Positions 1 through 33,900 of a stretch of 33,900 bases of DNA are shown piece by piece. The DNA comes from Lachnospiraceae bacterium. Its GTDB lineage: Bacteria; Bacillota; Clostridia; Lachnospirales; Lachnospiraceae. The DNA is taken from assembly GCA_016287095.1 (NCBI GenBank), contig JAEEVK010000023.1:1-33900 (forward strand), read 5' to 3'. Numbering within the stretch: position 1 is the first letter of the stretch; the number at the start of each line of letters is the position of its first letter. The notes beneath the pieces were generated by a model that did no database searches, was not told the origin of the DNA, and worked only from the letters and a program-made list of their open reading frames with translations. A program made the translations under genes and the position numbers.

Positions 1-338
1 TCTTCTGTGAAATCGATCAGATCCTTCGTCTTCCAGAAAAGCACCTTGTTTTCCTCCGGTTTATATGCCTCACCACTTTCAAGTATCCTCTCGGCACTGA
101 TACCGATGTATCCGTCATTCATTATGAAAATATTCGGATTCTTGACGCCCAGTGGCAATAATGTATTGTCATCCAGAATAACCGCTTTCGCAAAAAGGAT
201 GCCATAATTTCTGTTCAAGCACTGCTTTTCATTACTGTCCAAGGTGAATGAAAAATGTATGCTGTTCGCTAATCCCGCAGGATAATATTCATCCGTCGCT
301 CTTGTAAAAACATATAATCTGCTGTTAATACGTTCCAT
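1..338 (-). CDS. GH43-like glycosidase, N-terminal part (runs off the window)
   Basis: Reading leftward from an ATG at 338 there is an open frame with no stop to the window edge, about 112 residues. It begins MERINSRLYVFTRATDEYYP and continues with LANSIHFSF, YGILFAKA and VKNPNIF, a pattern I associate with the first beta-propeller blade of GH43-type arabinofuranosidase/xylosidase-like proteins of gut Clostridia. GGGGAAAAGG lies just upstream of the ATG. No signal peptide is visible, so it would act in the cytoplasm on imported oligosaccharides. The catalytic residues would lie outside the window, so the activity is inferred from family resemblance only. Confidence 0.6.
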   Translation of the reverse strand, partial: MERINSRLYVFTRATDEYYPAGLANSIHFSFTLDSNEKQCLNRNYGILFAKAVILDDNTLLPLGVKNPNIFIMNDGYIGISAERILESGEAYKPEENKVLFWKTKDLIDFTE

Positions 339-378
339 TTTACCTTTTCCCCTATATATTCCTGTCTCTTAAAAGCAA

Positions 379-1254
379 TTACCAGTGTATAAATTCTCCG
401 CCGATCACCCCACGCACACTTTCGTCTGCCAGAATACCATATTTTTCCGGGTGCCTGTACTTATCCCCCATGATATCCTCGCTCCTGTGGGTCCTTAAGG
501 TATTCAGGTCTAGTTCTGCAACATAAACGCCCGGAGCCCTCGGTGCCTCAAATACACACATATCTCTGGGCCTTTCACCGTCACGGAACCACGGTACGCC
601 ATCGAACAGCGTTGACCTTCCATTACAATCAGGGTGGCCTTCAGGATAGTTACAGGTAGCGACGGCAACCATATTCTCGTATGCCCTGGTTCTCAATGCC
701 GATAACCTGTTAATCTCCATCGGACAACCGTTTGGTGCAAGTATTAACTCGGCTCCCTTGAGCATCAATATCCTCGCGCTCTCCGGAAATTCCCTATCGA
801 AACATATCATTGATCCTATCTTTACTTTTCCTCTTCCGAAATCGAGTTCAGCTGTACAAAAATCTTTACCTCCGGACAGGACTTTTTCAAGGTCAAATGC
901 ACAAGTATGTACTTTTGAATAATGCATAACCTCCTTGCCGGTCCTGTCAAAAACAATTATTGAGTTCAAAGGTTTAGGATCATTTTTTTCAAGGAAAGTG
1001 ATACCGATCGCCATCTCAAGTTCAACGGCCAGATCGCGAAATCCGGTTATAAAACAACTATCTTTCTCTATGGCAAGCTTATTAAGTTCCTCCTCTTCCT
1101 GTGGCAGGAAATACCCATCACTCCACATCTCGGGGAACAGTGCTATGTCTGCCCTTTTGTTTTTTGCCTCGATACAGGCTTCCTTTCCTATTGCCAGATT
1201 CTCTTCGAGAGATTTTCCCGGCAGGATCTGTATAAAACCGATTTTGAAATTCAT
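379..1254 (-). CDS. Carbon-nitrogen hydrolase (nitrilase superfamily)
   Basis: Cytoplasmic 291-aa amidohydrolase of the nitrilase superfamily, which cleaves C-N bonds in amides or carbamoyl compounds. The Glu-Lys-Cys triad is readable: E42 in LFPEMWSDGY, K114 in MHYSKVHTCAFD and C151 in ICFDREFPESAR. Length is normal for a single-domain member such as N-carbamoylputrescine amidase or omega-amidase, but the substrate cannot be read from the sequence. Its start lies 26 bp downstream of the 2H phosphoesterase gene, so the two may be co-transcribed. The plus-strand frame opposite its start is a shadow. Confidence 0.9.
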   Translation of the reverse strand: MNFKIGFIQILPGKSLEENLAIGKEACIEAKNKRADIALFPEMWSDGYFLPQEEEELNKLAIEKDSCFITGFRDLAVELEMAIGITFLEKNDPKPLNSIIVFDRTGKEVMHYSKVHTCAFDLEKVLSGGKDFCTAELDFGRGKVKIGSMICFDREFPESARILMLKGAELILAPNGCPMEINRLSALRTRAYENMVAVATCNYPEGHPDCNGRSTLFDGVPWFRDGERPRDMCVFEAPRAPGVYVAELDLNTLRTHRSEDIMGDKYRHPEKYGILADESVRGVIGGEFIHW

Positions 1255-1280
1255 ATTCTTTCTCCGGTATGTTCATAGTA

Positions 1281-1793
1281 TTATTCTTTTCCCTGTAGCA
1301 GTACGGATGCAATTTCACGTGTCGGCCAGAAAGCGCATAGATGCAGTCTTGTGATCCGAGCCATAAACGGATGAAACGATTTTACCAGAGTCCTTAGTGA
1401 ATCATTGACAATCTGCGGTTCATCGATGAGTATTGTCACATGAGGCGTCCAGGGTCGTTCATCAGTACTTTTTATCTTTACCGCATCATGAAGCTGCAAT
1501 AATCCTGAGGGATTCATGTCGGGGCCGCCAAAAAGTACTCTTCCTTCGGCAAACATGCCAATATGGCTGATATGTACTGGTATTGGAGAGAATATACTAC
1601 CGAGTCTCTGCATTTCTTCAACTGCCACGTTCTCTTCATCCAATGGGAATGTTGCCAGGCTTATATGAAACGGAAGTCCCGGTGTCTGTACTCCCTTAAA
1701 TCCTGCATCCTGCAGTTCTTTATACCATCCGGACATTAGCTTCTGTGAATCATCATCCAAGTCCGCCATCAAAGTTAAAAACTGTTCCGCCAT
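1281..1793 (-). CDS. 2'-5' RNA ligase / cyclic phosphodiesterase family (2H superfamily)
   Basis: 170-aa protein with the two HxS/T motifs that define 2H phosphoesterases: H43-I-S45 in LPFHISLATF and H118-V-T120 in WTPHVTILID. Family members hydrolyse or form 2',5' or cyclic phosphodiester bonds in RNA or nucleotides; which one applies here is unknown. The start was set at the ATG at 1793 because GGAGGAA sits 8 nt upstream; a longer frame extends 12 codons further but has no comparable ribosome site. It lies 40 bp downstream of the AraC regulator, in the same direction. Confidence 0.8.
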   Translation of the reverse strand: MAEQFLTLMADLDDDSQKLMSGWYKELQDAGFKGVQTPGLPFHISLATFPLDEENVAVEEMQRLGSIFSPIPVHISHIGMFAEGRVLFGGPDMNPSGLLQLHDAVKIKSTDERPWTPHVTILIDEPQIVNDSLRTLVKSFHPFMARITRLHLCAFWPTREIASVLLQGKE

Positions 1794-1833
1794 TAGAAAA
1801 TTCCTCCTTGATATAATACATCTCACCATCGGT

Positions 1834-2694
1834 CTATTGAACCTTGTTCAGGTTACGATACTCACTTGGTGTTATTCCTTTCAGGCTTTTGAAAACCCTG
1901 TTAAAACTCGGTATGCTCTGGAAACCGGACTGCATGGCAATATCCGTAAGGCTCATGCTATCAATCGGAAATAGGGCTATGGCCGCATCTATTCTTATCA
2001 TGTTAAGCCACTTGTTATAATTTATGCCTGTAAGTTCCTTAAAAGCTTTCGAAAAATACTCCTTGCTGAAGCCTGCCATATCTGCAATCGTTGATTCTGA
2101 GAAATCTTCATCTGTAAGGTTGTTCTTTATATAATCAGTTACTTCCATTATCTTTTTGACGGTCTCTTTCGGAACCGTACCTCCGGCCCCCGAAGGTTCC
2201 GGCCTCAGTTCATACCTGTAATCATCAAGAATCACCAGCATCTGCAAAAGAAGCATACAACAGCGGCTCTCCCGCGTCCTTCCCTCAGAGTTATATATGG
2301 CTGCCATCTCATCAGTAAGACTTGAAAGCTTGTCTGCCAGCTCAGGATGATGACGCCGGCTTATCACATGGATATCGTGATAATAATGCATTATACGCTC
2401 AAAGTCAAAAAGTGATTTCACAAAAGCACTTGTAAACTGGATAACAACCGCCTTTTTTCTGTCCGCATCCACTATCTCATGCTGTTCCATAGGCCAAACC
2501 AGGACAAAATCCCCTTCCTCAAGCATATAATTTGTCTGGTTCACACGGTAAATATTCGGAGAACCTTCGCCTACGCGTATGATCTCACCGTAAGTATGCC
2601 AATGATTCTGATAGCTTCTGCCTTCATATCCCGTTGCCACGTTTATGGCATGGCTGTTATAAAATCCATAGGTCTCATATTCCTGATAATCCAT
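1834..2694 (-). CDS. AraC-family transcriptional regulator (cupin + AraC HTH)
   Basis: 286-aa regulator. The N-terminal part is cupin-like (NHWHTYGEIIRV, then LEEGDFVLVWPMEQHEI), typical of sugar-sensing AraC proteins. The C-terminal hundred residues carry the double helix-turn-helix (FSKEYFSKAFKELTG, then DIAMQSGFQSIPSFNRVFK). ATG at 2694 is preferred because GGGGGAT lies just upstream; an upstream GTG at 2730 would be leaderless. It is divergent from the 62-aa gene at 2823, and the space between contains a tandem repeat that suits an AraC dimer. Likely ligand: a sugar or glycan, given the GH43-like gene nearby (inference). Confidence 0.88.
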   Translation of the reverse strand: MDYQEYETYGFYNSHAINVATGYEGRSYQNHWHTYGEIIRVGEGSPNIYRVNQTNYMLEEGDFVLVWPMEQHEIVDADRKKAVVIQFTSAFVKSLFDFERIMHYYHDIHVISRRHHPELADKLSSLTDEMAAIYNSEGRTRESRCCMLLLQMLVILDDYRYELRPEPSGAGGTVPKETVKKIMEVTDYIKNNLTDEDFSESTIADMAGFSKEYFSKAFKELTGINYNKWLNMIRIDAAIALFPIDSMSLTDIAMQSGFQSIPSFNRVFKSLKGITPSEYRNLNKVQ

Positions 2695-2714
2695 CTTATC
2701 CCCCATATAAAAAC

Positions 2715-2750
2715 TAAAAAATGATAACACCTAAAGTTAAAAAATGATAA
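2715..2750. promoter_or_regulatory. Tandem 13-bp repeat, candidate AraC operator
   Basis: TAAAAAATGATAA occurs at 2715-2727 and again, identically, at 2738-2750. The 23-bp period is about two helical turns, the usual geometry of AraC-type half-sites on one DNA face. It lies between the divergent regulator and the small gene at 2823. Binding by this regulator is inferred. Confidence 0.45.
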
Positions 2751-2822
2751 GATAAATCCCCCTGCCGGTAGTATATTATGATCAACAAAGAAAACAAAGC
2801 ACACTTTAAGGAGGACAAAGAT

Positions 2823-3011
2823 ATGTTTAATTTATTCCAGAAAAAAACAAAGCTTGTTGTATACAATGAAGCACAGAAAGATGAACTCGTAGAGAAATTC
2901 GAGCAGAAGAAAGTTGCCTATAAGCTGAGAATGATCGAGGATGAATTCTCAATCGGTAAATCGGTATATGAATTCACTCTTGCACAGTCAGATTTGGCAA
3001 AAGCAAGTTAA
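2823..3011 (+). CDS. Small hypothetical protein, 62 aa
   Basis: Begins MFNLFQKKTKLVVYNEAQKD; charged, no signal peptide or membrane span. The ATG at 2823 follows AAGGAGG at proper spacing; an in-frame ATG at 2778 has no such site. The pattern of an LVVYN beta strand, a charged helix and a YKLRMIEDEF strand weakly resembles small DUF2007-like putative signal-transducing proteins, but I do not truly recognise it. It is divergent from the AraC regulator and shares the repeat-containing upstream region, so it may be that regulator's target. One of the few plus-strand genes here. Confidence 0.7.
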   Translation: MFNLFQKKTKLVVYNEAQKDELVEKFEQKKVAYKLRMIEDEFSIGKSVYEFTLAQSDLAKAS

Positions 3012-3028
3012 TCTGTTCATACGCTCAC

Positions 3029-3175
3029 TTATTTACTTACGACACCCTTAACAACAAATTTTCTCTTTGCTATAAGTTCTCTATCCGTTTTATCGGGAAC
3101 AAAGACCTCTTTTTGTAATTCCCCGCATGTTCCGATGTCTCGGACGATTAGGAACGTGGCTATGGCGGTACCATG
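3029..3175 (-). pseudogene. Possible gene remnant beside structured repeat copy A
   Basis: A minus-strand frame of about 45 codons (IATFLIVRDIGTCGELQKEV, ending VKGVVSK then stop) begins right where repeat copy A ends. The frame continues into the repeat, giving no credible start. The composition looks protein-like but matches nothing I recognise. It may be the 3' tail of a gene whose front was replaced by the repeat, or chance. Confidence 0.25.
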
Positions 3176-3176
3176 C

Positions 3177-3332
3177 GTCAAAGTCACCTCGAAAACGCCT
3201 TCAGCGTTTCCTCGGTAACAAAACGATGCTCCGCATCTCATTTCAGTCGGGGCTTGAACCCCGCCTGAAACGAAGATCTCTCCCCACCTTCGCTACGCTA
3301 AGAGGTGGGGGATATCTTCTGTTTTGTTATAT
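3177..3332 (-). repeat. 156-bp structured dispersed repeat, copy A
   Basis: Copy A matches 29968-30123 at 154 of 156 positions. Read on the minus strand it folds as four hairpins: a long stem (GAAGAT...ATCTTC with CCCCACCT/AGGTGGGG inside), TTTCAG...CTGAAA with a GGGG/CCCC core, GATGC-GGA-GCATC, and GTTACC-AAACGC/GCGTTT-GGTGAC. AACAAAAC near the 5' end can pair with GTTTTGTT, closing the first three hairpins. No usable reading frame. This suggests an ORF-less transposon-derived RNA or MITE. Orientation is chosen by the fold and is not certain. Confidence 0.85.
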
Positions 3333-3413
3333 TTCGTTTTAAACACCAGCTTATACTATAGTATAATTAAAGCCTAATATCAACATATTTTTCTCAGTTA
3401 TTTACATATTATT

Positions 3414-3456
3414 CTAAAAAAATTGCGAAAGATCAAGGTCCTTCTTGATCTTTCGC
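3414..3456 (-). terminator. Rho-independent terminator of the lipoprotein gene
   Basis: Perfect 13-bp hairpin GCGAAAGATCAAG (3425-3437) / CTTGATCTTTCGC (3444-3456), followed on the minus strand by AATTTTTTT. It begins about 20 bp past the stop of the lipoprotein gene. The rest of 3333-3424 is AT-rich and shows nothing else. Confidence 0.85.
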
Positions 3457-3477
3457 TCTCGGTTAGAATATCCTATA

Positions 3478-3771
3478 CTATTGTATTTCCGCGACTTCTA
3501 CACCTTTTGTTTTGGTCCTGTTTTCACCCGGGTCACTTACTACCGCACCGCCGTATAATTTCTTGTCTGTAGCCGGCTTAGCCTTATCCCCGTCGGGTAC
3601 TTCGTCTCCGGGTTTTAATGTACCCACTTTAGTTCCTTTCTTATCCGATTCGCTGACAGAATTGGTTTCTTTGGGCGAATCATCCTTCTTGTCGCCTCCG
3701 CATGCGGTAAGTGAAAGAACAAGTACAAGTATTATGATAAATACTATGCTTCTGGTGATCCTCTTTTTCAT
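3478..3771 (-). CDS. Small lipoprotein, 97 aa
   Basis: Starts MKKRITRSIVFIIILVLVLS and reaches a lipobox LTAC with C24, so it should be lipidated and anchored outside the membrane. The mature 73 residues are Lys/Asp/Glu/Ser-rich and low in complexity (GGDKKDDSPKETNSVSESDK), suggesting a disordered surface protein; no enzymatic motif is visible. GGAGGTTCAAT precedes the ATG. A strong terminator follows, so it is the last or only gene of its transcript. Function unknown. Confidence 0.85.
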   Translation of the reverse strand: MKKRITRSIVFIIILVLVLSLTACGGDKKDDSPKETNSVSESDKKGTKVGTLKPGDEVPDGDKAKPATDKKLYGGAVVSDPGENRTKTKGVEVAEIQ

Positions 3772-3912
3772 ATTGAACCTCCTGATATCCCATAAATTGT
3801 TTTTTTATGTTTCTGAAGATTAGACGAGAGTGATATCCTGTCGGTTCCATATTCAAAATTTACCTTTCCTCCTGCTCTTTATCAGCATCGTTTTCTTCAT
3901 TCATAGTTATTG

Positions 3913-4380
3913 TCAATCTTTTATTTTGCTGACCCATTTTTTCAGTTCCTCTGTGTTTTTAAGAACTTCCGCATTTATAATCTCAGCACCTGTTACATAG
4001 GGCATAAGCTTCTCAGCAGTCTTTCCTATACTGCTCCCGCCGGATGTTGCAAACACATACACTTTCTTCCCGGTCCAATCATAGTCTTTGCAGAAAGTAT
4101 TGATGATGTTAGGTGCACTCCAGTACCAAATAGGAAAACCAATACATATTGTATCATAATCTCCGAAATTTTCTACCTTCCCGGCTACAGGAACATCCTT
4201 CTTACCTGCTTTCTCTTTGTTGCATCTTGAAAGCGGATTTTTCCAATTTATATCTGCCTTTGAATATTCTTCAACAGGCTTTATTTCAAATAATTCGCCA
4301 CGGGTTAGCTTTGCGATAGCCTCAGCCGCCTTTCGGGTTCTTCCTGTTTCCACTGAAAAATAAGCAATAAGTGTCTTCAT
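3913..4380 (-). CDS. Flavodoxin-like protein
   Basis: 155 aa, beginning MKTLIAYFSVETGRTRKAAE, the FMN-phosphate loop of flavodoxins (the S-x-E-T-G-R-T pattern), followed by FGDYDTICIGFPIWYWSAPN and VYVFATSGGSSIG, the other isoalloxazine-contacting regions. It probably carries electrons for soluble reductases. The start at 4380 follows GGGAGGAAGAAAGG. A 13-codon extension exists but overlaps the histidine phosphatase end, so the shorter start is preferred. The preceding gene ends 22 bp upstream, consistent with a two-gene operon. Confidence 0.9.
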   Translation of the reverse strand: MKTLIAYFSVETGRTRKAAEAIAKLTRGELFEIKPVEEYSKADINWKNPLSRCNKEKAGKKDVPVAGKVENFGDYDTICIGFPIWYWSAPNIINTFCKDYDWTGKKVYVFATSGGSSIGKTAEKLMPYVTGAEIINAEVLKNTEELKKWVSKIKD

Positions 4381-4402
4381 ACCTTTCTTCCTCCCTATAG
4401 TT

Positions 4403-5011
4403 TTACATATTCTTTCCAAACCGATATTCTTCCGGATACCTGCAAGTTTTATCTACATATGCCAGCTCCCGCATCCCTGTCAGGTGCTCGCCATCGAACT
4501 TCAATTCAATTATGTATGGCAACCAATTGACAATACGAAGAAAATCATTCAGACCAAAATCACTGTTGTAATGCTGAAGTATCGTGCTCAAGGCTGTCCC
4601 ATGGGTTCCTATCACAACGGTCTTGCCCTTATACCTGCCAAGGATCTCAGAAAAAGCATCCATATTTCTTTCCTGCACGCTCTTTAAGTTCTCCCCGCCT
4701 TCTTCTGCAAAACTGAAATCCCTCCATCTCTTCTCAAGGAGGCCCGATTCAAAACTTCCAGTTTTTCTTTCCCTTAACCGTTCATCCGTAAATATATCCA
4801 TTTTATAGAAATCTGCTGCAGGCTTAATGGTATCTATGCTTCTTTTATAGGGGCTGCACAAAAAAGCGTCTATCTTCATGTTTTTCAGGACATGTATAAC
4901 AATCTGCCTGTCAAGAAGTCCTTCCGCTGTAAGTGGCCTGTTCCTGTCATCATCGCCGTAAACGGACTGTGCATGGCGGACAAAGATAATATCTGTGAGT
5001 ATTTCACCCAT
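4403..5011 (-). CDS. Histidine phosphatase family protein
   Basis: 202 aa. The phosphoglycerate-mutase-type signature is at the N-terminus, IIFVRHAQSVYGDDDRNRPL (R12-H13 being the RH of RHG/RHA), with a downstream VVIGTHGTALST supplying the second His. SPYKRSIDTIKPAADFY is the conserved substrate-binding segment. It would dephosphorylate a small phosphorylated metabolite in the cytoplasm; the substrate is unknown. GAGGATTATT precedes the ATG. It is followed closely by the flavodoxin gene. Confidence 0.88.
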   Translation of the reverse strand: MGEILTDIIFVRHAQSVYGDDDRNRPLTAEGLLDRQIVIHVLKNMKIDAFLCSPYKRSIDTIKPAADFYKMDIFTDERLRERKTGSFESGLLEKRWRDFSFAEEGGENLKSVQERNMDAFSEILGRYKGKTVVIGTHGTALSTILQHYNSDFGLNDFLRIVNWLPYIIELKFDGEHLTGMRELAYVDKTCRYPEEYRFGKNM

Positions 5012-5054
5012 AATAATCCTCTTAAATATTATAAATAATATAAAGTTTCAGAAT

Positions 5055-6326
5055 TTACAATTTGCATCCGCATTCCGTAACAAAGCGTATCAGCTTAGAA
5101 GCCTCTTCTCTTCTAAATGGAAAAACCCTATCCAGATACCTGTAGTATATTAGCATTGACCAATATACCTCATATCCTCCCGCATCAAATTCATCTATGG
5201 TGGGAAAGTATAGTAAGCAACCATTTGTATAGCCATTCATATAGAAGAACTCATTATGAAGTATCCGGACTGCTTCCAATGCAAATCCCACCATAAATTC
5301 ATAAGGTCCTCCGCACATACACCAGTCCCCTATTGAGAAGAACTGCATCTCTACATCTTCCTTCTGCTCATGTACCCCGGCCTTGTTTAATTCTGCGACC
5401 TTTTTCAACCATCCGGAATCTTCTATTCCACACATTGTTTCTGCTTCTTTTGCTATGCCTAAGGCCTCATCTGTAGAAGGAACATCTGAAACCAGATCTA
5501 TATGCCAGGAATACATGTGCACAGTAAGCTCTTTATTTTGATTGATTGAATCAAACTTCGAACTAACACTCTCCGTAATCAGATTTGCCATATCCTCCAG
5601 AGCAGTCTTACTCCTGATACATTGCTCCGACCGTGCATCCACCGGAGTTTCCTCTGAACAGAAATATATTGGAGCTGTACTTCCTGCTGCTCCTTGTATA
5701 ACCATAACCGGACATTGAAATCTCAAGCTTGCTGTTTTGCGAACATCTCCGAAATAATCGGGAGAGATCATATAATTATCCCGTTTCAAAACATTACCAT
5801 GAGCTGTAACCCGTAGGATCAAGAGTTTCGGGCAGTCTGTCTTGATATCACATATTTTCAAAATACCGATCCTGTCATCCGTATCCTTCGAAATCCATCT
5901 TCGGTTAACACCAATCTTTGCCATGCCATTATCCCAGCCGACAGAAACCGGGCTTATGTTCTCCGCTGCCTGAGATACGCATATCTCTATTTTATTACAT
6001 ACTTCCTCAAAATAAGTGCGATCCTCATCCGCATCCGGAGCTGCATGTGTGTGAGAAAAACAAAGCATAACTTTTTCTGAAGATATCCCTAAGAGATTTC
6101 CCACCCGTTCTCGTAATATGTTTGATAACTCTAAAGTAAATCCGATGCTATCAATAGTAATCAAACAACAGATGCCATCATTCTTCCACACTGCTACCTG
6201 CGCCATCAGAGGAGCCAATATGCCCTTTGACAAATTGCTTTCTCTGTAAAAACCTACCAGTTTCATCGGTGTTAGCGGAGTTATATCTGCCTCGGCATAT
6301 CCTAACTGCAATTTAGCTTTATTCAT
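5055..6326 (-). CDS. Neutral/alkaline ceramidase-like hydrolase
   Basis: 423 aa, with features of the N-terminal domain of neutral non-lysosomal ceramidases (PF04734 type): ADITP at 13-17, LITIDSIGFT, and SHTHAAPDADE at 91-101, where the His pair would bind zinc. VIQGAAGSTAPIYF corresponds to the family's QGAxGD region, here without the Asp. There is no signal peptide, and the protein is shorter than true ceramidases (over 600 aa), so it is probably a cytoplasmic hydrolase acting on a sugar or amide conjugate. It starts 8 bp after the MFS gene with AAAAAAGGA as ribosome site, so the two are co-transcribed. Confidence 0.7.
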   Translation of the reverse strand: MNKAKLQLGYAEADITPLTPMKLVGFYRESNLSKGILAPLMAQVAVWKNDGICCLITIDSIGFTLELSNILRERVGNLLGISSEKVMLCFSHTHAAPDADEDRTYFEEVCNKIEICVSQAAENISPVSVGWDNGMAKIGVNRRWISKDTDDRIGILKICDIKTDCPKLLILRVTAHGNVLKRDNYMISPDYFGDVRKTASLRFQCPVMVIQGAAGSTAPIYFCSEETPVDARSEQCIRSKTALEDMANLITESVSSKFDSINQNKELTVHMYSWHIDLVSDVPSTDEALGIAKEAETMCGIEDSGWLKKVAELNKAGVHEQKEDVEMQFFSIGDWCMCGGPYEFMVGFALEAVRILHNEFFYMNGYTNGCLLYFPTIDEFDAGGYEVYWSMLIYYRYLDRVFPFRREEASKLIRFVTECGCKL

Positions 6327-6333
6327 TCCTTTT

Positions 6334-7563
6334 TTAATTGCTCCATTTATTTTTCATTTTGTATTTTTTTCGAATGTAAAATACCGATAGAACCAGAATT
6401 ATAGGAAAACCTATCCCTGCCAACACACCTGCCTGCAAATTATTTGAAGCTTTCTGAGATACATTTCCAATGATTGCCGGCCCAATGGCTCCACCTAAAT
6501 CTCCCGCTAATGCAAGAAGAGCAAACAGTGCTGTCCCACCGGTTGGAAGTACCCGGGATGAAATACTGATAGATCCCGGCCACATTATTCCGACTGAAAA
6601 CCCGCATACTGCACAGCCTATCAATCCGACCACCGGAATACCTGCTAAGCCTGCCACCAGATAGCACACCAGACACATTGCCCCTGATGCCATCATGAAA
6701 ATCGTCAGATCGACTTTTCCACCGAACTTACCATAAAGCAATCTGCTAATTCCCATGCATATCGCGAACCCGCAAGGTCCGGCCAGATCTCCAACTGTTT
6801 TTGATACATTTAGTGCTGATTCAGCAAATGCAGATGCCCATTGAGCCATTGCTATTTCGGAAGAGCCCGCGCAGATCATCAAAACAATAAAAATCCAGAA
6901 TGCTTTTGTTTTGAAGAGTTCAAGCATAGTCATGCTTTTGCCTTCTTTTACCAAAGGCTCTATTGGACAGGTAGCAAAATTATAGATATTATATAATGGT
7001 ATGATTGACCATATCAGTGCCATTATTCTCCAATGCTCTATACCAAAGACAGAAAAGAATATGGTAGAGCATAATACAACCCCAACCCATCCCCAGCAAT
7101 AAAAGGAATGAAGAAGGCTCATCATAGTATCTTTATTTTCAAATGGACATGCTTCAACAATCGGGCTGACCAGTACCTCCGTCAAACCACTTCCTATCGC
7201 ATATATAATAACACACACAACAATCCCATAGAATGGCTCTGATAGTAAATCAGGCAGGACGGCCAGTCCGGCTATCCCAAGCCCTGATGTAACCTCTGCA
7301 GCAATAACACATGCTCTGTATCCCAGTTTATCAACTATGCCGGCACATAAAAAGTCAACTACTAACTGTGTAATAAAGAAGCCGGTTGAAACAAAAGCAA
7401 GCTTGCCAAAAGATATATCATAAACATTGTAAAATGTTATATACAGCAAAGGTAAAAAATTGGCACAAATAGCTTGTGTTACAAATCCCAAATAGCATGC
7501 CCTCTGTGTCTTTTTATAATTCTTCGTTTTTCTCGTCATTTTAATTTCCAATTGTGTTGACAT
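6334..7563 (-). CDS. MFS transporter, 12 membrane segments
   Basis: 409 aa with a short charged N-terminus (MSTQLEIKMTRKTKNYKKTQ) followed by about twelve hydrophobic spans, a cytoplasmic loop near the middle (PIEPLVKEGKSM), and the MFS repeat feature DKLGYR in the loop after TM2. Layout resembles FucP/sugar-type MFS permeases. Coupled to the downstream ceramidase-like hydrolase, it probably imports that enzyme's substrate (inference). The ATG at 7563 has only AAAGA upstream. The 96 bp between it and the deacetylase gene holds no recognisable feature. Confidence 0.88.
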   Translation of the reverse strand: MSTQLEIKMTRKTKNYKKTQRACYLGFVTQAICANFLPLLYITFYNVYDISFGKLAFVSTGFFITQLVVDFLCAGIVDKLGYRACVIAAEVTSGLGIAGLAVLPDLLSEPFYGIVVCVIIYAIGSGLTEVLVSPIVEACPFENKDTMMSLLHSFYCWGWVGVVLCSTIFFSVFGIEHWRIMALIWSIIPLYNIYNFATCPIEPLVKEGKSMTMLELFKTKAFWIFIVLMICAGSSEIAMAQWASAFAESALNVSKTVGDLAGPCGFAICMGISRLLYGKFGGKVDLTIFMMASGAMCLVCYLVAGLAGIPVVGLIGCAVCGFSVGIMWPGSISISSRVLPTGGTALFALLALAGDLGGAIGPAIIGNVSQKASNNLQAGVLAGIGFPIILVLSVFYIRKKYKMKNKWSN

Positions 7564-7659
7564 TTAATCTTTTACAGGACAAGCCTATCTACTCTCCCTA
7601 TGGTGGCTTTTCCGCAAATGACATTCCGCTTGTTCCGACAATTCCTTTCCCCTGATCTA

Positions 7660-8496
7660 TTAAAATGTCACAGTATCGCCCGCAGCAATATGCACTTCCT
7701 TATCTCCATAAGAAAACCAGATATCAGTAGCTGTGGGATTGATACATAATGTCATATCGGTGTTAAATATAAGCTGATCAAAAGCATGGCAATAATCATA
7801 TATCTCAATATTGGTTGCATACCAGATATCCTGTTTTCCACTAACTTTCTCTGCAAATTCTTCAATTATTTCCCAATTGTCCATAGCTTCGAACTCATAG
7901 CTGTGCCCCCACAGATAAAAAAGCATTGGTGACCAACCATCTTTAGCACCTATAAACCTTTCCACCAGGTTCATAAGCTCAGGATCATTATGATGGCATG
8001 TCGCAGGCATTCTCAACCAATCCTGAGGTACTCGGAATCCGTGAGTGGAATTAACTGTTCTTGCATAGCATATCCCACAATTTCTAAGTATCTCAACACT
8101 CTTATCATCAAATGCCCCATATGGATAAGCAAAACCTCTGATAACAGTATTGAAAATCTCTTCAAGGGCTCTCCTGTCGCGAATGATCTCCTCTGTAGCT
8201 ATATTCCCTGGGAGTCCGACCAGCGCAGCATGAGTATATGCATGAGCAGCTATCTCCCAGCTACTGGCAGCATAAACTTCTTTTAATCGTTCAAGCGGCA
8301 TCCGTCTGTGTATTGTTCCGGGAGCATATGTGGTTCCCTCCGGGGGGAAACACCCGCTGTTTATATTAAAAGTCCCTTTAAGCCCCTTTTTTTCAACGAT
8401 TTCTATAAGATGCTCATCCTGTTCAACTCCATCATCATAGCTTAAGGTAAGTGCTTTCGGTTTTCCTTCAGGAAATCTCATTATTAAATTAGCCAT
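7660..8496 (-). CDS. Polysaccharide deacetylase (NodB/CE4 family)
   Basis: 278 aa. CE4 motifs: TLSYDDGVEQD (D21, D22), HAYTHAA (H85, H89, the metal-binding H-x3-H) and RGFAYPYGAFD at 120-130. The N-terminus lacks a signal sequence, so it likely acts on a soluble intracellular N-acetylated or formylated sugar rather than cell-wall glycan. The last 60 residues form a short beta-rich extension (CINPTATDIWFSYGDKEVHI). GAGGAACA lies upstream of the ATG at 8496. With the transporter and ceramidase-like hydrolase it forms a three-gene unit. An IS605-like element ends about 60 bp upstream and may have cut it off from its original promoter. Confidence 0.88.
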   Translation of the reverse strand: MANLIMRFPEGKPKALTLSYDDGVEQDEHLIEIVEKKGLKGTFNINSGCFPPEGTTYAPGTIHRRMPLERLKEVYAASSWEIAAHAYTHAALVGLPGNIATEEIIRDRRALEEIFNTVIRGFAYPYGAFDDKSVEILRNCGICYARTVNSTHGFRVPQDWLRMPATCHHNDPELMNLVERFIGAKDGWSPMLFYLWGHSYEFEAMDNWEIIEEFAEKVSGKQDIWYATNIEIYDYCHAFDQLIFNTDMTLCINPTATDIWFSYGDKEVHIAAGDTVTF

Positions 8497-8564
8497 TGTT
8501 CCTCATACTCCTCTCCAAATTAGTTTTATTGACTTTTGTCCGGGTATTTGAAAAACCGGTTGAC

Positions 8565-8680
8565 GCTTCATAGTGAAGCCTCACACGACTAAAGTCGCGT
8601 GCTTCCTATAGCAGCCTTTCGGCTGCGCCCACTTTAGGTGGGCGGACTGCGTTTCTACCCTACAGCCTAAACTCAGATGA
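8565..8680 (-). ncRNA. Probable TnpB guide RNA (omega/reRNA) region
   Basis: Downstream of the tnpB stop, read on the minus strand, are four compact hairpins in a row: GCCCAC/GTGGGC (8627-8643), GCAGCC/GGCTGC (8611-8626), CACGCGAC/GTCGTGTG (8582-8601) and GCTTCA/TGAAGC (8565-8579). TnpB systems are known to produce a right-end RNA from this position, with the guide taken from flanking DNA beyond the element. The 5' end may lie inside tnpB and is unknown. The assignment rests on position and structure. Confidence 0.55.
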
Positions 8681-10006
8681 TTACGCTACTGGAGCATTAA
8701 TCTCCGCATACAGGTTAATTAGTGTAGAGAACGTGCAGGTGCTTCTCTTACTGCACTGAGGGACTTTAGCCTCAATCAGCAACCTTGAACTCTCATCCAA
8801 GGATTTTAAGATCTCGCGTAAGAAATACCTTGCCCCTATGTTATACGAAGCTGATAGATCGCAATTATAAGTCTTACCATTTTGGAACTTGCAAAGTTCA
8901 TAAGTATTAAAGCCACCATCTTTGCCACGAAGGACAGTCCCGCTGCCATCATAGGCCAGTTTAGAAGTCCCCCATGCACAGATATGGCTTATCCTCATAC
9001 CGAGTCTGTGAGCCTTGTTTGTAACAACAGCCTGTACTTCCTGACTGCGCCAGAATTTAAGTTTTTGCTTCTTTGAACCATGTATACGCCCTTTTTTATC
9101 CAAGTGCTCAAACACTATGACATCTGCATTATAAAGGACAGCTATATCCATGATGTAGTTAGCGGTTTTTGTTGCAATGTCGTGGCTGATGCCTTTGGCT
9201 TTTTCCCATAGCCTCGGAGTTTTATGGTTACCATGCTGCTGAGCCTTTTTGATACGGTTTACGCTGTGTGTCAGATGGTCTGTTTCTCTGGAAAGCTTAC
9301 AGAAATGCCTTCCAAGAATAGTGCCATTCGGGCGCATCACGGAAACCGTAGCGGCGGTATTTATGCCAAGGTCTACAGCAACAATAGTCTGTTCATATAC
9401 AGGTGTATCGCCAATCGTAACCTTTTCCTCGAACGGGAAGTCTAAGAACCATTCCTTGCCACGTTTCTGAAGGGTGGGGGCACATTGTTTACGGGTACTG
9501 CAGCGTCTGTATATGTAGTCCATATCTGATTTCTTGAGGTCTACTGCTATCCAGTCCCATGTATTGCGTACATAGACCTTTATCTGTGCATTGTACATAT
9601 CAGTCTGATCATACATCACAGTACGGTACATGGATGGGAATACATAGCCGGCTTTGGGAGTTGATGGCTTATTGCCAACAGGATTATCATTCCAATTAGC
9701 CAGGTTGCTCTTATAGGAAGATACTTTCCCGATAGCTTCGTTTATAGCGCCCCGGCGCATATAGCTCGGCATCTTATAGAACTTTGCATCAAAATCATAT
9801 GCTGGATTGGAATTATCTTTTGTGGCATGGATAAGAGTTTCGATATATGTGAGCCTGTTTGCACCCTTGAATGTAGAAATATCATCCCAATTATCCAGAC
9901 AGACAGCGACAAGATAGTCTACGGCATGTCTGTATACGATGACAGTATCTTTAAATATACTGTTGTAGTGTTTGATTTTGACACTATAAGACGTGTATAT
10001 CTGCAT
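8681..10006 (-). CDS. tnpB: TnpB RNA-guided nuclease (IS605 OrfB family)
   Basis: 441-aa TnpB of a type common in Lachnospiraceae. RuvC residues are intact: D212 in VAVDLGINTAATV, E300 in DVIVFEHLD and D383 in NCDLSASYNIGARYF. The zinc ribbon usually between RuvC-II and -III is degenerate: only single cysteines (C343, C372, C382) and no CxxC pairs. The N-terminal half has the RNA-binding features of the family (MRRGAINEAIGKVSSYKSN). The ATG follows AGGAGG by 7 nt. TnpB cuts the empty donor site with an element-encoded guide, which helps retain the element. No frameshift was seen, so it is likely functional. Confidence 0.93.
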   Translation of the reverse strand: MQIYTSYSVKIKHYNSIFKDTVIVYRHAVDYLVAVCLDNWDDISTFKGANRLTYIETLIHATKDNSNPAYDFDAKFYKMPSYMRRGAINEAIGKVSSYKSNLANWNDNPVGNKPSTPKAGYVFPSMYRTVMYDQTDMYNAQIKVYVRNTWDWIAVDLKKSDMDYIYRRCSTRKQCAPTLQKRGKEWFLDFPFEEKVTIGDTPVYEQTIVAVDLGINTAATVSVMRPNGTILGRHFCKLSRETDHLTHSVNRIKKAQQHGNHKTPRLWEKAKGISHDIATKTANYIMDIAVLYNADVIVFEHLDKKGRIHGSKKQKLKFWRSQEVQAVVTNKAHRLGMRISHICAWGTSKLAYDGSGTVLRGKDGGFNTYELCKFQNGKTYNCDLSASYNIGARYFLREILKSLDESSRLLIEAKVPQCSKRSTCTFSTLINLYAEINAPVA

Positions 10007-10042
10007 ACCGCAACCTCCTTTTATAGTAGCTGTTATAAGTAT

Positions 10043-10071
10043 ATAATAGCATAAAATCAGGAATTCTACAA
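10043..10071 (-). promoter_or_regulatory. Candidate tnpB promoter
   Basis: Minus-strand -35 TTGTAG (10071-10066), a 17-bp spacer and -10 TATTAT (10048-10043), 36 bp before the tnpB ATG. The -35 is weak and the -10 good. Confidence 0.45.
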
Positions 10072-10072
10072 C

Positions 10073-10120
10073 AAAAAAAGCCGCCTAACTCACGACTAAA
10101 GTCACGAGCGTGCGGCGGCT
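10073..10120 (-). terminator. Terminator in the left end of the TnpB element
   Basis: On the minus strand AGCCGCC (10120-10114) pairs with GGCGGCT (10085-10079) around an inner GACTTTAGTC hairpin, and seven T follow directly. It lies 99 bp past the stop of the aldo/keto reductase and just upstream of the tnpB promoter, so it would stop readthrough into the element. Confidence 0.75.
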
Positions 10121-10218
10121 AATCGTCAACCTGCTTCTACGTCCTGGTTACAAGAAACCATAACCACAGACCTGTTTTTCCCCGTCTTCCAGTAATTCGC
10201 AGACTCAGTGTTATAAGC

Positions 10219-11358
10219 TCAATAAAACAGACTTGCAGCCTTTTTCATACGTTCGGCGATCTTTACTTCAAACGGGCACCTACTTTCACACCCTTTACAG
10301 CCTATGCATTCCGAGGCTGTATGTTCCAGAGCCTTATAATGCTCTCTCACACTTTCCGGTATGGTCTCCTGTAAAGATGCAAGGTCGTACAGTTTATTTA
10401 CCATAGCTATATCAATGCCTGCAGGGCATGGCTTGCAATGACCGCAATATGTACACTGCCCTTTGTAAGAATGTAAGGGAGCTGCAGCTATGACTGAAGC
10501 GTAGTCCTTTTCGTCATCAGTAGCATTTTCATATGAAACCGCAGCATCTACCTGGTCTTTTGTATCGTATCCGCATAAAATAGATGCCACGCCTGGCCTG
10601 GTCAGAGCATAGTGAACAAGCTGTATAGGCGAAAAAGCTACTCCGAACGGTGACCTTTCTTTATCCAGCAAAGCACCCCCGAAAAAGCCCTTCATTACAG
10701 TCAATCCTACATTATTCTCTTCACACATTCTGTAAAATTCTGCACGTTCGGGATCTATCCCGGCATATTTATCATCATATCCTCCCCACATAGTATCTAA
10801 ATCCTCAGTAGCAGGGCGCATGTCAAATGCAGGGTTTATACTGAACAGTATCATCTCTATAAATCCGGTCCGGACAGCCCGCTTTCCGATCACCGGATTA
10901 TGAGTACTTAAACCGATATGCCTGATCTTTCCTTTTTCATGAAGCTCATGTACATAGGTGATAAAATCCCCGCTCATGACCTTATTCCACTCATCTACGG
11001 AGTCAATATAATGTATCATTCCCAGATCAATATAATCTGTTTTTAGCCGATTAAGCAGGTCCTCAAATGCCGGTCGGACATATTTCAAGTCTCTTGTTCT
11101 TACATACTGTCCGTTCTGATATGTTGAACCTATATGTCCCTGAACATACCAGCTTTCCCTGCATCCTTTCATTGCACTGCCGATAATATCCCGAGATTTC
11201 GGATCCGGCATCCAGCAGTCAACTATGTTTATCCCTTTACTGTGGGCATATTTGAGCAGTTCAACAGATTCCTCTGTCTCATGTCTTTCCAGCCACTCTC
11301 CTCCAAATCCGATCTCGCTGACCTTTAGCCCTGTTTTCCCCAAAATCCTTGTTTTCAC
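10219..11358 (-). CDS. Aldo/keto reductase with C-terminal 2[4Fe-4S] domain
   Basis: 379 aa. Residues 1 to about 270 are an AKR barrel (RILGKTGLKVSEIGFGGEWL, MIHYIDSVDEW, GKIRHIGLSTHNP). The C-terminus holds two clusters of cysteines (CTYCGHCKPCPAGIDIAM and CIGCKGCESRCPFEV), typical of clostridial ferredoxin-type AKRs. Asp is kept at D47, but the usual catalytic Tyr region reads DCWMPDPKSRD and the Lys region reads VQGHIGS, so the classic Tyr and Lys look absent, a trait I associate with one AKR subfamily. The start is GTG at 11358 with AGGAGG 7 nt upstream. The natural substrate is unknown. Confidence 0.9.
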   Translation of the reverse strand: MKTRILGKTGLKVSEIGFGGEWLERHETEESVELLKYAHSKGINIVDCWMPDPKSRDIIGSAMKGCRESWYVQGHIGSTYQNGQYVRTRDLKYVRPAFEDLLNRLKTDYIDLGMIHYIDSVDEWNKVMSGDFITYVHELHEKGKIRHIGLSTHNPVIGKRAVRTGFIEMILFSINPAFDMRPATEDLDTMWGGYDDKYAGIDPERAEFYRMCEENNVGLTVMKGFFGGALLDKERSPFGVAFSPIQLVHYALTRPGVASILCGYDTKDQVDAAVSYENATDDEKDYASVIAAAPLHSYKGQCTYCGHCKPCPAGIDIAMVNKLYDLASLQETIPESVREHYKALEHTASECIGCKGCESRCPFEVKIAERMKKAASLFY

Positions 11359-11542
11359 TAGCTGATCCTCCTACAATATATCTATAAACAATAGCGCTTT
11401 ATTTGCTATGCCTAAATGCACATAAACATCTTATTTTTTTAATTTTGACTTATTTTTTTATTTTAGGGGTTCTGCCTCACAATCCTACAGAAGAGTTTCG
11501 CAATCACCTAATAATTTTTTTTATGCCCTAAAATTACAATCT
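11359..11542. other. AT-rich intergenic region with a 12-bp direct repeat
   Basis: 184 bp without a gene. CTTATTTTTTTA occurs at 11430-11441 and 11449-11460 (19-bp period). A short CTTTACA/TGTAAAG hairpin (11541-11557) overlaps the stop of the acetyltransferase gene and might be a weak terminator. Nothing else was recognised. Confidence 0.35.
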
Positions 11543-12055
11543 TTACAGTTTGTAAAGAAAGCCTACTTCTTCATAATCTTTATACCCGATATTTGTCGTA
11601 TGCTCACCTATGATCTTCCCGCCCATTTTCTCATAAAACTTCCTGGAAGGATAATTCTCTTTCAAGCACCAGATTATCATGTTTTTTCTGCCCTGTTTCT
11701 TCAGATCATCGATCACATATGAAAACAGTCTTCTGCCCAAGCCCTGCCTTTTTAACTTCGGATCCACATAAAGTGCTATCACTTCACTGTCTATTTCCAA
11801 TACATCTTTCGTAAAAGAATTATCATTTACATACCAGCAATAACCGACTATGCGACCCTCTGAAACAGCTACAATGTAATCCCTGTACTGTTTTCTTCTC
11901 CTGTCAGCCAGTATACCCTTGTCCATATTATCTAAGTACTCGTTGCTGACAATGCCTCTATATGATGTTTGCCAGGAATTTATCAGTATATCCGTTACAG
12001 CCTCGGCATCCTCTATTTCCATTCTCCTTATGATAATGTCATCCATATTACTCAT
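11543..12055 (-). CDS. GNAT-family N-acetyltransferase
   Basis: 170 aa. RRMEIEDAEAVTDILINSW opens the GNAT fold. IDSVIALYV-type strand 4 (here IDSEVIALYVDPKLK) is followed by the acetyl-CoA loop RQGLGRRLFSYV and NYPSRKFYEKMGGKIIGEH, the canonical C-terminal strand-helix. The substrate is unknown. AAGGATAG lies right before the first ATG; a second ATG three codons in is equally possible. It is the last of five minus-strand genes with gaps of 50 bp or less, led by a PARG-like hydrolase. Confidence 0.9.
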   Translation of the reverse strand: MSNMDDIIIRRMEIEDAEAVTDILINSWQTSYRGIVSNEYLDNMDKGILADRRRKQYRDYIVAVSEGRIVGYCWYVNDNSFTKDVLEIDSEVIALYVDPKLKRQGLGRRLFSYVIDDLKKQGRKNMIIWCLKENYPSRKFYEKMGGKIIGEHTTNIGYKDYEEVGFLYKL

Positions 12056-12105
12056 CTATCCTTGAAAAATTATCTACTGGAATATTTCTTTACATTAGAC
12101 ATTTT

Positions 12106-12624
12106 TTATAATTTTTTCTGTAGCCAAATTAGGTCATACCATCTTTCATATTTCTTCCCTATCGACTTCATATGAGCAACCTGGGTATAGCCTTCTTTCA
12201 GGTGAAAATTCAAGCTGTCGTGCGTCAGATACTCATCTTCGTTCTCCGAATAAGCCACCCCTGCAAGTATATTAACTATCCCCTGTTTTCGCAGTCTTGT
12301 CTCCAGCTCAGAATATAATGAAGACCCAATTTTCTTTCTTCGAAAATCCTTGTCAACATAAATCGACGTAGTAGCTGTCCAGTTGTATGCCTCGCGTGCG
12401 CTATATGCTCCGGCATAAGCATAACCTACCACTCTGTCATTATATGTGCACACAATATATGGATATCTCTCGACCGTCTTTCTTATCCTGTCCTCAAACT
12501 CATTTGCTGAAGGTGCCTGATATTCAAAAGAAACGGCAGTATTCTGTACATAATAACTATAAATTTCTGCCAGTCTCTCCGCATCTTCGAGTTTTACTTC
12601 TCGTATTTTGTATTCCTTAGCCAC
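12106..12624 (-). CDS. GNAT acetyltransferase, phosphinothricin-acetyltransferase-like
   Basis: 172 aa with the PAT/YncA pattern: IYSYYVQNTAVSFEYQAPS, RVVGYAYAGAYSAREAYNW, and the CoA loop RRKKIGSSLYSELE. Members acetylate the amino group of methionine analogues or similar amino acids. It is clearly paralogous to the gene at 25141-25659 (shared SYYV-NTA-SFEY, YAYAGA, EDEYLT and GRWYD/NLIW segments). It lies 36 bp after the MazG-like gene and 50 bp before the next acetyltransferase, so it is within the same probable operon. Confidence 0.9.
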   Translation of the reverse strand: MAKEYKIREVKLEDAERLAEIYSYYVQNTAVSFEYQAPSANEFEDRIRKTVERYPYIVCTYNDRVVGYAYAGAYSAREAYNWTATTSIYVDKDFRRKKIGSSLYSELETRLRKQGIVNILAGVAYSENEDEYLTHDSLNFHLKEGYTQVAHMKSIGKKYERWYDLIWLQKKL

Positions 12625-12660
12625 TATTTTCCCCCAACCTGTCTGCTTTCAGCTGTACTT

Positions 12661-12987
12661 TTACCAACGATCCATGTTCTTTTTGAACTTCTCGGTATAT
12701 GCCGCCTTGAGCTCTTCTGCCGATATCCCGTAACACAGCAATACGTCGTTATAATACATAAGGACATCCGCCAGTTCTTCTATGAGGTGTCCCCTTTCAG
12801 GATTCTCCTGTTCAGCAGCTTTGCTTCCATGTTTTTTAATTATATCTATAACCTCACCTATTTCTCCAATCATCCAAAGAAGCTTGTTTTTCCCTGTTTC
12901 CGGTGATATCTTTTCCCATTTATCCTTGTATTTTTCCTGCAATGCTATCTGCATTGACCGCATCTCATTTATTCCAAAATCATCCAT
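12661..12987 (-). CDS. MazG-like NTP pyrophosphohydrolase
   Basis: 108 aa, all-helical. GEIGEVIDIIKKHG and HLIEELADVLMYYND give the E-x2-E plus E-x2-D metal-binding set of the MazG/HisE/dUTPase-2 fold, which converts (d)NTPs to NMPs plus pyrophosphate. Short single-domain length suits a MazG-like housecleaning enzyme. The nucleotide preferred cannot be told. The ribosome site is weak (GGG runs). It is located between the tautomerase-GNAT fusion and an acetyltransferase, 34 and 36 bp away. Confidence 0.85.
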   Translation of the reverse strand: MDDFGINEMRSMQIALQEKYKDKWEKISPETGKNKLLWMIGEIGEVIDIIKKHGSKAAEQENPERGHLIEELADVLMYYNDVLLCYGISAEELKAAYTEKFKKNMDRW

Positions 12988-13021
12988 AACCCTATATTCC
13001 CTTTATATATTATCAGTTTTA

Positions 13022-13912
13022 TTACTGTATTTTTATCCAATATCTCCTTATAGGTTCATTATCCCCAGCAACAGATACTGTATTTTCCAGTATGCCGCCA
13101 CATTTCTCAACTGTTTTCCATGAGCCTACATTTTCTTCGTGAACACCGATTAAAACTCTATTTATATGTCTGGCCTTAGCCTGTTCAAGCATTAGTTTAA
13201 GGCTTTGAACAGCATACCCTTTCCTGCGCTCGCTCGGACGTATGCCATATCCGATATGCCCCCACGAATTGAAGCCTTCAACTGTAAGGTAATGCCTGAG
13301 GCTTGTAGCTCCTATAAGCCGGCCATTCTCATCTATCACAAAATAAGAAGTTGTCGATGCATAAGGGGAATCGTTAGTTGCATGCTCGCACATATCCAGC
13401 ATTTTAATGAACTTGGCAAATTCTTCCAAAGTATCAAACGGCTCATTAAGGAACCATGGCACTATCTGAGTTTTACTCTCCTGCCATTCCCTCATCATAT
13501 CGTTGTATTGAATAAAGAATGTCAGATCCGGTTTAACCAAACATACTTTTCCAGAGCTCTTCTGTTTGCCGCCCATCCCCCAGTTTTCTAACGGAGGCTC
13601 ATTGAATATGATAAATATATCCGAAGGAGAAATCGATAATCTGTCTGAGATCTTCTTTGTAATCTTCTCTATGGCATCCTTTTTCTGCTCGCAGGTCCTT
13701 CCCGGGAAAACAGTCAGTTCGATTATCATGAAATTTTCCGTTTTCCCATCAGGAAACTCGAAATCTTCCCTGTCTATTTCTACTATGCGCTGAAACCTGT
13801 CCCAGTCCTCTATTCCAAAAGTCTCTATTAAAGCCTCATGTACAGAGTCAAGCAAAGTTTTCTTGAATTCCTTACTCTTGCCTTTTACTACATCTATTCT
13901 TACCAATGGCAT
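13022..13912 (-). CDS. Tautomerase-GNAT fusion protein
   Basis: 296 aa with two domains in one uninterrupted frame. Residues 1-118 are a complete tautomerase (Tautomerase_2 type): the catalytic Pro directly after Met (MPLVRIDVVKGKSKEF), then FEFPDGKTENFMIIELTVF and IIFNEPPLENWG. Residues from about 123 form a GNAT domain (YFVIDENGRLIGATSLRHY, GYGIRPSERRKGYAVQSLK, NVGSWKTVEKCGG). Both domains are usually separate proteins of about these sizes. The fusion suggests tautomerisation and acetylation of related substrates (inference). The gap to the PARG-like gene upstream is 19 bp. Confidence 0.88.
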   Translation of the reverse strand: MPLVRIDVVKGKSKEFKKTLLDSVHEALIETFGIEDWDRFQRIVEIDREDFEFPDGKTENFMIIELTVFPGRTCEQKKDAIEKITKKISDRLSISPSDIFIIFNEPPLENWGMGGKQKSSGKVCLVKPDLTFFIQYNDMMREWQESKTQIVPWFLNEPFDTLEEFAKFIKMLDMCEHATNDSPYASTTSYFVIDENGRLIGATSLRHYLTVEGFNSWGHIGYGIRPSERRKGYAVQSLKLMLEQAKARHINRVLIGVHEENVGSWKTVEKCGGILENTVSVAGDNEPIRRYWIKIQ

Positions 13913-13931
13913 ATGAAAACTCCTTTACTTT

Positions 13932-14732
13932 TTATTCAAAAATCCGTCGGAATTCGCTGATATTCTTACCATTTTCAGATCCGTAGATCGCAAATCGCAC
14001 CTCATCGAAAAAGTACCCGTAGCCCTCGTCAATAAGTATTTGCTTAAAATACCCGGCCACATCATGTGGCTTATTTCCAAAAGCTCCGCACCCCCATGCA
14101 CCAAGCACAAGATTTTTGTACCCGTTATCTGCAGCAATCAGTAGAAGTATCTTAATTCTCCTGATCATAGTTTCCTCTATAAGTTTTGAAGAAGCAAACA
14201 GGGCTGCCCCTCTCCTGTTAGGAGCAGGAACCGTGATAACGCTTACCGTAAAAGGCTCTTCAAGTAATTCGAGAGCTGCATTCCTGAACACGAACACATT
14301 CTCTGATAACAGCATATAATCAGATTCGACTTTGCTAAAGTGCGTATTGTTATAATGGTACATCTCAGATGCTTTTTCAGACGATATAGATGCATACAGA
14401 GTACTACACCTGCAGAGTGCTTCCTCCTGCGCATTGGCTCCGATTTTAAATCCCCCACCCGGATTATGTGCATTGGCGAAATTCATGACATATGGGTTAT
14501 CCATATCTCTTGCAGCTTCATAAGAATCTGCATTTATGACCTTAATTGTACATATTTTATCCTGCTTTATATTGGAGAAATCCTTATTAAGAAGAGCCTC
14601 TCCGTCATCAGGAGAATATACAGCAACTCCCGTATGCTCTTCTTTTTTAAATGCAATTTTCTTTCCTGAAACCTCGTATGTTCCGGTCTCAGTAATCCCT
14701 ATAGTCTCTTTTGCAACCTTAATGTTATTCAT
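13932..14732 (-). CDS. TIGR02452 family protein, microbial PARG-like
   Basis: 266 aa. It contains the poly(ADP-ribose) glycohydrolase signature GGG-x7-QEE in NPGGGFKIGANAQEE at 90-104, with the catalytic Glu pair E103/E104, followed by VITVPAPNRRG and VLGAWGCGAFGN, macro-domain-like loops. This family removes ADP-ribose from proteins or related targets. The ATG at 14732 has AAGGGG upstream; a TTG eight codons earlier is less likely. A consensus-like promoter sits 74 bp upstream, and four genes follow at short spacing. Confidence 0.88.
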   Translation of the reverse strand: MNNIKVAKETIGITETGTYEVSGKKIAFKKEEHTGVAVYSPDDGEALLNKDFSNIKQDKICTIKVINADSYEAARDMDNPYVMNFANAHNPGGGFKIGANAQEEALCRCSTLYASISSEKASEMYHYNNTHFSKVESDYMLLSENVFVFRNAALELLEEPFTVSVITVPAPNRRGAALFASSKLIEETMIRRIKILLLIAADNGYKNLVLGAWGCGAFGNKPHDVAGYFKQILIDEGYGYFFDEVRFAIYGSENGKNISEFRRIFE

Positions 14733-14805
14733 AAAAAACCCCTTCTTTTGGAACAATCGTCACAGGCATATATCCACTGCCTATATTTTTCGAAAACCTG
14801 CATAT

Positions 14806-14834
14806 ATTATACCAAATCACGTTTTTGTTTTCAA
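14806..14834 (-). promoter_or_regulatory. Promoter of the PARG-like/MazG/GNAT operon
   Basis: Minus-strand -35 TTGAAA (14834-14829), 17-bp spacer, -10 TATAAT (14811-14806). The near-consensus match and position before the first gene of a closely spaced series make it credible. Confidence 0.7.
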
Positions 14835-14940
14835 ACAAAATAATGCTTTTTGTTTTATGTTCTTCCCTAAAAATTCCAAATACTTTCCACGTAGATTCCT
14901 ATTTTTGGGTTTATCATATGGCTGCAAGCAAAAGTATCGA

Positions 14941-14946
14941 TATAAT
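14941..14946 (+). promoter_or_regulatory. Possible -10 box for the Lys-rich secreted protein
   Basis: TATAAT 56 bp before the ATG at 15002. No good -35 hexamer stands 16-18 bp upstream, so this is only tentative. Confidence 0.3.
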
Positions 14947-15001
14947 GCATACTGCTTTCTGTCTGCAGCAGATGGCAGAATACATCTAAAAAGGAGGAAA
15001 A

Positions 15002-15406
15002 ATGATCAGGAAAAATCTATTTAAGACAGCTTGTGCATTGTCAGCTGCGATCATCGCGCTTTCTTCTGTCCCTGTAGCAGCCGAAGAAATCACAACTCCG
15101 ACAGAACAGGTTCAGGAAGACACAACAGGCACTGTTGACGAAACAGTAAAAAAATCGAAGCACAAGAAGCACAGGAAATCAGAAATTTCTGAAGGCGAAG
15201 GTACTGTGACTGACAAAACTTCAACCGACAGCACCGTAACCAAGAAAAAACCCAAGAAAGAGAAGAAAACCGAAGTTTCTGAAGACGGTACAGTAACAGA
15301 AAAGAAAACAAAGAAATCCAGAAAGCCGGGTGGCAAGAAAAAGCCTTCTTCCAAGAAGACCTATGATTCTGCTGTCCAGGATTCCCAAGCAGCCAATGAA
15401 GCATAA
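15002..15406 (+). CDS. Secreted Lys/Glu/Thr-rich low-complexity protein
   Basis: 134 aa. The signal peptide runs MIRKNLFKTACALSAAIIAL to a cleavage site after VAA (about residue 27). The mature chain is about a third lysine with repeated motifs (SEISEGEGTVTDK, TEVSEDGTVTEKK, KKPKKEKK, KKPSSKK), disordered and strongly basic, with no cysteine or enzyme motif. AAGGAGGAAAA precedes the ATG. It may bind acidic wall polymers or be a degenerate surface protein; the role is unknown. The antisense frames rich in Phe/Leu are shadows of this composition. Confidence 0.8.
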   Translation: MIRKNLFKTACALSAAIIALSSVPVAAEEITTPTEQVQEDTTGTVDETVKKSKHKKHRKSEISEGEGTVTDKTSTDSTVTKKKPKKEKKTEVSEDGTVTEKKTKKSRKPGGKKKPSSKKTYDSAVQDSQAANEA

Positions 15407-15411
15407 GATGT

Positions 15412-15451
15412 AAAAAAATCCCATCCCAGGAAATCAACTTTGGGATGGGAT
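15412..15451. terminator. Bidirectional terminator between convergent genes
   Basis: Perfect 11-bp hairpin ATCCCATCCCA (15418-15428) / TGGGATGGGAT (15441-15451). On the minus strand seven T follow, terminating the redox operon. On the plus side the tail is TGCTGCTATTTTT, weaker, serving the Lys-rich gene. Confidence 0.85.
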
Positions 15452-15463
15452 TGCTGCTATTTT

Positions 15464-15886
15464 TCACATTTCTTTTATGCACTTCATCTGAGGACTATCA
15501 TCACTTAACTGCATCAGCTCTATCTTGTTGCCGTCGGGATCATGAGTCCAGCATTGCCAGTTATAATCTGCTCCCTGTTTCGGAGCATCATCCTGCGGAG
15601 CTCCTGTCTCAAGGATCTTCTTCCACGCATCCTGTATATCGTCCACAGACACACATATATGGAAGAACCCTATATTTTCATCCTTATAAGGAATCTCCTT
15701 TGTTGCTCCATAGAATAGCTCGATAAACTGCCCTCCACCGCCATACATATATACTATCCAAGGCTCACCATTCTCGGGTCTAGGAATATCGAATGCCTTT
15801 TTAAACCCAATAGTCTTCTCATAGAATGATACGGTTTTCTCCATATCCTTTACATTAAATGCTACATGTCCTATTCCTTTTATCAT
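15464..15886 (-). CDS. VOC family protein (glyoxalase/bleomycin-resistance fold)
   Basis: 140 aa, two beta-alpha-beta-beta-beta modules: MIKGIGHVAFNVKDMEKTVS (H7), FIELFYGA, then FFHICVSVDDIQDAWKKI and THDPDGNKIELMQL. The His/Glu set (H7, the E of FIELF, the H of FFHICV, the E of KIELM) would form a metal site as in glyoxalase I. Likely isomerase or detoxification enzyme; substrate unknown. The start at 15886 follows GGGGAGGCAAAA; the longer frame overlaps the upstream gene. Last gene of the six-gene redox operon. Confidence 0.88.
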   Translation of the reverse strand: MIKGIGHVAFNVKDMEKTVSFYEKTIGFKKAFDIPRPENGEPWIVYMYGGGGQFIELFYGATKEIPYKDENIGFFHICVSVDDIQDAWKKILETGAPQDDAPKQGADYNWQCWTHDPDGNKIELMQLSDDSPQMKCIKEM

Positions 15887-15923
15887 TTTTGCCTCCCCAA
15901 AAAAAATTATATCCTGTACAGCA

Positions 15924-16850
15924 TCAGGGAAGGAATTTCCCAGATGCAAGATAAAGTTCATACCATTCATGATGCGTAAGGTCTACTTTTGCAGCATCAC
16001 ATATATCTTTAAGATGCTCAGGATTCATTGTTCCGGCAATTGCCTGCATTTTAGCCGGATGTCTCAGTATCCATGCGATAGCCACAGCTGTCTTGGGAAC
16101 ACCATATTTCTCCCCTATTTCCTCAAGCTTCTTGTTTAATTCAGGATAATCAGGGTGATCCACGAAACAGCCTTTGAACATGCCTATCTGCAGAGGAGAC
16201 CATGCCTGGATCGTGATATCATTGAGCCTGCAGTAATCCAGGATCCCGTTATCCCTGTCTGTTGAGCGGTCTGTTGTCATGTTGTTCAGATACAGTGCAG
16301 CATCAATAAGCTGTGTCTGGTCTAATGAGAACTGCAGCTGGTTGAAAACAAGAGGCTGCTTAACATATTTCTTTAGGAGCTCCAGCTGTCCGGGAGTCAC
16401 ATTGCTGACACCGAAATACCTAACCTTTCCTTCGTTATAAAGTTTGTCAAACGCATCGGCTACCTCTTCCGGATCAAATATCAGGTCCGGGCGGTGAAGC
16501 AGAAGGACATCTATATAATCCATCTTTAGCCTGCTAAGTATCCCGTCTGCGCTGTTAAGGATATCTTCCCTGCTCCAGTCAAATTCCTTAGTATCGAAAT
16601 GCAAGCCGCATTTGCTCTGGATTATCACATCTTCCCTTTTGAGCCCTGTCATCGGGAATGCCGCACCGAATCTTTCTTCAGCTTCGCCGGCTCCGTAGCA
16701 TGTAGCATGGTCGAAGAAATTCACTCCAAGCTCCGATGCAGTTTTTATCATTTTAGCTGCATCTTCGACTGACAAAGCAGGCATACGCATGCATCCAAGT
16801 ATGATCCTTGATGCATTTTGAGGTCCGTTAACTATATTCTTGTATTTCAT
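15924..16850 (-). CDS. Aldo/keto reductase (YdhF-like)
   Basis: 308 aa without an Fe-S extension. The catalytic tetrad is complete: D47 and Y52 in FFDHATCYGAGEAEE, K80 in IIQSKCG and H119 in LLLHRPD. The region GKVRYFGVSNVTPGQLELL and the C-terminal AIAGTMNPEHLKDI (NADPH-binding) match YdhF-type reductases. TAGGAGGAACAG precedes the ATG. It lies 28 bp after the Fe-S flavoprotein gene and 37 bp before the VOC gene. Confidence 0.92.
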   Translation of the reverse strand: MKYKNIVNGPQNASRIILGCMRMPALSVEDAAKMIKTASELGVNFFDHATCYGAGEAEERFGAAFPMTGLKREDVIIQSKCGLHFDTKEFDWSREDILNSADGILSRLKMDYIDVLLLHRPDLIFDPEEVADAFDKLYNEGKVRYFGVSNVTPGQLELLKKYVKQPLVFNQLQFSLDQTQLIDAALYLNNMTTDRSTDRDNGILDYCRLNDITIQAWSPLQIGMFKGCFVDHPDYPELNKKLEEIGEKYGVPKTAVAIAWILRHPAKMQAIAGTMNPEHLKDICDAAKVDLTHHEWYELYLASGKFLP

Positions 16851-16878
16851 CTGTTCCTCCTAAAAAACTAAAAATCAT

Positions 16879-17508
16879 TTATCTTGTAAAATTTGTCCAA
16901 ACACGGTTTTCCGTATCCGGAAGCCCGATATTCTCCTTACCCATAGCAATACTCTTCATAAGGAAAACCATATTCCTTGCAAGAACCCTCATGACCTGCA
17001 TACCCTCTGCATCTTCCCTTCCCTCACCGGGGAACCAGCCATAGATATTGTTCCAGTACTGTGACGTGGCTATAGGCATATTTGAAAGCGTGAAGAATTT
17101 GTTCAGCTCATCAAAAGTGGCCGTACATCCGGATCTTCTTGCGCTCACAACGCTTGCACCCACTTTAAGGCTCTTGTCAAACGATGTGCTGTAGAACAGT
17201 CTCTGAAGCGCAGACATGACCGTACCGTTTGCGGATCCGTAATATACCGGAGAACCTATTACAAGGCCATCTGCTGCTTCAAATTTTACAGCAAGCTCGT
17301 TTACTATATCATTGAAAACACACTTATGGTTTTTCCTGCAGGTCTCACATGCGATACAGCCCCTGATATCATTCCTGCCGAGCAGGATATTCTCATATTC
17401 CACGCCCTGAGCTTCAAATACCTGCTCCATCTCATGAAATGCAAGAGCTATATTACCGTTTTCTCTCGGGCTGCCGTTAAGCATCAATACTTTCAGTCTT
17501 TCTCCCAT
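16879..17508 (-). CDS. Flavin reductase, iron-sulfur flavoprotein type
   Basis: 209 aa flavodoxin-fold oxidoreductase (NADPH-dependent FMN reductase family). The FMN phosphate loop is LMLNGSPRENGN. The compact cysteine motif C51-x2-C54-x2-C57-x5-C63 in RGCIACETCRKNHKCVF resembles the 4Fe-4S motif of archaeal and clostridial iron-sulfur flavoproteins. GSPVYYGSANGTVMSALQRL contacts flavin. It probably passes electrons to the neighbouring reductases or acts on quinones or aromatics. It starts 26 bp after the SDR gene. Confidence 0.88.
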   Translation of the reverse strand: MGERLKVLMLNGSPRENGNIALAFHEMEQVFEAQGVEYENILLGRNDIRGCIACETCRKNHKCVFNDIVNELAVKFEAADGLVIGSPVYYGSANGTVMSALQRLFYSTSFDKSLKVGASVVSARRSGCTATFDELNKFFTLSNMPIATSQYWNNIYGWFPGEGREDAEGMQVMRVLARNMVFLMKSIAMGKENIGLPDTENRVWTNFTR

Positions 17509-17534
17509 ATAAAAATCACTCTCCTTATATTCAG

Positions 17535-18251
17535 TTAGAATGGATAATCCTCATTCATATTCGTTATGAACCTGTGTCCGTCAAAATCATACCTTTTCTT
17601 TTCAAACAGCTCCATCAGTATACCTGCAGCTTCATATGAAGAAAGCGGAGCAGGATTGTCAGGTCTGCCGTCCGTACGGATCCATCCCGGATGGACACAG
17701 AAGATGTTTATGGAATGATCACCCTTAAATGTATTATACAGGTTCATCGTTGCCATATTAAGGGCTGCCTTTGACATACCGTAGTCTATCATGTTCGTAC
17801 GGTAGCATTTTGATATACTTCCTGCTTCAGACGAAATGCTCATGATCAGAGCTGTTCCCTCACTCTTCTTAAGGAGCGGGTAAAATGCCTTTATAACCCT
17901 CATCGGCCCGATAGCCGCAACATCCATAGCACCTGCGATCAGATCCAGGTCAGCATCAAAGAATCCTTTGTTACAGTCACGTGATACCGTTACGGCATTG
18001 TTTATCAGAAGGTCAAGATGATCAAGCTTTGCTGACAGCTCATCCGCAGCTGCCTGGACAGATGCGGTTTTTCCGATATCCATCGTAAGGATAATCAGCC
18101 TGTCCCCATACTTTTCCTTAAGCTCATCAAGCTCCTTGCAGGGTTTCCGAATAGTAGCTACAACATTATTTCCTTCTTCAAGATATCTCAGTGCCAGGTT
18201 AAAGCCAAGACCCACGGCCTTTCCGGCACCCGTAACCATTACATTCTGCAT
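17535..18251 (-). CDS. Short-chain dehydrogenase/reductase (SDR)
   Basis: 238 aa. The Rossmann dinucleotide loop TGAGKAVGLG is at 7-16, the NNA-type motif is in LLINNAVTV, the Ser is in SMISISSEAGS and the catalytic Y-x3-K is in DYGMSKAALN. So NAD(P)H-dependent alcohol/ketone interconversion. The start at 18251 is chosen by GGGAGGAAGGTGTTT; a 20-codon upstream extension runs into the preceding gene. The gene begins inside the end of the Fe-S aldo/keto reductase frame region (stop at 18271), 19 bp downstream. Confidence 0.9.
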   Translation of the reverse strand: MQNVMVTGAGKAVGLGFNLALRYLEEGNNVVATIRKPCKELDELKEKYGDRLIILTMDIGKTASVQAAADELSAKLDHLDLLINNAVTVSRDCNKGFFDADLDLIAGAMDVAAIGPMRVIKAFYPLLKKSEGTALIMSISSEAGSISKCYRTNMIDYGMSKAALNMATMNLYNTFKGDHSINIFCVHPGWIRTDGRPDNPAPLSSYEAAGILMELFEKKRYDFDGHRFITNMNEDYPF

Positions 18252-18270
18252 AAACACCTTCCTCCCATTT

Positions 18271-19395
18271 TTATTGATCAAGCATACCCGAAGCTTCTTT
18301 GAGCAATTCAATTATCGGCAGATGCTGAGGACATACGCCTTCACACTGGCCACAGCCAATACACTCTGAAGCACGGCCATTACCTGAAGCTATCAGATTA
18401 TTGTAGAAGTTCTTTGGACGGAACTGTTCGTTATAAAGCCTTATTGTATTGACCGACTTGAAAACATCCGGTATGGAAATATGCATGGGACATCCATCCG
18501 TGCAGTAACGGCATGCGGTACATCCTATCGTAGGAATATCAAGCATGCGTTTTCTTACTTCATCAACCAGTTTCTTCTCATCTTCAGATAAAGGCTCGAA
18601 CCTGGTAAAAGTACCAATATTGTCATTCATCTGATCCTCAGTGCTCATACCTGAAAGGATAGTCATTACACCGGGAAGTGAAGCAACAAAACGGAGTGCC
18701 CAAGAGGCTATAGATGCATTGGGGCGTACTGCCTTATACATGTCCTCAAGCTCCGGACGCAGCTTTGCAAGGTTGCCGCCCTTCACAGGTTCCATTATGA
18801 TCATCGGGATATTTCTCTTATGCAGGATGTCATAAAGCTGTCCCGAACAAACTACGGGATTCTCCCAGTCAGCATAATTAAGCTGGATCTGAACAAACTC
18901 GACTTCAGGATGTGCATCAAGTACCTGCGTGAGGTATGCCGGGCTGCCATGGAAAGAAAAACCGAAATGCTTTATTTTGCCTTCTGCCTTCTTCTGCAGT
19001 CCCCAGTTAAAGCAGTCAAGCCTTTCATATGTATCACCGTTGCTGCCGTCCTCTATTGAATGAAGCAGATAGAAATCAAAATAATCAACTCCGCATCTTT
19101 CAAGCTGTTCATTAAAGATCCTGTCCCTGTCGCTTTCGTCTTTCATGCACCATGCAGGAAGCTTTGTAGCAAGGTAAAAGTCTTCTCTGTTATATCTTTT
19201 GACAATAGCTTCCTTAACTGTCTTCTCAGAATTGCCGCCATGATATACATAAGCGGTATCAAAGTAGTTAAGACCTGACTTCATATAAGCATCTACCATT
19301 TCGCATACACGATCAAGCTCAATCTTTCCCTCTGCCTCCGGCAGTCTCATAAGTCCAAAACCAAGTTTAGGCATCTTTGAAATATCAACACTCAT
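18271..19395 (-). CDS. Aldo/keto reductase with C-terminal Fe-S domain
   Basis: 374 aa. The barrel has a canonical tetrad: NYFDTAYVYHGG (Asp, Tyr), LATKLP (Lys) and YLLHSIED (His). The C-terminus holds cysteine motifs CTACRYCTDGCPMHISIPD and CIGCGQCEGVCPQHLPI, suited to two 4Fe-4S clusters. So it may couple ferredoxin-like electron input to carbonyl reduction. The ATG at 19395 follows AGGAGGTTTATTG. Second gene in the operon. Compared with the gene at 10219-11358 it keeps all catalytic residues. Confidence 0.92.
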   Translation of the reverse strand: MSVDISKMPKLGFGLMRLPEAEGKIELDRVCEMVDAYMKSGLNYFDTAYVYHGGNSEKTVKEAIVKRYNREDFYLATKLPAWCMKDESDRDRIFNEQLERCGVDYFDFYLLHSIEDGSNGDTYERLDCFNWGLQKKAEGKIKHFGFSFHGSPAYLTQVLDAHPEVEFVQIQLNYADWENPVVCSGQLYDILHKRNIPMIIMEPVKGGNLAKLRPELEDMYKAVRPNASIASWALRFVASLPGVMTILSGMSTEDQMNDNIGTFTRFEPLSEDEKKLVDEVRKRMLDIPTIGCTACRYCTDGCPMHISIPDVFKSVNTIRLYNEQFRPKNFYNNLIASGNGRASECIGCGQCEGVCPQHLPIIELLKEASGMLDQ

Positions 19396-19425
19396 CAATA
19401 AACCTCCTTATAAAAATCTTTTCAT

Positions 19426-19836
19426 TTATTTTGTTATTTCCTGTTTCATCAGGCTGATCCCATATTTTGCTACTTCAAGATCTTCTTCAGACAGGGCACC
19501 GCTGAAGGCAAACGCCATTTTGTAACCGTTATATTCGTCATAAGCCCCTCCGACAAATCCGCACTCTCCCATTATCTTCTTATGCTCAGGATTTCCACTG
19601 TCAGCTTCCGTGGCCATTGCCTCACCGCACTTTGACCAGGCTATGGCAACAAGATTCCAGCCTTCCTTGAAATTGAACGGAGTACCTACCACCTTCATCT
19701 CTCCTATCCAGTCAACATCTGAATCCTTATTAAGTACAGATGCCACTGCAACTCCCTGGATCCCCATTTCAACAACTTTTTCTTTCATTTTTTCCAATAC
19801 ATTAACAATACTTTCCCTCAATTCCACATCAGTCAT
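19426..19836 (-). CDS. GlcG/HbpS-like small protein
   Basis: 136 aa. The N-terminal helix, GVAVASVLNKDSDVDWIGEM and the C-terminal AFAFSGALSEEDLEVAKYGI recall the GlcG/HbpS heme-binding fold (PF03928), where a helical segment and a central sheet end in the FSG..EED motif. I am not certain. It has no signal peptide. It opens the redox operon, 30 bp before the Fe-S aldo/keto reductase, with GAGGGATGATAA upstream of the ATG. It may sense or bind a cofactor for the downstream reductases (inference). Confidence 0.6.
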   Translation of the reverse strand: MTDVELRESIVNVLEKMKEKVVEMGIQGVAVASVLNKDSDVDWIGEMKVVGTPFNFKEGWNLVAIAWSKCGEAMATEADSGNPEHKKIMGECGFVGGAYDEYNGYKMAFAFSGALSEEDLEVAKYGISLMKQEITK

Positions 19837-19876
19837 TTATCATCCCTCTGTATTTTTATTTATTTGCCATATTGAT

Positions 19877-19906
19877 ATGATAGCACACGAGGATTTGTAC
19901 TATCAA
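19877..19906 (-). promoter_or_regulatory. Promoter of the six-gene redox operon
   Basis: Minus-strand -35 TTGATA (19906-19901), 18-bp spacer, -10 TATCAT (19882-19877), 41 bp before the first ATG. Good -35; no clear operator dyad was found. Confidence 0.55.
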
Positions 19907-19970
19907 TAACGTTGAACCGTATTATCTTGTAACCATTCTTTTTTCGAATTATTTTTTCGCAAATTTGTAA

Positions 19971-20016
19971 ATACAAAAGACCGGCATTGAATCCTTGTCG
20001 TGATCCATGCCGGTCT
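19971..20016 (-). terminator. Terminator after the histidine kinase gene
   Basis: Hairpin AGACCGGCAT (19978-19987) / ATGCCGGTCT (20007-20016), perfect over 10 bp with a 19-nt loop, followed on the minus strand by TTTTGTATTT. Confidence 0.75.
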
Positions 20017-20059
20017 CCCATATGCATGTTATTTATATATGTGTTTAAGATATCTCACA

Positions 20060-21550
20060 TCACACTATCTCAATGAAGAAAGTGCATCCTTCACCCTCTT
20101 TAGATTCTGCATAGCATTTTCCGCGATGCTTCAAAGCGATCTGCTTTACTATGGCAAGGCCAAGCCCTGATACGCCTTTTCCCTTTCTCTGTCTTGAGGT
20201 ATAATATCTGTCCCATATGTGATCGATCTCTTCAGGCGCGATACCGTTTCCAAAATCCTGCACGCTGATCACCTTAATTCCGTCCTTTTGCTTTAATGCT
20301 ACCCTGATTTTTTTCCCGTCACCGGTATGCCTTACGGCATTATCCATCAGATTATACAGTGCCCTTTCCAAAAGGCCCGGGTTACCGGTTGCTGTTAACC
20401 CTAAATCAATATCTTTTTCTATCACAACATTTTCAGGCTGAAGAAGTTTTTCAAACCTTTCGGCAGAACTCTTCACGAGCTCGCTTAAATCCAGCTGCTC
20501 CATATCCTTTGTATCATCTTCTGTCTGGAGTTCGGAATACTCAAGTATCTCATTCACCAGCGCATTTAATCTGTCCGCTTCCTTTATTATCACCTGAAGG
20601 TCGCTGCTCATAGCTTCGCTGTCTTCCCATGAAATATCCCTTATCATCTCTGCATACCCCTTTATCATGGTAAGCGGGGTACGAAGATCATGCGATACAT
20701 TGGAAAGCAGCTGCATCTGGAATTCCTTGGAAGTGTTAAGTTTTTCATTGGTCCTGTCCAATGTCTGGTTAAGCGAGTCAAGCTCGGAACAGAATCCGCT
20801 ATCATATGCTTCGCTATATTCTTTCTCGCCAAGTTTATCCGCTTTTTCTGACAGTCTTTGAACGGGTTTGGAAAACTTTCTTGCAATGAACCATGAAAGG
20901 ATAAACCCAGCCGCCAGCGAAAGAACAGTAACCCATACCAGTATCCTTCTTAGGATATTCACAGCAGACCCCTGAGCTTCTAAAGGAGTGCTTATATAAA
21001 GCACGCTTTTCCCATCCTGTCCGTTATAATCCACATATGTCACATATACATAATAATCGTCCTCGGTAGACTCTATATAACCCTCGTCACTAGCTTTCAA
21101 TAAGGACAGTATTTCATTATAGTTATCAGGCAGATTCCTATATTCATCCATTCGCTTACCGAAATCATTCTTTTTTTCTTTCGGCGGTTCCGGCAATCCG
21201 GCAAACTCATTTTTCCGGTTTTTATCTTCAATTTCAGCATTCCCCGGTATCTTAACCTTAGAATGCATGCCCTTAAACTCATCTGAGCTATATAACAATT
21301 TTCCACTTTCATCAGTGATCAGAATGATTACGGTGTTATCCCTAGCGAGTTCATCGATTTTTTTTTCTATATCTGCATCAGTACCATGGCTCCTGATTTT
21401 TTCTGCTACCTTTTTTGTATCCGATATGAGCATATCATTATAAAAACTCTGCAGAAAAACCGTCTGCATCAGCCACAGTATAATAAATATGAATGCCGTG
21501 AACACTGCAAAATAAACCCACAGCTTAAATCTGAATGATCTGGTTTTCAT
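20060..21550 (-). CDS. Sensor histidine kinase
   Basis: 496-aa membrane kinase. TM1 is near 11-33, an extracytoplasmic sensor of about 165 residues follows, then TM2 near 199-222, HAMP, and the dimerisation helix with H287 in SNVSHDLRTPLTMIKGY. ATP-binding boxes: N403 in MDNAVRHTG, D431 in DFGNGI, and GLGLAIVKQI. The sensor region is charged and has no recognised fold (KLLYSSDEFKGM suggests a PAS-like/dCache start). It is the partner of the response regulator 31 bp upstream. Co-transcription with the surface lipoprotein suggests envelope or glycan sensing (inference). Confidence 0.95.
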   Translation of the reverse strand: MKTRSFRFKLWVYFAVFTAFIFIILWLMQTVFLQSFYNDMLISDTKKVAEKIRSHGTDADIEKKIDELARDNTVIILITDESGKLLYSSDEFKGMHSKVKIPGNAEIEDKNRKNEFAGLPEPPKEKKNDFGKRMDEYRNLPDNYNEILSLLKASDEGYIESTEDDYYVYVTYVDYNGQDGKSVLYISTPLEAQGSAVNILRRILVWVTVLSLAAGFILSWFIARKFSKPVQRLSEKADKLGEKEYSEAYDSGFCSELDSLNQTLDRTNEKLNTSKEFQMQLLSNVSHDLRTPLTMIKGYAEMIRDISWEDSEAMSSDLQVIIKEADRLNALVNEILEYSELQTEDDTKDMEQLDLSELVKSSAERFEKLLQPENVVIEKDIDLGLTATGNPGLLERALYNLMDNAVRHTGDGKKIRVALKQKDGIKVISVQDFGNGIAPEEIDHIWDRYYTSRQRKGKGVSGLGLAIVKQIALKHRGKCYAESKEGEGCTFFIEIV

Positions 21551-21581
21551 AAGTAATGCCCTCTCTTAGCTTTTCATATAC

Positions 21582-22301
21582 CTATGGCTCGAATTTATAA
21601 CCGGCTCCCCTGATTGTGTGTACCGCTTCACGACGGTTGCCCAGCTTACTTCTCAGTAGTTTTATTTGCCAGTCAACCGTTCTGTCATCACCGAAGTAAT
21701 CATACCCCCATACTTTATTCAGTATTTGGTCTCTTGTAAGCACTATCCCTTTATTCTCCATCAGATAAACCAGTATGGCATATTCTTTTGCTGTCAGCTC
21801 CTGTTTTTCATCATCCACATATACATTATGGCCGAGCAGATCTACTTTTATACCATTTCCTTCAAGAAATCTGTCTTTAACCGAGTTAAATGCGGGATCC
21901 GAGGAAGCTTCTGCCCCCTCGGAATAACCTTTATTATTATCGGTATGACGTCTGATCACCACATTTATCCTGGCCATGAGTTCTTTCGGGGAAAATGGTT
22001 TGGTCACATAGTCATCCACGCCCACCTCAAAGCCGAACAGCTTGTCATATTCAGTGCCCCTGGCTGAAAGCATTATGACCGGTATATCCTTAAATGTATG
22101 TATTTTTTTACAGGCAGTAAAGCCATCAGTATCAGGCATCATCACGTCCATTATTATGGCATCATAGTCATTCTGCCTGCAGGCCTCTATCGCCTCATTC
22201 CCGTCCCCTGCCGTTTCAACTTCATAGCCTTCTCTTTTGGCATATCTCTCGATCAGCTGGACAATGTCATCTTCATCGTCAACTACTAGTATTTTTGCCA
22301 T
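21582..22301 (-). CDS. OmpR/PhoB-family response regulator
   Basis: 239 aa. Receiver domain: acidic pair D8/D9, phospho-acceptor D52 in IIMDVMMPD, switch residue S79 and K101 in VTKPFSPKE. The winged-helix DNA-binding domain follows (LTAKEYAILVYLMENKGIVL, then VWGYDYFGDDRTVDWQIKLL). It starts 4 bp after the lipoprotein gene, so it is in the same operon, and is followed by the kinase. It presumably controls envelope genes, possibly its own operon. Confidence 0.96.
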   Translation of the reverse strand: MAKILVVDDEDDIVQLIERYAKREGYEVETAGDGNEAIEACRQNDYDAIIMDVMMPDTDGFTACKKIHTFKDIPVIMLSARGTEYDKLFGFEVGVDDYVTKPFSPKELMARINVVIRRHTDNNKGYSEGAEASSDPAFNSVKDRFLEGNGIKVDLLGHNVYVDDEKQELTAKEYAILVYLMENKGIVLTRDQILNKVWGYDYFGDDRTVDWQIKLLRSKLGNRREAVHTIRGAGYKFEP

Positions 22302-22305
22302 GCTG

Positions 22306-23580
22306 TCACCTCATCTTACCGCCCCAGTTACCCTTGCCTCCGAAACCGCCTTTCATGCCACCGGGTCCACCGCCCATCATGGACTGAGGGATTGAGTCTA
22401 CCTGGGTACCGTTTATTATGATCGTTCCACCGTTATATTCTGCTGTACCATCGTAATCAAAGGATGATACCGTGGAGGTAACACTGATCGTGCCACCATT
22501 TACATATATATTTCCATTTGAGTCAACAGCATCCGTGTCACCCTGTCCAACCTCTATAACAGTTGTTCCGCCGTTAAACTCTATCACGGGTACTGTATAG
22601 GATTTGCTCTTGTAAGATGCATTCATGCCGTCATCGGATGCTGTTATATCTATATTTCCGCCATTGATCTGAATGTATGTTGCCTCAATACCTTCAGCAG
22701 CATTTATCACCAGATCTCCTCCGTCAACCACCAGGAATGTCGTAGCCTGGATTCCATCACTCTTCACGTTGATATTGAAGCTTCCGTCTTTAATGTATAT
22801 CCAGCCTACAGTGTCGTCTTCATCGTTTTCACTGTGCAGGCCATCCTTATTTGTGGTGATATTAAATATCCCATCGTAAATCGCTATGGAGTCATTTGCC
22901 TCTATTCCATCTTCAGCACTCTTTATGTTGTATGTCCCACCGGTGACTTTTATGTCGTCCTTACCGGATATTCCGTTTCCATAATATGAATTTATATTCA
23001 GTATTCCTGTGCCGTTAAGTACCAGATCATCTTTGGAGAAAATGACCGCGTCGGTATTTGTACTTCCCTCTGAGGTATATTTTCCGGTAACTGTCAGAGT
23101 GTTTTCACTGTCTGTTGTTGTAACAAAGCATTTATCAGCTGAAACTACATAAATCGCAGGGAAATTATCATTAGTGATGCTCACTCCGTCAAGTACCAGC
23201 TGCACCTTTGCTTCCTTATCTGCTTCAACCCTGATGGTGCAGTTTGTTGCAGTTCCCCTTATGATATAGATACCTTCGGATGATATTGTATATGACTTGC
23301 CGTCAGCTACCTCGAAGATATCCGCATCGGTAAGGTCGGGAGTCTGGTTGAGGTCCCTTTTGCTGAACAGGTCTGTAAGATCTGTCTCCGTATCAGAAGA
23401 TGTCGCTGATGTATAAACTGCTGGAGTTATATTCGAAGTATCAGAAGTACCTGTACCAGTGCTTTCCTTTGCCACCTCGATCATATTTGAGATTGTTTCA
23501 GCTGCGATTCCGTCACATGCTGTTAATGCTGTAGCCATTGTAAGAGCTGCTATTATAGTTGTTATTGTTCTTTTTTTCAT
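22306..23580 (-). CDS. Carbohydrate-binding beta-helix lipoprotein (Cthe_2159-like)
   Basis: 424 aa. Starts MKKRTITTIIAALTMATALT with lipobox LTAC, so it should be membrane-anchored outside. The bulk is repeating short beta strands with GG turns (DIKVTGGTYNIKSAEDGIEA, WIYIKDGSFNINVKSDGI, YIQINGGNIDITASDDGM), a right-handed parallel beta-helix as in DUF4353/Cthe_2159, a cellulose/pectin-binding family. The tail is Gly/Met-rich (MMGGGPGGMKGGFGGKGNWG). The ATG at 23580 is preferred over an upstream in-frame GTG. It leads the two-component operon. Confidence 0.88.
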   Translation of the reverse strand: MKKRTITTIIAALTMATALTACDGIAAETISNMIEVAKESTGTGTSDTSNITPAVYTSATSSDTETDLTDLFSKRDLNQTPDLTDADIFEVADGKSYTISSEGIYIIRGTATNCTIRVEADKEAKVQLVLDGVSITNDNFPAIYVVSADKCFVTTTDSENTLTVTGKYTSEGSTNTDAVIFSKDDLVLNGTGILNINSYYGNGISGKDDIKVTGGTYNIKSAEDGIEANDSIAIYDGIFNITTNKDGLHSENDEDDTVGWIYIKDGSFNINVKSDGIQATTFLVVDGGDLVINAAEGIEATYIQINGGNIDITASDDGMNASYKSKSYTVPVIEFNGGTTVIEVGQGDTDAVDSNGNIYVNGGTISVTSTVSSFDYDGTAEYNGGTIIINGTQVDSIPQSMMGGGPGGMKGGFGGKGNWGGKMR

Positions 23581-23631
23581 AAAAAACACCGTCCTTTTCT
23601 GAATGATATATTTGTTCTTTGCTATGAAAAG

Positions 23632-23659
23632 AATATAACAACTGTTTTTGGAATCTCAA
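23632..23659 (-). promoter_or_regulatory. Candidate promoter of the lipoprotein/two-component operon
   Basis: Minus-strand -35 TTGAGA (23659-23654), 16-bp spacer, -10 TATATT (23637-23632), 52 bp before the ATG at 23580. Confidence 0.45.
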
Positions 23660-23810
23660 TTGTAGTTATTAGGAATTTATGTGGAATATTATTTTATTAA
23701 TACCCTTTATCTTACCTCTCCTCCAGGGAGACATATACATACACATACATAATTATAGCAAACCATAGTGTTCTTTTCAATGAAAAATAGCCAAAACACC
23801 AATCTGATTA

Positions 23811-23839
23811 TTGAAATATGTCTTGTTAAAGTGTATTAT
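23811..23839 (+). promoter_or_regulatory. Promoter of the transglutaminase-like gene
   Basis: -35 TTGAAA (23811-23816), 17-bp spacer, -10 TATTAT (23834-23839), 45 bp before the ATG at 23884. The rest of the 300-bp divergent region (23660-23810) shows no other feature. Confidence 0.6.
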
Positions 23840-23883
23840 ATGTTCATAAAACCATTTTCTAAATATAAGGACGGAAATAAAAT

Positions 23884-25095
23884 ATGTCTTATGATTCCTA
23901 TTATGGAAGCGAAAGGAAAAATAAAGGACCAAACATACTGATAATTTTGTTTTTGTTCTGTCTCATCGGATTTGCTATATGGTTTATTACCCAAAAGGAC
24001 GATCCGGACAGGAAAAGGATTACGGAATCAGGTTTTTATTCCGACGATCCTGCCATAGAGATGAACGGAACAAACTATCATTACAGCCAGCTTAATGAAG
24101 ACCAGCAGAAATTATACAGAATAATTTACCAGGGCTGCAAAGCGGTCAGTCCCATCATCAATCTTTCTTCCATAAAACCTGAAGACTGTGAAAAAGTTAT
24201 TTATGCCGTAAGGCTTGATCATCCTGAGTTTTTCTGGATACGTGATGTAGTCTATTCAACCTCAACATTAAACGGTCTCGTTACTGAAATATCATTTACC
24301 GTACCGACAGATACCGAAGCAAAAATTGAAAAACTTGAGAATAAAGCAAACGAGATATTAAAAAATGCTCCTGCAGATGAATATGGGAAGGTAAAGTATA
24401 TTTACGAGTACATCATAAACAATACTGACTACAACATGAATGCTCCTGATAACCAGACCGTATACAGTGCGCTGATAAACAGATCCTCTGTATGCGGAGG
24501 CTATGCCAGCGCTTTCCTGTATCTCTGTGATAAGGCGGGTATTTACTGCGGATACGCATCAGGTGATATTATAGGCAGGGGCACACACGCCTGGAATTTT
24601 GTTAAGATAAACGACAAATATTATTGGGTCGATGTTACATGGGGCGATCCGACCTATGAAAACATGTATGCTCACGCAGACAACCTGGTATATGATTATC
24701 TTTGTGTATCCGATAACGAAATAATGCCTGACCGGATACTCTCAAGCAATCCATTGTATTCAGAACATCAGGCATACATGGATTTTACCTATCCGCTCTG
24801 CTATGACAACTCACTTAATTACTATTATCTTGCGGGATGTTATTTTGAAATGTATGACCGGCTGGCCGTATATAATTACATATTGACACAGGTCGGCATA
24901 AACGGTAAAATGCAGATAGAAATGAAGTTTGCAAATGAATCTGCCTACAGGCTTGCAGTTTTTGATATCGTCGAAACTGAGTCGTTCTGGGACAAAGTAT
25001 CCCAGGAACTAAATAAACAGTATGGCATAGTTATCACCCAGTGGCGTGGCGAAATGTCGGAAAATTTCCATCGGATGACTATAGAACTATCATAA
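23884..25095 (+). CDS. Membrane-anchored transglutaminase-like protein
   Basis: 403 aa. A single N-terminal membrane span near 17-35 (ILIILFLFCLIGFAIWFI) puts the rest outside. The transglutaminase core carries C204 in SSVCGGYASAF, H235 in GTHAWNFV and D250 in YYWVDVTWGD, a full catalytic triad as in peptidase-like Transglut_core proteins of Clostridia. The final 130 residues are an uncharacterised alpha/beta region. AAGGACGG precedes the ATG. It is divergent from the lipoprotein/two-component operon, and both face the envelope. It may process or crosslink cell-wall proteins (inference). Confidence 0.88.
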   Translation: MSYDSYYGSERKNKGPNILIILFLFCLIGFAIWFITQKDDPDRKRITESGFYSDDPAIEMNGTNYHYSQLNEDQQKLYRIIYQGCKAVSPIINLSSIKPEDCEKVIYAVRLDHPEFFWIRDVVYSTSTLNGLVTEISFTVPTDTEAKIEKLENKANEILKNAPADEYGKVKYIYEYIINNTDYNMNAPDNQTVYSALINRSSVCGGYASAFLYLCDKAGIYCGYASGDIIGRGTHAWNFVKINDKYYWVDVTWGDPTYENMYAHADNLVYDYLCVSDNEIMPDRILSSNPLYSEHQAYMDFTYPLCYDNSLNYYYLAGCYFEMYDRLAVYNYILTQVGINGKMQIEMKFANESAYRLAVFDIVETESFWDKVSQELNKQYGIVITQWRGEMSENFHRMTIELS

Positions 25096-25137
25096 AAAAA
25101 GTGGCTGCTTTTCAACTTAAAAAGCAGTCACTTTTCT
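25094..25137. terminator. Bidirectional terminator between convergent genes
   Basis: AAAAGTGGCTGCTTTT (25097-25112) pairs with AAAAGCAGTCACTTTT (25120-25135), one G-T pair, with A- and T-runs on both sides. It overlaps the stop of the transglutaminase-like gene and abuts the acetyltransferase stop at 25141. Confidence 0.8.
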
Positions 25138-25140
25138 ATA

Positions 25141-25659
25141 TCATCTATGTTCACCGATCATTTTTTCCATCCAGATCATATTATACCAGCGCCCAAATTT
25201 ATATCCGCACTTATGGAATTCCCCGACCTTGGTATAGCCCATGTGTTGGTGGAAGCATTCACTGTTTTTCGTTAAATACTCATCTTCGACTTCGGGATCA
25301 GCTATACATGCGTAAAGGTTGATTATTCCCATCTTTTTTAAGGCCTTTTCCAATGCTTCATATAATGCCTTTCCATAGCCATTGCCCTTTGAATCATGGT
25401 TCAAATATATAGTTACTTCACAGCAATGGGCATAAGCAGCACGGCTATGAAACGCACCAGCATATGCATAGCCTCTGATCAAACCATCATCTTCCAGAAC
25501 TATATAAGGGTATTTCTCCAATGTGCTGGATATACGTTTTGAAAACTCATCCAGCGAGGGTGCCACATATTCAAACGATATTGCCGTATTCTCTACATAG
25601 TATGAGTATATTTTCAAAAGGCTTCCGGCATCCTCTCTTGTAGCCGCACGAATTACCAT
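25141..25659 (-). CDS. GNAT acetyltransferase, phosphinothricin-acetyltransferase-like
   Basis: 172 aa. Paralogue of 12106-12624: IYSYYVENTAISFEYVAPS, LIRGYAYAGAFHSRAAY, and a CoA loop KGNGYGKALYEALEKA that is closer to the Q/RxxGxG/A consensus than the paralogue's. It probably acetylates an amino acid analogue. It begins 18 bp after the PAP2 gene with GGAG ten nt upstream of the ATG, so the two may share a transcript. Confidence 0.9.
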   Translation of the reverse strand: MVIRAATREDAGSLLKIYSYYVENTAISFEYVAPSLDEFSKRISSTLEKYPYIVLEDDGLIRGYAYAGAFHSRAAYAHCCEVTIYLNHDSKGNGYGKALYEALEKALKKMGIINLYACIADPEVEDEYLTKNSECFHQHMGYTKVGEFHKCGYKFGRWYNMIWMEKMIGEHR

Positions 25660-25677
25660 TATACTATTTCTCCAGTT

Positions 25678-26613
25678 CTATTTATTTTTGCTATTTTCCT
25701 GATTTCGGCTCATGCTGTTAATGCTGTAGCAAAATGACAATATCACAACTATGATAGCCCCGAAAGATACATCAGACAGATAATGGGCTCCGAGTATAAT
25801 CCTGGAAAGCATGATTATCACTGAAAATATGAATCCAAGAAACGCCAAAAGGAACCTTTTGTTTTTCAACTTCGGACAGAGCCAAGACAGAGTCTGAAAA
25901 CACAGGATCATTGAAGAACTCAAGATACCATGGCCACTGGGAAAGGAACGGAACTCACCTTTGTTGATACCATACTTCTCTATGTATTCCGAAGCTCCTG
26001 TAAAACGCTCATACCAAGGGATAAATCCTATACCATCCTGCCCGGTAACGACCAGTCTGTATCTTGGGCGGTTGAATATCCCTTTTAAAACCTGTAATGA
26101 AGCATATGCGATCCCTAATAAGATGAACAAACATAATATATGTTTAACAAGTTTCAGATCATCACTTTTTTTAGCCAGCCTGTACCCAAGATAACACAAC
26201 GGGAAAATAGTGACAAGACTTATCACAATTATCACAGGGATATTCCTGTCCATACTCGGGAATATACTTCCAAGACTGTCACGTTCTGCCAATGTTCCCG
26301 AGCCGATAAATCCGATGAATGTTACAAAAATAACGAGCAAAATATAAAAGAATAATTTTACGCCCTTACCTGCATTTGAATGCTGAGTACGTTCAAACAA
26401 GCTTCCTGAAAAAATAACGCAAAAAGCAAAAAACGGGTAAGCTCCTATTGCCGTGACCAGCTTCAGAGGCAGATTATCCGGCGAATACAGGGTTTTTGAA
26501 ATAGCTTCGTCATTGAATGTCCCTATAAGAAGCATTATTACGAAAAATATCAGCATGAAAAAGTTTAAGAGTATTAATTTGTTAAATTCTCCGTTATTTT
26601 TTTGTTTCATCAT
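25678..26613 (-). CDS. PAP2-superfamily membrane phosphatase
   Basis: 311 aa with about seven membrane spans. The three phosphatase motifs are visible: KGIFNRPRYR (K-x6-RP type), FPSGHGILSSS (PSGH) and SRIILGAHYLSDV (SR-x5-H-x3-D). It would dephosphorylate a lipid phosphate such as undecaprenyl pyrophosphate or phosphatidate at the outer membrane face. The start is either of two adjacent ATGs at 26613/26610, with GGTGAGGTT upstream. Confidence 0.9.
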   Translation of the reverse strand: MMKQKNNGEFNKLILLNFFMLIFFVIMLLIGTFNDEAISKTLYSPDNLPLKLVTAIGAYPFFAFCVIFSGSLFERTQHSNAGKGVKLFFYILLVIFVTFIGFIGSGTLAERDSLGSIFPSMDRNIPVIIVISLVTIFPLCYLGYRLAKKSDDLKLVKHILCLFILLGIAYASLQVLKGIFNRPRYRLVVTGQDGIGFIPWYERFTGASEYIEKYGINKGEFRSFPSGHGILSSSMILCFQTLSWLCPKLKNKRFLLAFLGFIFSVIIMLSRIILGAHYLSDVSFGAIIVVILSFCYSINSMSRNQENSKNK

Positions 26614-26707
26614 AACCTCACCAAATTGTTGTCTGATTATTTATTACTTTGAATTATTCTTTTCCCTTCTCAGCATTTGTCTCATCTTCCCTGGCAGCCA
26701 TAACCTG

Positions 26708-27088
26708 TCAACCCTTCCTTAATGCTGCGATAACCTCAACTTCCACCAGTGCGCCTTTAGGGAGAGCAGAAACCTCTACACAGCTCCTTGCAGGTTTTCC
26801 TGTGAAATACTTAGCATATACCTCGTTAAAGTCTGAAAAATCCTTCATGTTCGCAAGAAAACAGGTTGTCTTTACAGCATCCTCCAAAGAGCTTCCTGCT
26901 TCTTTAAGCACTGCAGACAGATTCGCGATCACCTGCTCAGCCTGTGACTTGATGTCAGCTGCTTCAATCTGGCCTGAAGCCGGATTGATCGGTATCTGGC
27001 CTGAAGTATATACCAGGTCCCCTATGATTATTGCCTGTGAATAAGGTCCGATTGCTGCCGGTGCATTCTTTGTTTCGATAATCTTCAT
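26708..27088 (-). CDS. ridA: RidA family enamine/imine deaminase
   Basis: 126 aa, the usual length. GPYSQAI at 14-20, [12 protein letters not shown], and the substrate-gripping R101 in [17 protein letters not shown] followed by VEVEVIA are all present, so it should be an active RidA that hydrolyses reactive 2-aminoacrylate-type enamines. Cytoplasmic. It has its own consensus-like promoter. The 94 bp to the PAP2 gene contains only a possible 15-codon frame of doubtful meaning. Confidence 0.95.
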
Positions 27089-27173
27089 TTTCTTTTTCCT
27101 TCTCTTTCATAAAAATTTTATTCAATCATAATTACAAAAATACTATACTATTAATTCAATTATATATCATCGT

Positions 27174-27202
27174 ATAATACCATTATTAGCCTAACAAGTC
27201 AA
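27174..27202 (-). promoter_or_regulatory. Promoter of the ridA gene
   Basis: Minus-strand -35 TTGACT (27202-27197), 17-bp spacer, -10 TATTAT (27179-27174). Strong match, about 86 bp upstream of the ATG. Confidence 0.65.
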
Positions 27203-27212
27203 TGTACAATAC

Positions 27213-27242
27213 GTTAAAAAACCAGATCATCCGATCTGGTTT
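27213..27242 (-). terminator. Terminator of the GNAT/flavin-reductase-fragment unit
   Basis: AAACCAGATC (27219-27228) / GATCTGGTTT (27233-27242), perfect 10-bp stem and 4-nt loop, followed on the minus strand by TTTT and AACG. Confidence 0.8.
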
Positions 27243-27265
27243 GTAAGACAAACTTATTAATAATC

Positions 27266-27574
27266 TCAGATTAATTTGCAGAATTTAATTATTTCCTCCT
27301 GCCTGGGGGCTACATTTTCCTTGTATTCTATAGATGTCAGTCCAAGATGCCCTGCGCTTTCTATATGCAGGTGTCCATAAAAGTGCTCGATACTCTGTAT
27401 GATTCTTTCACATTCATGCATACCCGGACCGGTCCGAAGTGCAACCGCATACCCTTTCTTGCCCTCCCTGATAGACGCATGTGGCTCATGGGTATCGCAC
27501 CATGGTGTACATCTGTCTATGAACGCCTTATACTGGCCGGGTATGTCTGCCCAGTATGAAGGAACGACAGACAC
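27266..27574 (-). pseudogene. N-terminally truncated flavin reductase (flavodoxin fold)
   Basis: 102 codons resembling only the C-terminal half of NADPH-dependent FMN reductases: VVPSYWADIPGQYKAFIDRC corresponds to the usual SPxYWxxxxGQxKxFIDR flavin-contacting segment, which normally starts near residue 75-80. The FMN phosphate-loop segment (GSPR-x-NGNT) is missing. The only start is a GTG overlapping the last base of the acetyltransferase stop, without a distinct ribosome site. So it is a deletion remnant or, less likely, a coupled short protein. Confidence 0.65.
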
Positions 27575-28008
27575 TATTTTTTTAATAGTATCAGATATTC
27601 TGTAGTATCCTCTTCCAATTTTTTCTCCCCGGTTGCGACAAACCCATGCCTATTATAGAAGCGTATTGCTTTAACATTTTTCTCCAATGCCCAGAGATGG
27701 TCAGCATCGTGCTCTTTAACTGCATATTCCAGCAGTTTGGAACCAATGGAGGCATTTTGAAGAACAGGTTCAACGAACAGTCTCGCAATATAGGTTCCTT
27801 CTATCTTAATGAAACCTTTAATTACCCCGTCATCATATACATACAAACTGTCAAGCTGACTTTCATACTCCTTCATGAGTGAAGGGACCTGCAATTCATC
27901 AAAATAATACTCGTCACATTGAAATATCGGATAATAATACAGACGATAGTTAAAAATCTGTATTTCAGCGATACGTGCCAAATCTTTATCATTTGCTTTT
28001 CTTATCAT
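27574..28008 (-). CDS. GNAT-family N-acetyltransferase
   Basis: 144 aa. GNAT pattern: MIRKANDKDLARIAEIQIFN, IARLFVEPVLQNASIGSKLL (strand 4 and a CoA loop with N-A-S-I-G-S instead of RxxGxG), and NVKAIRFYNRHGFVATGEKK. Natural C-terminus EYLILLKK. GGGAGGAAAT precedes the ATG. The frame ends in seven A plus TAG, exactly at the start of the flavin reductase fragment. Substrate unknown. Confidence 0.88.
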   Translation of the reverse strand: MIRKANDKDLARIAEIQIFNYRLYYYPIFQCDEYYFDELQVPSLMKEYESQLDSLYVYDDGVIKGFIKIEGTYIARLFVEPVLQNASIGSKLLEYAVKEHDADHLWALEKNVKAIRFYNRHGFVATGEKKLEEDTTEYLILLKK

Positions 28009-28074
28009 ATTTCCTCCCAGCAGCGTTTTTTAACATCTTATCCAAGTAATTTTTGTTCCATTTTAATTATTTCA

Positions 28075-28620
28075 CTATTTCAAATTATCTATCAGCATTT
28101 TCTTAGCTTTATTACACCATTTCAGATACGCCTCATATGTTTCTATACCGAATGAAACCGTGAGCAAATAATATACATGGTCTTTGTTATCAAGGGATTT
28201 TTCCAATGTCTCATAGTAAACCTTAAGCATTTTCAAGTCATCCTGTATCTGTTTCTCAAATACTTCAATATTATGCACTGAAACTTCCGTTCTTTCCGAG
28301 GCCCCAAAAAACAGTTTAAGGAGTGTTTCGTACTTAAGTTCATTTTCAACCTGCTCCGCCTTTAGCCAGTTATTAAGAGCTTTTTCTCCCGCTTCGGTGA
28401 TCTTATAAGTAATCCTTTCCCGCCCTCCGACGGAGGTATCGTTCTTTGATATAAGACCCTGAGTCTCCATATCTTTCAGAGCCGGATAAATATTTCCGAA
28501 ACTCCCCTTCCAGAAAAAACTGATAGCTCCGTCAATACGCTTTTTTATATCATACCCTGTAAGATCTTCATGACTGAGCAAACCCAGGATTACCATATCT
28601 ATTTTACGTTCTTTAGCCAT
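28075..28620 (-). CDS. PadR-family transcriptional regulator
   Basis: 181 aa. The winged helix is at the N-terminus (ILGLLSHEDLTGYDIKKRID, GNIYPALKDMETQGLISKND, RITYKITEAGEKAL), followed by a C-terminal coiled-coil dimerisation region (VHNIEVFEKQIQDDLKMLKV). PadR proteins are usually repressors released by a small molecule or stress. The start ATGGCTAA overlaps the stop of the membrane gene by 8 bp, so it is the last gene of a three-gene, translationally coupled operon. Repeats at the operon's promoter are its likely autoregulatory sites. Confidence 0.93.
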   Translation of the reverse strand: MAKERKIDMVILGLLSHEDLTGYDIKKRIDGAISFFWKGSFGNIYPALKDMETQGLISKNDTSVGGRERITYKITEAGEKALNNWLKAEQVENELKYETLLKLFFGASERTEVSVHNIEVFEKQIQDDLKMLKVYYETLEKSLDNKDHVYYLLTVSFGIETYEAYLKWCNKAKKMLIDNLK

Positions 28621-29104
28621 TTAGTCCCCCATCATGTTCTGCTTCTTTTTTATGCATTAAGTGTATGCCAATATGGCCAACACCTAGTATTATAACTGCT
28701 ATTCCAAGTATTATGTTCTTCCCGTAAACCGCCAAAAGAGCGTATGCTGCAACCGGGAGTGTTGCTCCGGCAACAGGGATTCCAAGAATGCTGCTGTAAA
28801 AATCCTTCATTGTTCTTTTGCTTAAGAAATACCTTGCCCAATATATCTCATACAGTATCATTAGGGAAAATGCACCGACCAGCCACCATTCCCAGCCCGA
28901 CCATGATTTTATATTGAAATCAGAAAATATCAACACAATACATGAAACAAGTACTTCTCCTATTCTCTCCAATAATAGCAGATATTTGTTCTCGTTTACA
29001 ACATATTTTTCATAATCAACCGGCTGATTTTTTGTCCATATGATATTTGGTACCATCAGCATTATAAGGAAGATCAATCCCACATATGAAAACCCGAAAT
29101 GCAT
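28613..29104 (-). CDS. Membrane protein, uncharacterised
   Basis: 163 aa with about five hydrophobic spans (YVGLIFLIMLMVPNIIW, then LVSCIVLIFSDF, WLVGAFSLMILYEIYWARYF, ATLPVAAYALLAVYG and IILGIAVIILGVGHIGIHL) and a soluble loop with KNQPVDYEKYVVNENKYL. The C-terminus is cytoplasmic and charged (HLMHKKEAEHDGGLNG). No known motif is recognised. TGATG joins it to the ferredoxin gene with one shared base, so it is coupled. It is placed between the ferredoxin-type membrane protein and its probable regulator; it may be a partner of the former or the target of the stress sensed. Confidence 0.8.
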   Translation of the reverse strand: MHFGFSYVGLIFLIMLMVPNIIWTKNQPVDYEKYVVNENKYLLLLERIGEVLVSCIVLIFSDFNIKSWSGWEWWLVGAFSLMILYEIYWARYFLSKRTMKDFYSSILGIPVAGATLPVAAYALLAVYGKNIILGIAVIILGVGHIGIHLMHKKEAEHDGGLNG

Positions 29105-29841
29105 CAGTTTTTCCTCCGAGTCATCTTATATTTTAAAACCTTCTTAGGGCAGGTATCTACGCATGCGCCGCATTGAATGCACTCTGTACATTTATCATTC
29201 TTCCCTTCAGAAATCAATGTTTTTACATCCAGTCCCATCGGACAGGACTTGCTACACCTTCCACACGCTACACATTTTTCCTTATCAGCCTCAATATGAA
29301 GCTGTGGAATATGAAGCAGCCTTCCTACCGAACTGCCTACTACCATAAACGGAGCCATCCAGCAGATATAATGACACGTAGCTCTGCGTCCGTGTATCAG
29401 TGCCGGCAGCACCAGAAGTAATATAACTCCATAATACATCACATAATTATATATACTCGTTATGGAAATTCCATGGTCCGTCATGTAAAACGGATCAACG
29501 GTAACTTCATTTTTCCCCAAGATGAAGGTAACAACAATGGCTATAATCCATATTATCCAGATTACATACTTTATCTTGTCTCTCCATCCCTGTTTAGCAG
29601 GAGCGGGATTGCCTGCAGAAATGCATTCCTGAAGTCCGCCTGCGGGACAGAGATAGCCACACCATACCCTTCCTAAAAACATCGAAAGCACGAACATCGA
29701 TACAAATACGATAAAACTTCCGTTCATGATATGCTCAGAAGCAGCCTGAATGATAAGGTATGGCGAAAAATACCATATGGTAACAGGAAAAAGCAAAAAA
29801 GAAATAATCAATATGGTTTTTCTAATCCTTTGTCGCATCAT
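29104..29841 (-). CDS. NapH-like membrane 4Fe-4S ferredoxin protein
   Basis: 245 aa. Several membrane spans enclose two cysteine motifs, RVWCGYLCPAGGLQEC and TCHYICWMAPFM (NapH/NosR type, PF12801), followed by a ferredoxin domain with CVACGRCSKSCPMG and CTECIQCGACVDTCP. It likely carries electrons across or along the membrane for a reductase not encoded in the window. GGAG precedes the first of two adjacent ATGs. It is the first gene of the operon with the membrane protein and PadR. Confidence 0.92.
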   Translation of the reverse strand: MMRQRIRKTILIISFLLFPVTIWYFSPYLIIQAASEHIMNGSFIVFVSMFVLSMFLGRVWCGYLCPAGGLQECISAGNPAPAKQGWRDKIKYVIWIIWIIAIVVTFILGKNEVTVDPFYMTDHGISITSIYNYVMYYGVILLLVLPALIHGRRATCHYICWMAPFMVVGSSVGRLLHIPQLHIEADKEKCVACGRCSKSCPMGLDVKTLISEGKNDKCTECIQCGACVDTCPKKVLKYKMTRRKN

Positions 29842-29861
29842 AAAAACTCCTTATGTATCTT

Positions 29862-29884
29862 TTTGATATATCTGTTTGATATAT
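29862..29884 (-). promoter_or_regulatory. Tandem repeat overlapping the -10, candidate PadR operator
   Basis: TTTGATATAT at 29862-29871 and 29875-29884, 13 bp apart (plus-strand reading). The second repeat overlaps the -10 box and both lie between the promoter and the start codon. GATATATC is palindromic. Confidence 0.5.
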
Positions 29885-29911
29885 ATTAGCATCTTGTCAA
29901 TTTTTTGTCAA
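29883..29911 (-). promoter_or_regulatory. Promoter of the NapH-like/membrane/PadR operon
   Basis: Minus-strand -35 TTGACA (29911-29906, perfect), 17-bp spacer, -10 TAATAT (29888-29883), 42 bp before the ATG at 29841. Confidence 0.75.
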
Positions 29912-29923
29912 GCAAAAAAAATA

Positions 29924-29952
29924 TGGACCATGGGGACGGGGTTCCTGGTCCA
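29924..29952 (+). repeat. 29-nt REP-like palindrome, copy 1
   Basis: Palindromic ends TGGACCA...TGGTCCA around GGGGACGGGG. Related to the copies at 30130-30158 and 31700-31728, but opposite in orientation. It follows the A-rich stretch upstream of the NapH-like operon. Confidence 0.8.
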
Positions 29953-29967
29953 AAAAAACTTAGATTA

Positions 29968-30123
29968 GTCAAAGTCACCTCGAAAACGCTTTCAGCGTTT
30001 CCTCGGTAACAAAACGATGCTCCGCATCTCATTTCAGTCGGGGCTTGAACCCCGCCTGAAACGAAGATCTCCCCCCACCTTCGCTACGCTAAGAGGTGGG
30101 GGATATCTTCTGTTTTGTTATAT
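29968..30123 (-). repeat. 156-bp structured dispersed repeat, copy B
   Basis: Same 156 bp as 3177-3332 except for two substitutions: one in the loop of hairpin GTTACC...GGTGAC (loop TGAAA versus TGAAG), one in the run next to the long stem. It is flanked by two 29-nt palindromes in inverted orientation. It lies in the 309-bp gap between the YoaP-like gene and the NapH-like operon. No coding potential. Confidence 0.85.
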
Positions 30124-30129
30124 GTAAAA

Positions 30130-30158
30130 TGGACCACTAACCCCGTCCCTCTAGTCCA
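30130..30158 (-). repeat. 29-nt REP-like palindrome, copy 2
   Basis: TGGACCA...TAGTCCA on the plus strand. It overlaps the 3' end of the YoaP-like gene: on the minus strand the repeat's first bases TGGACTAG give its last codon GAC and stop TAG. Compared with copy 3, the C-to-T change that breaks the palindrome is the one that creates the stop. Confidence 0.8.
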
Positions 30159-30900
30159 CCCCTGCCAGTTTCAAGAATTTCGTATCATTCATCTGCTCAT
30201 TTGTAACATAAACCCCGTCATGGAACAAAGCATAATTTGTTATCGGAGACGGAGCATTCTGCGCCTCTTCCCTGCTCTCGATGTGTATAGCCTTAAAAGG
30301 TATTCCATTGTCCTTTGCAGTCTGTTCCACTATCGGTACATACTTTGCATTGAACGGACACTGACTCGTATAGTATAAAACATATCCCATCTCATCTGTA
30401 TGGGGATGCTTTGCACATTCTTTAAATCTCGGAGCCTCAACTGCTTTTTCAAAAGGCAGATACCATAACTGAATACCATTATCCGCTTCATCGCATACCG
30501 TAAAGCCTTTATATTTCAGGAACTTTGGATCAGCCAGAAACGGCTTTTTCTTCGCTGCGCACAAGATGCAAAGTCCCTTTTTCTCTTTTTTCTTGCTATC
30601 CTCGATACAGGCCGCAAGCAGATCGGTGGAATATCCATGCCCCTTGAAAGAACCTGATACCCACAGGCAGTCTATATACATATATCCGTCTGCCTCTATC
30701 GGAACCCATGCATTTTCTGCGGGTATATACTCTATAAAGCATTTGCCTCTTTCAACACTTTTTAGGAAAACAAGACCTTCATCAAATCTATCTGCGAGCC
30801 ATGCCTTTTTTGAAGACACCTGTACATCCTTATTATTTGAAATTGCACAGCAGATATGTTCCTTTTCCAGATTTTCCTTTGTAACTTTTATATATTCCAT
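30151..30900 (-). CDS. YoaP-like acetyltransferase with thioredoxin-like tail
   Basis: 249 aa. The N-terminal GNAT fold has YIDCLWVSGSFKGHGYSTDL (the strand 4 and CoA loop, KGHGYS). The C-terminal part VLYYTSQCPFNAKYVPIVEQ is the YoaP-like thioredoxin-fold domain. YoaP proteins are stress or antibiotic-response acetyltransferases of unknown substrate. It starts 4 bp after the GyrI-like gene. The final residues and stop (GVD then TAG) lie in a REP-like palindrome, so the natural C-terminus may be trimmed. Confidence 0.85.
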   Translation of the reverse strand: MEYIKVTKENLEKEHICCAISNNKDVQVSSKKAWLADRFDEGLVFLKSVERGKCFIEYIPAENAWVPIEADGYMYIDCLWVSGSFKGHGYSTDLLAACIEDSKKKEKKGLCILCAAKKKPFLADPKFLKYKGFTVCDEADNGIQLWYLPFEKAVEAPRFKECAKHPHTDEMGYVLYYTSQCPFNAKYVPIVEQTAKDNGIPFKAIHIESREEAQNAPSPITNYALFHDGVYVTNEQMNDTKFLKLAGVD

Positions 30901-30904
30901 ACTC

Positions 30905-31618
30905 TTATCCCTTCTTCCTTATAGGATGCCTGATGACAGTTTTTAACTTCTCGTGAGCAACCTTTCTGGCATCACTTAAATATATCTCATGATGAAGACG
31001 CTTATATGTTATATCCAATTCATAGCCCTGTTGTTCCATAAACTCATGCATTATAGCAACCGTCGCAGGCTCATCATCATATGACCCTATATGCATACAC
31101 TGGACACACAAGCCTTCATCATAGGTTAAGAACTCCACCTTCGAAAAATCTGTCTTTTTCTTCTTAGAGGCCTCTTCCACAGCCCAATCAAAATCCGCTT
31201 TTGTTACAAAATCAGGCAGTCTGATTACTGATATCCAGTTAAAATCTTCTTTACGACTATAATCAATCCCAAAGGTGGTTCCCTGCGGGTAATGCCCCCT
31301 CCCTTCGGTCGGCGGCTGGTCGGTCGTCGCATTGATATTCGACTCCGTCGTGGCGGCGACCTGCCACCAGAAACCTTCCAGTGGGGGAACTACATAATCA
31401 AAATATCCATCTATCCTATGGTCGCCTTTCTTACTCATCTTGATAGTAAAGGCTATGCCATATAAAAGCCCGATCGCAGCTTTGTAATCACCGGTTTCGT
31501 CATTCGGGTCACCCATTCCTCGAACCGCGATATAATTCATCTTGGGAACTGTAATGATTGCCGGTTTATCTTTTGGCATATAAAACTCTTTATATTCCTT
31601 CTTAAAATCAAATGCCAT
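30905..31618 (-). CDS. GyrI-like small-molecule binding protein with an internal insertion
   Basis: 237 aa. Family features are KPAIITVPKMNYIAVRGMGDPND, YKAAIGLLYGIAFTIKMSKK, GIDYSRKEDFNWISVIRLPD and LCVQCMHIGSYDDEPATV (GyrI/TipA-S effector-binding fold). Relatives I recall pass almost directly from WWQ/WWM to GIDYS; here about 28 residues (VAATTESNINATTDQPPTEG and GRGHYPQGTTF) intervene, coded by a GC-rich stretch. The start at 31618 uses AAGGAG; an upstream GTG three codons earlier lacks that spacing. YoaP-like follows 4 bp downstream. Confidence 0.85.
   Translation of the reverse strand: MAFDFKKEYKEFYMPKDKPAIITVPKMNYIAVRGMGDPNDETGDYKAAIGLLYGIAFTIKMSKKGDHRIDGYFDYVVPPLEGFWWQVAATTESNINATTDQPPTEGRGHYPQGTTFGIDYSRKEDFNWISVIRLPDFVTKADFDWAVEEASKKKKTDFSKVEFLTYDEGLCVQCMHIGSYDDEPATVAIMHEFMEQQGYELDITYKRLHHEIYLSDARKVAHEKLKTVIRHPIRKKG
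31274..31368 (-). repeat. GC-rich in-frame insertion, possible palindromic coding element
   Basis: About 95 bp beginning GGTGG and ending CCACC, roughly two thirds G+C in AT-richer surroundings, with GGTCGG/GGTCGGTCG motifs. It keeps the reading frame of the GyrI-like gene and codes for a Thr/Asn/Pro-rich loop. The boundaries are approximate. Confidence 0.5.
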
Positions 31619-31653
31619 CTTTCTCACTCCTTAAGCCGTTTTACTCTCTCGTG

Positions 31654-31680
31654 TGACAGCAAGAACCATCCCCACTGTCA
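31654..31680. repeat. 27-nt REP-like palindrome
   Basis: TGACAG...CTGTCA ends around CAAGAACCATCCCCA. A second, related REP type with a CCATCCCC core, directly before the 29-nt copy 3. Confidence 0.6.
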
Positions 31681-31699
31681 ACCCCGCTGTCAACTATTT

Positions 31700-31728
31700 T
31701 GGACCACTAACCCCGTCCCCCTGGTCCA
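31700..31728 (-). repeat. 29-nt REP-like palindrome, copy 3
   Basis: TGGACCA...TGGTCCA with core CCCCGTCCCC (plus strand). On the minus strand it encodes the DUF3795 protein's final FGPGGRG and its TAG stop. Confidence 0.85.
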
Positions 31729-32015
31729 AAAGTTAGCCGCTTTACTCTCTCATCAACGTTCTTCATAAACTCTTCTTCTGACATCTTCGGATCTCTTGTG
31801 CCCAGTATTAAATCGCACGGCAGTTTATCACACTCACCGCAGGACTTAAAACCGTTCTCTATTTTACAGCAATAATAGATGGGACACTCTTTCCCTTCAG
31901 GAGCATGGAATACCTTTCCACACACAGCGTTACAGCCCTTGCACATATTTCCAAAACAATAACAGGTACTACAGTCTGAGCCACAGCAGCTGATCAAGTC
32001 ATTTGCATTATTCAT
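31707..32015 (-). CDS. DUF3795 cysteine-rich protein with a repeat-derived C-terminus
   Basis: 102 aa, cysteine-rich (CCGSDCSTCYC, MCKGCNAVCGKVF, CPIYYCC, CGECDKLPC), as in DUF3795 proteins that probably bind zinc or an Fe-S cluster. The start at 32015 overlaps the MmcQ stop by 8 bp (ATGAATAA) with AGGAG ten nt upstream. The last residues FGPGGRG come from a REP-like palindrome. The duplicated bases downstream would read GAG AGA GTA AAA CGG CTT AAG GAG TGA, so the ancestral end was probably ERVKRLKE. The family's role is unknown. Confidence 0.85.
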   Translation of the reverse strand: MNNANDLISCCGSDCSTCYCFGNMCKGCNAVCGKVFHAPEGKECPIYYCCKIENGFKSCGECDKLPCDLILGTRDPKMSEEEFMKNVDERVKRLTFGPGGRG

Positions 32016-32373
32016 TTCCAAGTATCTCCTTCTGTTTCTTTTTGCTAAGTCCTCCAAATACTATCTGATATGCATGATCCAGTAAATCCTTTAATAAATC
32101 ATCCGGAACATCCCCATCTGCCTTCACAGAATTCCAGTGAACTTTATTCATGTAATATCCGGGGATTATATCTTCATATTGTTTCCTCATGAAATCTCCT
32201 TCCAAAGGCTCTAACTTCAATGTGATGTAATATGGCTGATCATTATCATCCCTGCAGATTGCGGCAAACATCTTTCCCCCAACCTGAAATCGAATCCAAT
32301 TCCATTCCTCTTGTAAATCTTTGGTCACTCCCGGCTTTTTTAACAGATACTCTTCAATCCATTCATATTTCAT
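32008..32373 (-). CDS. MmcQ/YjbR-family protein (DUF419)
   Basis: 121 aa, starting MKYEWIEEYLLKKPGVTKD with the family features KMFAAICRDDNDQPYYITLK, GYYMNKVHWNSV and a terminal helix (LLDHAYQIVFGGLSKKKQKE). The fold is double-stranded beta, often described as DNA-binding; the function is not settled. The ATG at 32373 follows GGGAGAG; a TTG upstream start is unlikely. It is coupled to the DUF3795 gene and lies 110 bp after the RidA-like gene. Confidence 0.88.
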   Translation of the reverse strand: MKYEWIEEYLLKKPGVTKDLQEEWNWIRFQVGGKMFAAICRDDNDQPYYITLKLEPLEGDFMRKQYEDIIPGYYMNKVHWNSVKADGDVPDDLLKDLLDHAYQIVFGGLSKKKQKEILGNE

Positions 32374-32401
32374 ATTTTTAATCTCTCCCGTTGATTTCAA
32401 T

Positions 32402-32443
32402 GTTACTTTGAAAACGCATTCAGCATTCCCTCAGTAACAAAAC
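32402..32443 (-). repeat. Degenerate partial copy C of the structured repeat
   Basis: 42 bp matching the GTTACC...GGTGAC hairpin of copies A and B at 35 of 42 positions. The stem is kept by paired changes: the outer stem here reads GTTACT/AGTAAC and the inner one GAATGC/GCGTTT (with wobble). It lies between the RidA-like and MmcQ genes, with the rest of the 110-bp gap (32374-32483) otherwise featureless. Confidence 0.7.
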
Positions 32444-32483
32444 TCCTGCCAATGGTCCTGTCTTATAACGGACATTTTCCGGC

Positions 32484-32849
32484 TTACCCACAATATGCTA
32501 CGGCATCAGCCTGAAATTGCAGACCCTCTTTCCCACCTACGTGAGCAAACTCGGTCTGAATGGATTTCCGCACAGGATATTTCCCATGGAATCTTTCCTT
32601 TATAATTTTCTCCATGACCGGAATGTTCCACACATCTCTAAACAGACAATCCATCTGAACTACTGATTCCAATGTAAGGCCTACCATGGCAAGTCTTTTC
32701 TCCATTTGATCAAAAGCCCCGTTTATCTGTTCCTCTACGGTGCCTCCAATATTTCCTACGCAGTAGCTTAAAAAGCAATAATCACCTGCCTTTATTATCC
32801 CTGAATGTGCCCATTCTTCGCTTATGTCGTATCTTTCAATTTCTCCCAT
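32484..32849 (-). CDS. RidA-like family protein
   Basis: 121 aa, a divergent RidA/YjgF relative: GDYCFLSYCVGNIGGTVEEQ, LTLESVVQMDCLFRDVWNIP, and YPVRKSIQTEFAHVGGKEGL with the gripping Arg at R94. The catalytic Glu near the C-terminus is a Gln (QFQADAVA), so enamine hydrolysis is doubtful. The ATG at 32849 follows GGAGGAAAGTAAA, where the GGAGG lies inside the last codons of the WYL regulator and the stop ends just before (TAAAATG), so translation is coupled. Confidence 0.85.
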   Translation of the reverse strand: MGEIERYDISEEWAHSGIIKAGDYCFLSYCVGNIGGTVEEQINGAFDQMEKRLAMVGLTLESVVQMDCLFRDVWNIPVMEKIIKERFHGKYPVRKSIQTEFAHVGGKEGLQFQADAVAYCG

Positions 32850-32850
32850 T

Positions 32851-33762
32851 TTACTTTCCTCCATATATTTTTATCATTGATTCTGCCATATTTTTCAGAT
32901 TATCCCTCAATTCCGGCGGATCGAGTACTTCCACCTTATCCCCGAAAGTCAGCATCCACATGGTCAGATTCTCCATATCGCTGTAGTCGCGGACCAGGAG
33001 AAGCCTTCCGTCTTTCTGTACTTCATAACAGTCCGGTCCGAATTCTTCTACCAGTCTCCACTTCATATCTGGATCAAACAAAGCTTTAAGTATAATGTTT
33101 CTCGGATATACAAGCTCTGAGCTGAGCTCAGGTACCGGTGCATTTCTGCAGACAAAAGAGTTTACCGTCTCCCTCACCTTATCCATGCGGTTCAACTTAA
33201 ATAGCCTGTAGTCCTTCCGTTTTAAACACCAGCCATACACATACCAGCTTGTCCATTTGAAAACAACGTAATACGGTTCTATAGATCGTTCGCTCTCTCC
33301 CGATGGCGCATAATAGTAAAAATCCAATATGTGCCTGTTCTCTATCGCATCCTGAATAGTGGATATCTTGGGTGCCAGTGAAGTCTTATACCATGATGAC
33401 AGATCAATCAGTACAGAATCCCTTCCGCTGATCAGTTCTGAAGAGCCTGTCTGAATTTTTTCCATCAGCTGACCGTAGTATCCGCTTCCGCTCACGCTGT
33501 CCAGGCTCCGAAGTCCGGCCAGTATCATCTGCATATCCTTTGACGTAAGGAGTGTCCGATCCATGCGGTATCCATTCATGATACTTATACCACCTCCTGA
33601 ACCCTGCAGAGTTTGTATAGGTATTCCGGCTTTAGATAGCGCCTCGATATCCCTGTTTATAGTTCTGCGGGATACTTCAAAGTGTTCTGCCAGCTCAGGT
33701 GCCGTGACCATATCCTTTTGTAACAATGTAGATAAAATCCCTATAAGCCTGTCTATTTTCAT
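32851..33762 (-). CDS. YafY-type regulator with HTH and WYL domain
   Basis: 303 aa. The N-terminal winged helix is HTH_11 (LIGILSTLLQKDMVTAPELA and FEVSRRTINRDIEALSKAGI), followed by a WYL domain (ILDFYYYAPSGESERSIEPY, then SWYVYGWCLKRKDYRLFKL) with a C-terminal extension (LVEEFGPDCYEVQKDGRLLL). Such proteins sense nucleotides or other ligands and are often repressors. GGGAGG lies upstream of the ATG. It heads six co-directional genes. A perfect palindrome overlaps its own -35, so autorepression is likely. Confidence 0.93.
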   Translation of the reverse strand: MKIDRLIGILSTLLQKDMVTAPELAEHFEVSRRTINRDIEALSKAGIPIQTLQGSGGGISIMNGYRMDRTLLTSKDMQMILAGLRSLDSVSGSGYYGQLMEKIQTGSSELISGRDSVLIDLSSWYKTSLAPKISTIQDAIENRHILDFYYYAPSGESERSIEPYYVVFKWTSWYVYGWCLKRKDYRLFKLNRMDKVRETVNSFVCRNAPVPELSSELVYPRNIILKALFDPDMKWRLVEEFGPDCYEVQKDGRLLLVRDYSDMENLTMWMLTFGDKVEVLDPPELRDNLKNMAESMIKIYGGK

Positions 33763-33791
33763 GAATGATAACGCCCTCCCTCCACGCTACA

Positions 33792-33820
33792 AGTATATCA
33801 TATCACGAGTAACATGACAA
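33792..33820 (-). promoter_or_regulatory. Promoter of the WYL regulator operon
   Basis: Minus-strand -35 TTGTCA (33820-33815), 17-bp spacer, -10 TATACT (33797-33792), 29 bp before the ATG at 33762. Confidence 0.75.
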
Positions 33821-33835
33821 CTATATGTCATGTTA
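33810..33835. promoter_or_regulatory. Perfect 10-bp inverted repeat, likely operator of the WYL regulator
   Basis: TAACATGACA (33810-33819) and TGTCATGTTA (33826-33835) with a 6-bp spacer. It covers the -35 of the regulator's promoter. Operator geometry suits a dimeric winged-helix repressor. Confidence 0.65.
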
Positions 33836-33848
33836 ATATTTAAAATAT

Positions 33849-33887
33849 AAATTCCTGTACCCTTGGAATACAAAAGTACAGGAATTT
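33849..33887. terminator. Strong hairpin, probable terminator of a gene beyond the window
   Basis: AAATTCCTGTAC (33849-33860) pairs perfectly with GTACAGGAATTT (33876-33887), loop of 15 nt. The T-rich tail on the minus strand (TTTATATTTT) suggests it ends a minus-strand gene to the right of the window. It could also be a plus-strand terminator. Confidence 0.5.
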
Positions 33888-33900
33888 CTGGCATATAATT

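Follow-up and report, generated by a model that had tools for sequence, protein, structure and literature searches.

HEARO/omega-RNAs are structured elements that lack an open reading frame (ORF) and are tied to the IS200/IS605 world, and the BOX and bcr1-type repeats of other Firmicutes are small, modular or structured, and intergenic. Palindrome-associated transposable elements (PATEs), a non-autonomous form of IS200/IS605, have been described in Haloquadratum (accessible part of PMC3119063). According to the available portion of PMC5371812, IS200/IS605 elements prefer the lagging-strand template and their orientation recapitulates replication. REP sequences are marked by a GT[AG]G tetranucleotide at the hairpin foot (PMC6006769, accessible text). 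The repeat analyzed here is probably a non-autonomous mobile DNA that works like an IS200/IS605-family element cut down to its ends, in the manner of a PATE, and it is assigned to no particular IS family. No description of it was found among the results listed from the open-access literature, searched by repeat type, by host group and with strings taken from the element itself.

The window spans the full length of contig C144 (33,900 bp), which belongs to a MAG of 3.39 Mb in 217 contigs (G000). The original prediction had reported a block at 3177-3332 matching 29968-30123 at 154 of 156 positions, and this was confirmed: the two 156-nt blocks are 99% identical, lie 26,791 bp apart and form the sole direct repeat of at least 40 nt in a repeat scan of the window, the second copy being recovered with E 3.5e-74 in a DNA search of the same MAG. 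The flanks are indeed unrelated on reading both sites, the block starts with GTCA and ends with TATAT as described, and no ORF of at least 90 aa overlaps either block, in line with the claimed absence of a coding frame. The extent of the block had to be revised: the 156-nt match is real, but comparison of many copies gives a mobile unit of 150 nt, followed by TTATA, which is the target, and by a last T that is coincidental. The features at the two sites are as follows.

3177-3326, minus strand: first copy of the mobile unit, in its 150-nt long form, with the window minus strand as the proposed active (R) strand
3327-3331, minus strand: target pentanucleotide TATAA (TTATA on the plus strand) of copy 1, adjoining the 5' end of the R strand
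3478-3771, minus strand: 97-aa ORF that precedes copy 1 on the R strand, without a Pfam match
2823-3011, plus strand: 62-aa ORF without a Pfam match, on the other side of copy 1
29968-30117, minus strand: second copy of the mobile unit, likewise in the 150-nt long form, from the repeat and the many-copy comparison
30118-30122, minus strand: target pentanucleotide TATAA of copy 2, from sequence reading and the target count in long copies
30151-30900, minus strand: gene for a YoaP-like/GNAT protein, its 3' end upstream of copy 2 on the R strand
29104-29841, minus strand: gene for a 4Fe-4S protein, following copy 2 in the R-strand direction
29925-29951, no strand assigned: GGACC..GGGGACGGGG..GGTCC repeat, REP-like and of another family, left of copy 2 and inverted relative to 30131-30157
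30131-30157, no strand assigned: counterpart of that REP-like repeat in inverted orientation, to the right of copy 2

The REP-like pair framing copy 2 resembles repeats at a RAYT locus of the genus (L218), and a further GGGACGGGG lies on the window minus strand at 31711. A GA-cis RNA (RF02987, 52.6 bits) was found at 31284-31365 on the minus strand, inside the called frame of a GyrI-like ORF (30905-31627), the true start of which may be further downstream than called. Elsewhere in the same MAG, locus L183 (G000:C32:60000-62600) matches the genes surrounding copy 2 at about 90% identity and has another insert in place, with neither the element nor the REPs. A small frame in this insert is presumably TfoX-like, and the relation of L183 to the copy 2 locus is one of paralogy or of mixed strains. 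Locus L171 (G009:C80:1-710), from the genome of another species, is 99% identical to 3190-3900 of the window, and its contig starts inside the element.

The two blocks belong to a dispersed family. In the MAG of the window there were 17 matches in a DNA search, 2 full and 15 partial, and all of the partial ones were confined to block positions 1-71 or 106-156. At E<=0.001 the element was detected in 15 of 80 genomes (own and relatives). Fourteen of these are among the 24 genomes of the genus itself, counting the own one, and the fifteenth comes from another genus in the family. An exact pattern scan of the genome collection returned 103 named contig stretches, all from Lachnospiraceae MAGs and, where a source is stated, from sheep rumen or goat omasum. 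Over whole genomes, the 3'-end motif (at most 2 mismatches; 0 in all six genomes for the reversed-pattern control) was counted 96 times in G012, 89 in G016, 62 in G007, 15 in G009, and 8 each in G000 and G006. The check for further copies, proposed with a two-copy local duplication as the possible refutation, has therefore turned up many more. Cargo of plasmids or phages was considered and rejected, with no match in 72,556 plasmid or 50,697 phage records. Several contigs of these MAGs start or stop inside the element, and thus it breaks assemblies. In another genus (G034; L031 and L043), a repeat has two core hairpins in common with the long form, and 7 of the 10 matches listed there lie no more than 400 nt from a contig start. 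The genus also harbors a second dispersed palindromic family, TGTCATTCTGAGC...GGATGACA, at L012, L039, L070, and L128.

The 147 copies with a complete left end in the loci collected, which are phylogenetically non-independent, comprised 39 long copies, 49 short copies with a located 5' junction, 37 short-like copies without one, and 22 that lacked a complete far end, mostly by running off a contig end. The long unit measures 150 nt in 26 of the 39 and 146-151 nt in the others. The short form is about 71 nt and lacks the core with its two hairpins. One junction, CAGAA or TAGAA, is common to 24 of the 49 short copies, and the rest have CAGA (4), CA or TA (4), CAGAAGA (2) or single variants. The short form is best read as the long form with the core deleted, and the varied junctions fit repeated core deletions, although point changes may account for some. 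Short copies were located by a pattern in which TTTTG must be followed by TTA or TTT, or TTTTA by TTA, which leaves the long copies as the only unbiased evidence on the target.

On the R strand the unit reads TATAA^CAAAAC...TTTGAC. TATAA precedes the R-strand unit (TTATA following it on the opposite strand) in 35 of the 39 long copies, against a background of 0.46% of positions per strand in element-free intergenic regions, and such a fixed target of 4-6 nt at one end is a feature of IS200/IS605-type elements. None of the 39 long copies has the same 5-mer on both sides, that is, a target duplication. The copy alignment gives ends GTCAAAG... and ...GTTTTG, without terminal inverted repeats. Seven distinct tandem junctions read TTTTG|GTCAA, five of them with an upstream copy recognizable by eye, and TTATA is retained between the copies in none of the seven. 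TTATA is thus target and not element, because the second copy entered between the first copy and its TTATA. At L137, a long copy was read head-on inside an older short copy at TATAA^. The claimed recent mobility is supported by the dispersed copies and by these tandem and nested insertions. Some copies are probably old, since L040 (G003) and L014 (G000) appear to have one insertion in common, with flanks 73% identical.

Copy L128 interrupts the second repeat family at a point through which three unoccupied relatives run uninterrupted, with TTATA (L039), TTAAA (L012), and TTTGA (L070) at that point; the base left of the L128 junction differs from these relatives. In the one close orthologous pair (96-97% identity), G009 is occupied and the G016 site is reduced, with TTTTGTTA left, which would fit a longer target as well as a microhomology deletion involving two TTCTA repeats. 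At four other element-free orthologous sites the junction could not be read through the divergence (window copy 2 compared with G000:C32 and with G009:C207, L025 with L059, and L097 with L096). Two further ideas on site choice were dropped. Group IIC introns insert behind terminator hairpins, and a strong stem abuts 12 of 153 left flanks here (5 of 153 when shifted by 15 nt and 2 of 765 shuffled), too few for a rule. Insertion behind promoter -10 boxes, an idea drawn from few copies, was abandoned after 86 pooled flanks gave no clear -35 signal.

The minus strand of the first block is strongly structured. With 20 nt added on each side (3157-3352), its fold had a z-score of -7.7 as DNA and -7.2 as RNA, and 0 of 200 shuffles folded as well. 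Four minus-strand hairpins had been proposed, three of them enclosed by AACAAAAC/GTTTTGTT. This arrangement appears in the DNA fold and in the consensus of the 39 long copies, but the enclosing stem is missing from the minimum-energy RNA fold of copy 1 with its flanks and from the RNAalifold result for 38 short copies, which contains only the 3' hairpin, with double changes in 3 of 14 pairs. The hairpins, for which a failure to covary had been named as a ground for refutation, do covary in the 39 long copies. Standard pairs make up 98.2% of pair cells, and compensated double changes occur at 8 pairs in 19 cells, compared with 2.2 pairs and 4.2 cells in shuffles and at most 4 and 4 with the partner slid. 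The outer stem covaries too, from C-G to U-A in 7 copies. Derived G-T (G-U) cells on the R strand exceed A-C cells by 25:11 in long and 26:10 in short copies, an asymmetry that is weaker when counted by pair (13:10 and 13:9). This mild excess fits a folded R strand, as DNA or RNA. The G-U pairs of the consensus were discounted as strand evidence, because a structure prediction on one strand can show only those. Near-terminal palindromes and a length too short for a transposase, both of them PATE traits, are found in this element.

The orientation of the element is linked to GC skew and to the regional gene strand. ORFs for the neighbor, target-supply, regional-strand, and GC-skew counts were called by a crude greedy caller, which beside copy 1 chose a 103-aa frame on the plus strand, although the 97-aa ORF on the minus strand is likelier. 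After the 22 far-end-incomplete copies of the 147 and then 24 of the remaining 125 at locus edges were dropped, 101 copies could be classified (17 of the 125 overlapped a called frame); the R strand is sense to both neighbors in 71, to one in 26, and to none in 4. Copies thus counted lie mostly between co-directional genes. In 201 element-free co-directional intergenic regions TATAA occurs 162 times in sense and 109 times in antisense, and the element is sense in 71 of 75 cases against the 60% expected from this supply (p 6e-12), a bias that target supply fails to explain. Local transcription was our first reading and was given up after the regional agreement and the GC skew had been seen. Among divergent or convergent sites, 17 have a clear regional majority strand (9 more had none) and the element agrees with it at all 17; overall the agreement is 55 of 59. 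Five copies have two neighbors that both run against the majority: 2 of these copies side with the region and 3 with the neighbors, and R-strand GC skew remains positive in the latter 3. In loci of at least 5 kb, R-strand GC skew is above 0 in 71 of 77 locus-orientations (p 3e-15), and it stays positive at opposite-strand genes in 25 of 31. The minus strand of the window is G-rich (plus-strand skew -0.189). The R strand therefore appears to point with replication rather than with local transcription, the direction being read by proxy from GC skew and gene strand. By the usual skew rule it would have leading-strand sense and be the lagging-strand template.

Copies often stand right behind a stop codon, the TAA of TATAA being that stop. 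Of 58 upstream-sense copies, 15 have their junction precisely at the stop codon of the upstream gene, as compared with 10 of 162 sense TATAA sites in element-free intergenic regions (Fisher p 1.6e-4), probably because such insertions spare both genes.

Taken together, the target, the lack of duplication, the hairpins, and the replication-linked orientation are the signature of single-strand (IS200/IS605-type) transposition, and we therefore read the repeat as a new PATE-like non-autonomous family. The hairpins close to the two ends would fold while the R (minus) strand is in single-stranded form, as it is when serving as lagging-strand template; a Y1-type (HUH) transposase supplied in trans would excise the element as single-stranded DNA; and the element would be pasted 3' of TATAA on another lagging-strand template without duplicating the target. 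The proposal of an ORF-less IS605-type MITE is supported as to this way of working (TATAA, no duplication, subterminal hairpins, replication-linked orientation), but the terminal inverted repeats of a strict MITE are absent, and no cognate transposase was found.

The search for the mobilizing enzyme covered all 24 genus genomes and gave 25 loci with Y1 transposases (PF01797), which were divided, on the strength of the match and the length of the frame, into 12 IS200-type, 12 RAYT-type, and 1 fragment. IS200-type loci occur in G000, G006, G009, G012, G018, and G022, and RAYT-type loci in 10 genomes. The element has no significant match at any of these 25 loci or at any of the 18 TnpB loci of the same genomes, and whole-element alignment to the first 39 of the 43 loci gave a best score of 41 against a null maximum of 46, none above the shuffled range. 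No end-motif pair at the spacing of an autonomous parent was seen by eye among the matches listed, in one list without most of G016 and all of G009 and another without part of G007 and all of G006, G009, and G016. The profile of the first hairpin matches 19 nt of the left end of an IS200 element in G018 (L217), on the tnpA strand and upstream of that gene, with 11.6 bits (E 0.024) against 8.0 bits for the best match in a 700-kb control; the L217 match is suggestive, a lead and not proof. The IS200 of the own genome (L149/L193) scored 3.4 bits, no better than the control. IS200 presence is not associated with the element (5 of 14 element-bearing and 1 of 10 element-free genomes, p 0.34, uncorrected for phylogeny or completeness). 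G016, which is 97% complete and has an end-motif count of 89, contains a RAYT and no IS200-type TnpA, a point against the main reading. Two TnpB loci, L194 and L195, are 99% identical over 1400 nt between G010 and G007, and were probably shared recently between them.

The enzyme could also be of another kind. A REP-type repeat moved by a RAYT (TnpA-REP) transposase instead of an IS200-type TnpA would agree with the distribution of RAYT-type genes. In the genus, 9 of the 14 genomes with the element have such a gene, against 1 of the 10 without it (Fisher p 0.013, uncorrected for phylogeny or completeness). Among genomes of 90% completeness or more, the figures are 5 of 5 and 1 of 5 (p 0.048, uncorrected for phylogeny). 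However, none of the 12 RAYT-type loci carries the element up to about 1.5 kb on each side, and all 11 examined (L155 left out) have other repeats, mostly of GGGGTC or GGGGACGG types. By eye there is no GT[AG]G at the hairpin foot either; in the long form, GTAG is seen only in the apical loop of its first hairpin. We give RAYT mobilization only a slim chance. The RAYT-type transposases of the genus are diverse, at about 30-82% identity (L218 left out, where the frame picked was not RAYT). An RNA-mobilized element, that is, an ORF-less group II intron, a HEARO/omega-RNA or another retroelement, would likewise lack a target duplication, and it would suit a structured strand that is mostly sense to its neighbors and an element sequence complementary to the target junction (TAACAAAAC/GTTTTGTTA). 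We regard it as very improbable: no family among the 4227 of Rfam matched at the gathering score, which bears out the earlier failure to name a family, and only three irrelevant matches arose at E up to 10, so that a known RNA family was rejected. The suggested kinship with HEARO/omega-RNA finds no support in the same search or at the 18 TnpB loci, to which the check for linkage was confined and where the element is absent. A simple local duplication of a one-off sequence, to which only two near-identical copies in the window and MAG would point, is already refuted by the many copies at unrelated sites in own and related genomes and has next to no probability.

Selection on RNA is the other matter to be weighed. 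A minus-strand transcript kept as a useful intercistronic or leader structure, acting in mRNA ends, processing or translation coupling, would agree with an R strand that is sense to at least one neighbor in 97 of 101 copies and to both in 71, with the enrichment at upstream stop codons (15 of 58 against 10 of 162), and with the surplus of derived G-U over A-C cells (25:11 and 26:10, less clear by pair). But divergent and convergent sites, where one neighbor is in sense either way, still follow the region in 17 of 17 cases, the GC skew indicates replication, and G-T pairing would equally favor the R strand as folded single-stranded DNA. We therefore consider selected RNA unlikely as the explanation of the repeat, while a functional role as a new structured RNA is possible for it. 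It is likewise rather unlikely that a mobile element lands preferentially behind stop codons in sense, with hairpins serving both as a lagging-strand transposition signal and as a selected intercistronic mRNA element, and is moved by something other than a known IS200 TnpA. As orientation here seems to be led by replication, sense orientation alone is a poor ground for calling repeats regulatory RNAs. The PATE-like reading adds to the Lachnospiraceae a high-copy, gene-less family with a replication-linked orientation signature, and its more than 100 insertion points can be used for testing site choice in single-strand transposition.

Among known systems, BOX and bcr1-type repeats are similar in being small, modular or structured, and intergenic, a likeness of description and not of compared sequences. 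Unlike HEARO/omega-RNA, the element has no Rfam match and does not lie at the 18 TnpB loci, and unlike a group II intron it is not recognized by the Rfam intron models. A strict MITE has terminal inverted repeats and often a target duplication, and neither was seen here (duplications 0 of 39). With REP and REPIN-BIME repeats and their RAYTs the family has in common many-copy intergenic palindromes and the presence of Y1-type enzymes in the genus; in contrast to them, it lacks GT[AG]G at the hairpin foot, is not beside the RAYT genes found, and is larger, with defined ends and a target. The resemblance to IS200/IS605 elements such as IS608 and ISDra2, as far as the accessible parts of the sources describe them, includes insertion without duplication beside a fixed short target that adjoins one end, hairpins in subterminal position, and an orientation that follows replication (PMC5371812, PMC6006769, PMC3119063). 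The element differs from IS608 and ISDra2 in having neither tnpA nor tnpB, in its target TATAA, and in that no guide sequences were identified. PATEs, in the available part of their description, are archaeal and of other sequence, so that they are likened here by description and not by compared sequences, and their palindromes match IS605-type elements, where the present family offers one suggestive match (L217) (PMC3119063). Like PATEs in that same text, the Lachnospiraceae element is too short for a transposase, has near-terminal palindromes without terminal inverted repeats, makes no target duplication, and exists in many copies with core-deleted short versions (PMC3119063).
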